DNA of 34,364 bases from a virus. The notes beneath the pieces were generated by a model, which had not been told where the DNA came from, made no database searches, and saw nothing but the letters and a program-made list of their open reading frames with translations. This document shows positions 1 to 34,364 of the stretch, piece by piece (the first letter of the stretch is position 1; the number at the start of each line of letters is the position of its first letter). The stretch is from positions 1 to 34,364 of the IMG/VR virus record IMGVR_UViG_3300035698_013823; one strand, given 5' to 3'. The translations under genes were made by a program, and so were the position numbers.

Positions 1-221
1 AAAACATTCGCAACAAAACTCCTGCCATCGTCACTCATTATACAATCTTTGCTGGCACGGGTACTTGACCCGGTGGTCACAATGTCCGATAATATCCTAA
101 CCACATCAAGCATAGTTAGCCTGTCTGGGACAAGATAATCCTCCTGCTCCAGGATGAGGTAAGCGCTATCTATGGCAGCACGCGATACACCAAACGGTAT
201 GACAACATTTTTACTGCTCAT
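1..221 (-). CDS. Unknown virion-operon protein, N-terminal part (cut by window edge)
   Basis: Reading leftward from an ATG at 221-219, the frame stays open to the window edge and gives about 73 residues starting MSSKNVVIPF. It begins two bases after the stop of the preceding tail gene, so it belongs to the same minus-strand operon. No motif is recognisable in the visible part. Its position downstream of the tape measure and two distal-tail candidates suggests a tail-tip or baseplate component, but that is inference from gene order only. Confidence 0.7.
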   Translation of the reverse strand, partial: MSSKNVVIPFGVSRAAIDSAYLILEQEDYLVPDRLTMLDVVRILSDIVTTGSSTRASKDCIMSDDGRSFVANV

Positions 222-223
222 AT

Positions 224-1222
224 TTAGGCTGATTCTCCAGCTACAACAAGTGTAGTACTGTTACCTGACAGGCTGGCCGCACCAGCAGGGACAACCCTTT
301 TCTCCCAAACAGGAATAGCGGCGGGGTGAGTCTGGAAAACTATCGTTTGCCCGTTTGTCCATGTTCCACCAAAGCCGGCGGACTCAAGAGTAAAATACGG
401 TTTGGTGAATGCCGGGTTGTTTGGTGAATAGTCGGTCCCTCTTGTGCCCGAGGCTAGTGCGCCGACGGTGTTACCCGATACCGTAAAATTAGTAGCGTCA
501 GCAAAGGTCAGTGTCCATGTTTGTTCGATACTTCCGATGTTGTCACAGATAACTGGATAGACGTCCTCATCATATGTTCCGATTGCCGTAGTCTCTACCC
601 AGTTACTTGACGAGCACTCAACATCAGACGGCGCATACACACTCATAACTCTTGCTGCGCCGCCAGCGTATGCCTCTGCTAATGTTTCTGTTGTGGTGAT
701 AGTTACATCATTGCCAGACACTGCGGGGGTTCCGCTAATTGTCATTATTTGCTCATTACCAGTTATTGCCGCTGCCGTAGCTTTGTCTGTAATCCTGATA
801 GTGTCCCCATTGACAAACATCCCGGCTATAGATGCGTCTTCAACTGTGACGACCAAGGCACTACCACCAACACTAACGCTTGTCTTTAACGTTCCACAGC
901 CATACATTCTTGGCGTCCCGATACTCGCTACTGTGTCAGTCTGTGTACCGGCAAAGAGGGTCACCCAATCATCTGCTGCCGTGACTACATCCAACCATAA
1001 CTGAGGATTTATAAGGGGTAAATCTGCATCATTTGCTACTTTTAAGAATAGCTTCCGGTATGTGGTAGAGCCTGCGACTCTTTCGGCAGCCAGCACATTT
1101 GGGAAAACGTTCTGAACAACACCAGAGGTAATCAGATTATTGGACATCCTTCCCCCGTTTGCCGTAGTGCTATCAACCACTGCCGATTTGTAAAACTTTA
1201 GTTCTGAGCTTAATATTGCCAT
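224..1222 (-). CDS. Probable distal tail structural protein
   Basis: The product is 332 residues, rich in Thr, Val, Gly and Ala and poor in charged residues, as is common for beta-rich virion proteins. It has no signal peptide or membrane segment. The start is supported by GAGG eight bases upstream. It lies third after the tape measure, where siphophages encode distal tail, hub or tip proteins. The family was not recognised by name, so the role rests on position and composition. It could also be a decoration or fibre-attachment protein. Confidence 0.7.
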   Translation of the reverse strand: MAILSSELKFYKSAVVDSTTANGGRMSNNLITSGVVQNVFPNVLAAERVAGSTTYRKLFLKVANDADLPLINPQLWLDVVTAADDWVTLFAGTQTDTVASIGTPRMYGCGTLKTSVSVGGSALVVTVEDASIAGMFVNGDTIRITDKATAAAITGNEQIMTISGTPAVSGNDVTITTTETLAEAYAGGAARVMSVYAPSDVECSSSNWVETTAIGTYDEDVYPVICDNIGSIEQTWTLTFADATNFTVSGNTVGALASGTRGTDYSPNNPAFTKPYFTLESAGFGGTWTNGQTIVFQTHPAAIPVWEKRVVPAGAASLSGNSTTLVVAGESA

Positions 1223-1225
1223 TTG

Positions 1226-1600
1226 TTATACCTCGATAAGAGTGACGGTTCCTGTAAATTTCTTGTTTGGTCCTTCTGGTTCCCAAGTATGAAAAGGTGT
1301 GAAGCTGGTTCCTGCTATTACAACACCATATATGTCGCCATTATAGTCCAATACCACTGGCGCTGCGAGCTGTTCTAGCGCCTTAATCTCTTGGATGTGA
1401 GACAAGCACCAAATGCCTTGCGTTGCTCCTGAGCCGTTCTGGGTTCCGAGCGTTAAACTTCTTCCAAGGTTGAGGGGCGTTGTTCGCACAACAGAAGTTC
1501 CGTCTATAGTTCTGACTTGTTCTACAGAGACTCGTGGTTGTGACTCCAAACCATCAAGATACATGTTTGCACTAATCGCTACGCCTCCAAGAGTCGTCAT
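1226..1600 (-). CDS. Probable tail protein downstream of tape measure
   Basis: This 124-residue protein begins MTTLGGVAIS and its ATG overlaps the tape measure stop as ATGA (1597-1600), so translation is coupled. The sequence alternates short hydrophobic strands and turns and ends in a strand-like GTVTLIEV, consistent with a small beta-sandwich tail component. Size and position resemble small distal tail or tail-completion proteins of siphophages. The exact family was not identified. Confidence 0.7.
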   Translation of the reverse strand: MTTLGGVAISANMYLDGLESQPRVSVEQVRTIDGTSVVRTTPLNLGRSLTLGTQNGSGATQGIWCLSHIQEIKALEQLAAPVVLDYNGDIYGVVIAGTSFTPFHTWEPEGPNKKFTGTVTLIEV

Positions 1601-4086
1601 GCTGCGTACCTCGCTTGCTCGCTAAACATTCTTGTAAGTTGCGCCACTGATTGTCTAGTTCCTTGAAGAGCTACTTTCTCTCCGTTGTTCAGCGAGAGAT
1701 TTATATCTACGGAATTTCCCTTGGACTTTTTCATTACCTCGTTGTGCGGTATTATCATTCCGTTAGTGTTTGGAATAAACTGCTCTTTCCCGTACTCACC
1801 CACAGTGTACTTTTTTCCCGCCTTAACTGGACCTCCGTAAGCTCTTGCTTCTCCTGAGCTTTTGTAAGGATTGTTGTTGGTGCTGTTTTGTGCGTCCTGC
1901 AATCGCTTATAGTCTTCCAAAACTAACCTTACCTGCTTGCCAAGATCTTCAACGCTAGACTGCATCTCTCCTGACACGCGAACCCACTCTCCGCCTATCT
2001 CTGTCCACACCCCGCCTATATTGTTTTCTTCCTCAATAAGCAGCGCCGCTTGTGCCGCCAAGTCTTTTATCTTTTCAGCGTAATCCGTCATCTTCTCTTT
2101 TACGGCTTCCATGCTCTTTGTTATTGAAGATTGGTGACTCTCCTCTAAGCCTATCAACTGCTCGCCAACAGCTTTTAGAAGATCCATTTTTTCAGCTCTT
2201 TGCTCGTCTGCTGACGTTATTTCTAGCGTTCCGTCTCTTTGAGCTTTTAACATTTTTTCGTAGTTTTTTCGTGCTTCTTCGTACGGTTTTGCGGCATCTC
2301 CGTACGCGTTTTGTCCGTTTCTAGTTATTTTCTGCTGATACTCCCAAACTCTTCTGGCGTTGTCTACATCCGCGCTGCTTACAGTTGCTTGTATGCCGTC
2401 AGTCTTAAGGGACGATATAAGTTCTTTCGCCTTCTCTAAGTAACTAACCTGTTCTTCTAAGTTTCCAGACTTAGCTGCACTCTCTGCCATGCTTCGGTAC
2501 TTGGCTATTGCTGCTGTGGTGTCGTCCCAAGCTTCTTCAGACGTCATTCCTTCAAGAGATATTCCTCTGAGCGCGTCACTGAGCGATTCTCTATTGTTTA
2601 GAATTTTGTCATCAATTTTTTTCAAATCGTCTGACAATTTTTCATAGTCGTCTAACGCTTTTGTTGATCCCGCGGAATAATCAGATAAGGCTTCTCCAAG
2701 TCCTGCAAGAGTTATTTGTACTTCTGTATCTCCTATCTCTTTTATTTTGTCACCAAGCTTTGCTGCTTGTCTCTCTGCTGCGCTGGTGTCAAGCTTTATG
2801 TCGAGATTTAATTCCTCAGCTAATGCGGCTATGCTTGCTTTAAATTTTGTAGCATCGCCGCCCAAAAAGCCTTGGTCTTGTCCTAAGCGAGGCCCTGTTG
2901 CTTTGTTTAGCTTCTCTTGTAATTCATTAAGCTCTATTAGTTGGTTTCTAAGCTTAAAGTAGTTTTTTCCATCTATAGATCCTACGTCAACTCCTGCGTC
3001 TTTTAACAGTCCAGAATTTACTTTTCCTGATAATTGATCCATAGACGATTGCGCCCACGCTGCCGCACTGACAAGATTGCTTAGTCCACCAAGAACTAAA
3101 TCAATAGCGCTTGTAACGTTGGTGGCCCATAGCGCCATTGTCGCTGGATCGTTAAAAGAATCGAACGTTGTCTTTAGCTTTAACGAAATTGAAGACAGTA
3201 TTTCTGCAGCAGCCGCATTAGTTCTTAATCCTGCCAGCGCTTCTGAAGCTGATACTATTACGCCGGCAAGAGAAGAAAAAGCACCATCTCCTTTTCCAAT
3301 ATGCACCATTAACTTAGTCCATTCTGTTCTAAGCAGCGTCACTGCTCCTGAGAATGACTTCATTCTAGCTTCAGCTGCTCCAGCGTGCAGCTTTTCTAGT
3401 TCTCCAAACATTTTTTTCAGTGCGCCAGTAGATTCAAGAGTTCCAGTCTTTATAAGATCAACCATATCAAACATAGTCATTCCAAGACCTCTCGCCATTG
3501 CTTTCATAGCTGTAGGTATTTGCTCTCCCAATTGCCTGCGAAGCTCTTCCATAGAGATAACGCCCTTACCGACCATCTGCTGAATAGCAATAGTAACCAA
3601 TTTGAATTGATCGCTATTGCCGCCAAAAGCAGCAACAGAGTCAGTAAGTATTTGCATTGTTCCTTCTAGCGGCTTCAAACCAGAAACAGTCAACTTTACA
3701 AAGGAGTCGGCCAATGCGTCTACAGAGAATGGAACCTTGGTTGAGAAGTCAAGAATATCTTTCATGGCTTTAGCGCCGCCAGCAATAGATCCTGTGGCGG
3801 TGTTCATCATGATTTGGAGCTGCTCCATATTATCGTTTATTGTGATAAAGCTGCCGGCCAAAGCACCAGCCCATCTTGTTATAGAGGCTGTCATATCTCT
3901 AAAACTAGGTGCGAACGCTCCAATTGTTCTGCTTATTCCAGCAATTTTACCCTGGAGTCCTCCAAAGTTTATAGTCTTAAACTTTCCAACGAGTTTGTCC
4001 GCAGCTTGTCCAGCCGACTTAAACTCGCTAGTTACACCGCGCAAGACTCCTACAGCGTTAGTATCTACCAGCAGTTCAACTCTCAT
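1597..4086 (-). CDS. Tape measure protein
   Basis: This 829-residue protein sets tail length and is threaded through the tail tube. Residues about 70-240 carry the conserved tape measure domain: an SFITINDNMEQLQ-like start, a PFSVDALADSF segment and a GVISMEELRRQLGEQIPTAMK segment, which I recognise from the TIGR02675-type family. Long helical, Lys/Glu/Ala-rich stretches follow, and the C-terminus holds a GKKYTVGEYGKEQFIPN segment. At about 0.15 nm per residue, a family rule of thumb, the tail would be near 120 nm. The gene overlaps the frameshifted chaperone reading frame by 11 bases, the usual arrangement. Confidence 0.93.
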   Translation of the reverse strand: MRVELLVDTNAVGVLRGVTSEFKSAGQAADKLVGKFKTINFGGLQGKIAGISRTIGAFAPSFRDMTASITRWAGALAGSFITINDNMEQLQIMMNTATGSIAGGAKAMKDILDFSTKVPFSVDALADSFVKLTVSGLKPLEGTMQILTDSVAAFGGNSDQFKLVTIAIQQMVGKGVISMEELRRQLGEQIPTAMKAMARGLGMTMFDMVDLIKTGTLESTGALKKMFGELEKLHAGAAEARMKSFSGAVTLLRTEWTKLMVHIGKGDGAFSSLAGVIVSASEALAGLRTNAAAAEILSSISLKLKTTFDSFNDPATMALWATNVTSAIDLVLGGLSNLVSAAAWAQSSMDQLSGKVNSGLLKDAGVDVGSIDGKNYFKLRNQLIELNELQEKLNKATGPRLGQDQGFLGGDATKFKASIAALAEELNLDIKLDTSAAERQAAKLGDKIKEIGDTEVQITLAGLGEALSDYSAGSTKALDDYEKLSDDLKKIDDKILNNRESLSDALRGISLEGMTSEEAWDDTTAAIAKYRSMAESAAKSGNLEEQVSYLEKAKELISSLKTDGIQATVSSADVDNARRVWEYQQKITRNGQNAYGDAAKPYEEARKNYEKMLKAQRDGTLEITSADEQRAEKMDLLKAVGEQLIGLEESHQSSITKSMEAVKEKMTDYAEKIKDLAAQAALLIEEENNIGGVWTEIGGEWVRVSGEMQSSVEDLGKQVRLVLEDYKRLQDAQNSTNNNPYKSSGEARAYGGPVKAGKKYTVGEYGKEQFIPNTNGMIIPHNEVMKKSKGNSVDINLSLNNGEKVALQGTRQSVAQLTRMFSEQARYAA

Positions 4087-4791
4087 CGGACTCCTTCTTT
4101 ACTTTTAATATTTCTGAGTAAAACTTGCGAGTTTGAAGGGACAAGCCTAACTTATCTTTTTTAGCAACTTTAAAGTAGTTGTCCATAGCGTAAGCAACTG
4201 CCAAGTCGTTTAAACTAACAGCGCCCATTGGCCCCATTATTGGTTGATCCCCACAAACGCTGTAAAGCTGAAGGATCGGTGAATTGTAAGGATGTACTTC
4301 AGGCTGGCACGTTATGCAAGGGCAGTTCACTCTGCCGTCATACACCTCTTCGCATGTTTCGCAATCAACTACTGCGTACCATCGTGCCAGCTCTTTTAGT
4401 TTTTTTCTGCTACCTTAAGTTCCTCTTCGCTCTCATCATAGAATTTGGCGTGTTCTTCGTCAACCCATTCCAAGAAACGCAGCTTTTTGTCTTCTAATCT
4501 TATGACGAAAGCTTCTGCATCTCTGAGATTCTTTTGCGTAAATTTCATTTCAACGCCTTTTGGGTCATACATGTGTCCCCAACCAGTGAGACATTGTCTT
4601 GCCATCATGTTTTCGCGCTTAAACGGATCAATTGAAACCATTACTTCGCTATTCTCGTTAAGTCCTGTGCTGTTGCACTTGGCTTCTATTTGCCCTATCT
4701 GGTGTAGCGTCAGCAATCTGATGTTTATAAATCCACCATCTTCGTCACCTGGGATATCTACTCGTTTTGTTTTTTCTAAAGAAAGTCTCAT
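4076..4791 (-). CDS. Tail assembly chaperone, long frameshifted form (GT-like)
   Basis: A -1 shift on A AAA AAC (4405-4399) takes ribosomes from the 131-residue frame into a frame that reads LKELARWYAVVDCETCEEVYDGRV and on to a stop at 4076, giving about 238 residues. The added part of about 107 residues contains a cysteine cluster (CETC, then CPCITC) that could bind zinc. The frame is open from the slip site to the tape measure start. The long form normally bridges G to the tape measure protein. Only a GTG at 4345 could start this frame independently, and it has no convincing ribosome site. Confidence 0.85.
4396..4791 (-). CDS. Tail assembly chaperone, short form (G-like)
   Basis: The zero-frame product is 131 residues, starting MRLSLEK and ending in VAEKN just before a TAA. 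I place the start at ATG 4791-4789 because GGAG lies six bases upstream; an in-frame GTG at 4803 sits upstream of that Shine-Dalgarno site. The gene lies between the major tail protein and the tape measure, the fixed place of the G/GT chaperone pair that coats the tape measure during tail assembly. It ends on a slippery heptamer that allows some ribosomes to make the longer form. Confidence 0.85.
   Translation of the reverse strand: MRLSLEKTKRVDIPGDEDGGFINIRLLTLHQIGQIEAKCNSTGLNENSEVMVSIDPFKRENMMARQCLTGWGHMYDPKGVEMKFTQKNLRDAEAFVIRLEDKKLRFLEWVDEEHAKFYDESEEELKVAEKN
4399..4405 (-). promoter_or_regulatory. Programmed -1 ribosomal frameshift site
   Basis: The minus strand reads GCA GAA AAA AAC TAA, which places a perfect A AAA AAC heptamer in the zero frame with the stop codon immediately after it. 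An AAGG sequence (plus-strand 4413-4416) lies seven bases upstream and could act as the Shine-Dalgarno-like stimulator known from other bacterial frameshift sites. No strong downstream hairpin is obvious by eye. Confidence 0.88.
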
Positions 4792-4823
4792 TTGTTTCTC
4801 CACATTAGGGTAGCGTATACAAA

Positions 4824-4873
4824 TGCCCCCTCTCCCTTGTCCACCACCCTAGGAGAACAAAGGATCAGGGGCA
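4824..4873 (-). repeat. Imperfect hairpin between major tail protein and chaperone genes
   Basis: On the minus strand TGCCCC, four unpaired bases and CCTTTGT pair with ACAAGGG and GGGGCA across a 16-base loop, giving stems of 6 and 7 base pairs with one G-U pair. No T-run follows. It sits in the gap after the highly expressed major tail protein gene and may stabilise or process the mRNA or attenuate transcription. The function is inferred. Confidence 0.5.
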
Positions 4874-4888
4874 AATTAAAAACGAACA

Positions 4889-5659
4889 TTAATCGCAATC
4901 AGCTATTCCGGTGTAACCTGAAACAACAAGCGGAGTTGCTCCGTGAAGTTGGGTTGTTGCTATTCCTGCAAAATCTGAAATGTCTGCAACATCGCCGACA
5001 TCCACCACAAACGTTATTGCTCCGGCAGCCACTGTAGCTATCTTAAGAGCCAAAGGCGGATTTCCATCCGCAAAGTCAATAAGACAAGAATCGTTGACTT
5101 CGAAGCCGTTGCTTATGAAGTTATTGCCTGAGTCTGCTAACGTCCTTGACGAAGCGGTGTAAGACAATGAAGCACCTCCACCAGGAGCAGTGTGCGCTAC
5201 GTAAAGCACAAACGCTCCACCAGGCATGTATGACAATGTTCCTTTGAAAATTCCGTTTGGACTGTCTACTTTTGGATCACTTACAGATCCTACGTAAAGC
5301 CCTGATGCTGGATCACTTATAAAGTCTGGTGCAGAAAAATCACAACCGCGCTTTACGTACAAGCGAACGTTCTGCATATTGGTGGAATTTAACGCCGCGT
5401 TGCGAAAGGCTTCCAAAGAAGCGTCTCCAGGGACGAAATTGTAATTGATGCTGGTTTCTTCGTAAGTTCCGCCAGAAGGAACTATAAGCGCAATGCGTCT
5501 GCCCATTTCTGCGACCACCTGCGTTTCCATTGAGAACCCAAGGCACAGGCCCATTCCTTGAAGCCCTCTTACCGCTTTCTCGTTAGGTGTGGCTGGATTT
5601 AATACTACTGCTGCGTTTTGAGCAGCTACAAAGTTTACTGCTGCGATCTTAATTGCCAT
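4889..5659 (-). CDS. Major tail (tube) protein
   Basis: The 256-residue product is rich in Ala, Val, Gly and Ser and beta-strand-like throughout, with the start MAIKIAAVNFVAAQN. The ATG has GGAGA seven bases upstream. It lies between the tail terminator and the G/GT chaperones, the standard slot for the tube protein that polymerises around the tape measure. A C-terminal portion from about residue 160 looks like an extra immunoglobulin-like region (GGGASLSYTASSRTLADSG). The assignment is by order and character rather than a diagnostic motif. Confidence 0.8.
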   Translation of the reverse strand: MAIKIAAVNFVAAQNAAVVLNPATPNEKAVRGLQGMGLCLGFSMETQVVAEMGRRIALIVPSGGTYEETSINYNFVPGDASLEAFRNAALNSTNMQNVRLYVKRGCDFSAPDFISDPASGLYVGSVSDPKVDSPNGIFKGTLSYMPGGAFVLYVAHTAPGGGASLSYTASSRTLADSGNNFISNGFEVNDSCLIDFADGNPPLALKIATVAAGAITFVVDVGDVADISDFAGIATTQLHGATPLVVSGYTGIADCD

Positions 5660-5670
5660 TTGTTATCTCC

Positions 5671-6084
5671 TTAACATGAGTTAGAATCGTCTTGCCCGTA
5701 AAAATAGGAATAAGATATTACAAGATTGTGTTGATATAAGTATCCACCTTCTGTGCGACCTACTGAATAAAGCTCAGACGTTCCAAACTCCATTCCTACG
5801 ACAGCGTTTGGAGAAAACACTACATCCAGCGCTGACGCTATTTCTCTTGCGCGCTCTGTGCCTATTCCTGACTTTGTGAAAATAGCCACAGTAATCAGTC
5901 CGTGAACCCTAGAGACTGAACCGGACATATCCATCGGCGTTGTGAGACTTGTATCGTCAAAAACTTCAAGATGCTCAGTGTTTACTGGTGCACTTTTTGT
6001 GTTTTCAAAGACTACAGGCACTGTAGTTACAGTGTTGTTGATCAATACTTCAATTTCTCGCCTTATGTGAGTGTAATCTATCAT
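5671..6084 (-). CDS. Tail terminator protein
   Basis: This 137-residue protein begins MIDYTHIRREIEVLI and contains a segment around residues 80-100 (GTERAREIASALDVVF) typical of the small phage proteins that cap the tail tube and join it to the head (DUF4128-like). It overlaps the upstream connector gene by four bases (ATGA, 6081-6084). It lies directly before the major tail protein, as expected. Confidence comes from length, position and this helix pattern. Confidence 0.72.
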   Translation of the reverse strand: MIDYTHIRREIEVLINNTVTTVPVVFENTKSAPVNTEHLEVFDDTSLTTPMDMSGSVSRVHGLITVAIFTKSGIGTERAREIASALDVVFSPNAVVGMEFGTSELYSVGRTEGGYLYQHNLVISYSYFYGQDDSNSC

Positions 6085-6470
6085 CTTATCATACCCAATC
6101 TTCTTTTAACATCGCTTTCAAAAAATTCACGAGCGTGAAGCAGCATATTGTGTGCGCTGGTGTTTCTGCTGCCTGATTCTAGATACTCTATATACGCTAC
6201 GTTGTTCCAAAAGTAAAACCGACTATCTTTGGTTATTCTAAAGTTAAACGCAGGTACCCCTGGCCTAGCTTGTACGCGCCTTACAGGGACATAAGAGCTT
6301 CTACGTGTTGTTGACAACTTCCACCCTGCTTGCGCTGTCCCTGTGTCTCTTGGAGTTCTATTAACAGCAACTCTGTACATGCCTTTTGCTGAAGCCGTGA
6401 TGGCTTGACTGGCTTTTGCTCCAAGTGCCTTCATTTCTGCACTAGCTTGATGTGTGTAGCTTATACCCAT
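6081..6470 (-). CDS. Neck / tail-completion protein (HK97 gp10-like)
   Basis: The 129-residue product has the features of the HK97 gp10-like neck family: an N-terminal helix with AVNRTPRDTGTAQAGW (about residues 34-50) and a later NNVAYIEYLESGSRNTSAHNML segment (about 90-110). The pattern of RTP, DTG, GW and YxxxLExG is the recognisable core. It connects head and tail during morphogenesis. It is flanked by overlapping connector and tail terminator genes. Confidence 0.82.
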   Translation of the reverse strand: MGISYTHQASAEMKALGAKASQAITASAKGMYRVAVNRTPRDTGTAQAGWKLSTTRRSSYVPVRRVQARPGVPAFNFRITKDSRFYFWNNVAYIEYLESGSRNTSAHNMLLHAREFFESDVKRRLGMIR

Positions 6471-6835
6471 GATTCTTTGTGTACAAACATTTCATAAGAA
6501 GCTCCGTACATATCTGTAGACACTTTCGCTATCTTGTGAGTCTCTCCTTTTGGAGTGACAACTAAATCTCCAGGAGAAGGTTCGTGTCCTTCAATGTGTA
6601 CGCCAGCAGCAATGATTGAAAAGTGTTTATCTGAAGAGATGTCTTTAATTTCTCTTTCTTCTACAATGGCCGCGCTTACCATGCTTATGCCTGTCAAATC
6701 GTCGTACACTACTTCCTTGACGCCAGTTGTTGCATTGTAAGATTCTGAGCTAAACTTTTTTAACGTATATAGTCCGTCTGTAAACTTAAGAATAACCCTG
6801 ACAGCCATCGATCGAAATTTATCTGCTTTTGTCAT
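6461..6835 (-). CDS. Head closure / head-tail joining protein
   Basis: I start this 124-residue protein (MTKADKFRSMAVR) at ATG 6835-6833 because it overlaps the upstream stop as ATGA; an earlier in-frame ATG at 6877 would overlap the upstream gene by 46 bases. It is a small beta-rich protein with SPGDLVVTPKGETHKI near residue 90, fitting head-closure connectors. It sits between the DnaT-like adaptor and the gp10-like neck gene. The family is inferred from order. Confidence 0.72.
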   Translation of the reverse strand: MTKADKFRSMAVRVILKFTDGLYTLKKFSSESYNATTGVKEVVYDDLTGISMVSAAIVEEREIKDISSDKHFSIIAAGVHIEGHEPSPGDLVVTPKGETHKIAKVSTDMYGASYEMFVHKESWV

Positions 6836-7263
6836 ACGCGCACCAATCCTAACCAACCAGGGGAAAGTCTTGTGCACTCTCCTAGCATTAGCGCATCAAT
6901 GCTCGATAAAGGATTACCAGACTCTATTGCGCCAAAAGTAGACCATCTTGTTGTTTCTAACAGTGGTCCTACTTTTCCGGTTATTTCGGTTATTCTGCCA
7001 GTCCGCTCAACTGCGGAGACAGGAGAAAATAGCAAGTTTAGACGATCTGCTTCTGCGTAATAAGCACAAGCCATTTTTAAATCGTCTGTCATTGTGGTTG
7101 TGTCAGTCCAGTCTATCGCAACACAAGACCAATACCTTTGCATATACAAGCTGGCCTTGAATATATGGGTAGACTTTTCTGGCGCTGTCAAAGCAAGCCA
7201 ATCGTCAGAAGCTTCGTTGTATTCATCCGCTTCTACTACTGTAATTAAGTTAAGAACTCCCAT
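6832..7263 (-). CDS. Head-tail connector (adaptor), DnaT_2-like
   Basis: The 143-residue product has the pattern of the family often annotated as putative DnaT-like phage protein: VVEADEYNEASDDWLALTA at the start, KASLYMQRYW in the middle and KMACAYYAEADRLNLL after residue 60. In virions these act as the adaptor ring below the portal. It follows a small charged protein and the major capsid gene, and its stop overlaps the next start. The DnaT label should not be taken as replication function. Confidence 0.75.
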   Translation of the reverse strand: MGVLNLITVVEADEYNEASDDWLALTAPEKSTHIFKASLYMQRYWSCVAIDWTDTTTMTDDLKMACAYYAEADRLNLLFSPVSAVERTGRITEITGKVGPLLETTRWSTFGAIESGNPLSSIDALMLGECTRLSPGWLGLVRV

Positions 7264-7277
7264 AGCCAGCCTTCACG

Positions 7278-7592
7278 TTAACTTTTTTTATTAGCTGCTT
7301 CCTCTTTACGCGCTTTTTCGCCCTTTGCATACAGCGCGTTCAACTCGTGCAGCGGAACAATCCTATCTTCGCCAGTTTCTTTTTCCTCGGTGATTCTGGC
7401 AGAAATTGGGCGATTTTTCAAAGCTTCCACTTGCTTTATTTCGCTTTCGCTGCTGACAGTATCATCGCCTAGAAGCTCTTTTTCGTCAGTTGTTCTTCCT
7501 TCAGAAACAACCCGCGCCTTATTAGCTTTTTCGCTGTAGGCTTTTTCCTCTGAAGCAGTCTTTTTTTCGCTACTTGCTTTTTTATCGACCAT
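7278..7592 (-). CDS. Small highly charged protein after the capsid gene
   Basis: This 104-residue protein is dominated by Lys, Glu, Ser and Ala with almost no hydrophobic core (MVDKKASSEKKTASEEK...), so it is probably disordered. The start has AGGAGA six bases upstream, directly against a strong hairpin. Its place between capsid and head-tail connectors is one where phages often encode small head proteins. No family was recognised. Confidence 0.7.
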   Translation of the reverse strand: MVDKKASSEKKTASEEKAYSEKANKARVVSEGRTTDEKELLGDDTVSSESEIKQVEALKNRPISARITEEKETGEDRIVPLHELNALYAKGEKARKEEAANKKS

Positions 7593-7602
7593 TGCGCTCT
7601 CC

Positions 7603-7639
7603 TATAGCGCGCTCTTTTTGTAAAAGAGCGCGCGCTATA
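7603..7639 (-). repeat. Very GC-rich perfect-arm hairpin after the capsid gene
   Basis: Arms TATAGCGCGCTCTTTT (7603-7618) and AAAAGAGCGCGCGCTATA (7622-7639) pair over about 16 base pairs with a two-base bulge and a three-base loop. On the transcribed strand no T-run follows; instead the next gene's Shine-Dalgarno (7598-7603) abuts the stem. It could protect the 3' end of capsid mRNA, terminate a share of transcripts, or set translation of the 104-residue gene. Confidence 0.7.
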
Positions 7640-7656
7640 TAAATTGTTTAAACAGC

Positions 7657-8661
7657 TTAATTATGCGTCAGAAACGCCATTGGGATATTTTTGCGGGTAA
7701 CCGCACGATCCCAGTTTGTTGCGAGAGCCAATTCTGCGAGTGTTGCAGATTGCCCAGCTACGTTGGCGGAAGTGAACGACATTCCGTAAGGGTGGATGAT
7801 GTCAGATCGACGAGAATGAAGAATGTCTTGTCCACCGCCGTAACCAGCACTTGGAATTCTTTCAAGTTCTGAAGGTATCATTGGGCTTCCTGCGCCATGA
7901 TCAAACGCACCGGCTCCGAACAATACTGTTAAGTATTTTGGAGAGTTTGTTCCAGTAGTAACTACCATGTCGTCGTCTACAATTATACGCTTTCCAAGAT
8001 AAGTAGCAACTTCAACTTCTCCTCGAGAATTTGGTATGACGGCTACCAAATTCTGCTTCATCAAAGCATTGTACGTAATTGAGTGCATTGCAATGGCAGC
8101 CAGTGCGCCTTGACTGTCGCCCATTGTCTGGCCAGCGTCCATAATTGCTTCCACGCCGATCAGCGTTGATGCTGCTGGAGACGCAACGTCAGAGTAAATA
8201 TTCTTAACCATGTCTGCGTCGTCATTTGCGATATTGTCGGCAAGTACGCCTCTTACTGCTGCCAACAAGCGGCGCTGCTGTTGTGTCACCCACCAATTGC
8301 TAATTCTGGCGGTAATAGCGGCCAAAGGATCGCGAAGAGCGAGCTCACGAGCAAGATCCATAGTTGACCATGAGTAATGCAGTGAAGCAAGTCGGTAAGT
8401 CATTTTCTTTTTAGCAATCTTGCCGGGTACAGAAAAGTGAGTAGGATCATCGTCAACTCGGTCAGGTTCTGTATCGATGTCAAGCGTACCGTAAAATGGA
8501 AGCTCTCCAATGTTTCCTCCAATGGCTGCCATCGCACTTAACATCGGGTTTGTCACCATAACGCCGGATGCAATAAATTTGTTTGTCTCATCGACTTTTT
8601 CGTCAATCACAGCGTTGAATACCAACGGATTGTAAATGTCTGCTAATTGTGTAACTGCCAT
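7657..8661 (-). CDS. Major capsid protein (HK97 fold, Gp13-like family)
   Basis: The 334-residue product starts MAVTQLADIYNPLVFNAVIDEKVDE and contains GELPFYGTLDI, YRLASLHYSWSTMDLAREL and the late RRSDIIHPYGMSF segment, a combination I recognise from the Gp13-like group of HK97-fold capsid proteins. It forms the icosahedral shell around the scaffold. GAGG lies eight bases before the ATG. A strong hairpin with a T-run stands between the scaffold gene and this one, so its expression relative to upstream genes may be tuned there. Confidence 0.88.
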   Translation of the reverse strand: MAVTQLADIYNPLVFNAVIDEKVDETNKFIASGVMVTNPMLSAMAAIGGNIGELPFYGTLDIDTEPDRVDDDPTHFSVPGKIAKKKMTYRLASLHYSWSTMDLARELALRDPLAAITARISNWWVTQQQRRLLAAVRGVLADNIANDDADMVKNIYSDVASPAASTLIGVEAIMDAGQTMGDSQGALAAIAMHSITYNALMKQNLVAVIPNSRGEVEVATYLGKRIIVDDDMVVTTGTNSPKYLTVLFGAGAFDHGAGSPMIPSELERIPSAGYGGGQDILHSRRSDIIHPYGMSFTSANVAGQSATLAELALATNWDRAVTRKNIPMAFLTHN

Positions 8662-8685
8662 TTGATTACCTCACATGGGGTTGAT

Positions 8686-8727
8686 AAATAAAAAAGGCGA
8701 TACCACATTTTAAATGTGATACCGCCT
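8686..8727 (-). terminator. Intrinsic terminator-like hairpin between scaffold and capsid genes
   Basis: On the minus strand AGGCGGTATCACATTT pairs with AAATGTGGTATCGCCT (16 positions, two of them G-U) and is followed at once by TTTTTTATTTATC. This is a textbook rho-independent terminator in the direction of late transcription. It lies only about 25 bases upstream of the capsid ATG, and no promoter fits in between, so transcripts must read through it or be processed at it. Confidence 0.85.
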
Positions 8728-8740
8728 CGGGCAGAACGTC

Positions 8741-8798
8741 TAATTGGCTCAACCAATTAAACTCATCGTATGTACCCCAAACAAGCTCTGCCTGTTTG
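8741..8798 (-). repeat. Two further hairpins in the scaffold-capsid gap
   Basis: TAATTGG (8741-8747) pairs with CCAATTA (8753-8759), and CAAACAAGC (8778-8786) pairs with GCCTGTTTG (8790-8798; on the minus strand the one odd position is a G-U pair). Together with the terminator-like stem they fill most of the 154-base gap. They may slow decay of the upstream or downstream mRNA. Confidence 0.5.
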
Positions 8799-8815
8799 AG
8801 ACTTTAAAACTTGGG

Positions 8816-9460
8816 TTATTTCTTTAGTGCTGCGTAAGCTGTTGGATCGGCTGTAGCCAATTGCGCCTGTTTAGTCAAATTATAATCTGGGCTTTTCTTA
8901 TCAAAGTACTTAGCGTTGGAATCTACGCTTCCACCATCGTTGCCGTTGCCTCCACCTCCTGAATTTCCACTTTTTACAAAGTGTTTTCCAACTGGAGAAG
9001 CCGCCCAATCTTTTACAAAATCAGAAACTGCCTTATCACCAACAACCGGAATACCGTCATCTCCAACAGCCACTTGGTCTTTCAACGTTCTCATGGCGAC
9101 GTCAACCAATTCTGGAATTACGTTGTTCCCCACCAGAGCATTTGTCAATGCGTTTGCTTTTGTTGTGTCAATAAGCTTGTTGGTCAACTCTTTATTTGCT
9201 CCGCTGAGCTTTTCAAGCATAGTGCTGTGATCAGACTTCTGTTGTTCGTACATCTTTTTGTACTCGCCGTCAGCTTCAAGTTTATCCGCTTTTAACTTAG
9301 AAAGCTCGTCAGCAGCAGTTTTTAAGGCTGCGAGGTCTAGTCCTTCAAATTGAGAAGAGGCTTTTCTGGCGTCTTTAAGCTCTTTCAGCAGTTGTGCGTT
9401 CTTGTCTGACAATCCTTTTGTTGCCAAGTCTATGGCGGCTTTTACTTCATCTTCTGTCAT
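8816..9460 (-). CDS. Capsid scaffold protein
   Basis: The 214-residue product is almost wholly helical: MTEDEVKAAIDLATKGLSDK is followed by a Lys/Leu/Glu-rich coiled coil to about residue 105, then a helix-rich part with KAVSDFVKDWAASPVGKHFVK, a Gly/Asn-rich linker (about 165-180) and a short basic C-terminus. This layout and its place between portal and capsid match phage GP20-like scaffolds that template shell assembly and are then removed. Confidence 0.85.
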   Translation of the reverse strand: MTEDEVKAAIDLATKGLSDKNAQLLKELKDARKASSQFEGLDLAALKTAADELSKLKADKLEADGEYKKMYEQQKSDHSTMLEKLSGANKELTNKLIDTTKANALTNALVGNNVIPELVDVAMRTLKDQVAVGDDGIPVVGDKAVSDFVKDWAASPVGKHFVKSGNSGGGGNGNDGGSVDSNAKYFDKKSPDYNLTKQAQLATADPTAYAALKK

Positions 9461-9486
9461 TGTTGTTCTCCTGTTGGGTGGGTGGT

Positions 9487-11055
9487 TTACTTAGACGCGT
9501 TCTTGCTTTTTGAATTTGCGCTTTGTTCAGATGCAGAATCTTGTCCTTTTTTACTTTTTGAATCAGGATTCTGCGTATAAAGCTTGCTTATTTTGGCCTC
9601 TATGCTAGATAATCTATCTGCAAGTTCGACTTCTCTGTCCATTCTGGCCCTTGCTTCTGCCTCAATATCATCCATCTCGTCTTTAAATTGCCGGCTTCCT
9701 TCTATGATTTCTCCCTTCTTAAGAAGATCAAACAGTGTTTTCTTACTGAAGCCTTCTTTAATAACGGCAGAAACATAAGCAGAAACGTCTGCGCCACTAA
9801 GCGTAAGAGGCATAAAGTCTGAGTTTATTTCTATAGAGGTGTCCTTGTGGCTGAAGTTTCCCCAATCTGAAGCTACTTTTATTACTGTTGTAAGTTCTTC
9901 ACTAAGATCGCTAACCATCGAAGAAAGACTTGCGGTTTCTGAGGCGCTTCTTATACTTGCTGCTGTAGCTGTCTCGTCATAAGCGCTTTTTGGAACGAGA
10001 ATCTGCGATGACAACATAGTGATGTTGTGCATTGTCGCGTCCATAGAGCTTTTTATTTCTTTTAGCCCTGCGCCAGTAAACTCTAACATCCCACAAGTAG
10101 ACCCCATTGGTAAAAACCAAAGCCGCTGTGGGCCTATTGTTTTTGGTGCCATCTCATCTTTAGGATCTACCCCAACTACCCAAGGAGTTGGTAACGCAGT
10201 ATAATGAAGCCCATGCTGATAATCTGCGTCTTTCATGTACCAATGAATGTTCTGTTCTGCTATTGGCAACATTATAGGGGAGCTTACTGGAACTCCGCCG
10301 TGTATTACAAAAGGAATGAAGTTTAGTGGTTTATTTTTCTTTAAAGGCACTACTGTTGCAATTAATTGCCCACTGTCGTCGTATATTTCCTGTCTGTAAA
10401 CGCCATTTTCGAGCCTGAGCACCCTGTATCTGGCTTCGTACTCGTGCTCGAATTCGTTTACAGAGACGTCTTCTTCTTCCTCCAACACGACTAGCGTCAG
10501 TATGTTTACATTGTTTTGCGTGCTGGTTTTCCAATTTAATATTGATGCGTAATCGTAAAAGGCCAGTCTTGCGTTTACATTCTGGGATTCTGCGTCTGCC
10601 AAAGATTGGTTTGGATCCGTTGACGGCATTTCTACAAGCGTTCCACATCTACGGTATTGCAGGAAGTTTCTTACAAGTTTCTCTGCGTAAGACTTGACAG
10701 AAGAACCTCTTCCGTCTGTATTTTTAAAGAACGGGTGGTTTGTGTCAATACCTTCGATGAGCAACTCTTTTCTCATCGCCATTCCTACAAAGCTGTCTAA
10801 TGCGTGCTTTGTAAACATTGGAAATTCTGCACGCCTTGTGTACGCTAGATACTGCCCATCTGTCATCTCGTCTAAACGCGGCAAGTACGTTTGAGATTTT
10901 CCTTGTATGTATCTTTCTGAAATACATACGTCATACATCATAGCCCAACTGGCCAACATGGCTGTATATTCTGGGTGGCGCGTTGAGACTTTTTTAGACG
11001 AGTCTGTTGTGTAAGGGACTAATGCTGAGATTTTTGAAGAAACAGCCTCTATCAT
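9487..11055 (-). CDS. Portal protein (DUF4055 family)
   Basis: The 522-residue protein forms the dodecameric DNA gate at one capsid vertex. I recognise the DUF4055 pattern: RHPEYTAMLASWAMMYDV near the start, YLPRLDEMTDGQYLAYTRRAEF, FIPFVIHGG in the middle, WYMKDADYQHGLHYTALPTPWVVG and a helical C-terminal region (SAYDETATAASIRSASETASLSS). The C-terminal 35 residues are Ser/Lys/Gln-rich and probably disordered. Its ATG overlaps the terL stop as TAATG. Confidence 0.92.
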   Translation of the reverse strand: MIEAVSSKISALVPYTTDSSKKVSTRHPEYTAMLASWAMMYDVCISERYIQGKSQTYLPRLDEMTDGQYLAYTRRAEFPMFTKHALDSFVGMAMRKELLIEGIDTNHPFFKNTDGRGSSVKSYAEKLVRNFLQYRRCGTLVEMPSTDPNQSLADAESQNVNARLAFYDYASILNWKTSTQNNVNILTLVVLEEEEDVSVNEFEHEYEARYRVLRLENGVYRQEIYDDSGQLIATVVPLKKNKPLNFIPFVIHGGVPVSSPIMLPIAEQNIHWYMKDADYQHGLHYTALPTPWVVGVDPKDEMAPKTIGPQRLWFLPMGSTCGMLEFTGAGLKEIKSSMDATMHNITMLSSQILVPKSAYDETATAASIRSASETASLSSMVSDLSEELTTVIKVASDWGNFSHKDTSIEINSDFMPLTLSGADVSAYVSAVIKEGFSKKTLFDLLKKGEIIEGSRQFKDEMDDIEAEARARMDREVELADRLSSIEAKISKLYTQNPDSKSKKGQDSASEQSANSKSKNASK

Positions 11056-12383
11056 TACAAGCCTCCTACAGACGTTGTAAACATTTTGTTAGGACGTAAT
11101 GGGTAATGGTAGTATATTGGATATGTTCCAGCATCTGTAATATCATCGTTCTTTAAAGCGCCTTTTTCAGGAAGACCGTTCTTATCGTACGCTTGCTGTA
11201 TTAACGATTCAGTGAATGTTGGGCACTTTTTTGTATCCACAAATACTTTTCTTGTCTGTATTGCGTTGCAAAAAGCGGTATTTGCTGCAATAATTCTATC
11301 TTTTATTGGAGGATTTACGTTAAGTTGCTTTATTCTAAACCCTGCATGACGCATTAACGCTATGTCTGTTACTGTGGCATTTACGCTTTTTCTGTTGTTT
11401 CCTGTAGCATCTGGGTATATCAAGCGCTCTGGAAAATCGGCTTTAGGAAACATTTCATCCAGTGCGCGGATTGTATCTGGCGTGTCAAATGAGTCTACTA
11501 CCTCGCCAACAGCCACTAAGATGCTTAAATTTGCCCCTGTGTTGTTTCTAGGGTGTATTTTTGATAACGTTCGTTCTACATAAACAACTGCACATCCACG
11601 CGCTACGTTAAAATCTTGACCAATATGAAGCGTTTCTCCATGAGTTGCTTCCATGGTCAAGTGATTGGCAACGTCATCAAAACTGGCCCAAACACCCAGA
11701 CTGTTAAGATTTACAAACTCTCCATTAAGATACGCCGCTATGAGTTGTGGAGGATAAGACTCCATCAAGTCTGAGATGTAATCCGCTGGCAAGTTGTGTG
11801 CGTTTGAGTAGGTGCTCATTTGCACCAATTTTGTACTCGGTGCGGGATTCTTTTTAAAAATATTGTACGTTGCTCTAAATCCCTCAGGAGTTGTAGTTAC
11901 GAAAATCTGGTTCTTTTTATAAACTACCGTTCCGTTTGATTTTTCCTTATCAACAACTCTCTGTCTGCAACGAGCTTTCACCTTTCTATAAACGGTTTCT
12001 GCCTTTTCTGTAGTTAACGTGTCCAGCTCATCTAGGAAGGCGTCCACTACTTGGAATCCAATAAGTCTCTCTGGATTGTCCATTGAGCGACAGAAAATCT
12101 TTCCGAATCCATGAAGATAAACAATCGATTCAGACTTGTTTACAGTGTGCCCCACTCCTAAGTTTGGTAAAAACTCTTCTAACTTAGACCAAAGGATATC
12201 TCTAATTAGCGGAATCGTTGGTGCACTATAAAGCCAATCAGCTTCTGGGTTCGCCAATGCGCTCGTTATCAATCGGAACATAGCCACTTCTGTCTTTCCA
12301 GAACCGTATCCCGCTACAGCGCAGGTAGCCTTCGCGTTGCTCGTAAAGAACTCTGCCTGTGGTTTTGAGAGCTTTATGTCCAT
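11055..12383 (-). CDS. terL: Terminase large subunit
   Basis: The 442-residue motor and nuclease packages DNA through the portal. The ATPase domain has a Walker A GYGSGKT (residues 25-31), a Walker B ending in Asp118-Glu119 (VVDAFLDE) and a coupling TTTPEG near 164. The nuclease domain shows Asp257 in QDFNVARG and Asp325 in YPDATGNN, with acidic residues again near 415 (KNDDITDAG). It overlaps terS (TAATG) and the portal gene by one base each. Confidence 0.95.
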   Translation of the reverse strand: MDIKLSKPQAEFFTSNAKATCAVAGYGSGKTEVAMFRLITSALANPEADWLYSAPTIPLIRDILWSKLEEFLPNLGVGHTVNKSESIVYLHGFGKIFCRSMDNPERLIGFQVVDAFLDELDTLTTEKAETVYRKVKARCRQRVVDKEKSNGTVVYKKNQIFVTTTPEGFRATYNIFKKNPAPSTKLVQMSTYSNAHNLPADYISDLMESYPPQLIAAYLNGEFVNLNSLGVWASFDDVANHLTMEATHGETLHIGQDFNVARGCAVVYVERTLSKIHPRNNTGANLSILVAVGEVVDSFDTPDTIRALDEMFPKADFPERLIYPDATGNNRKSVNATVTDIALMRHAGFRIKQLNVNPPIKDRIIAANTAFCNAIQTRKVFVDTKKCPTFTESLIQQAYDKNGLPEKGALKNDDITDAGTYPIYYHYPLRPNKMFTTSVGGL

Positions 12384-12889
12384 TATTCACTAGCATCTTC
12401 CGGATCGTACAAACTAAAACTGAGATTAACTATCTTACCGTCGCTGGTTTTAGTTGCTAGGCCAACAGCTTTACCGTACTGTTGAGGAGCAATCTTTTCA
12501 AGCAACGCAATGGCCGCATTGACTGTAGTGTTGTCCGCAGCTCGCTCAATCACATTCAGAAGTTTGGTAATAAGCGAAGATTGTGCAAAAAGCTCCGCTT
12601 TGGCAATGTTTATGAACTTTTCAATAGATACTCCGTACCCTTCAAGTGCATTGCTCATGGCTGCGTTTGAAAGCTCCGCCGAATGCGCGGCGTCTTCAAT
12701 TGATAGGCCCATAGACCTGGCAGACATATACACTTCAATTTCATAAGACCCAATAACTTTGTCGTATATGTTCGTGTTTGTAAACTTAGGGAAAAGCTCA
12801 CGTGCCTTTGCAATAAGCTCTATACGCGGCAGTTTCACCTCGTTAGCCAAATGCAAAAGCTGATCGTACTTATATCGTGTCTCGTCCAT
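12383..12889 (-). CDS. terS: Terminase small subunit
   Basis: The 168-residue product lies directly before terL. It has a helix-turn-helix-like stretch at about residues 58-82 (ARSMGLSIEDAAHSAELSNAAMSNAL) and a long oligomerisation helix (about 95-145), then a beta-like tail VNLSFSLYD. It should recognise the packaging site, which probably lies in the non-coding region upstream. Its ATG overlaps the stop of a 59-residue gene. Confidence 0.82.
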   Translation of the reverse strand: MDETRYKYDQLLHLANEVKLPRIELIAKARELFPKFTNTNIYDKVIGSYEIEVYMSARSMGLSIEDAAHSAELSNAAMSNALEGYGVSIEKFINIAKAELFAQSSLITKLLNVIERAADNTTVNAAIALLEKIAPQQYGKAVGLATKTSDGKIVNLSFSLYDPEDASE

Positions 12890-13068
12890 TATTCGTCCAT
12901 TGTATCCAGTATAGCCTGCACTTCTGTCTTATCGTTATTAGTAAAGCTTAAAGCAAACCTAACAATATCGGCAATAGTATGCCTCTCTGTAAAGACAAAA
13001 TCTTCAACGCCCGGCATATACGGCGTCCCTTGCTTCAAAGCGATAGGTTTCTTCTTCATTTCAGCCAT
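12889..13068 (-). CDS. Small first gene of the late operon (59 aa)
   Basis: A 59-residue frame runs from ATG 13068-13066 to a TAA at 12891-12889 that overlaps the terS start (TAATG). The product starts MAEMKKKPIALKQGTPYMP and ends TEVQAILDTMDE. There is no clear Shine-Dalgarno. A 19-codon leader frame (ATG at about 13126) ends in TGA just before the second in-frame ATG (13059), so translation may be coupled. It is the first substantial gene after the late promoter. No family is recognised. Confidence 0.65.
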   Translation of the reverse strand: MAEMKKKPIALKQGTPYMPGVEDFVFTERHTIADIVRFALSFTNNDKTEVQAILDTMDE

Positions 13069-13143
13069 TGGTGTTGTGTATATCGTGGCGTATATCGTTG
13101 TTACAGCTTGTTGCGTCCATCCTTAATACAAACCTTGAATAAA

Positions 13144-13172
13144 ATTATAACACGCCTAAAAATAAAAGTCAA
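13144..13172 (-). promoter_or_regulatory. Late-operon promoter (sigma70 near-consensus)
   Basis: Reading the minus strand, TTGACT (13172-13167) is followed by exactly 17 bases and TATAAT (13149-13144), with start expected near 13137. It points into the packaging and structural operon and nothing else on this strand offers a comparable match. A copy of the dispersed GCAAACGCTACG repeat (13191-13209) lies just upstream of the -35 box. Confidence 0.85.
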
Positions 13173-13190
13173 GGAAAAAATAAGCCGTCC

Positions 13191-13209
13191 GCAAACGCTA
13201 CGCCCGCTA
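13191..13209 (+). repeat. Dispersed repeat copy upstream of late promoter
   Basis: GCAAACGCTACGCCCGCTA matches the core of the repeat found four times at 13998-14170 and again at 16025. Here it lies 19-37 bases upstream of the minus-strand -35 box and is oriented opposite to that promoter. Confidence 0.7.
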
Positions 13210-13367
13210 CAATCTGAGTTAGGTTAAAACAGCTTCTCATATCTCCACGATCCATTCGGGCTTCTTTTGGTCAGTGGTGTTTTTGTTGTTTTTATTTTTT
13301 GGTTTTTTATTTTTTGGCAATATTACAATTAGGATAACGCGGTTATTTTGAAGTAGTGCTCTTTAAT

Positions 13368-13388
13368 AGCTAAAGTGAAACTTTAGCT
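13368..13388. repeat. Perfect 8-bp hairpin
   Basis: AGCTAAAG pairs with CTTTAGCT across a TGAAA loop, followed on the plus strand by TTT. It could be a weak terminator or an origin structure. The same 17 bases, in inverse complement, occur inside the HD phosphohydrolase gene at 19341-19357. Confidence 0.55.
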
Positions 13389-13406
13389 TTTGATGTGTCG
13401 GTATTG

Positions 13407-13460
13407 TTTATGTTTAGATTTATGTTTAGATTTATGTTTAGATTTATGTTTAGATTTATG
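13407..13460. repeat. 12-bp tandem repeat, 4.5 copies
   Basis: The unit TTTATGTTTAGA is repeated exactly at 13407, 13419, 13431 and 13443, with a half copy at 13455-13460. The copies are identical and contiguous, so this is not a CRISPR array. Regularly spaced AT-rich repeats beside a packaging operon resemble origin iterons or a DNA-unwinding element. Confidence 0.92.
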
Positions 13461-13470
13461 TGATTGGGTT

Positions 13471-13504
13471 GGTTGTTGGTAGTGTTTGGTTGTTGGTAGT
13501 GTTT
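13471..13504. repeat. 17-bp direct repeat, two copies
   Basis: GGTTGTTGGTAGTGTTT occurs at 13471-13487 and 13488-13504 without a gap, and GGTTGTTGGA follows at 13518. It continues the G/T-rich half of the control region. Confidence 0.88.
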
Positions 13505-13563
13505 AGGTGATGATGTTGGTTGTTGGATTGGGGAATTGCGGTTGCTCTGATCCATCCGACAAG

Positions 13564-13596
13564 CCGGAATTACCCCTCCCCAGTCCCCTATTCCGG
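13564..13596. repeat. Inverted and direct CCGGAAT repeat at the strand switch
   Basis: CCGGAAT (13564-13570) and ATTCCGG (13590-13596) form a 7-bp inverted repeat around a C-rich 19-base loop. The second arm also begins a direct repeat, because CCGGAATTACCCC...CCAGT at 13564 recurs as CCGGAATAACCC...CCAGT at 13593. Paired sites like these could be bound by TerS or an initiator. Confidence 0.7.
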
Positions 13597-13850
13597 AATA
13601 ACCCGCACCAGTAGAAAAAATTAAATAAAAACAGCAACTTGAAGCACCAATAAAAAATCACACAAAAACAGCGCGATGCGAGGCACCACAAAACGCAACA
13701 AAAACAACAACTTGCAAGACCAACAAGCGTACAATAGAAGCGCTACAATAACAAGCACATGTAGGCAAGCAACAACAAGCAACGATACCTAGTGGTTGCC
13801 CTACCATCAACAAGTAGCTGCTATAATAGCACAAGTTACTGCCCTACCTA

Positions 13851-13895
13851 CGGGGCGCGCGGGGGCGCACAGACGCGCGGCGCGCAAGTGCCCGA
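13851..13895. other. Short, very GC-rich block
   Basis: About 45 bases made mostly of G and C (CGGGGCGCGCGGGGGCGC and GACGCGCGGCGCGC) interrupt an otherwise AT-rich genome. Complementary GCGCGC runs would fold into a stable stem. A related GCACAGACG motif recurs at 15949-15961. It could be a pausing or termination structure or foreign DNA. Confidence 0.6.
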
Positions 13896-13997
13896 AAAAA
13901 GCGACGAGGTGGACCGCTGCGCGAAAAAAACCAGGCGGATACGTAAACACCTGCGCCGACTAAAAACGCCCAAAAAACGGACCCTGGCGCGTTTCCC

Positions 13998-14170
13998 GCA
14001 AACGCTACGCTGGCTAGGGATTGCGAGGAGGTGGACCGCAAACGCTACGCTGGCTAGGATCTATTAGCGCTAAAGGAAAAACGCTGTGTCACGAAAAATA
14101 ATTGCTATCAGCAACGCTACGCTAGCTAGGGATACCGGCGACCCTAACAGCAAACCCTACGCTGGCTAGG
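13998..14170 (+). repeat. Cluster of four GCAAACGCTACG...GCTAGG repeats
   Basis: Four copies of a roughly 21-base repeat lie at 13998-14018, 14038-14058, 14111-14130 and 14150-14170, differing at only a few positions and spaced about 40-70 bases. The last copy is 12 bases upstream of the first early promoter. More distant copies lie at 13191, 16025 and 23121. They are non-coding, and the likely function is a protein-binding or RNA element tied to promoters. Confidence 0.85.
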
Positions 14171-14182
14171 GGTAAATAAAAT

Positions 14183-14211
14183 TTGACAATAATCTGGTAA
14201 TCGATCAAAAT
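14183..14211 (+). promoter_or_regulatory. Early promoter P1 (TTGACA-17-CAAAAT)
   Basis: TTGACA (14183-14188) behind a GTAAATAAAAT tract is separated by 17 bases from CAAAAT (14206-14211). The arrangement recurs at four other sites. The leader holds an AGAGCG...CTCTACC stem-like motif from 14223. Confidence 0.72.
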
Positions 14212-14292
14212 TTACTTATCATAGAGCGAGTCCTCTACCTGACCGGATACCGACCGCCTACCGATAAAAAATCGTACCGAGTAGAAATAAGT

Positions 14293-14321
14293 TTGACAAT
14301 GCGTACCGGATGAGTGAAAAT
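14293..14321 (+). promoter_or_regulatory. Early promoter P2 (TTGACA-17-GAAAAT)
   Basis: TTGACA (14293-14298) and GAAAAT (14316-14321) are 17 bases apart, behind AGAAATAAGT. The spacer carries TACCGGATGAGT, nearly the same as in P3. It reads into the 36-residue gene at 14372, and a CGAGCG...GCTCACC motif follows in the leader. Confidence 0.72.
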
Positions 14322-14371
14322 AATTTTAACGATGTACCGAGCGCCACTGCTCACCTAGGAGACCTACTGAC

Positions 14372-14482
14372 ATGATCGGACAAAAATTGATAGACGAAGC
14401 CATGACTGAAATTTTTGAGATACTGATGAGTGATTCCGTAATTTCGGAAATGATCGAATTAGCGGAAAATCTGGAGGACTAA
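14372..14482 (+). CDS. Small acidic early protein (36 aa)
   Basis: ATG at 14372 opens a 36-codon frame (MIGQKLIDEAMTEIFEIL...) ending in TAA at 14482. AGGAG lies ten bases upstream. The product is acidic and could form a single amphipathic helix followed by a short second helix. It sits alone between two promoters of the same family, so it is probably an immediate-early gene. No family recognised. Confidence 0.6.
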   Translation: MIGQKLIDEAMTEIFEILMSDSVISEMIELAENLED

Positions 14483-14511
14483 ATTTTTTCCTAGATCTGG
14501 TAAAATAAAAT

Positions 14512-14540
14512 TTGAAGTTTTACCGGATCTGAGTAAAAAT
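14512..14540 (+). promoter_or_regulatory. Early promoter P3 (TTGAAG-17-AAAAAT)
   Basis: TTGAAG (14512-14517) behind TAAAATAAAAT is 17 bases from AAAAAT (14535-14540). The spacer contains TACCGGATCTGAGT, shared with P2. The 5' leader contains two compact palindromes (14554-14568 and 14570-14582) before the gene at 14610. Confidence 0.72.
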
Positions 14541-14609
14541 TTAATCATGCAACGGAGCGAATCGCTCCACCAGGCCGCCTGGCCAAAACCCACCTAAATG
14601 GAGAACACA

Positions 14610-15149
14610 ATGACTAATTCTAAAAACACTGAAACGATGACTATCCAAGAAGCCTGTGAAGCAATCGACTACAATCCTGCTGACGGATTTGAGGACAAAA
14701 CTGTAGCGCAGCAGTGGACTATGATCAAGGCAAAACGGATTGAGAGAGCCGTACGCGATGCTAAGAATATACTTAGTGATTTTGTCGGCTCTATCGCCTA
14801 CAGCAAGCTGGACGAATCTATCAAAGAGGCAATTGTCACTATCGCTGTTAAGCGTACTGGTGGTGGCGGAACTGGTGGTGCACGGCGCAATGTCTTCATG
14901 GACACCTTGAAGGGATTCTTGGTCAATGTCGGCGATACCGTTGACGAACTTGAGATGTTCAAGGCTACCAAAATGGGCCGGGGTGAGATTCGAGCCAAAA
15001 TTCGTGAAAACCTGAAAAACGCTGAAGCCGATAACCGTTTTTGGGTGGAACTCGACAGCGACAGTGAGAACTGGACATTGATCGGTATCGGCGCAATTCA
15101 GCCTGACGGTTGGTCAGGTGCACCGATCGATGTAGTCGAAGAGGACTAA
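14610..15149 (+). CDS. Early protein of unknown function (179 aa)
   Basis: I start at ATG 14610 (MTNSKNTETMTIQEACEAID) because GGAG lies seven bases upstream; the ATG at 14598 precedes that site. The protein has an N-terminal acidic helical part, a glycine loop RTGGGGTGGARRN around residue 85-97, then a helical segment ending in GRGEIRAKIRENLKNAE and a C-terminal beta-like end (RFWVELDSDSENWTLIGIG). The Gly/Arg loop could contact nucleic acid or phosphate. It is expressed from P3, so an early regulatory role is possible. Confidence 0.8.
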   Translation: MTNSKNTETMTIQEACEAIDYNPADGFEDKTVAQQWTMIKAKRIERAVRDAKNILSDFVGSIAYSKLDESIKEAIVTIAVKRTGGGGTGGARRNVFMDTLKGFLVNVGDTVDELEMFKATKMGRGEIRAKIRENLKNAEADNRFWVELDSDSENWTLIGIGAIQPDGWSGAPIDVVEED

Positions 15150-15158
15150 TCACGAATC

Positions 15159-15191
15159 GGACACCATCTGGAGACAATCTAGATGGTGTCC
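15159..15191 (+). repeat. Perfect 11-bp hairpin after the 179-aa gene
   Basis: GGACACCATCT (15159-15169) and AGATGGTGTCC (15181-15191) are perfect complements around an 11-base loop. No T-run follows, so it is not a standard intrinsic terminator. A third copy of GGACACCA at 15230 could pair instead with the right arm, giving a competing fold just before the next gene. Confidence 0.75.
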
Positions 15192-15262
15192 GTCGATCTG
15201 GGTATACAATACAGTTTACCTGGATTGATGGACACCAACTTTTTATAGGAGACTTGTTGACG

Positions 15263-15478
15263 ATGCGAACTAGAGTACTCAAGGATCATGGGATTAACTG
15301 CGTGTGGTACTACGTTGCTAAAATTTCCGATCTAGCGAAAACTGTAACAATTCTAAAACAATGGCGCTCTCACAAGTTTAAAAATCGCTGCTTGCGCCCT
15401 AAGCACGCGATACCTGCCGAATTTGTTACAGGAGCTGTCATAATACGTGGTATGCGCTATACGTTAGTTCGAGTTTGA
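15263..15478 (+). CDS. Small basic early protein (71 aa)
   Basis: ATG 15263 (MRTRVLKDHGINCVWYYVAK) is preceded by AGGAG about 11 bases upstream. The frame is also open upstream to 15110, but that part overlaps the previous gene and a strong hairpin. The product is basic and compact with a beta-like C-terminus (GAVIIRGMRYTLVRV). It is followed by an intrinsic terminator. No family recognised. Confidence 0.65.
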   Translation: MRTRVLKDHGINCVWYYVAKISDLAKTVTILKQWRSHKFKNRCLRPKHAIPAEFVTGAVIIRGMRYTLVRV

Positions 15479-15505
15479 TTGCAACAATTGCTGTGGTTTT
15501 ACAAT

Positions 15506-15545
15506 ACCGTTGTTTTGCTTTTGCTTTGCGGAACAGCGGTTTTTT
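15506..15545 (+). terminator. Rho-independent terminator
   Basis: ACCGTTGTT (15506-15514) pairs with AACAGCGGT (15532-15540) over nine positions with one G-U pair, and TTTTTT follows (15540-15545). The loop is 17 bases. It closes the first early transcription unit from P1-P3. Confidence 0.78.
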
Positions 15546-15681
15546 ATGCGCTTGTGGTTGTGATGTGGTAGGGGCGCTCCTTAAAAGCAATTCCCTTTAA
15601 GGTAGCCTTTTAAGACAATATAAAAAAATGCTTTTGATTGCTATTTGCTGTGCTTTTGTGCAAAGGACTTAAGGTACCTTA

Positions 15682-15978
15682 ATGAATATTGCCACAAACC
15701 TATCTAAAGAGCGACATAATAACAACGTTCATACAACGCCTGTACGACGGGTGACGCGAAAGCGAAGACGCCTACTTCCAGGCCGCTTAACGGTATGGGA
15801 AGCAACGACACGACGTCAAAAACGTAAAAAACGGGTTTTGGGAATTGAAACGTATTTTTTTCCAAAGACACGTCGTGCCGAAGTGTCTCTCGACGAAGAC
15901 GCTACGCCACCAAAGCCGCTACTGGTTCACATCACTCGTCGCACAGACGTCGCACAGACGCCGTACGGGGCGCCTTAG
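15682..15978 (+). CDS. Doubtful basic reading frame (98 aa)
   Basis: An ATG at 15682 with AAGG seven bases upstream opens 98 codons. The product is extremely Arg/Lys-rich (RRVTRKRRRLLPGR, TTRRQKRKKRVLG) and carries no recognised domain. Much of the 3' half coincides with repeated GC-rich motifs. It could be a small nucleic-acid-binding protein, or chance coding in a structured non-coding segment. Confidence 0.3.
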   Translation: MNIATNLSKERHNNNVHTTPVRRVTRKRRRLLPGRLTVWEATTRRQKRKKRVLGIETYFFPKTRRAEVSLDEDATPPKPLLVHITRRTDVAQTPYGAP

Positions 15979-16024
15979 GCGTAGTATGCTTTTAAAGCAC
16001 CCCATAAACACGGACACGCCGCCC

Positions 16025-16045
16025 GCAAACTCTACGCCCGCTAGG
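16025..16045 (+). repeat. Dispersed repeat copy upstream of promoter P4
   Basis: GCAAACTCTACG followed by CCCGCTAGG differs from the 13998 cluster at a few positions. It lies about 35 bases upstream of the TTGACT of P4, with ACGAAAAAATA between them, an order also seen before P5. Confidence 0.8.
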
Positions 16046-16080
16046 ATCCACGAAAAAATATACCGAAACAAAATAAAATC

Positions 16081-16109
16081 TTGACTTTTTTCCGCGCATC
16101 GAACAAAAT
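16081..16109 (+). promoter_or_regulatory. Early promoter P4 (TTGACT-17-CAAAAT)
   Basis: TTGACT (16081-16086) behind AAAATAAAATC is 17 bases from CAAAAT (16104-16109), the same -10 as in P1. It drives the small-gene block from 16280 and the tRNA-like RNA, since no terminator with a T-run was seen between them. Confidence 0.75.
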
Positions 16110-16115
16110 TCTCAA

Positions 16116-16279
16116 ATACAATTTTTCATTCTTAACGCCCCATCACCAACACCACTACAATAATAACCGCGTACCCATACTAATAATATTGTAAAAAACC
16201 ACAAAAACCTTCAACCGACAACCTTAAAACGGCAACCAGCAGCAAGCCTAAACCTATAACCTCTTTCATCAGGTAATAA
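16116..16279 (+). promoter_or_regulatory. Long A/C-rich, G-poor 5' leader
   Basis: About 160 bases of transcript before the first gene are nearly free of G and rich in C and A (CCCCATCACCAACACCAC, ACCGACAACC). Such unstructured C-rich RNA is the kind of sequence to which Rho factor binds, and could equally be a ribosome standby region. No gene is visible in it. Confidence 0.4.
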
Positions 16280-16381
16280 ATGAAAACAATAATCTCCGTA
16301 GTCGTATTTACCCTGTGTATTGTAGCTTTTGTTGTTGTCGCCGGTAATCAGATTGCTTGTCAGATGGGTAATCTGCAATGA
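16280..16381 (+). CDS. Small membrane or secreted protein (33 aa)
   Basis: ATG 16280 (MKTIISVVVFTLCIVAFVVVAG) starts a 33-residue frame ending TGA at 16381, overlapping the next ATG as ATGA. AGGT lies upstream. Residues 4-22 form one hydrophobic segment followed by a short polar tail with a Cys. This may be a single-span membrane peptide acting with its neighbour. Confidence 0.6.
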   Translation: MKTIISVVVFTLCIVAFVVVAGNQIACQMGNLQ

Positions 16382-16599
16382 AAACATCTATTCAAGAGGC
16401 GTTCTTCTATGCGTTTATTTTTACGTCACTCCATCTGGTTTATCTGATTGTTAAAGGCGTAATGCAGGTGGGCTTTATATTGGCCTTGTGGACGTTTGAC
16501 ACCATAATGCTAAATCTACCTAACTTCACCACATTGCTTACCTTGTGTAGCAAGGTAACAAACCGTGCAGTTAAATATATTGTTAAAGTAACCAAGTAG
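16378..16599 (+). CDS. Small membrane protein (73 aa)
   Basis: The product MKTSIQEAFFYAFIFTSLH... has two hydrophobic segments (about residues 8-25 and 29-45) and a basic C-terminus (NRAVKYIVKVTK). It is translationally coupled to the 33-residue gene. Size and topology would suit a holin, but it lies in the early operon far from the endolysin, so an early membrane-acting function such as superinfection or host takeover is equally likely. Confidence 0.65.
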   Translation: MKTSIQEAFFYAFIFTSLHLVYLIVKGVMQVGFILALWTFDTIMLNLPNFTTLLTLCSKVTNRAVKYIVKVTK

Positions 16600-16624
16600 C
16601 CACTATTCAATAAGGAGAACAACA

Positions 16625-16948
16625 ATGACACAAGAGGAAATAAGCGACATAATGTGGAATAGCTTAAGTGAATGGAGACGAGAGCAGCTTATAGACGAAA
16701 GAAGACCACAACAATCAACGCCCAACAAGCGACGACCAGTGATACAATCAAAACTAGAACCAATTTGCCCAGAATGCCAAAAACCTTGTCGCATTATCCC
16801 CTTCGACGACAGCTTTGACTATGCTGGAACGCATTGCACAGGCGGACAACCAGGCACTCATCATCTACCTATCTGGTATGGAACAGATTGCTGCGAAGCT
16901 CTTTTAGAGGATTACGTGCCAGAAGACAACGGCCCTGATTACGATTGA
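16625..16948 (+). CDS. Cys/His-rich small protein, probable zinc binding (107 aa)
   Basis: The start has GGAG nine bases upstream. After a helical N-terminus with WRREQLIDERR, residues 48-55 give CPECQKPC, followed by His70-Cys71 and Cys89-Cys90. The spacing suggests one zinc site in a short beta domain around FDYAGTHC. The C-terminus is acidic. Such small zinc proteins are common in phage early regions and often have unknown targets. Confidence 0.75.
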   Translation: MTQEEISDIMWNSLSEWRREQLIDERRPQQSTPNKRRPVIQSKLEPICPECQKPCRIIPFDDSFDYAGTHCTGGQPGTHHLPIWYGTDCCEALLEDYVPEDNGPDYD

Positions 16949-16992
16949 AGAACAAACCAAGCAACCAAGCAACCAAAGGAAAGGAAAGCAAT

Positions 16993-17286
16993 ATGAATAA
17001 GTACGAAGTGTATACAAAAGAGAATACGGAAGATGATACGAATGAAAATAAAATTACAATCTCGACGTCGGTTGATATAGGCGTTGATGGGGTTTGCGTA
17101 CAATGCAAGGGGTACCTAAAGTTGTCGTTACTAAGCCTTTATGGCGCGCTTCTTTTTGTCGAAGTTAAACCTTGTCGTCGCTGTATGTTAGCTGAGCGAA
17201 AAGAAGGTTACGAAGAAGGTTACAACGAGCGCAAATATAACGAGTGCAGCGCGATTGCGATTGACAACCAAGAAAAAGGACAATAA
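16993..17286 (+). CDS. Zinc-ribbon-like small protein (97 aa)
   Basis: I start at ATG 16993 (MNKYEVYTKENTEDD) because AAAGGAAAG precedes it; the frame is open back to a TTG at 16945 that lacks a site. CVQC (35-38) and CRRC (61-64) are spaced like a zinc ribbon, followed by a charged repeat-like tail (EGYEEGYNERKYNE). No catalytic motif is visible. Confidence 0.72.
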   Translation: MNKYEVYTKENTEDDTNENKITISTSVDIGVDGVCVQCKGYLKLSLLSLYGALLFVEVKPCRRCMLAERKEGYEEGYNERKYNECSAIAIDNQEKGQ

Positions 17287-17688
17287 ATGAAAGACTTAGA
17301 AGTCAAGCTTACAATTGCAGAAATAGCAAAAGCTGAAGGTGTGAGCCTTGATTTTTACATCAACAGGATGTTTCAACAGGATGAGGCAAAGTACAATTAT
17401 TGTTGGGTGCTACAGCGTAGTGTGGATAGAGAGCTGTCGGATGACAAAAGTAAGCACGTTAATGTAATATCCGATGGAGAGCCAAGGTATTTAGAGGATA
17501 AGGCCGGGCGCCTGATTCCCCCGATATTTAGATTGGGGGAATCAGGCGTGGATCGTTCATGTCCTTATCCACCTGGCTCTGCTCAGCATGACGAATGGAT
17601 GTACGGCATCTACAAAGGGTATAATATCGATCTGGCATTCCATAAGGGAGAAGCAAATGAGAGCGATGATGCTAACGCTAGAGAATAA
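17287..17688 (+). CDS. Unknown early protein with an internal perfect hairpin (133 aa)
   Basis: The ATG follows the previous stop directly and has AAAGGA eight bases upstream. The protein begins MKDLEVKLTIAEIAKAEGVSL, which could be a short helical domain, and its middle (GRLIPPIFRLGESGVDRS) is encoded by a 14-bp perfect inverted repeat. The C-terminal part (PGSAQHDEWMYGIYKGYN) is polar and aromatic. It overlaps the next gene by 32 bases. No family recognised. Confidence 0.65.
   Translation: MKDLEVKLTIAEIAKAEGVSLDFYINRMFQQDEAKYNYCWVLQRSVDRELSDDKSKHVNVISDGEPRYLEDKAGRLIPPIFRLGESGVDRSCPYPPGSAQHDEWMYGIYKGYNIDLAFHKGEANESDDANARE
17509..17548 (+). repeat. Perfect 14-bp inverted repeat inside a coding region
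   Basis: CGCCTGATTCCCCC (17509-17522) and GGGGGAATCAGGCG (17535-17548) are exact complements around a 12-base AT-rich loop. This is the longest perfect stem seen in the window and it is in frame within the 133-residue gene. Confidence 0.92.
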
Positions 17689-17842
17689 CAAGACAATCTT
17701 CATAAACCCGAACAATTTTGTTTCAGTCTACGTAGCGCACCAAGGGAAAACGGCGGTAGATACAGTAAAAGACGAATTTTTTGTACTGGAGACTCATGGA
17801 GACGTAGCGCAAGAGTTTACGGCAGCAATGGCGCATAAATAG
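17657..17842 (+). CDS. Small protein, paralogue of the gene at 32861 (61 aa)
   Basis: The start ATG 17657 has GGGAG seven bases upstream; the longer frame from 17588 lies inside the previous gene. The product MRAMMLTLENNKTIFINPNNFVSV... aligns along its whole length with the 60-residue product at 32861: shared pattern MR-M-L, N/K-N-I-(F/Y)INP--FVSV, T-V-T and (D/E)VA-EF-AAM. The fold looks like the small beta-helix FlbD-like type. The function is unknown. Confidence 0.78.
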   Translation: MRAMMLTLENNKTIFINPNNFVSVYVAHQGKTAVDTVKDEFFVLETHGDVAQEFTAAMAHK

Positions 17843-17848
17843 CAACAA

Positions 17849-18051
17849 TGGGTGGTGGCGGAATGAGGTAGACGCTACAGGGTGCTGAGTAGATGGAGAA
17901 TGATGTCGGCGAGGGCTTTGATAATCGACCAGTAGGGGGCACTTGATAGAGGTATTGAGAGAGGCATGAAGCTCATGCAGATGGAGTATTGCTGCCAAGA
18001 CTGACGCGACATCCACGTAAATCCTTTGCAGGTTCGAATCCTGTCCACCCA
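17849..18051 (+). ncRNA. tRNA-like RNA with a long insertion replacing the anticodon arm
   Basis: TGGGTGG (17849-17855) pairs perfectly with CCACCCA (18045-18051) as a 7-bp acceptor stem. TG and a D-arm follow (GCG, loop GAATGAGGTAGA, CGC; 17856-17875), almost identical to bacterial leucine tRNAs. Near the 3' end GCAGG, TTCGAAT and CCTGT (18028-18044) form a textbook T-arm. Between them are about 150 bases where a tRNA has 30-45. They contain a GATGTCG (17902-17908) / CGACATC (18007-18013) helix and a GCATGA/TCATGC hairpin, and no normal anticodon loop. No CCA is encoded. It may be a tRNA mimic, an interrupted tRNA-Leu, or a tmRNA-like molecule. Confidence 0.72.
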
Positions 18052-18094
18052 CAGAAGTAATAACAACTAACTTTTACTTTAAAGGAGAACCACA

Positions 18095-18340
18095 ATGACA
18101 TTACTAGAGGCGAGAGAAGCGTTAAATATACTGTCCAAAGGGCGATACAGGTCATTATGTTACGAAGTTAACGACAATTCGTTTGGAGACGTTACTGTAA
18201 CGTGCACCGTATACGCAGCCGATTACTCGCACCATTCAGCGCCCACATGGGAAGAAGCGCTCAAGGCCATTGAGTACAAGATCTACCCAGAAAGAAAACC
18301 AATTGTAGAAGTAGAAGACGTGCCGGTAATATTGGCGTAA
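18095..18340 (+). CDS. Small early protein (81 aa)
   Basis: AAAGGAG lies nine bases upstream of the ATG. The product MTLLEAREALNILSKGRYRS has an N-terminal helix, then a beta-rich middle (VTVTCTVYAADYSHHSAPTWEEALKAIEYK) with the look of a small phage protein of the double-psi or ferredoxin-like type. No family could be named. It is followed by a perfect 11-bp hairpin. Confidence 0.75.
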   Translation: MTLLEAREALNILSKGRYRSLCYEVNDNSFGDVTVTCTVYAADYSHHSAPTWEEALKAIEYKIYPERKPIVEVEDVPVILA

Positions 18341-18346
18341 CCACTT

Positions 18347-18380
18347 GGGCGGCAACCTATTTAAAGCGCGGTTGCCGCCC
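18347..18380 (+). repeat. Perfect 11-bp GC-rich hairpin
   Basis: GGGCGGCAACC (18347-18357) and GGTTGCCGCCC (18370-18380) pair exactly around a 12-base loop. No T-run follows. It lies between two genes of the same operon and may end or protect the upstream message. Confidence 0.88.
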
Positions 18381-18408
18381 CAACACTACAACTATAAGGA
18401 GAACAACA

Positions 18409-18822
18409 ATGGCAGCATGGACACAAAAAGAAGAAGTATTGTTGCAGTATCTTATCAATAAAAAACAGGCCCACAAAGACACAGAAAGCCTAAGCAAACT
18501 TTTACGCAACAAAACAACCGAGGTACAATACAACTGCAAACCTAAGCCAATCAATCAACTAGAAGACATGCGCAAAGGTATGGCCAACATAAGCACAACC
18601 GTCGATAATATTATATATTGCCTAAAACAAAAACCTTTTGACGAGATGGCGTTGATTGCGCTAGTGCAAGGCGGGGATAAGTTCAATGACCGACCAATGA
18701 CTAGCGGTTACCGTATTGAGTACACCATACTCAATATGAAAGAAGAAGGTGTGATACGTTTCAATAGTGAAACAAATAAGTATTGTATCAACGACGATGC
18801 ACATGTGGAGGTATTATGTTAG
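18409..18822 (+). CDS. Unknown early protein, possible helix-turn-helix (137 aa)
   Basis: AAGGAG lies nine bases before the ATG. The N-terminus MAAWTQKEEVLLQYLINKKQAHKDTESLSKLLRNKT resembles a three-helix Myb/SANT or winged-helix unit that reads DNA, and the C-terminal half (FDEMALIALVQGGDKFND...YTILNMKEEGVIRFNSETNKY) has a winged-helix look. It could be a regulator of phage genes. The domain call is by pattern only. Confidence 0.75.
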   Translation: MAAWTQKEEVLLQYLINKKQAHKDTESLSKLLRNKTTEVQYNCKPKPINQLEDMRKGMANISTTVDNIIYCLKQKPFDEMALIALVQGGDKFNDRPMTSGYRIEYTILNMKEEGVIRFNSETNKYCINDDAHVEVLC

Positions 18823-18938
18823 AATTTATTTTAATCATCGGCTTGTTGTTGCTGCTGGCAACCGTAGGAAGTAGGGCAATAATGAACGTAATATTGTTCT
18901 TCATAAATATTTACAACGAAGCAAGAGGTAATAAATGA
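18816..18938 (+). CDS. Small membrane protein (40 aa)
   Basis: GGAGG lies four bases before ATG 18816 inside the end of the preceding gene, and the TGA at 18936-18938 overlaps the next ATG. The product MLEFILIIGLLLLLATVGS... is one strong transmembrane segment followed by a second weaker hydrophobic stretch (IMNVILFFINIY) and a short basic end. Coupling on both sides supports it as real. Confidence 0.65.
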   Translation: MLEFILIIGLLLLLATVGSRAIMNVILFFINIYNEARGNK

Positions 18939-19555
18939 CGCCTAATCCACTATACAACAGTCCGTGCAGTAACCTATTGTTTACACAGACTAGGGCGGTT
19001 GATCCGCTTGATCCAGAGAGTTTTGTGCCAGACCTAGCGGAAATAATGCACGCTTTGCCTAACATCAATCGTTATAACGGCCACACCACTAGACCTTACA
19101 GCGTAGCGGAACACTCAATCAATTGCATGTTTGCCGGCATGTTTAATTACGGTTTTTACAAGCCGCACCACAAACTGTTCTTCTTATTGCACGACGCGGC
19201 AGAAGCCTACCTCCAGGATATTGTAAGACCACTAAAAAGGTTTATGTCAGACGATATATTGCTTGCGGAGAAGGTAATCACCGGTAGAGTTTTGGACCTA
19301 TTACCCTTTACAGAGGAACAGAGAGACGAGCTATATAGTCAAAGTTTCACTTTAGCTTCTGACGATATAGATACTCGAATGGCTGTTACAGAGATTGTTC
19401 AGCTTCTACCAAATCATAAAAATCCATTACCAGGATTCGAACCATACACGATGTCCTTGTATCCTCCGGGATTGCACTGCACGATAAGCGTATTGTTTAA
19501 GTCGCACATAGCACAAGAAACAGAAAACTTAAAAAAGGTAAAAAATGGCTATTGA
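18935..19555 (+). CDS. HD-domain phosphohydrolase (5'-deoxynucleotidase-like)
   Basis: The 206-residue product shows the HD signature: His60 in RPYSVAEHS, His86-Asp87 with Glu90 in LLHDAAEAYL, and a later acidic Asp-Asp-Ile-Asp around 143-146. The QDIVRPLKR segment after the HD pair is typical of phage and YfbR-like enzymes that dephosphorylate deoxynucleoside monophosphates. It may adjust nucleotide pools alongside the dCMP-modifying enzyme at 29216. AGAGGT precedes the ATG. Confidence 0.85.
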   Translation: MTPNPLYNSPCSNLLFTQTRAVDPLDPESFVPDLAEIMHALPNINRYNGHTTRPYSVAEHSINCMFAGMFNYGFYKPHHKLFFLLHDAAEAYLQDIVRPLKRFMSDDILLAEKVITGRVLDLLPFTEEQRDELYSQSFTLASDDIDTRMAVTEIVQLLPNHKNPLPGFEPYTMSLYPPGLHCTISVLFKSHIAQETENLKKVKNGY

Positions 19556-19769
19556 ATCCATAAACGAACTAAAAGAAGGTTCCAAAGTGACTTACCAAAG
19601 CTGCGAAGGTTCCGCCACGTTTTATAATGGAATTGTTAAATCCATAAGTCCAGCAGTAAGCACGGCGGTGTTTGTAGTGTATCATTGTGACAACGAATGG
19701 ACTAAATACAGAGACTACACAGCGGACAGAACCAATCTTACTGATCTGCACCACGGATGGAGAGACTAA
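19545..19769 (+). CDS. Small conserved phage protein (74 aa)
   Basis: The product MAIESINELKEGSKVTYQS... has the beta-barrel pattern GSKVTY...GIVKSI...VFVVYHCDNEWTKYRDYTADRTNLTDLHHGW, which I have seen in many phage small proteins of unknown role, with an SH3- or Tudor-like look. It overlaps the HD gene by 11 bases and the ligase start by one. Its location within the replication cluster hints at a nucleic-acid-related task. Confidence 0.75.
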   Translation: MAIESINELKEGSKVTYQSCEGSATFYNGIVKSISPAVSTAVFVVYHCDNEWTKYRDYTADRTNLTDLHHGWRD

Positions 19770-20950
19770 TGAAGCAAGACAAGATGCTAGACATAATGAG
19801 GTTCCACGGAGTGGCTAAGCCTATGAGAGGCACGGGAACCAACGGTCGTATTGTAAACGCCGATTATGAGGACGCCATAGGCGACCACTTTTACGCAAGG
19901 AACTTTGAAGGACATTGGGATTGTGAAGATGCCAGACACATGGCCATGCGCCGCTCAATTAGGCCAATGAAGGCTTACAGATTCAACGAACTTTCAACAG
20001 ACATACAGAATGATCTGTTTGCCGACGATAATGGTTGGATTGCTGAGAAAAAATACGATGGATGGCGGATCATTATCACCCATATTCCTGGAGACAGGTT
20101 GCATTTCTTTGGTGGTAACCTATCAACTACCGAGTTTCTACCAGTTGACTACACATATCATTTGCCTGGACAAAGGCTAACACATCCTGTTTCTCTCATA
20201 TTGGATACCGAAGCGGTATGCTACGAAACGGTAACACAACAGGACGGGTATCCAAGCACCAATACAAGAGAGGCTGTAGTAGCTATCTTAGGTAGTGGAA
20301 TTGACGTAGCAAAGGCTCATCAATTGTCAGCAACTGTAGTTTTTAAGTGCTTCGACGAGATGTACAACACTGACGTAAGCTTGTCGCACCGCAAGAAAAG
20401 CCTATCAGATGTAGATCTTACTGCTACAAACATAACTAAAGTAAGGTTTTACAAAGAAAATAAGAAGAAAGCGCTCATGAGAGTGTGGAAAGAAGGTGGA
20501 GAAGGGATGATTTTCAAGAACCTTTCAGCCGGTTACGATTCTGGTGGACGTAAGCGAACACATTGCATAAAGATAAAGAAGACAGCTTCCTCTCTTATTG
20601 GAGATACTATTGACGCGTTTATCAGCGGTTACACGCTTACAGACGTGCATTCTTACAACGATTTGATTGGTGGCGTTGAGCTGTCTGTCTACATTCAAAA
20701 CAAGGCTCACGTTATTGCGACGGTAACAAATATGCCAGACCATATGCGATATGCTCTTACTGAGATAAAAAAAGGTCTGCCGGTAATGGTTCAAAGCGCT
20801 TATGACAAGGTCTTGGAGATTGATGGACAAGAGATTTCTTCACGAAACAGGAAGCTTATGCACGCTACTGTTGTATCCTGGGATTTCAGACAAGACAAGA
20901 GTCCTAATGATTGCACTATGGACGAAGTCGATTTTGGGAGTAAGTTCTAA
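19769..20950 (+). CDS. ATP-dependent DNA ligase
   Basis: I start at ATG 19769 (TAATG overlap, GGAG seven bases upstream), giving 393 residues. Motif I is EKKYDGWR with the adenylated Lys95. LDTEAVCY fits motif III, EGMIFKNL fits motif IV and CIKIKK fits motif V. An extra N-terminal part of about 90 residues precedes the nucleotidyltransferase core, and an OB-like C-terminal domain follows. It should seal nicks during phage replication using ATP. Confidence 0.92.
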   Translation: MKQDKMLDIMRFHGVAKPMRGTGTNGRIVNADYEDAIGDHFYARNFEGHWDCEDARHMAMRRSIRPMKAYRFNELSTDIQNDLFADDNGWIAEKKYDGWRIIITHIPGDRLHFFGGNLSTTEFLPVDYTYHLPGQRLTHPVSLILDTEAVCYETVTQQDGYPSTNTREAVVAILGSGIDVAKAHQLSATVVFKCFDEMYNTDVSLSHRKKSLSDVDLTATNITKVRFYKENKKKALMRVWKEGGEGMIFKNLSAGYDSGGRKRTHCIKIKKTASSLIGDTIDAFISGYTLTDVHSYNDLIGGVELSVYIQNKAHVIATVTNMPDHMRYALTEIKKGLPVMVQSAYDKVLEIDGQEISSRNRKLMHATVVSWDFRQDKSPNDCTMDEVDFGSKF

Positions 20951-21489
20951 TGATAACATATGAAGAACTGAAACAATTGGTGCACTACGATCCTTATTTG
21001 GGGCAGTTTAGCAGCCTGGAAGTGTCTCATAGCCAACGTTTTTATGGAGAAATTCTTGGCAATAAGAGGAAAGACGGCAGTGTTGAGTTTAGGTTAAAGG
21101 GCAAGCTCTACTACGCACATCGTCTTGCTGTACTGTACATGACAGGCAAACACCCAAAATTAAATGTAATACATAAGGATAAAAACAAATCATACAACGC
21201 TTGGAGCAATTTGGAAGAGGTCGATAGGCGCACGGTACTAGCCAGGACACCAACAAAATCAACAAAAAACACGTCTGGAGTAGTCGGAGTAAGTAAATTA
21301 AGAGCAAGCAAACAGTGGAGGGCGCAAATAAGAAACGGAGGCGGGGTACTGAACGTTGTGCACACAGAAGATTTTATAGAAGCCGTAGCACACAGGTTAG
21401 CAGCAGAGCAATGTTTAGGCTTGGCTAATGGGTCTTCTGCTCAAATTTATATGGACAAATACGTTAAGGGAGAGTTAGATGCAGTTTAA
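20950..21489 (+). CDS. HNH-AP2 homing endonuclease
   Basis: The 179-residue product has an HNH nuclease part (AHRLAVLYMTGKHP with His57, then VIHKDKNKSYNAWSNLEEVD with His75, Asn83 and Asn87) and an AP2 DNA-binding part (SGVVGVSKLRASKQWRAQI...FIEAVAHRLAAE). The usual Asp before the second His is replaced by Ile74, so activity may be altered. It sits between ligase and helicase with one-base and 11-base overlaps and looks like a mobile gene that fitted itself into the operon. Confidence 0.88.
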   Translation: MITYEELKQLVHYDPYLGQFSSLEVSHSQRFYGEILGNKRKDGSVEFRLKGKLYYAHRLAVLYMTGKHPKLNVIHKDKNKSYNAWSNLEEVDRRTVLARTPTKSTKNTSGVVGVSKLRASKQWRAQIRNGGGVLNVVHTEDFIEAVAHRLAAEQCLGLANGSSAQIYMDKYVKGELDAV

Positions 21490-23086
21490 AACCAAACCGT
21501 TTCCGCATCAACAAGATTGTTTCGATAGATTCAATGCCGCTAAGTTCTTTGCAATATTCGCAGACATGGGCACTGGAAAGAGTAAGATGGCGATAGACGT
21601 CGTAACAAACAAGTACTTCAAAAAACTGCACGACCGATTAGTTATAATTGCACCAGTCGCAGTTGGGCCGCAATGGCATTCAGAACAGCTTCCAACGCAT
21701 TGCGGAGCGCCTTACCAGTCTTATGTGTATCGTTCTGGAACGCTTGTAAAGCATAAAAAAGCGCAGAATAAGTTCTTTTCTGATTGTAAAATGAACGATG
21801 ACCTGCAGGTTTTTATTATTAATTTTGAGGCGTTTGTGCGTGGAAAAGGTCAAGAGCTTGTTAAAAAGTTCTGTTCGACGTCAAGCAAGCCACCTGCGTT
21901 TATTATTGACGAAGCTTCCAGAATAAAAAATCCCGAAGCAAAGTCAGTAAAAAACATAAAAAAGACAGCAGGAATGTACCCAGAGTCCTTCAGGACAGTG
22001 CTTACAGGTACACCGGCGGCCAAGTCTCCAGTAGACATGTGGTCTATTTTTGACTTTTTAAGACCTGCTTACATGGGATGTTCGTTCATGGCATTTCAAC
22101 ACGAGCACGAATTATTGTTCGATAGGCAATTAAAACTAAAAGACAAGTTAGTTACTATACGAACAAACCTTGACGCACAGACGCACGTCGCTATACGAAG
22201 GTGGATACAAAGGAATGCGAAGACACCTGAAGCACAGCATCACATACGGAAAAAGTACGGCTTAACGCTTGCAGACTACAATATTATTGCAAACAGCGAA
22301 GAGTTTGTGAGGTTTAAAAATGTAGAAAAGCTGCAAGATAAGATAGCTCCAGATACCTTTGCAGTAAGCAAAGAAGATTGCCTAGAGCTTCCAGAGAAGA
22401 TTTACCAGGTGATTCAACTGGAAATGAACGATGAGCAGAAGAAGCAAATATTGCAATTAGCCAAATATTCAGCAACTGTGTATGAAGGAGAGACGCTTAC
22501 AATATCGACAAAAGCGTTGTTGGGGACAAGAGTACTGCAAATTTGTGGAGGTAATCTAGCTGTTCATACTGAAAAAGACGACGTTTACAGTACTGTTCCA
22601 ATAAAAGGAGTCAATAGAAAGCTAGAGTACATTATAGACGACTTGGCAGAGGCCAGCGGGCAGCAGTGTATTGTATGGGCAGTGTATCGTGCGGAGATAG
22701 ATTTATTGCATTTTGAGCTAAGTAAGAAATTCTCTGTTGTTGCAATGTCAGGCGAGACACCTAAAAACCAACGACCTGAGCTTATTGAAAAGTTCAAAAC
22801 AGGCGAAGTTCAGATACTCGTAAGTAACCCTGAAGTGGGCGGCTACGGACTGAATTTACAGATGGCAGGGTTGCAATATTGGTACAGCAGGTCGTTTAGG
22901 ACGGAAGCGCGGCTTCAGGCAGAAGATAGAAGTCACCGTATTGGAACAATAAAGTCTCCTGTTTATAAGGATTTGCTGTATAACAGCGCTTTTGAACGCA
23001 ATGTTCTGAAAGTACTTCAGGAAGGCAAAGAAATGAACGCTGCGTTCGTCACAATGGATCTCAACTCTTTGTTTGAGATTGAGTAA
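21479..23086 (+). CDS. SNF2-family DEAD/H-type helicase
   Basis: The 535-residue protein is a superfamily 2 ATPase: MGTGKSK (motif I, about 30-36), DEAS (144-147, motif II), LTGTPAA (motif III, 175-181), then GGYGLNLQ and QAEDRSHRIG (motifs V and VI) near the C-terminus. The latter two are typical of SNF2/RapA-like enzymes. Phages of this type use it in replication or recombination. It may remodel protein-DNA complexes or unwind branched DNA. Confidence 0.92.
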   Translation: MQFKTKPFPHQQDCFDRFNAAKFFAIFADMGTGKSKMAIDVVTNKYFKKLHDRLVIIAPVAVGPQWHSEQLPTHCGAPYQSYVYRSGTLVKHKKAQNKFFSDCKMNDDLQVFIINFEAFVRGKGQELVKKFCSTSSKPPAFIIDEASRIKNPEAKSVKNIKKTAGMYPESFRTVLTGTPAAKSPVDMWSIFDFLRPAYMGCSFMAFQHEHELLFDRQLKLKDKLVTIRTNLDAQTHVAIRRWIQRNAKTPEAQHHIRKKYGLTLADYNIIANSEEFVRFKNVEKLQDKIAPDTFAVSKEDCLELPEKIYQVIQLEMNDEQKKQILQLAKYSATVYEGETLTISTKALLGTRVLQICGGNLAVHTEKDDVYSTVPIKGVNRKLEYIIDDLAEASGQQCIVWAVYRAEIDLLHFELSKKFSVVAMSGETPKNQRPELIEKFKTGEVQILVSNPEVGGYGLNLQMAGLQYWYSRSFRTEARLQAEDRSHRIGTIKSPVYKDLLYNSAFERNVLKVLQEGKEMNAAFVTMDLNSLFEIE

Positions 23087-23120
23087 GTATCGCAATAGTC
23101 AATAGCAGTAGTACCGTCGT

Positions 23121-23143
23121 GCGAAAGTCCTACGCAGTATAGG
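23121..23143 (+). repeat. Diverged dispersed repeat copy upstream of promoter P5
   Basis: GCGAAAGTCCTACGCAGTATAGG resembles the 13998-type repeat with several changes. It stands about 36 bases upstream of the P5 -35 box, with GACGAAAAATAAAA in between. Confidence 0.5.
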
Positions 23144-23178
23144 AAAAATAAAAAAACGCGCCCGACGAAAAATAAAAC

Positions 23179-23207
23179 TTGAAATTTTTTTAGCGATGAA
23201 ATAAAAT
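23179..23207 (+). promoter_or_regulatory. Early or middle promoter P5 (TTGAAA-17-TAAAAT)
   Basis: TTGAAA (23179-23184) behind AAATAAAAC is 17 bases from TAAAAT (23202-23207), the member closest to the sigma70 -10. It lies in a 171-base gap and reads into the replication block starting at 23258. No terminator-like stem is obvious between the SNF2 gene and this promoter. Confidence 0.75.
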
Positions 23208-23257
23208 TGAATTTCACCGTTAGAATAGGGACACTAACTTAGTCAAAGGAGAATCAG

Positions 23258-23827
23258 ATGACCGACAGCTTATCCCACCTGACAGAACACGTATCAGACG
23301 CACCAGACGTATCTTCTCTTGAAACAATCATGACGTACGCAGAAGCATTGGTAGAGAAGCGCGCAGAACTTGAAAAGCTCGAACTGGAATGCAAAGAAAA
23401 GAAAGCAGAGGTAACTAAGCTTGAGCAAGAATTGCTTCCACAAGCTATGTTGTCTGCTGGACTTAACTCGCTGGAACTACGCTCTGGCGCTAAGGTTTCA
23501 GTAAAAGAAGAGCTTTCGTGCAGTGTAAAAGATTACAGTATGTTGTATGATTTCCTGGAAGAGCAGGGCGATGACAGTCTTATGAAGACGTCAATAGAAA
23601 TTGGCAAGCTTCCACAGAACATTATTAATAGGATCCTTCGTGAATTAAAAAGCACTTACGACATTGACGGCACCAGTAAGCTTTATATCCATCCATCTAC
23701 ACTGAAAGCATACTTCAAGCGCCTCTGCGGTGTTGGCGGAGATTCAGAAGCAACAGTACCAATAGCGGCAATAAGCGAAGAAATGTTGGCTATATTTACT
23801 TATTACAAGGTAGGAATTAAAAAATAA
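23258..23827 (+). CDS. Conserved phage protein with N-terminal coiled coil (189 aa)
   Basis: AAAGGAGA lies ahead of the ATG. Residues about 20-65 form a coiled coil (ALVEKRAELEKLELECKEKK). Then LPQAMLSAGLNSLELRSGAKVSVKEELSCSV and a C-terminal HPSTLKAYFKRL...YYKVGIKK follow. This combination is a widespread phage family found beside replication genes. Its biochemical role is not settled, and a DNA-binding or nuclease-modulating function is possible. Confidence 0.8.
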   Translation: MTDSLSHLTEHVSDAPDVSSLETIMTYAEALVEKRAELEKLELECKEKKAEVTKLEQELLPQAMLSAGLNSLELRSGAKVSVKEELSCSVKDYSMLYDFLEEQGDDSLMKTSIEIGKLPQNIINRILRELKSTYDIDGTSKLYIHPSTLKAYFKRLCGVGGDSEATVPIAAISEEMLAIFTYYKVGIKK

Positions 23828-23880
23828 AAGCTATCGCATCTTGCGGATAACACCACCAAACAACCTCAAAGGAGAACAAA

Positions 23881-24612
23881 ATGACAAAGCAACAAGCAAC
23901 ATTCGACTATCTCAATCAGGAAATGAACGGCGAAGGTTTTGAAGGAATCAGCTTGCAGACAATGGCAATACCCTTTGTAAGGGTTATCCAAGACTTGTCT
24001 CCACAGATGAAGAAAGCAAAGCCAGAGTACAATCCCGATGCAGAGGTTGGTATGTTTGTAAACACTGTTTCAGGCAAATTGTACACATCGCCAATAAAAG
24101 TAGTTATTGGTAAGTTCGAAAGAATGTTCCTGTGTTGGGGAGATACCCGTGGAAAGCTGATGGGCATACACGATCCAGAATCTGTAGAACTAAATCCAAA
24201 GATAGTGAGAAACAGCGATAACGAGCTGGTCAACGTAGACAACGGCCTTACTTATCAAGATTGTTACTCTTACTACTGCCTTTTGGCAGACGATCTAGAA
24301 CAAGGCGTTTGCATCATCTCAATGACCAGCACCAATATAAAAGAAGCAAAGAAGTTAAATAGGAATCTGACCCATACAATGCTTCCAAATACACAGAAGC
24401 GTGCACTTCCTTACTTCATGTTATGGGAAGTATCGGCTGCTCTAAAAAGCAACGAAAAGGGCGACTGGTTTGGTGTCAGTTTTAAGTTTGACAGTTTTGT
24501 TACGCAGCTTCAGTTAGCGGCGGTAGTTAAGGAGCGGCAACAACTCCCTAACAGGCACATTGATTACGAGCTTATTGAAGATAAGTCAGACAATAACAAA
24601 AACGCTTATTGA
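23881..24612 (+). CDS. Conserved phage replication-locus protein, possibly ssDNA-binding (243 aa)
   Basis: The product contains MAIPFVRVIQDLSPQMKKAKPEYNPDAEVGMFVNTVSG, then IKVVIGKFERMFLCWGD, a pattern seen in phage proteins next to helicases and nucleases. It is mostly beta-rich with an acidic C-terminus (ELIEDKSDNNKN), which is a trait of single-stranded DNA-binding proteins. That role is inferred. AAAGGAG precedes the ATG and the stop overlaps the nuclease start. Confidence 0.78.
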   Translation: MTKQQATFDYLNQEMNGEGFEGISLQTMAIPFVRVIQDLSPQMKKAKPEYNPDAEVGMFVNTVSGKLYTSPIKVVIGKFERMFLCWGDTRGKLMGIHDPESVELNPKIVRNSDNELVNVDNGLTYQDCYSYYCLLADDLEQGVCIISMTSTNIKEAKKLNRNLTHTMLPNTQKRALPYFMLWEVSAALKSNEKGDWFGVSFKFDSFVTQLQLAAVVKERQQLPNRHIDYELIEDKSDNNKNAY

Positions 24613-25019
24613 TGTTTGAAAAGAACTACAACTTCTTTGGCGTAGAGTTGGATTGTCAAGTATTGACGTTCAGCTCTACGTTTCACAAAGAATCGGACGC
24701 TTATGCTTACCTGAAGAAGATTAGTACAGCGGCTGGGTACAAGTATACGCGAATAGAAACGGTAAATCAGATAGGGTTTCCCGATATAATACTACTTAAA
24801 GGCGAGCGCTATTTCTTGATTGAAGCTAAGAGGCTGGACAAAAAGAATCTGACTTCTTTAGAAGACGATCTCAAGTGGCAGTTTGGACAAATAGCTTTTG
24901 CTGTTAGGTCAGTAACATTAGAACTCTCGTACGCCCTTGTTGTTTGCAAGGATAATAAATTGGCAATCATTGGACAGGAGCAAACATTATGTCGTCTCAA
25001 GAACAGCCTACATTACTAA
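24612..25019 (+). CDS. VRR-NUC type nuclease
   Basis: I start at ATG 24612, which shares its A with the upstream TGA; a TTG at 24609 is the alternative. The 135-residue product carries the PD-(D/E)XK core: GFPD with Asp58, then LIEAKR with Glu71 and Lys73, and a following WQFGQIAFA helix. This is the VRR-NUC fold used for structure-specific cleavage such as Holliday junction resolution. It is followed by another nuclease that it overlaps by 31 bases. Confidence 0.88.
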   Translation: MFEKNYNFFGVELDCQVLTFSSTFHKESDAYAYLKKISTAAGYKYTRIETVNQIGFPDIILLKGERYFLIEAKRLDKKNLTSLEDDLKWQFGQIAFAVRSVTLELSYALVVCKDNKLAIIGQEQTLCRLKNSLHY

Positions 25020-25642
25020 TCACAACTTCTATTTTGGATTCTTACGCATGGTACCGTAAATGTCCTCCAAATTGGCGCAAAAACGCGTACTCTTCGCTCG
25101 TTTCTACGATTCGAAGGGAGAAGTATACGCCGCACAAAACGGCGCAGAGAGGGATAGACTTCGAGGACGCAATATATCGAAGCGCTGTAGGAAGCGCTGG
25201 AGCGGGCTCAGAAAAATTCAACCATGTTGTAGAAAAGGTAAAGCGTGGACGATACCAAGTAACGCTAAAGAAAAACATAGAAGTAGAAGGAAGAAACATA
25301 TTGCTATTTGGTAAAGCTGATGTCGTTTTCAAGAATAGGATTGTAGACATAAAGACTACTGAAAACTACCGTGGAGACGACAAGTATCTTTCTGGCTGGC
25401 AACACAAGCTTTATTTGCTGATGTCGGAGCTTTACGATTTTAAGTATCTTGTCACGTTGTTTGACAAATTTCCTAGCAATACGATAATAGGCACATACGA
25501 AGTGGACTACTATAACACAAACCATCAAGAGCTGTTAGAAGATGTTAAAGCTGGGATATGGGACTTTTATGAATGGCTTATGTCGGAAGAGCTTTTTTAT
25601 GATTATGAGACAATATTCTCCAATTCACGGAGAAAACGTTGA
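24989..25642 (+). CDS. PD-(D/E)XK nuclease (RecB/Cas4-like)
   Basis: The 217-residue product shows a Glu59 motif (RGIDFEDA), Asp111 in FGKADVVF, Asp120 and Lys122 in IVDIKTTE, and Gln138 in SGWQHKLYL, the RecB-family pattern. AGGAG lies eight bases before the ATG. It probably acts on DNA ends in replication or recombination. It has no visible 4Cys iron-sulfur cluster of the Cas4 kind. The stop overlaps the primase TTG start (TTGA). Confidence 0.88.
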   Translation: MSSQEQPTLLITTSILDSYAWYRKCPPNWRKNAYSSLVSTIRREKYTPHKTAQRGIDFEDAIYRSAVGSAGAGSEKFNHVVEKVKRGRYQVTLKKNIEVEGRNILLFGKADVVFKNRIVDIKTTENYRGDDKYLSGWQHKLYLLMSELYDFKYLVTLFDKFPSNTIIGTYEVDYYNTNHQELLEDVKAGIWDFYEWLMSEELFYDYETIFSNSRRKR

Positions 25643-27225
25643 TTTCATCTAAAGCTTTTGTGACAGATTTCCTAAACTTGTTCAGAGGAAATTTAGTATC
25701 TCACGGCGTGCATTACCCTGAGACAGTTACAAAAGAAGGAGAGAAGGCTCCAGGCAAAAGTTCAGTTGTGCATGAAGAAGTTACTGAAGAGATTGTTGCG
25801 AAACACTTGCACGGGAAGCAGGGTCTTGGAATCATACCAATCAATCATAAGAATTGCGTCAATTTTTCTGTAATTGATGTAGACGTTTACCCAGCTAATC
25901 CAAAGAAATACATTGCAATACTAAGAAGAGCAAATGTTCCAGCCATATGTTTCAGAAGTAAAAGCGGTGGGCTGCACATATTTATGTTCTTCTCCGATGA
26001 ACCAGAAGCATCTAAGATCCGCCCGTCACTAATGAAGCTTGTAGGGATGCTAGGGTTACCAAAGACTGTAGAAGTGTTTCCAAAGCAAACAATGCTGGAA
26101 GAAGGTAAGACTGGCAACTGGATTAATCTACCTTACTTCAATGCCGCTAAGACAGAACGATATGCTTACAATTCTAACGGCGAAGAGCTAAACCTTAAAG
26201 ACGCTATGATAATGATCAAAGGCGTGCAACAACCGTACAAGCAGTTTATAGCTTCAATAAACAACGCACCCCTAGCACAAGGCCCGCCATGTCTTCAAAC
26301 AATATTTCTAAATGGTGGCGCACCAGAAGGCGACAGGAACCATTATTTATTTAATTGCGCCGGTTACCTAAAGGCAAGGTACAAGGAAGATTACGAAGAG
26401 CATCTGCACCACTTGAACGAATCTATGGATGCTCCGATAGACTACGCAAGAATAAACAAAACTATCATATCGTCTCATAATAAAAGCAATTACGCGTACA
26501 ATTGCAAGTCTCCAGTATTGGCAGCATTCTGCGAAAGAGAAGAGTGCAGCACAAGAGAGTACGGCGTAACCAGCGACAATGTTACTTCTTTAAATTTTGG
26601 CGAACTTGTTGTCTATGATTCGTCAGAGCCTTACTACGAATGGGAAATTAACGGAAAGATCCTAAGGTTTGAAGACGCGAGAGCATTGGAGAACCAAGCC
26701 ACCTTCAGAACCATGTGCTTGAAAGAGCTGCACCTACCGCAGCACCGGATGAAAGACGCCAAGTGGGTAGAGGTGCTTAAGTGCGCTATGGACAATATTG
26801 TATCTAAAGAGGCGTCGAGAGACGATATATCTGAAGACAATATTTGGCTGTACAAGGTAGAGAATTTTTGTAGAGACAATCACACGCCTAATATTGCAGA
26901 AGTCCACGACGGTAAAGTATATTGCTCAGACACAGAGATAATATTTAAGTCTATGGAGCTGGCAGAACATTTATCTGATACAAGAGCGTTTTCTAGTTTT
27001 ACTACAAAGCGTCACAACGATATGTTAAAGAAGATTCTTGGAGGACAATTTCTAAATATATCCAGGAAAGGCTTTAAGGGCAGAGTAGTTGTGCTTGACG
27101 CCATTAAGCTGAGACGAAAAGGACTGATAACCGACATAAGAGATAAGCGTTCATACTTGAAAGAAGTACAGAACGAAGGGAAAAGCCCAATAGAGTACCT
27201 ATCGGAGCATAAAGCAAAATTTTAA
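25639..27225 (+). CDS. Archaeo-eukaryotic-type primase (PrimPol-like)
   Basis: The start is a TTG at 25639 with GGAG seven bases upstream, giving 528 residues. The catalytic core has Asp80 and Asp82 (VIDVDVYP), SKSGGLHIFMF with His113, and VEVFPKQ near 143-149. A metal-binding set follows: Cys218 in PPCLQ, then Cys289, Cys298 and Cys303. A C-terminal domain from about residue 330 to 500 is repeated in the next gene. It should prime DNA synthesis, with the helicases nearby. Confidence 0.88.
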   Translation: MISSKAFVTDFLNLFRGNLVSHGVHYPETVTKEGEKAPGKSSVVHEEVTEEIVAKHLHGKQGLGIIPINHKNCVNFSVIDVDVYPANPKKYIAILRRANVPAICFRSKSGGLHIFMFFSDEPEASKIRPSLMKLVGMLGLPKTVEVFPKQTMLEEGKTGNWINLPYFNAAKTERYAYNSNGEELNLKDAMIMIKGVQQPYKQFIASINNAPLAQGPPCLQTIFLNGGAPEGDRNHYLFNCAGYLKARYKEDYEEHLHHLNESMDAPIDYARINKTIISSHNKSNYAYNCKSPVLAAFCEREECSTREYGVTSDNVTSLNFGELVVYDSSEPYYEWEINGKILRFEDARALENQATFRTMCLKELHLPQHRMKDAKWVEVLKCAMDNIVSKEASRDDISEDNIWLYKVENFCRDNHTPNIAEVHDGKVYCSDTEIIFKSMELAEHLSDTRAFSSFTTKRHNDMLKKILGGQFLNISRKGFKGRVVVLDAIKLRRKGLITDIRDKRSYLKEVQNEGKSPIEYLSEHKAKF

Positions 27226-27237
27226 TAGGAGCATGTT

Positions 27238-27831
27238 ATGTTATTACGAAGAGTAAGCGAAGTATTATTTGGCGAGTTGCAAAAGCGTTATGGAAAAACG
27301 GTAAGCTATGTTTGGTTTGTTGAGGGAAAGAAGTTGAAGTTCAACACCACAAGGCACGTAATGAGTCAGCGAAAGTTCAAAGAAAAGTTCTTAGAGGTGC
27401 ATGGAGAAGCGCTAATAAGTGTGTCGGCCGAGGCTTGGACAATGATACTTAATAAGGCGTTTTCAGAAAACACTGTTGCGATAGAAACGTTGGAAGAAAT
27501 ATGGCTAAAGCAAGTAGCTTTGTACTGCAACGAAAACATAAGCGAAAACCAACTCGACATTGCTGAAGGTGGCGTTTACGCAACCAACACTGGACTTTTG
27601 TTTACGTCTGCCGGTCTTGCAAAGCATTTTAAAAACGCAGAGGAATTGCCGCACTTCACTCCTGAGTGGCACAACGAAAAGCTGTTAGAACTGCTGTGCG
27701 CCAAGTCTGCGTCGGTTACGTTAAAAGACTTCAAAGGAAGAGCGCTGAAAATAAACAACTTCTCTTGCCGAGTAGACGAACGTTTTTACAACTACTACAA
27801 AGCGTATAAAAATCATGCCGAAGCCGCGTAA
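27238..27831 (+). CDS. Stand-alone paralogue of the primase C-terminal domain (197 aa)
   Basis: This protein aligns with residues about 330-500 of the upstream primase: YVWFVEGKKLKF with YEWEINGKILRF, DIAEGGVYATNTGLLF with EVHDGKVYCSDTEIIF, and SVTLKDFKGRALKI with NISRKGFKGRVVVL. It lacks the catalytic Asp pair and the cysteines. It begins 13 bases after the primase with AGGAG upstream, so the two are coexpressed. It may load the primase or bind template DNA. Confidence 0.85.
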   Translation: MLLRRVSEVLFGELQKRYGKTVSYVWFVEGKKLKFNTTRHVMSQRKFKEKFLEVHGEALISVSAEAWTMILNKAFSENTVAIETLEEIWLKQVALYCNENISENQLDIAEGGVYATNTGLLFTSAGLAKHFKNAEELPHFTPEWHNEKLLELLCAKSASVTLKDFKGRALKINNFSCRVDERFYNYYKAYKNHAEAA

Positions 27832-29206
27832 GACAACAGTCTTTGGCCCACCAGGGACGGGTAAGACGACGCACATACTTAAGTGCCTAGAAAAAGACTT
27901 CAACACATATTTGCCTAGTGAGATTGCTTTTGTCTCTTTTACTAATCAAGGCGTGAACGAAGGCAAGCTTAGAGCTATGTCGCAATTTGGACTAAAAGCA
28001 AAGCAATTGCCTTATTTTGGAACAATTCATTCTCTTTGCTTCAAAGCGCTTAATATGGACAGATTGAACATAATAAGCAAAAGTCATTACCGATTGTTTT
28101 CAGAGAAGACTGGTATAAATTTCTGCGGTCATTACACAGAAGATTATTCTTCTCCAAACGACGCATACTTACACGCCGTAGAGATGAAAGCGCAGAACAT
28201 AGAAGCGTACCATCGCATGAAGCACGACCTGAACTTGAGCGAGTACCAATACGACTTCATTGAGTCAGAGATTGCCAACATGAAAAGGCAATTGAATCTA
28301 AAAGACTTCACTGACATTCTCATAGATTATGTTGCTTTTGGAGAACCTATTCCAGTTAAAATTGCTTACATTGACGAAGCGCAAGACTTGACCAAGTTGC
28401 AATGGAATGTCATAGAGAAAATGTTCAAAGAGTCAGAACAAATAATTGTAGCCGGAGACGACGACCAAGCTGTGTACGAATGGGCAGGAGCAGACGTCAG
28501 TAAGTTTATTGAGTTTTCTGACAATAAGGTTCTACTTGATCAAAGCTATAGAATGCCTATAGTGGTTCATGCGATAGCCAGGAACATAATTTGTGATCTA
28601 AGCGTCAGACAAGAGAAACGTCTTCTTCCTAAGAATGAGGAAGGTGTTTTTGAGGTAAAGAAGAGTCTCCAAGATGTCGAGCTTGTTGGTGGAGAGTTGA
28701 TATTGGCAAGAACCAAATACATTCTAAGAGAATTGTCAAACGAGCTTATGAATGAAGGATTCCTGTTCTCGTTTAAAGGGAAGAGCAGCATAGACCACAA
28801 TGTGTTTAACGCAATAATTGCTTACATAAAATTTACCAAAGGTGAGATTGAATATCTAGCGCCGATACATAAAGCTATGTTTGATGTAGTGCATAAGGAC
28901 GCCTATTGGTACGACGCGCTAAAACAAAGCAACGCAATAAGAAAATACTACAGGAGGCTTATTGACACAAAGAAATATACGCTTAAGACAATAGAGCTGG
29001 AAACGTTTCACGGGAGCAAAGGTGCTGAGAACAGTCACGTAATACTTGCAACAGATACGTCCAAAAGGGTTGAAGCCATGAGGTCGATATACCCTGACAT
29101 GGAATTAAGATGTCTGTTTGTAGGCGTAACTAGATCAAGCAATAAGCTCACCGTACTGCAACCAACCAGGAAGCATCACTGCCCAATGCACTACTTAACT
29201 TTATAG
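27815..29206 (+). CDS. Superfamily 1A helicase (UvrD/Rep-like)
   Basis: The 463-residue enzyme has FGPPGTGKTT (motif I, 10-19), DEAQ (187-190, motif II), GDDDQAVYEWAGA (motif III, 214-226), SYRMP (motif IV), TFHGSKGAE (motif V) and FVGVTRS (motif VI). It is compact for the family, lacking large 2B insertions. It probably unwinds the replication fork or acts with the nearby nucleases. It overlaps the primase paralogue by 17 bases. Confidence 0.93.
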   Translation: MPKPRKTTVFGPPGTGKTTHILKCLEKDFNTYLPSEIAFVSFTNQGVNEGKLRAMSQFGLKAKQLPYFGTIHSLCFKALNMDRLNIISKSHYRLFSEKTGINFCGHYTEDYSSPNDAYLHAVEMKAQNIEAYHRMKHDLNLSEYQYDFIESEIANMKRQLNLKDFTDILIDYVAFGEPIPVKIAYIDEAQDLTKLQWNVIEKMFKESEQIIVAGDDDQAVYEWAGADVSKFIEFSDNKVLLDQSYRMPIVVHAIARNIICDLSVRQEKRLLPKNEEGVFEVKKSLQDVELVGGELILARTKYILRELSNELMNEGFLFSFKGKSSIDHNVFNAIIAYIKFTKGEIEYLAPIHKAMFDVVHKDAYWYDALKQSNAIRKYYRRLIDTKKYTLKTIELETFHGSKGAENSHVILATDTSKRVEAMRSIYPDMELRCLFVGVTRSSNKLTVLQPTRKHHCPMHYLTL

Positions 29207-29215
29207 GAGAACCTT

Positions 29216-30421
29216 ATGAAAACAACATCAGAAAGCTTCGACGTTATTTATAAAGAGCTAATATACGAACTTATTAACAAAGGCGATAAAAGTGTGTCAA
29301 GAAAAGGAAAGAAGCTGACAGAGCTTCACGATAAGATGTTTATGTTGACAAAACCAAGACAGTGTATGGCAACGTGTAGAAACATGTCGCTTGACTATCT
29401 TATAAACGAATTTGCGCTCTATATGTCAGGCTCTCCGCTACTTGAGGACGCACTGAAGTGCAGCTCCTTTTGGAAAAATTGCACAGACGACGGAATAACT
29501 GTTAATAGCAACTACGGCAAGCTCTTGTTTCACGACAAAAACGAAAAGGGTTTTACGCAATTCGAGCACGCATTAAACTGCCTAAAGAACAGCCGAGGAA
29601 GCAAGAAAGCTGTAATGACGATATACGACAAAGAAAACGCGTACATGTCCAACGACAATCCTTGCACTATGTATCTTAAGGCTAGGATAGACGAAGAAAT
29701 GAACTTGCATCTCATTGCAGTAATGCGGTCGAGCGACATTTATTATGGGCTGCCTTACGATGTCCCGTTCTTCGTATTCGTACAGCTAGCGTTGATTGAT
29801 CAATTAAAAAATAAGTACCCAGATTTAAAAGTCGGAACCTATACGCACATGGCCAACTCGCTGCATTATTACGGTTACAAGGAAGAAGAATTAAAGCAAG
29901 CATTTGAAAAAGGAACAACTGTAGACGAAATTATTTCTTACCATGACGCGTTTAACGAGATTGTTAATAAGTGTCTTCCTGGAGTCAACAGACTGTGCGG
30001 CAATGAAAACTTTATGGCACTTGCTTGGGAAGCATCGACGTACTCAGACTGCCTTAAGAAGCGGGTAGGCGCTTGTTTTACGTTGACAGAAAACGAAGTA
30101 GAGACAAGCATAATGGCTGCTCACGGCGGCGTTGCTTCTCACAGAGCAATTTGCACACATTGCGCTAGAGAAAACCAACTAGACAATTGGTATGGCGACG
30201 AATGTCCATCGATACACAGTGAGATGAGAGCAATTAATCGAATCAGGCTTGCAGGACTGAACCCCGATTGGAGCAAAGTTACCGTCTATCTTACTCACGG
30301 TCCTTGTGACGCGTGTTGTAAGCTCATGGATATGGTTGGGATAAAGAAGGTGTTCTTTGAAGTGCCTTACAAAACCAACTACGCGCACTGGCCGGAGATG
30401 ACGATAACGCAGATAAAATAA
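29216..30421 (+). CDS. Fused thymidylate synthase-fold enzyme (probable dCMP hydroxymethylase) and dCMP deaminase
   Basis: The N-terminal half has the thymidylate synthase fold: Cys150 in NPCTMYL as active-site candidate, MRSSDIYYGLPYD, and GTYTHMANSLHYY. Asp182 in GLPYD occupies the place of the Asn that selects dUMP in thymidylate synthase; Asp there marks dCMP enzymes such as T4 dCMP hydroxymethylase. The C-terminal part has the zinc deaminase motifs His334-Ser-Glu336 and PCDAC (Cys364, Cys367). One 401-residue chain thus joins two dCMP enzymes. Modified cytosine or uracil in phage DNA is inferred. Confidence 0.87.
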   Translation: MKTTSESFDVIYKELIYELINKGDKSVSRKGKKLTELHDKMFMLTKPRQCMATCRNMSLDYLINEFALYMSGSPLLEDALKCSSFWKNCTDDGITVNSNYGKLLFHDKNEKGFTQFEHALNCLKNSRGSKKAVMTIYDKENAYMSNDNPCTMYLKARIDEEMNLHLIAVMRSSDIYYGLPYDVPFFVFVQLALIDQLKNKYPDLKVGTYTHMANSLHYYGYKEEELKQAFEKGTTVDEIISYHDAFNEIVNKCLPGVNRLCGNENFMALAWEASTYSDCLKKRVGACFTLTENEVETSIMAAHGGVASHRAICTHCARENQLDNWYGDECPSIHSEMRAINRIRLAGLNPDWSKVTVYLTHGPCDACCKLMDMVGIKKVFFEVPYKTNYAHWPEMTITQIK

Positions 30422-30433
30422 AATTAACAATAA

Positions 30434-30471
30434 GGACACAACCTTCTGTACGGATTAAGCGGGTTGTGTCC
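30434..30471 (+). repeat. Perfect 10-bp hairpin before the polymerase gene
   Basis: GGACACAACC (30434-30443) and GGTTGTGTCC (30462-30471) are exact complements with an 18-base loop. No T-run follows. It stands between the fusion enzyme and the polymerase genes. Confidence 0.85.
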
Positions 30472-30493
30472 CATCTAAAACAAGGGAGTCCTA

Positions 30494-32329
30494 ATGAAAG
30501 TGCCATCAGATAACGCAATGACTGCAATGAGCCGTGCTGACATATTATGCGTAGATATTGAAAGCAAAGATCCTCAACTAACAGACAAAGGGCCAGGCAC
30601 ACATAGAGGAGATGGCTACGTTTGCGGTGTTGGGTTTGGTGCAAACACAGACGGCGTTGAGTATTCTTACTATCTTGACATAGCCCATCCTGACACAACG
30701 CCTGACGTAAAGGAAAGAAATAATAAGATGATTTCAGCACTATTGGAATCTCCTTCAGCAAAGCTAGGCGCCAATATTATTTACGACTTGGAATGGTTGT
30801 TGCATTCTGGTTACAAAATAAACATGGACACCGTACACGACGTCCAATACGCTGAGCCTTTATTAGACGAATACAGAAGGTCTTATTCATTGTCTACTCT
30901 GGCCAAGATACACACAAGTGAACAAAAGCGCAATGACGTTCTTGAAGACTACAATAGTATGATGAATTGGAAAGGCCGTGCAATAGCCAATCTATGGAAG
31001 ATGCCAGCTTCAGTTGTAGAGACTTACGCACTGGCTGATGTTACGCTGCCGTTGGAGATATTTTCCAAACAAAAGTCACAATTAGAAATTGAAGGATTGT
31101 ACGACCTGTATACATTGGAGACAGAATTAATCCCCGCGTTGCTGGATATGCGAAAAAACGGCGTAAAAATCGACCAAGAACGCTTCAAAAAGACGATTTT
31201 TCAATTTTCCGAGCAAAAGTATACGCTCCAGAAAAAACTCGAAAAATGGGCAGGGGATGGCGTAAATTTTAACTCCAGCGCGCAACTCGCTAAAGTTTTT
31301 GATTCTTACAATATGCCGTATCCAAGACGAGCACCTACGGAGCTAATGAGTAAAGCTGGTAAAGTAGGTAATCCTCAGTTGGATAAGAAAGCCTTAAGTA
31401 AGATGTTGGGCGAGTATCCCATATGTCAAACAATATTGGAATATCGACATGCAGATACAATGATTGGTATGTTCCTGCACCCGTACTTAGACTTTATGAC
31501 CAATGGTAGATTGTACGGAACGTTCCACCCATTGCGCTCAGATGATTATGGAACTGTTGCTGGAAGGTTTTCCGCCAGTCGGCCTAACTTGCAACAAGTT
31601 TCTGCAATAGACGAGGATGATGACGACGGAGGACTGCAAGGACAAGCATTAAGGCAATTGTTTATTCCGGAAGACGGCAAGGACTGGGCAAAGTTAGACT
31701 ACTCGCAGGTCGAGTATCGCATCATGGCACACTATGCCGAAGGACCTGATGCAAGAGTATTGAGAGACAGGTACAACAACGATCCTCGTACAGATCTACA
31801 CCAAGTAATTTGCGACGCTACTGGCTTTGATAGACGCACAGCAAAGCGTTTGAATTTTGGCGGTGCTTATGGAATGGGCCCAACAACTGCCTCTGATACG
31901 TTTGGATGGACAATGGAAGAAGCAGACGTATTTATGGCAAGTTACCATCAGGCTGCTCCTTATGTTAAGAAATTAAGAAACGCTGTATCTAGCGCTGCTG
32001 CCAGGAGAGGGCATATACTTACAGTTCTTGGTAGAAAGGCAAGGACGCACCCTAGTAGAAAACTACATTCTATGTTCAATCGTCTTATTCAAGGCTCGGC
32101 AGCAGACGTAATGAAAAAGGCGATTGTTGATGCTAGCAAGAAAGGATTGTTTAACGAGTTAACGTTGCACATGACAGTGCATGACGAATTAGATGTATCT
32201 GTTGGTCGAGACAAGGCAAGCTTGGAAGCATTAGACGAGTTGAAAGAAGCTATGGAAAACGCTATAAAATTTGACGTGCCTTTGTTAGTTGATTGTCACA
32301 TTGGAACTAACTGGGCGGAGGCGGACTAA
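30494..32329 (+). CDS. DNA polymerase, family A with 3'-5' exonuclease
   Basis: The 611-residue enzyme has the proofreading motifs DIE (Asp21, Glu23), GANIIYD (Asn94, Asp98) and YALAD (Tyr178, Asp182), followed by the polymerase: DYSQVEYR (Asp402, Glu407; motif A), RRTAKRLNFGGAYG (motif B, Phe455) and VHDE (His563, Asp564, Glu565; motif C). There is no 5' nuclease domain. It should be the phage replicase. AGGGAG precedes the ATG and the stop overlaps the next start. Confidence 0.95.
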   Translation: MKVPSDNAMTAMSRADILCVDIESKDPQLTDKGPGTHRGDGYVCGVGFGANTDGVEYSYYLDIAHPDTTPDVKERNNKMISALLESPSAKLGANIIYDLEWLLHSGYKINMDTVHDVQYAEPLLDEYRRSYSLSTLAKIHTSEQKRNDVLEDYNSMMNWKGRAIANLWKMPASVVETYALADVTLPLEIFSKQKSQLEIEGLYDLYTLETELIPALLDMRKNGVKIDQERFKKTIFQFSEQKYTLQKKLEKWAGDGVNFNSSAQLAKVFDSYNMPYPRRAPTELMSKAGKVGNPQLDKKALSKMLGEYPICQTILEYRHADTMIGMFLHPYLDFMTNGRLYGTFHPLRSDDYGTVAGRFSASRPNLQQVSAIDEDDDDGGLQGQALRQLFIPEDGKDWAKLDYSQVEYRIMAHYAEGPDARVLRDRYNNDPRTDLHQVICDATGFDRRTAKRLNFGGAYGMGPTTASDTFGWTMEEADVFMASYHQAAPYVKKLRNAVSSAAARRGHILTVLGRKARTHPSRKLHSMFNRLIQGSAADVMKKAIVDASKKGLFNELTLHMTVHDELDVSVGRDKASLEALDELKEAMENAIKFDVPLLVDCHIGTNWAEAD

Positions 32330-32502
32330 TGAGTTGTTTTACTGGCAAGATAGGTTACGCCACAGAAAATTTGGCAAAGACGGCAATGACGTTCACGCAA
32401 TTGCAAAAAGAAAAAGAAAAAGGAAGAAAAGTTCCTGTGCGTGTATTTTATTGTGACGACTGCGGCCGGTGGCATTTGACTTCTCAAGAAAAGAAAAAAT
32501 AG
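32329..32502 (+). CDS. Small zinc-ribbon-like protein (57 aa)
   Basis: ATG 32329 overlaps the polymerase stop (TAATG). The 57-residue product MSCFTGKIGYATENLAKTA... is basic in the middle and ends with YCDDCGRWHLTSQEKKK, a half-zinc-finger pattern of CxxC-x3-H common in tiny phage proteins. It may bind nucleic acid. Confidence 0.75.
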   Translation: MSCFTGKIGYATENLAKTAMTFTQLQKEKEKGRKVPVRVFYCDDCGRWHLTSQEKKK

Positions 32503-32511
32503 GAGATTGTT

Positions 32512-32715
32512 ATGCGTAACGATAGCAATGACAGAACTATCTGCGTAATAGTAAAGCAAAAAGACGGAACGCATATCACTAACATAATAAAAAACGGAGA
32601 GACTATTGCCAAAGTGCCTACTGCAGAAAGCCAAATACGAGCACCTAGAGTTTCTTTGCTCTGGAAAAAAGATGAAGGATCGTTTTCAGGAACAAAGGAA
32701 GAGGTCTGTGAATGA
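32512..32715 (+). CDS. Small protein of unknown function (67 aa)
   Basis: AGGAG lies seven bases before the ATG. The product MRNDSNDRTICVIVKQKDG has a short beta-like N-terminal part and a charged C-terminus with LLWKKDEGSF. It overlaps the next start as ATGA. No motif seen. Confidence 0.6.
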   Translation: MRNDSNDRTICVIVKQKDGTHITNIIKNGETIAKVPTAESQIRAPRVSLLWKKDEGSFSGTKEEVCE

Positions 32716-32864
32716 TATTAGAATGGATTGCTGCCAAAACTTTTGTGATTGCAACGGCATTGTATATTGAGATGCAACCTTTACAGTTGCAAAATACGCA
32801 GGTGGCGCAACAGGAACACCCGGTGAAAGTGATAAAGGCCACTAAGAAGAAGGAGAAGAAATGA
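32712..32864 (+). CDS. Small protein with hydrophobic N-terminus (50 aa)
   Basis: ATG 32712 overlaps the previous stop and its own TGA (32862-32864) overlaps the next ATG. The product MILEWIAAKTFVIATALYIEM has one weak membrane-spanning or amphipathic segment, then a Gln-rich middle and a lysine-rich tail. It might be a small membrane-anchored protein. No family is recognised. Confidence 0.6.
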   Translation: MILEWIAAKTFVIATALYIEMQPLQLQNTQVAQQEHPVKVIKATKKKEKK

Positions 32865-33043
32865 GATTAATGAAATTAATAACAGAGAAAAACAAAAATA
32901 TATACATAAACCCGGCTCAGTTTGTTTCGGTATTTACACCCGACAGTGGAAGGACTATAGTCGAAACAGCAGCCACTATGGTCATTGTTAAGAATACCCC
33001 GGAAGACGTAGCTAAAGAATTTTTAGCTGCAATGGTAGAATAA
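32861..33043 (+). CDS. Small protein, paralogue of the gene at 17657 (60 aa)
   Basis: The product MRLMKLITEKNKNIYINPAQFVSV... matches the 61-residue product at 17657 along its length, with NIYINP--FVSV, a T-V/I-T core and EDVAKEFLAAM conserved. The ATG is coupled to the preceding stop. GGAG lies in the end of the preceding gene, eight bases before the ATG. The two copies are 15 kb apart, which points to an old duplication. The function is unknown. Confidence 0.78.
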   Translation: MRLMKLITEKNKNIYINPAQFVSVFTPDSGRTIVETAATMVIVKNTPEDVAKEFLAAMVE

Positions 33044-33067
33044 GACCAATCGATCAAAGGAGAAGAA

Positions 33068-33241
33068 ATGACTGATAATAAGACAAAAATCCAGGATTGC
33101 ATCAGAATGAGGAAAAGGCTGGATCAATGGGAGAAAAGCTTCATCAATGAAGTTGCCCGATTGGATGTATTGTCAGATAAGCGTGCGGCGCACTTAAACG
33201 AAATATGGGAAGAAGTCAATAGAAAGAGGAAAAAGTACTAA
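33068..33241 (+). CDS. Small helical charged protein (57 aa)
   Basis: AAAGGAG lies eight bases upstream of ATG 33068. The 57-residue product (MTDNKTKIQDCIRMRKRLDQWEKSF...) is mostly helical with alternating charged residues and a basic end (NRKRKKY). It may be a small protein-binding helix pair. No family recognised. Confidence 0.62.
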   Translation: MTDNKTKIQDCIRMRKRLDQWEKSFINEVARLDVLSDKRAAHLNEIWEEVNRKRKKY

Positions 33242-33242
33242 T

Positions 33243-33689
33243 ATGAGCGAACTTAAGATGGCAGTTAATTTATGTCTAATCGCAGCAGACGCTTTTTGGG
33301 GATTAATCTTACTCTCATTTGTAGTTGAGTCCATAATTGCGTGGATAAATGATGTTAAAATAAATCCCAAAAAGAATTGGTTGGCGTGGAAGTGCAACTA
33401 CACTCCGTATAAATACGCTACGAGCGGGTATACCAGCAAAGGTTGTCACGGTTATTCTGATAACAGCGAAGATGTAGGAATTTACTACAAGAACGCTAAG
33501 GGCCGCGTAATTGAGTTTTACCTAATATATCCTGGGGTGTTTACATCATTCTGTATGTTTACGGCAGCACCAGCGATTGCGTACTTAGTTTTTAAGTTCT
33601 ATCCGGTTGCTATCTCAGTAGCAATCGCGTGTGCCGTCATATACTGTGCAAGGGCAGTTCGTAGGCTCCGATCTAAGCTGCTCATCTGA
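33243..33689 (+). CDS. Multi-span membrane protein (148 aa)
   Basis: MSELKMAVNLCLIAADAFWG has a hydrophobic span at about residues 8-35. A polar extramembrane loop of about 60 residues with Cys and Tyr follows (NWLAWKCNYTPYKYATSGY), then two more spans (about 97-115 and 119-137) and a basic end (RAVRRLRSKLLI). It begins one base after the upstream stop. It could act at the host envelope, for example in superinfection exclusion or lysis. Confidence 0.7.
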   Translation: MSELKMAVNLCLIAADAFWGLILLSFVVESIIAWINDVKINPKKNWLAWKCNYTPYKYATSGYTSKGCHGYSDNSEDVGIYYKNAKGRVIEFYLIYPGVFTSFCMFTAAPAIAYLVFKFYPVAISVAIACAVIYCARAVRRLRSKLLI

Positions 33690-33719
33690 GTTTGAAGAAA
33701 CTAAAACAAGGAAGACAAA

Positions 33720-33890
33720 ATGAATGTAAAAGCAACCATATCAGACGCCATTGCCAGGTGTTTTGAAGAGATAGCGTCTACCCATGGAGTAGCAATTACT
33801 GAGGTCAGCATAAGTTGGTACTACTCTCACAGAATTGATAAAGAGTGGCCAACAGCGATACTCAAAGAAGTATCTTTACCGGCAGCCTAG
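33720..33890 (+). CDS. Small protein of unknown function (56 aa)
   Basis: ATG 33720 has AAGGAAG seven bases upstream. The product MNVKATISDAIARCFEEIASTHGVAITEVSISWYYS... has a helical N-terminus and a beta-like middle with aromatic residues. No family is recognised. The stop is 16 bases before the following start. Confidence 0.6.
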   Translation: MNVKATISDAIARCFEEIASTHGVAITEVSISWYYSHRIDKEWPTAILKEVSLPAA

Positions 33891-33906
33891 CCAGAGAGGA
33901 AGACAA

Positions 33907-34116
33907 ATGAGAACGATATTAATAGCGCTGTTCATTATGACTACGGCGGCCTCAGCACAAGCCCAAGTCTATACGCAATTCGATGAGAAGAGAGATAGAA
34001 GAGCACGGGCAATAGAACAAAAACAATCAAGAATCGACCGACAAGCAGTCATGATGGAGAGAGCTAAACGACCGCAGATAAATGTATATGTCTTGCGCTC
34101 CAGATGCAGGAAATAA
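33907..34116 (+). CDS. Exported small protein with signal peptide (69 aa)
   Basis: I start at ATG 33907 (AGAGGAAG upstream). Residues 1-19 form a classical signal peptide with a basic start, a hydrophobic core and an Ala-Gln-Ala cleavage site, followed by a soluble basic, Arg/Gln-rich coiled segment. It lacks a lipobox Cys. It should go to the periplasm of a Gram-negative host or be secreted. Near the plus-strand block end it could aid lysis or envelope modification. Confidence 0.72.
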   Translation: MRTILIALFIMTTAASAQAQVYTQFDEKRDRRARAIEQKQSRIDRQAVMMERAKRPQINVYVLRSRCRK

Positions 34117-34124
34117 TGAAATCC

Positions 34125-34160
34125 AAACAAGCTGCCAATCAATGACAGCTTGTTTGTTTA
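34125..34160. terminator. Bidirectional hairpin between convergent operons
   Basis: AAACAAGCTG (34125-34134) pairs with CAGCTTGTTT (34146-34155) across 11 bases, followed by GTTTATA on the plus strand. On the minus strand it follows the endolysin stop. It ends the plus-strand block and the minus-strand late transcript. Confidence 0.7.
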
Positions 34161-34364
34161 TACTCTATCAAACCACCCCCGAAACTCTTCTCGTTCAGGA
34201 TGCTTCCGCATTAGGGTTATATAATGTTCCCCCTGCAAATTATTTAAAACTTTCAATATCCTGTTTTCTGGGTTGCTGTGAAGGCTCATTTGCAATGCAA
34301 TTAGCGTCACAGGACCAATCTTTCCGTCAACAATGAGGTCTTTATATTCTTCCTCGTTCCTGTT
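34158..34364 (-). CDS. Endolysin C-terminus (GH108-like with peptidoglycan-binding part), cut by window edge
   Basis: The minus strand is open from the right edge to a TAA at 34160-34158, giving 68 residues (NRNEEEYKDLIVDGKIGPVTLIALQM...). The pattern VDGKIGPVTL-AL, then IL--LQ--HY--LM---P-RE-F-GW--R is the C-terminal half of N-acetylmuramidase-type phage lysins (GH108 with PG_binding_3). It digests the host cell wall at the end of infection. The N-terminal catalytic part lies outside the window. Confidence 0.8.
   Translation of the reverse strand, partial: NRNEEEYKDLIVDGKIGPVTLIALQMSLHSNPENRILKVLNNLQGEHYITLMRKHPEREEFRGWFDRV

What the first reader, a model, noticed from the sequence alone, without database searches (positions are those of the whole stretch)
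17849..18051. tRNA-like RNA with an inserted domain instead of an anticodon arm
A perfect 7-bp acceptor stem, leucine-tRNA-type D-arm and canonical T-arm are separated by about 150 bases with their own helix (GATGTCG with CGACATC) and hairpin. No ordinary anticodon loop is seen, and the insert is too short for a typical group I intron. It sits in frame order within an early operon, seven bases after a gene. It could be a decoy tRNA, a tmRNA-like molecule, an interrupted tRNA, or a recoded regulatory RNA. An alternative is that the 3' part is an attP copy of a host tRNA end, but the matching 5' half argues against that.
Basis: partly seen in the sequence, partly recalled or inferred. Interest (0 to 1): 0.87.

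Follow-up and report, generated by a model that had tools for sequence, protein, structure and literature searches.

The report
Phage tRNA-like RNAs without anticodon
Many phages, including the laboratory phage SPP1, carry a gene for an RNA shaped like a leucine tRNA whose code-reading arm is gone and whose place holds a changeable extra domain; the window holds one of them, and as far as I could find nobody has described the family.

Summary
Window 17849-18051 (+) has a perfect 7-bp acceptor stem, a leucine-type D-arm and a T-arm, separated by 152 nt with no anticodon arm. ARAGORN and Rfam miss it. A covariance model built from 22 other phage sequences, window excluded, finds it (36.1 bits, E = 7e-7). 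Two further viral contigs share its 22-nt D-arm string exactly, and relaxed scans gave 235 distinct relatives. They occur in SPP1, phi3T, the Listeria phages PSA, B054 and LP-101, D6E and EfV12, mostly unannotated, with no match in 398 sampled bacterial genomes. Acceptor and T stems covary massively. A variable-arm helix sits exactly 2 nt before the T-stem; the linker before it is usually too short for an anticodon arm. Among Listeria phages the scaffold is 92% identical while the interior is unrelated (45%, shuffled 43%), and one contig carries eight copies with the same acceptor. Most likely mechanism (inferred): the tRNA body makes host tRNA-processing enzymes excise and protect a small RNA whose variable-arm domain is a swappable payload. 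The payload's target is unknown.

The parts
17849..18051 (+). whole tRNA-like RNA (203 nt); mature ends inferred, the true 5' end may be 17849 or 17850
   Evidence: leave-window-out covariance model R1 hit 17849-18051, 36.1 bits, E 7.1e-7
17849..17855 (+). acceptor stem, 5' strand TGGGTGG
   Evidence: pairs perfectly with 18045-18051; the corresponding stem covaries in relatives
17858..17875 (+). leucine-type D-arm GCGGAATGAGGTAGACGC
   Evidence: part of a 22-nt string shared exactly by L001 and L002
17876..18027 (+). 152-nt insert in place of anticodon arm and variable arm (payload domain)
   Evidence: position by comparison with relatives; function inferred
17902..17908 (+). 5' strand of a possible inner helix GATGTCG
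   Evidence: pairs with 18007-18013, but within chance and not at the family's usual variable-arm position
17964..17978 (+). small hairpin GCATGA-AGC-TCATGC inside the insert
   Evidence: read directly from the sequence; significance not tested
18007..18013 (+). 3' strand of the possible inner helix CGACATC
   Evidence: as above
18028..18044 (+). T-arm GCAGG-TTCGAAT-CCTGT
   Evidence: canonical T-loop; the T-stem covaries in relatives
18045..18051 (+). acceptor stem, 3' strand CCACCCA; followed by CAG, no encoded CCA
17588..17842 (+). upstream same-strand ORF (84 aa), ends six bases before the RNA
   Evidence: ORF list; no relative found in IMG/VR
18095..18340 (+). downstream same-strand ORF (81 aa)
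   Evidence: ORF list; no PHROG match

Best explanation
The window encodes one member of a widespread phage family of anticodon-less tRNA-Leu-like RNAs. Shown by sequence and covariation: an acceptor stem, a leucine-type D-arm and a T-arm are kept as a tRNA body. The anticodon arm is lost or reduced to a short linker. The variable arm, in the position typical of type II tRNAs, is expanded into a domain whose sequence is replaced wholesale between close relatives, and some phages carry several copies. Inferred mechanism: the tRNA body makes host RNase P and the 3' tRNA-processing enzymes cut the RNA out of a polycistronic phage transcript and gives it stable, protected ends, without letting it decode. 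The variable-arm domain is the working part, a swappable payload that binds a host or rival-phage RNA or protein. The target of the payload is not known; simple antisense pairing to the phage's own neighbourhood was tested and not found.
For: The leave-window-out model finds the window. In the broad candidate set, each acceptor pair 1-7 is kept by 130-150 of 150 sequences (TGCAAAT-loop class) and by 68-82 of 92 (TTCRAAT class), well above shuffled partners at every variable pair. Covariation scores are 0.63 and 0.73 against 0.18 and 0.20 in shuffles, 0 of 500 as high (these rows were preselected for acceptor pairing). A perfect 7-bp acceptor was found for 233 of 396 T-arms outside ARAGORN tRNAs, against 7 of 395 with scrambled acceptors. 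A variable-arm helix of at least 6 bp ends exactly 2 nt before the T-stem in 36% and 29%, against 3% in shuffles. Payload swapping: Listeria scaffolds are 92% identical, interiors 45% against 43% shuffled; some interiors recur under different acceptors (L038 group and L125; L043 and L059). Multi-copy: eight perfect-acceptor sites, all AGTCAGG, in L223. Mostly same strand as neighbouring genes (181 of 249 upstream). RNase P is known to process tmRNA and the phage RNAs M3 and C4 (PMC11143913).
Against: No expression data for any member. Processing by RNase P is inferred from the fold. In the TGCAAAT class T-loop position 55 is G, so the usual tRNA modification there is impossible. Interiors show no antisense match to their own locus beyond chance, so the payload function has no direct support. 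The window's insert lacks the canonical variable-arm helix and has no close relative to test it against. About half of the family lack a detectable canonical variable-arm helix.
Confidence: 0.5

Rival explanations
1. Anti-defence decoy: the RNA mimics a tRNA to soak up a host enzyme that attacks or senses tRNAs (tRNases, CCA-end nucleases, tRNA-sensing abortive systems). It cannot decode, so it is free to be sacrificed; the variable domain changes under an arms race.
For: Phage-borne, absent from 398 genomes searched; multi-copy; fast-changing interior.
Against: The anticodon loop, which many known tRNA-cutting defences attack, is the missing part; 5-bp/7-nt anticodon-like hairpins are few in interiors (16 of 235, shuffled mean 6.4). 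The conserved part is the scaffold fold, whereas acceptor sequences differ between phages.
Confidence: 0.2
2. Processing punctuation: the tRNA-like fold only marks a cut site for RNase P (and 3' processing) that separates two parts of a phage operon transcript; the interior is irrelevant and drifts.
For: Mostly same strand as the flanking genes; in many Firmicutes phages it sits between a late activator of the ArpU/RinA type and HNH/terminase genes, and in SPP1 between genes 9 and 11 of the head operon.
Against: It does not explain the maintained variable-arm helix, the reuse of similar interiors under different acceptors, or eight copies with one acceptor in one contig.
Confidence: 0.15
3. 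A non-decoding leucine carrier: charged by LeuRS, which does not need the anticodon, and used for a non-ribosomal purpose or as a sink.
For: Leucine-type D-loop in the whole family; in the TTCRAAT class the discriminator is A in 53 of 66 and position 74 is usually C.
Against: In the larger TGCAAAT class the discriminator is A in only 81 of 145 and the acceptor-T helix is 13 bp instead of 12. In the window the seven-pair reading puts C at the discriminator.
Confidence: 0.07
4. Decayed tRNA genes or chance assembly.
For: ARAGORN and Rfam do not call most of them; P70 carries a degenerate-looking copy.
Against: Strong covariation of acceptor and T stems and a precise helix register, and a leave-out E-value of 7e-7.
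Confidence: 0.02

Closest known systems
type II tRNA (tRNA-Leu)
   Same: acceptor, U8-G9, D-stem and leucine-type D-loop, T-arm, variable-arm helix placed 2 nt before the T-stem
   Different: no anticodon arm; variable arm expanded; the larger class has a 6-bp T-stem and TGCAAAT T-loop; no encoded CCA in most
tmRNA (RF00023)
   Same: tRNA-like ends with a long domain instead of an anticodon arm
   Different: leucine-type D-stem kept, not found by the Rfam model, usually 90-200 nt against roughly 350 nt; a separate tmRNA coexists in EfV12
phage T4 RNA C (species 1), stable RNA of unknown function
   Same: phage RNA from a tRNA region; its 3' part reads as acceptor CGGAACG/CGUUUCG plus T-arm with no anticodon arm (R1, 28.6 bits, E 1.4e-6 in 4 kb); late, seen by Northern blot, function unknown (PMC9697503)
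   Different: no leucine-type D-loop in that alignment; the model also matches true tRNAs at similar scores, so kinship is only suggested
RNase P-processed phage RNAs (M3 RNA, C4 antisense RNA of P1/P7)
   Same: phage small RNAs cut by host RNase P (PMC11143913)
   Different: from general knowledge, not built on a full leucine-type tRNA body; not compared here
plant virus tRNA-like structures
   Same: tRNA mimicry by a virus
   Different: those are 3' ends of RNA genomes, often pseudoknotted; these are separate genes in DNA phages

Membership tests
tRNA | anticodon arm (5-bp stem, 7-nt loop) | tested here: not met
   ARAGORN finds none; in relatives the linker before the variable-arm helix is mostly 8-18 nt
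tRNA | acceptor stem and T-arm with TTCRANT loop | tested here: met
   window met; in the larger class the T-loop is TGCAAAT instead
tRNA | score above Rfam tRNA threshold | tested here: not met
   no Rfam match in the window; some L223 members do pass it
tmRNA | match to the tmRNA covariance model | tested here: not met
   control: the same search finds a true tmRNA in EfV12
tmRNA | D-arm without a stem | tested here: not met
   intact 3-bp D-stem
tmRNA | tag reading frame | not tested
   no dedicated search was made
phage anticodon-less tRNA-Leu-like RNA family (defined here) | D-arm of the form GGAATN(1-3)GGTAGAC after a U8-G9 | tested here: met
phage anticodon-less tRNA-Leu-like RNA family (defined here) | acceptor and T stems scored by a model built without the window | tested here: met
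   36.1 bits, E 7.1e-7
phage anticodon-less tRNA-Leu-like RNA family (defined here) | variable-arm helix ending 2 nt before the T-stem (common, not strictly defining: found in roughly half of the family) | tested here: not met
   absent in the window
group I intron-containing tRNA | intron within an otherwise complete anticodon arm; Rfam intron match | tested here: not met
   no Rfam intron match; no anticodon arm to restore
attP copy of a host tRNA end | only the 3' tRNA part present, next to an integrase | tested here: not met
   complete 5' half present; no integrase among the 20 window proteins scanned; not every ORF was scanned

The most novel reading that the evidence does not exclude
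Phages of Bacillota and probably of other hosts share an undescribed class of non-coding RNA: a tRNA-Leu body stripped of its anticodon arm that serves as a standard, host-processed chassis for interchangeable payload domains, sometimes in many copies per genome, deployed in phage-host or phage-phage conflict.
Probability: 0.45. Interest if true: 0.93.

Novelty: categorically new. Interest (0 to 1): 0.86.

Why it matters
A covarying RNA family present in hundreds of phage contigs, and in textbook phages such as SPP1, PSA and phi3T, appears to have been missed, perhaps because tRNA finders reject it and RNA-motif searches discard tRNA-like sequences. It is open to a direct genetic test in B. 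subtilis with SPP1. If the payload idea holds, it would be a natural version of the tRNA scaffold used in biotechnology, and a new kind of phage effector RNA. It may also bear on the open question of what the stable T4 RNAs C and D do.

Tried and rejected
Whole-RNA folding energy of the window: ordinary (z 0.2). Window inner helix: within chance. Antisense of interiors to their own locus: mean longest exact match 9.31 against 9.29 in shuffles. Anticodon-like hairpins in interiors: an excess (16 against 6.4), but several of the 16 come from one insert cluster, so not pursued. Close relatives of the window phage: none by the neighbouring ORF or helicase in IMG/VR, nor by blastn in annotated phages. 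Cellular origin: 0 of 398 genomes of one phylum; in 84,980 species genomes the exact D-arm string appears only in one Peptococcaceae MAG, where the surroundings equal the IMG/VR contig L002, and in three actinobacteria without a tRNA-like context. The model with filters off splits the window hit in two, probably because the insert exceeds the model's length limit; the default search gives the full match. Literature: ten full-text searches found no description of such RNAs; the library holds open-access papers only.

Full report
WHAT IS IN THE WINDOW. At 17849-18051 (+) there is a 7-bp acceptor stem TGGGTGG/CCACCCA, U8-G9, a leucine-type D-arm GCGGAATGAGGTAGACGC, 152 nt of insert, and a T-arm GCAGG-TTCGAAT-CCTGT. 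The RNA starts six bases after the stop of a same-strand ORF (17588-17842) and is followed by a same-strand ORF at 18095. ARAGORN and Rfam see nothing. The window is a virus record of 34,364 bases with portal, terminase, major head, tape-measure, helicase, primase, DNA polymerase, ligase and thymidylate synthase genes. The terminase is about 43% identical to those of Kagunavirus phages, which suggests, but does not show, a Gram-negative host.

CHANCE OR NOT. The insert itself is not convincing: the 7-bp helix GATGTCG/CGACATC is matched or beaten by 33% of shuffles, and the folding energy of the whole RNA is ordinary. The scaffold is convincing. The 22-nt string GGTGGCGGAATGAGGTAGACGC occurs in two other IMG/VR contigs (L001, L002), each followed by its own T-arm and matching acceptor, with different acceptor sequences and different inserts of about 50-80 nt. 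A covariance model built from 22 sequences that do not include the window finds 17849-18051 at 36.1 bits, E 7.1e-7.

A FAMILY. Relaxed patterns gave 279 candidates. Two classes can be told apart. One has T-loop TTCRAAT, a 5-bp T-stem and discriminator A in 53 of 66 (the window belongs here by its T-arm). The larger has T-loop TGCAAAT, a 6-bp T-stem and a free discriminator, A in 81 of 145. In the broad set, whose patterns did not require the stems, each of acceptor pairs 1-7 is kept by 130-150 of 150 sequences in the larger class and by 68-82 of 92 in the other, with all Watson-Crick types in use at most positions. On 22+22 diverse sequences, preselected for acceptor pairing, covariation scores are 0.63 and 0.73 against 0.18 and 0.20 in shuffles.

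WHAT REPLACED THE ANTICODON ARM. A helix of six or more Watson-Crick pairs whose 3' strand ends exactly two bases (usually AT) before the T-stem is found in 36% and 29% of the two classes, against 3% in shuffles. That is the place of the variable arm in a type II tRNA. The linker from the D-arm to this helix is mostly 8-18 nt, in most cases too short for a 17-nt anticodon arm. So the variable arm has been expanded and the anticodon arm lost. The window departs here: it has no helix at that place, and its 152-nt insert is among the longest.

THE INTERIOR IS SWAPPED, THE SCAFFOLD KEPT. Ten Listeria loci hold the RNA. In seven of them the scaffold is on average 92% identical while the interiors are 45% identical, against 43% when shuffled; two pairs of related interiors (0.70-0.73) stand out. 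Conversely, similar interiors appear under different acceptors (L038, L054, L067, L104 and L125; L043 and L059 with stems changed on both sides). One contig (L223) has eight perfect-acceptor sites with the same AGTCAGG acceptor and T-arm around different interiors. Pairs or triples occur in L080, L206, L064, L012 and L016.

WHERE IT IS FOUND. With no annotated feature at the core match: SPP1 between genes 9 and 11 of the head operon (the revised SPP1 annotation has no mention of tRNA, PMC6316719), phi3T and relatives beside an HU gene, KLEB27-1, Listeria phage PSA and LP-101, D6E and EfV12. In B054 and B025 the core lies upstream of, or partly overlaps, a small hypothetical ORF. Short D-arm matches suggest it also in Lactobacillus, Enterococcus, Weissella, Paenibacillus and Geobacillus phages, not checked one by one. 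In many Firmicutes phages it lies between a late activator of the ArpU/RinA type and HNH or terminase genes. It was not found in 398 bacterial genomes of the one phylum searched.

HOW IT PROBABLY WORKS. Shown: a tRNA body under selection for base pairing, no anticodon arm, an expanded variable arm, replaceable interiors, mostly same-strand placement with neighbouring genes. Inferred: recognition of the body by host RNase P and 3' processing enzymes, which recognise acceptor, T-arm and elbow rather than the anticodon (established knowledge), so that a stable RNA is cut out of the transcript; and action of the interior on a target. RNase P cuts other non-tRNA phage RNAs, M3 and C4 (PMC11143913). 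Simple antisense action on the phage's own neighbourhood was tested and not seen. Decoy and punctuation models remain as rivals; neither explains the variable-arm helices, interior reuse and multi-copy scaffolds together as well.

KNOWN RELATIVES. It fails the defining tests for tRNA (anticodon) and for tmRNA (model, D-arm). In EfV12 a true tmRNA lies about 0.8 kb from the RNA. T4 RNA C, a stable late RNA of unknown function (PMC9697503), also reads as acceptor plus T-arm without an anticodon arm, but true tRNAs score similarly with the same model, so kinship is a lead only. Ten searches of an open-access library found no description of such a family; papers outside that library could hold one. 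'Categorically new' is meant in the sense that no known family passes its membership test; the chassis itself is clearly tRNA-derived.

WEAK POINTS. No expression evidence. The window has no close relatives. The leave-out model was trained on sequences preselected for pairing. Host assignments of the IMG/VR contigs were not made. Some TTCRAAT-class members in tRNA arrays score above the Rfam tRNA threshold and would be annotated as odd tRNAs.

Noticed in passing
L223:7991-11500: Eight perfect-acceptor sites of tRNA-like RNAs, all with acceptor AGTCAGG and nearly the same T-arm but unrelated interiors, in one contig with 16 ordinary tRNAs.
   Followed up: partly
L280:1615-1665 (SPP1, just after the main RNA): A second, much smaller tRNA-like element: ACGGAC...CGGGTTCAATTCCCGG...GTCCGT, with no anticodon arm.
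   Followed up: no
L002:6171-6222 (-), L124:8160-8218, L187:2033-2092, L074:13152-13216, L020:7259-7315 (-): Mini tRNA-like elements (acceptor and T-arm, 50-65 nt, non-leucine D region) in the same phages, often close to the leucine-type RNA; possibly a second class.
   Followed up: partly
L142 reverse complement, about 2840-3330: Tandem cluster in which one tRNA-like RNA seems to carry another tRNA-like unit inside its insert.
   Followed up: no
L036:1411-1501 (-) (phage T4 RNA C): The 3' 91 nt of T4 RNA C read as a 7-bp acceptor CGGAACG/CGUUUCG plus T-arm with no anticodon arm.
   Followed up: partly
L282:338-688 (Enterococcus phage EfV12): A phage-encoded tmRNA, found by Rfam but absent from the record's feature table, about 0.8 kb from the tRNA-like RNA.
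   Followed up: no
L026, L027, L029, L032: Phage tRNAs of leucine type that ARAGORN reads with an 8-nt anticodon loop (ttat), perhaps frameshifting tRNAs.
   Followed up: no
L209 and L276: Listeria phages carry the Rfam RNAs rli62 and mcrA on the two sides of the tRNA-like RNA, so the region is a small non-coding RNA cluster.
   Followed up: no
window 13370-13555 (-): ORF with a tandem NLNI repeat (NLNINLNINLNINLNI) near the end of the leftward gene block; low complexity.
   Followed up: no
window 17723-18052 (-): Reverse-strand ORF across the RNA beginning MGGQDSNLQR, the usual false ORF seen opposite tRNA T-arms.
   Followed up: no

Follow-up and report, generated by a model that had tools for sequence, protein, structure and literature searches.

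We describe a phage protein in which a thymidylate-synthase-fold domain, strongly predicted to be a dCMP hydroxymethylase that makes 5-hydroxymethyl-dCMP (5hm-dCMP) from dCMP, is joined in a single chain to a zinc deaminase domain of the CMP/dCMP type. Our best explanation, to which we give a probability of about 0.45, is that it acts as one bifunctional enzyme with two steps in series, from dCMP to 5hm-dCMP and on to 5-hydroxymethyl-dUMP (5hm-dUMP), which would then appear as 5-hydroxymethyluracil (hmU) in DNA. Modified pyrimidines of phages arise by hydroxymethylation of dCMP (T4) or of dUMP (SPO1, phiW-14). A fusion of a dCMP-type hydroxymethylase with a deaminase would represent either the branch point of T4 hard-wired in one chain, or a third route, to hmU through hydroxymethylcytosine (hmC) nucleotides. 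The functions of the two domains are well predicted from sequence; for the role in the pathway, the branch point is a less probable but close rival of the series order. That the protein provides a further route to hmU DNA, with hydroxymethylation at the cytosine stage and then 5hm-dCMP deamination in one polypeptide, not through dUMP hydroxymethylation, is proposed tentatively, and less firmly than the series order itself.

The fused gene and its relatives

The window, which is the whole stretch of DNA analyzed (34,364 bases), is an IMG/VR virus record and by gene content a tailed phage. Its left part carries tape measure, major capsid and terminase genes. The rightward replication arm carries ligase, SNF2 helicase, AEP primase and UvrD helicase genes, the fused ORF and a family A polymerase gene. 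The record is probably incomplete and some genes are likely missing; in the related record G001, the primase gene is split across the record ends, which suggests a complete record. The primase of the window (25639-27225) is of the AEP-TOTE type with a PriCT_1 domain. The next protein, at 27238-27831, matches no family; its L016 equivalent shares a BLAST cluster with the primase. The features discussed below are the following.

18935..19555, + strand: HD-domain YfbR-like 5'-deoxynucleotidase-type phosphohydrolase, 206 aa
27815..29206, + strand: UvrD/Rep-type helicase, conserved upstream neighbor of the fused ORF
29216..30421, stop included, + strand: predicted fused dCMP hydroxymethylase - CMP/dCMP-type deaminase, 401 aa, single uninterrupted frame
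29216..29920, + strand: thymidylate-synthase-fold hydroxymethylase domain (predicted), residues 1-235; PF00303 and structural matches of the AF2 model
29507..29515, + strand: Ser98-Asn-Tyr100, equivalent to Ser94/Tyr96 of T4 dCMP hydroxymethylase (dCH) and Pro92/Tyr94 in ThyA
29603..29608, + strand: Lys130-Lys131, at the site where ThyA has its phosphate-binding Arg pair (Arg126/127)
29654..29668, + strand: Asp147 ... Cys150-Thr151, putative water-activating Asp at Cys-3, catalytic Cys, and Thr for ThyA His147
29759..29761, + strand: Asp182, equivalent to ThyA Asn177 and T4 dCH Asp179, predicted cytosine recognition
29921..30004, + strand: joining helix, about residues 236-263 (AF2 helix 236-260), site of the gene junction in unfused relatives
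30005..30418, + strand: zinc deaminase domain, residues 264-401; His334, Glu336, Cys364, Cys367, with extra Cys313-x2-Cys316 and Cys330
30494..32329, + strand: family A DNA polymerase (PolA), conserved neighbor of the hydroxymethylase/deaminase pair

The fused ORF begins with ATG, just 3' of an AGGAGA ribosome-binding site at 29205-29210. A preliminary description of this DNA had proposed a single chain combining hydroxymethylase-type and dCMP deaminase-type domains, and this was borne out: both lie in the one frame 29216-30421 and match Pfam families above the curated cut-offs, Thymidylat_synt (PF00303) over residues 12-232 (E 7e-19) and dCMP_cyt_deam_1 over residues 264-381 (E 6e-12). Among PDB sequences, the first half matches MilA and T4 dCMP hydroxymethylase and the second half dCMP deaminases, the latter at E 3e-15 in a profile search. 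Both zinc CMP/dCMP deaminase motifs, HxE and PCxxC, are present. The AF2 model of the fused protein has a mean pLDDT of 91 and a pTM of 0.74, and at this monomer pTM the placement of the two domains is uncertain. Compared with known structures, its first domain is most similar to MilA (5JNH; Z 24.9), and it also matches T4 gp42 (T4 dCH, 6a9a; Z 22.3).

A scan of viral contigs with the single protein gave no matches; when a three-sequence alignment served as query, 67 relatives were retrieved from IMG/VR. The same fusion occurs as a single frame in L016 (60% identity), L017 (51%) and L018 (52%), and UniProt A0A8S5MQL3 in BFVD is a full-length fused homologue (40% identity over 404 columns). In a maximum-likelihood tree of the hydroxymethylase domain, the four fused proteins form one clade (support 100/99). 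Its sister group consists of five phages (L019-L023) in which the two genes lie next to each other, with an overlap of a few bases or a gap of at most a few. The order of primase, UvrD helicase, hydroxymethylase, deaminase and PolA is largely conserved around the pair. All four fused proteins, like the nearest unfused relatives, keep the deaminase zinc ligands and catalytic Glu (His334, Glu336, Cys364, Cys367). A sequencing or assembly error is ruled out, as the fusion is common to four divergent contigs and one database protein; it is genuine and conserved in a small phage clade. The only match from bacterial or archaeal genomes, L113 in a Thermoplasmata MAG, has unfused genes and is probably a mis-binned phage contig. 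In the open-access literature, we found no paper on a thymidylate synthase-deaminase fusion.

Other fusions were seen among the relatives. A thymidylate-kinase-like domain is fused ahead of a dCMP-type hydroxymethylase in L052:5494-6807 and L054:3509-4822, which are candidate single-chain 5hm-dCMP synthase-kinases and provide a parallel for fusion to the next enzyme. A TAGT glycosyltransferase domain is fused ahead of a dCMP-type hydroxymethylase in L039:4969-6819, and L041 seems to have a close copy of it in which the start is cut off. Since hydroxymethylases in L052, L054 and L039 are thus repeatedly joined to pathway neighbors, the deaminase fusion appears to be one of several such solutions. 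The deaminase in L025:6870-7541 has a C-terminal match to a MazG-like nucleoside triphosphate pyrophosphohydrolase (phrog_2245, E 7e-8).

Active site and substrate of the hydroxymethylase domain

From the ternary complex of T4 dCH, a signature for hydroxymethylation was proposed that consists of an Asp at Cys-3, a Ser two residues before the active-site Tyr, an Asp at the Asn177 position and the lack of a C-terminal tail (PMC6400193). By alignment, the full T4 gp42 signature is found in the fused protein (Asp147/Cys150, Ser98/Tyr100 and Asp182), with the deaminase domain standing where ThyA has its C-terminal tail. E. coli ThyA has Leu143, Pro92 and Asn177 at the signature sites. The residue set of methylating ThyA (Leu143, His147, Asn177 and the closing C-terminal tail) was looked for in the fused protein and is absent. 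In the MetaGPA study, positions 147 and 177 separated thymidylate synthases of cytosine-modified phage contigs from others, position 177 being mostly Asp in the modified ones (PMC8670742). The fused protein has Thr and Asp at these positions, the identical pair to T4 gp42. SPO1 gp29, a dUMP hydroxymethylase, keeps the Asp at Cys-3. It has Asn at both 147 and 177, as do all 13 sampled isolates that carry PF18723; neither Asn is found in the fused protein (Thr151, Asp182). The prediction of a dCMP hydroxymethylase is made because the complete T4 gp42 signature is present, because ThyA lacks it, and because the SPO1 type differs at Asn177. The preliminary description had taken Asp182, placed at the Asn of thymidylate synthase, to point to dCMP. 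Asp182 does align with Asn177 of ThyA and Asp179 of T4 gp42, and a dCMP substrate together with hydroxymethylation is now well supported by the whole signature beyond this one residue.

The Lys-Lys pair at 130-131 is found in the fused clade and also in L019-L024, the relatives closest to it. MilA has one Lys of this kind and prefers CMP, and its A176S substitution alone shifts the preference towards dCMP. Lys130 would therefore permit a MilA-like CMP substrate, but Ser172 is the dCMP-type residue and CMP is not favored.

Several other chemistries were considered for the first domain. Hydroxymethylation could follow deamination, with dCMP converted to dUMP by the second domain and dUMP then modified by the first, an order known for phiW-14. 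M6-like phages, which have a dCMP deaminase as well, are expected to use it too. Such an order is unlikely here, as Asp182 and Thr151 stand where SPO1 and the 13 PF18723-bearing isolates have Asn and Asn. A methylating enzyme that supplies thymidylate, from dCMP through 5-methyl-dCMP to dTMP, has a precedent in an Asn177Asp thymidylate synthase that methylates dCMP (PMC8670742), and Asp177 occurs together with Leu at Cys-3 in S28C10 and ctXG1253. However, Asp147 at Cys-3 and Ser98 are tied to hydroxylation by the T4 dCH study (PMC6400193), and the fused protein lacks a ThyA-like tail. We consider methylation very unlikely, and the plain thymidylate synthase-deaminase channel offered as an alternative in the preliminary description is likewise disfavored, the Leu/Pro/Asn set of methylating ThyA being absent. 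A flavin-dependent dCMP hydroxylase of the RB69/AfhB type, yielding 5-hydroxy-dCMP, would share the same fold (9iqc and 9iqu match the AF2 model at Z 22-23). RB69 ORF048, with no Trp at W86, Thr at 98 and Asn at 174, lacks the equivalents of Trp (W86), Ser98 and Asp174, all three of which are kept in the fused protein, and this chemistry is the least probable of those considered. As a separate observation, L003:7749-8507 (phage S28C10) and L006:5001-5816 (ctXG1253), with Asp at 177 and Leu at Cys-3, are candidate dCMP methylases; a deaminase gene is adjacent to the former and near the latter.

Gene complement and the order of the two steps

Gene neighborhoods were compared with HMMs that counted proteins of any size. 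Where no deaminase neighbors the hydroxymethylase, a nearby nucleotide kinase was found in 27 of 33 loci, several of which also have a beta-glucosyltransferase. In a second group, with an adjacent deaminase, 14 of 23 loci have a kinase and 14 of 23 have MazG/PRA-PH, several of the loci being truncated. The group with kinase and MazG fits the logic of T4, in which dCTP is converted to dCMP, and dCMP either to 5hm-dCMP and its diphosphate or to dUMP. In the lineage of the window, no kinase and no MazG gene was found near the gene (0/12 loci each), the two absences amounting to about one evolutionary event, so that the values from Fisher tests do not count as independent evidence. The lineage records scanned, including the apparently complete G001, yielded no small P-loop protein of the nucleotide-kinase kind, and 11 lineage records yielded no thymidylate-kinase match. 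Local HMMs found no phage-encoded dCTPase/MazG or 5hm-dCMP kinase in the window or its relatives, except for the MazG-like C-terminus in L025. An initial count in which a neighboring deaminase seemed to exclude a kinase (1/34 versus 20/33) was partly an artifact of a 300-aa size limit and was discarded. Many phages with adjacent pairs have a kinase of ~320 aa directly upstream, and the kinase is wholly absent only in the lineage of the window.

The YfbR-like HD nucleotidase is found in 10 of 11 lineage records, in 4 of 13 PF18723-bearing isolates and in none of six hmC-type or cytosine-modifying comparison phages (T4, RB69, VPE25, ATCCB, Xp15 and S28C10), where the hmU or hmC class follows published chemistry for T4, SPO1 and the M6- and ViI-like phages and gene content for the rest. 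In PAE1 it is located just downstream of the dUMP hydroxymethylase, and three Abidjanvirus phages also have it a short way downstream. In the window, it is a possible partner that would hydrolyze a competing nucleotide. PF18723 is carried by seven unfused relatives, and 11 of the 13 sampled PF18723 isolates have an hmU DNA kinase match, seven of them above the cut-off. The 5hmdU DNA kinase PF18748 and the transferase PF18724 are absent from the window and ten relatives; PAE1 matched both and Goe26 matched PF18748. PF18723, named 5-hmdU DNA kinase, helical domain, was withdrawn as proof of hmU chemistry, as the protein has no P-loop and PF18748 is absent. Given the absence of PF18748 and PF18724, the PF18723 protein of the relatives may have a role other than on hmU. 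TAGT glycosyltransferases, which are known from hmC pathways, are also encoded by the unfused relatives; in the fused clade, PF18723 and TAGT are both absent. A variable cluster adjoins the hydroxymethylase in L019:2449-5311 and its equivalents in L020-L023; it encodes one or more TAGT proteins, a stand-alone PF18723 helical protein lacking the kinase that usually goes with it and in some phages radical SAM proteins, and is possibly an undescribed hypermodification system.

In gene content, the lineage of the window resembles hmU phages by its accessory genes and hmC phages by its hydroxymethylase, two features that would fit together if the attached domain deaminated 5hm-dCMP. The N-terminal domain would hydroxymethylate dCMP with methylene-tetrahydrofolate and water, and the C-terminal zinc domain would deaminate 5hm-dCMP to 5hm-dUMP. 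Through host thymidylate kinase, 5hm-dUMP could then reach the triphosphate and enter DNA as a substitute for T. Such chemistry has precedents: 5hm-dCMP is deaminated to 5hm-dUMP by the human dCMP deaminase, and phosphorylation of 5hm-dUMP by thymidylate kinase has been reported (PMC10305735). The dCMP hydroxymethylase and the intact deaminase site are read from sequence signatures, and the series order and hmU DNA from comparative genomics only. We favor the series order because the lineage is without kinase and MazG, has the YfbR-like nucleotidase and, in unfused relatives, PF18723, which accompanies Asn177 enzymes in 13 of 13 isolates.

The close rival is a T4-type branch point, in which both domains draw on dCMP, one for 5hm-dCMP and hmC in DNA, the other for dUMP and dTMP; the fusion would fix the ratio of the two products, with no flow between the sites. 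We regard this reading as quite possible, though less so than the series order. T4 uses gp42 and dCMP deaminase in such a way, many distant relatives have MazG, kinase, hydroxymethylase and deaminase together, and thymidylate synthase, deaminase and PRA-PH domains occur together in cytosine-modified contigs (PMC8670742). The latter also weighs against the series order, as dCMP deaminase there accompanies cytosine-modifying genes. So do the lack in all 11 records of PF18748, the actual hmU DNA kinase domain, and of PF18724, the TAGT genes of the unfused relatives, the absence of both PF18723 and TAGT from the fused clade, and the variation of host kinases, one of which could accept 5hm-dCMP. 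The MazG-like C-terminus of the L025 deaminase also fits the branch point. On the other hand, the branch point has to account for a lineage that has no 5hm-dCMP kinase, has MazG only as that extension, and has a nucleotidase absent from the six comparison phages. For the route to 5hm-dUMP suggested in the preliminary description, comparative genomics thus leans in its favor through the missing kinase and MazG and the hmU-like gene set, with the branch point still close behind.

If correct, the series order would hold 5hm-dCMP back from the dCTP pool and avoid competition with the host for dUMP. The fused protein would be a single-chain enzyme for 5hm-dUMP from dCMP. The recognition of hmU phages from sequence would change, as the Asp177 rule for calling cytosine modification would fail for such phages.

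Comparison with known systems

T4 gp42 (1B5E, 6A9A) shares with the first domain the fold, the catalytic Cys, the Asp at Cys-3, Ser-x-Tyr, the Asp179 position and the lack of the ThyA C-terminal tail. It differs in being unfused, in its low identity (about 20%) and in having an Arg pair in place of Lys130-Lys131. In T4, the kinase, the dCTPase and the deaminase are each encoded by a gene of their own. The CMP 5-hydroxymethylase MilA (5JNH) is the best structural match (Z 24.9) and has a Lys at the Lys133 position, but it has Ala176 where the fused protein has the dCMP-favoring Ser172, and it is not fused to a deaminase. The dUMP hydroxymethylases of SPO1 (gp29) and M6-like phages share the Asp at Cys-3, and M6-like phages also have a YfbR-like nucleotidase, PolA and dCMP deaminase; these enzymes differ in Asn at 147 and 177, in the dUMP substrate and in separate genes. 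The dCMP deaminases T4 cd (1VQ2), S-TIM5 (4P9C) and 2HVV share the HxE and PCxxC zinc site and the dCMP/CMP deaminase family with the second domain, which in our protein is the C-terminal domain of a hydroxymethylase and has the additional Cys-x2-Cys and Cys330. The Xp15 gp36-gp35 and S28C10 ThyA/dCMP deaminase pairs have an Asp177-type thymidylate-synthase-family gene adjoining a deaminase gene. The genes are separate, however, and occur together with kinase and MazG-like genes; a carbamoyltransferase is also present in Xp15, and the S28C10 enzyme lacks the Asp at Cys-3. A0A8S5MQL3 (Myoviridae sp. ctOAa14), a database entry of metagenomic origin whose name mentions only the deaminase domain, has the same two domains over its full length at 40% identity.
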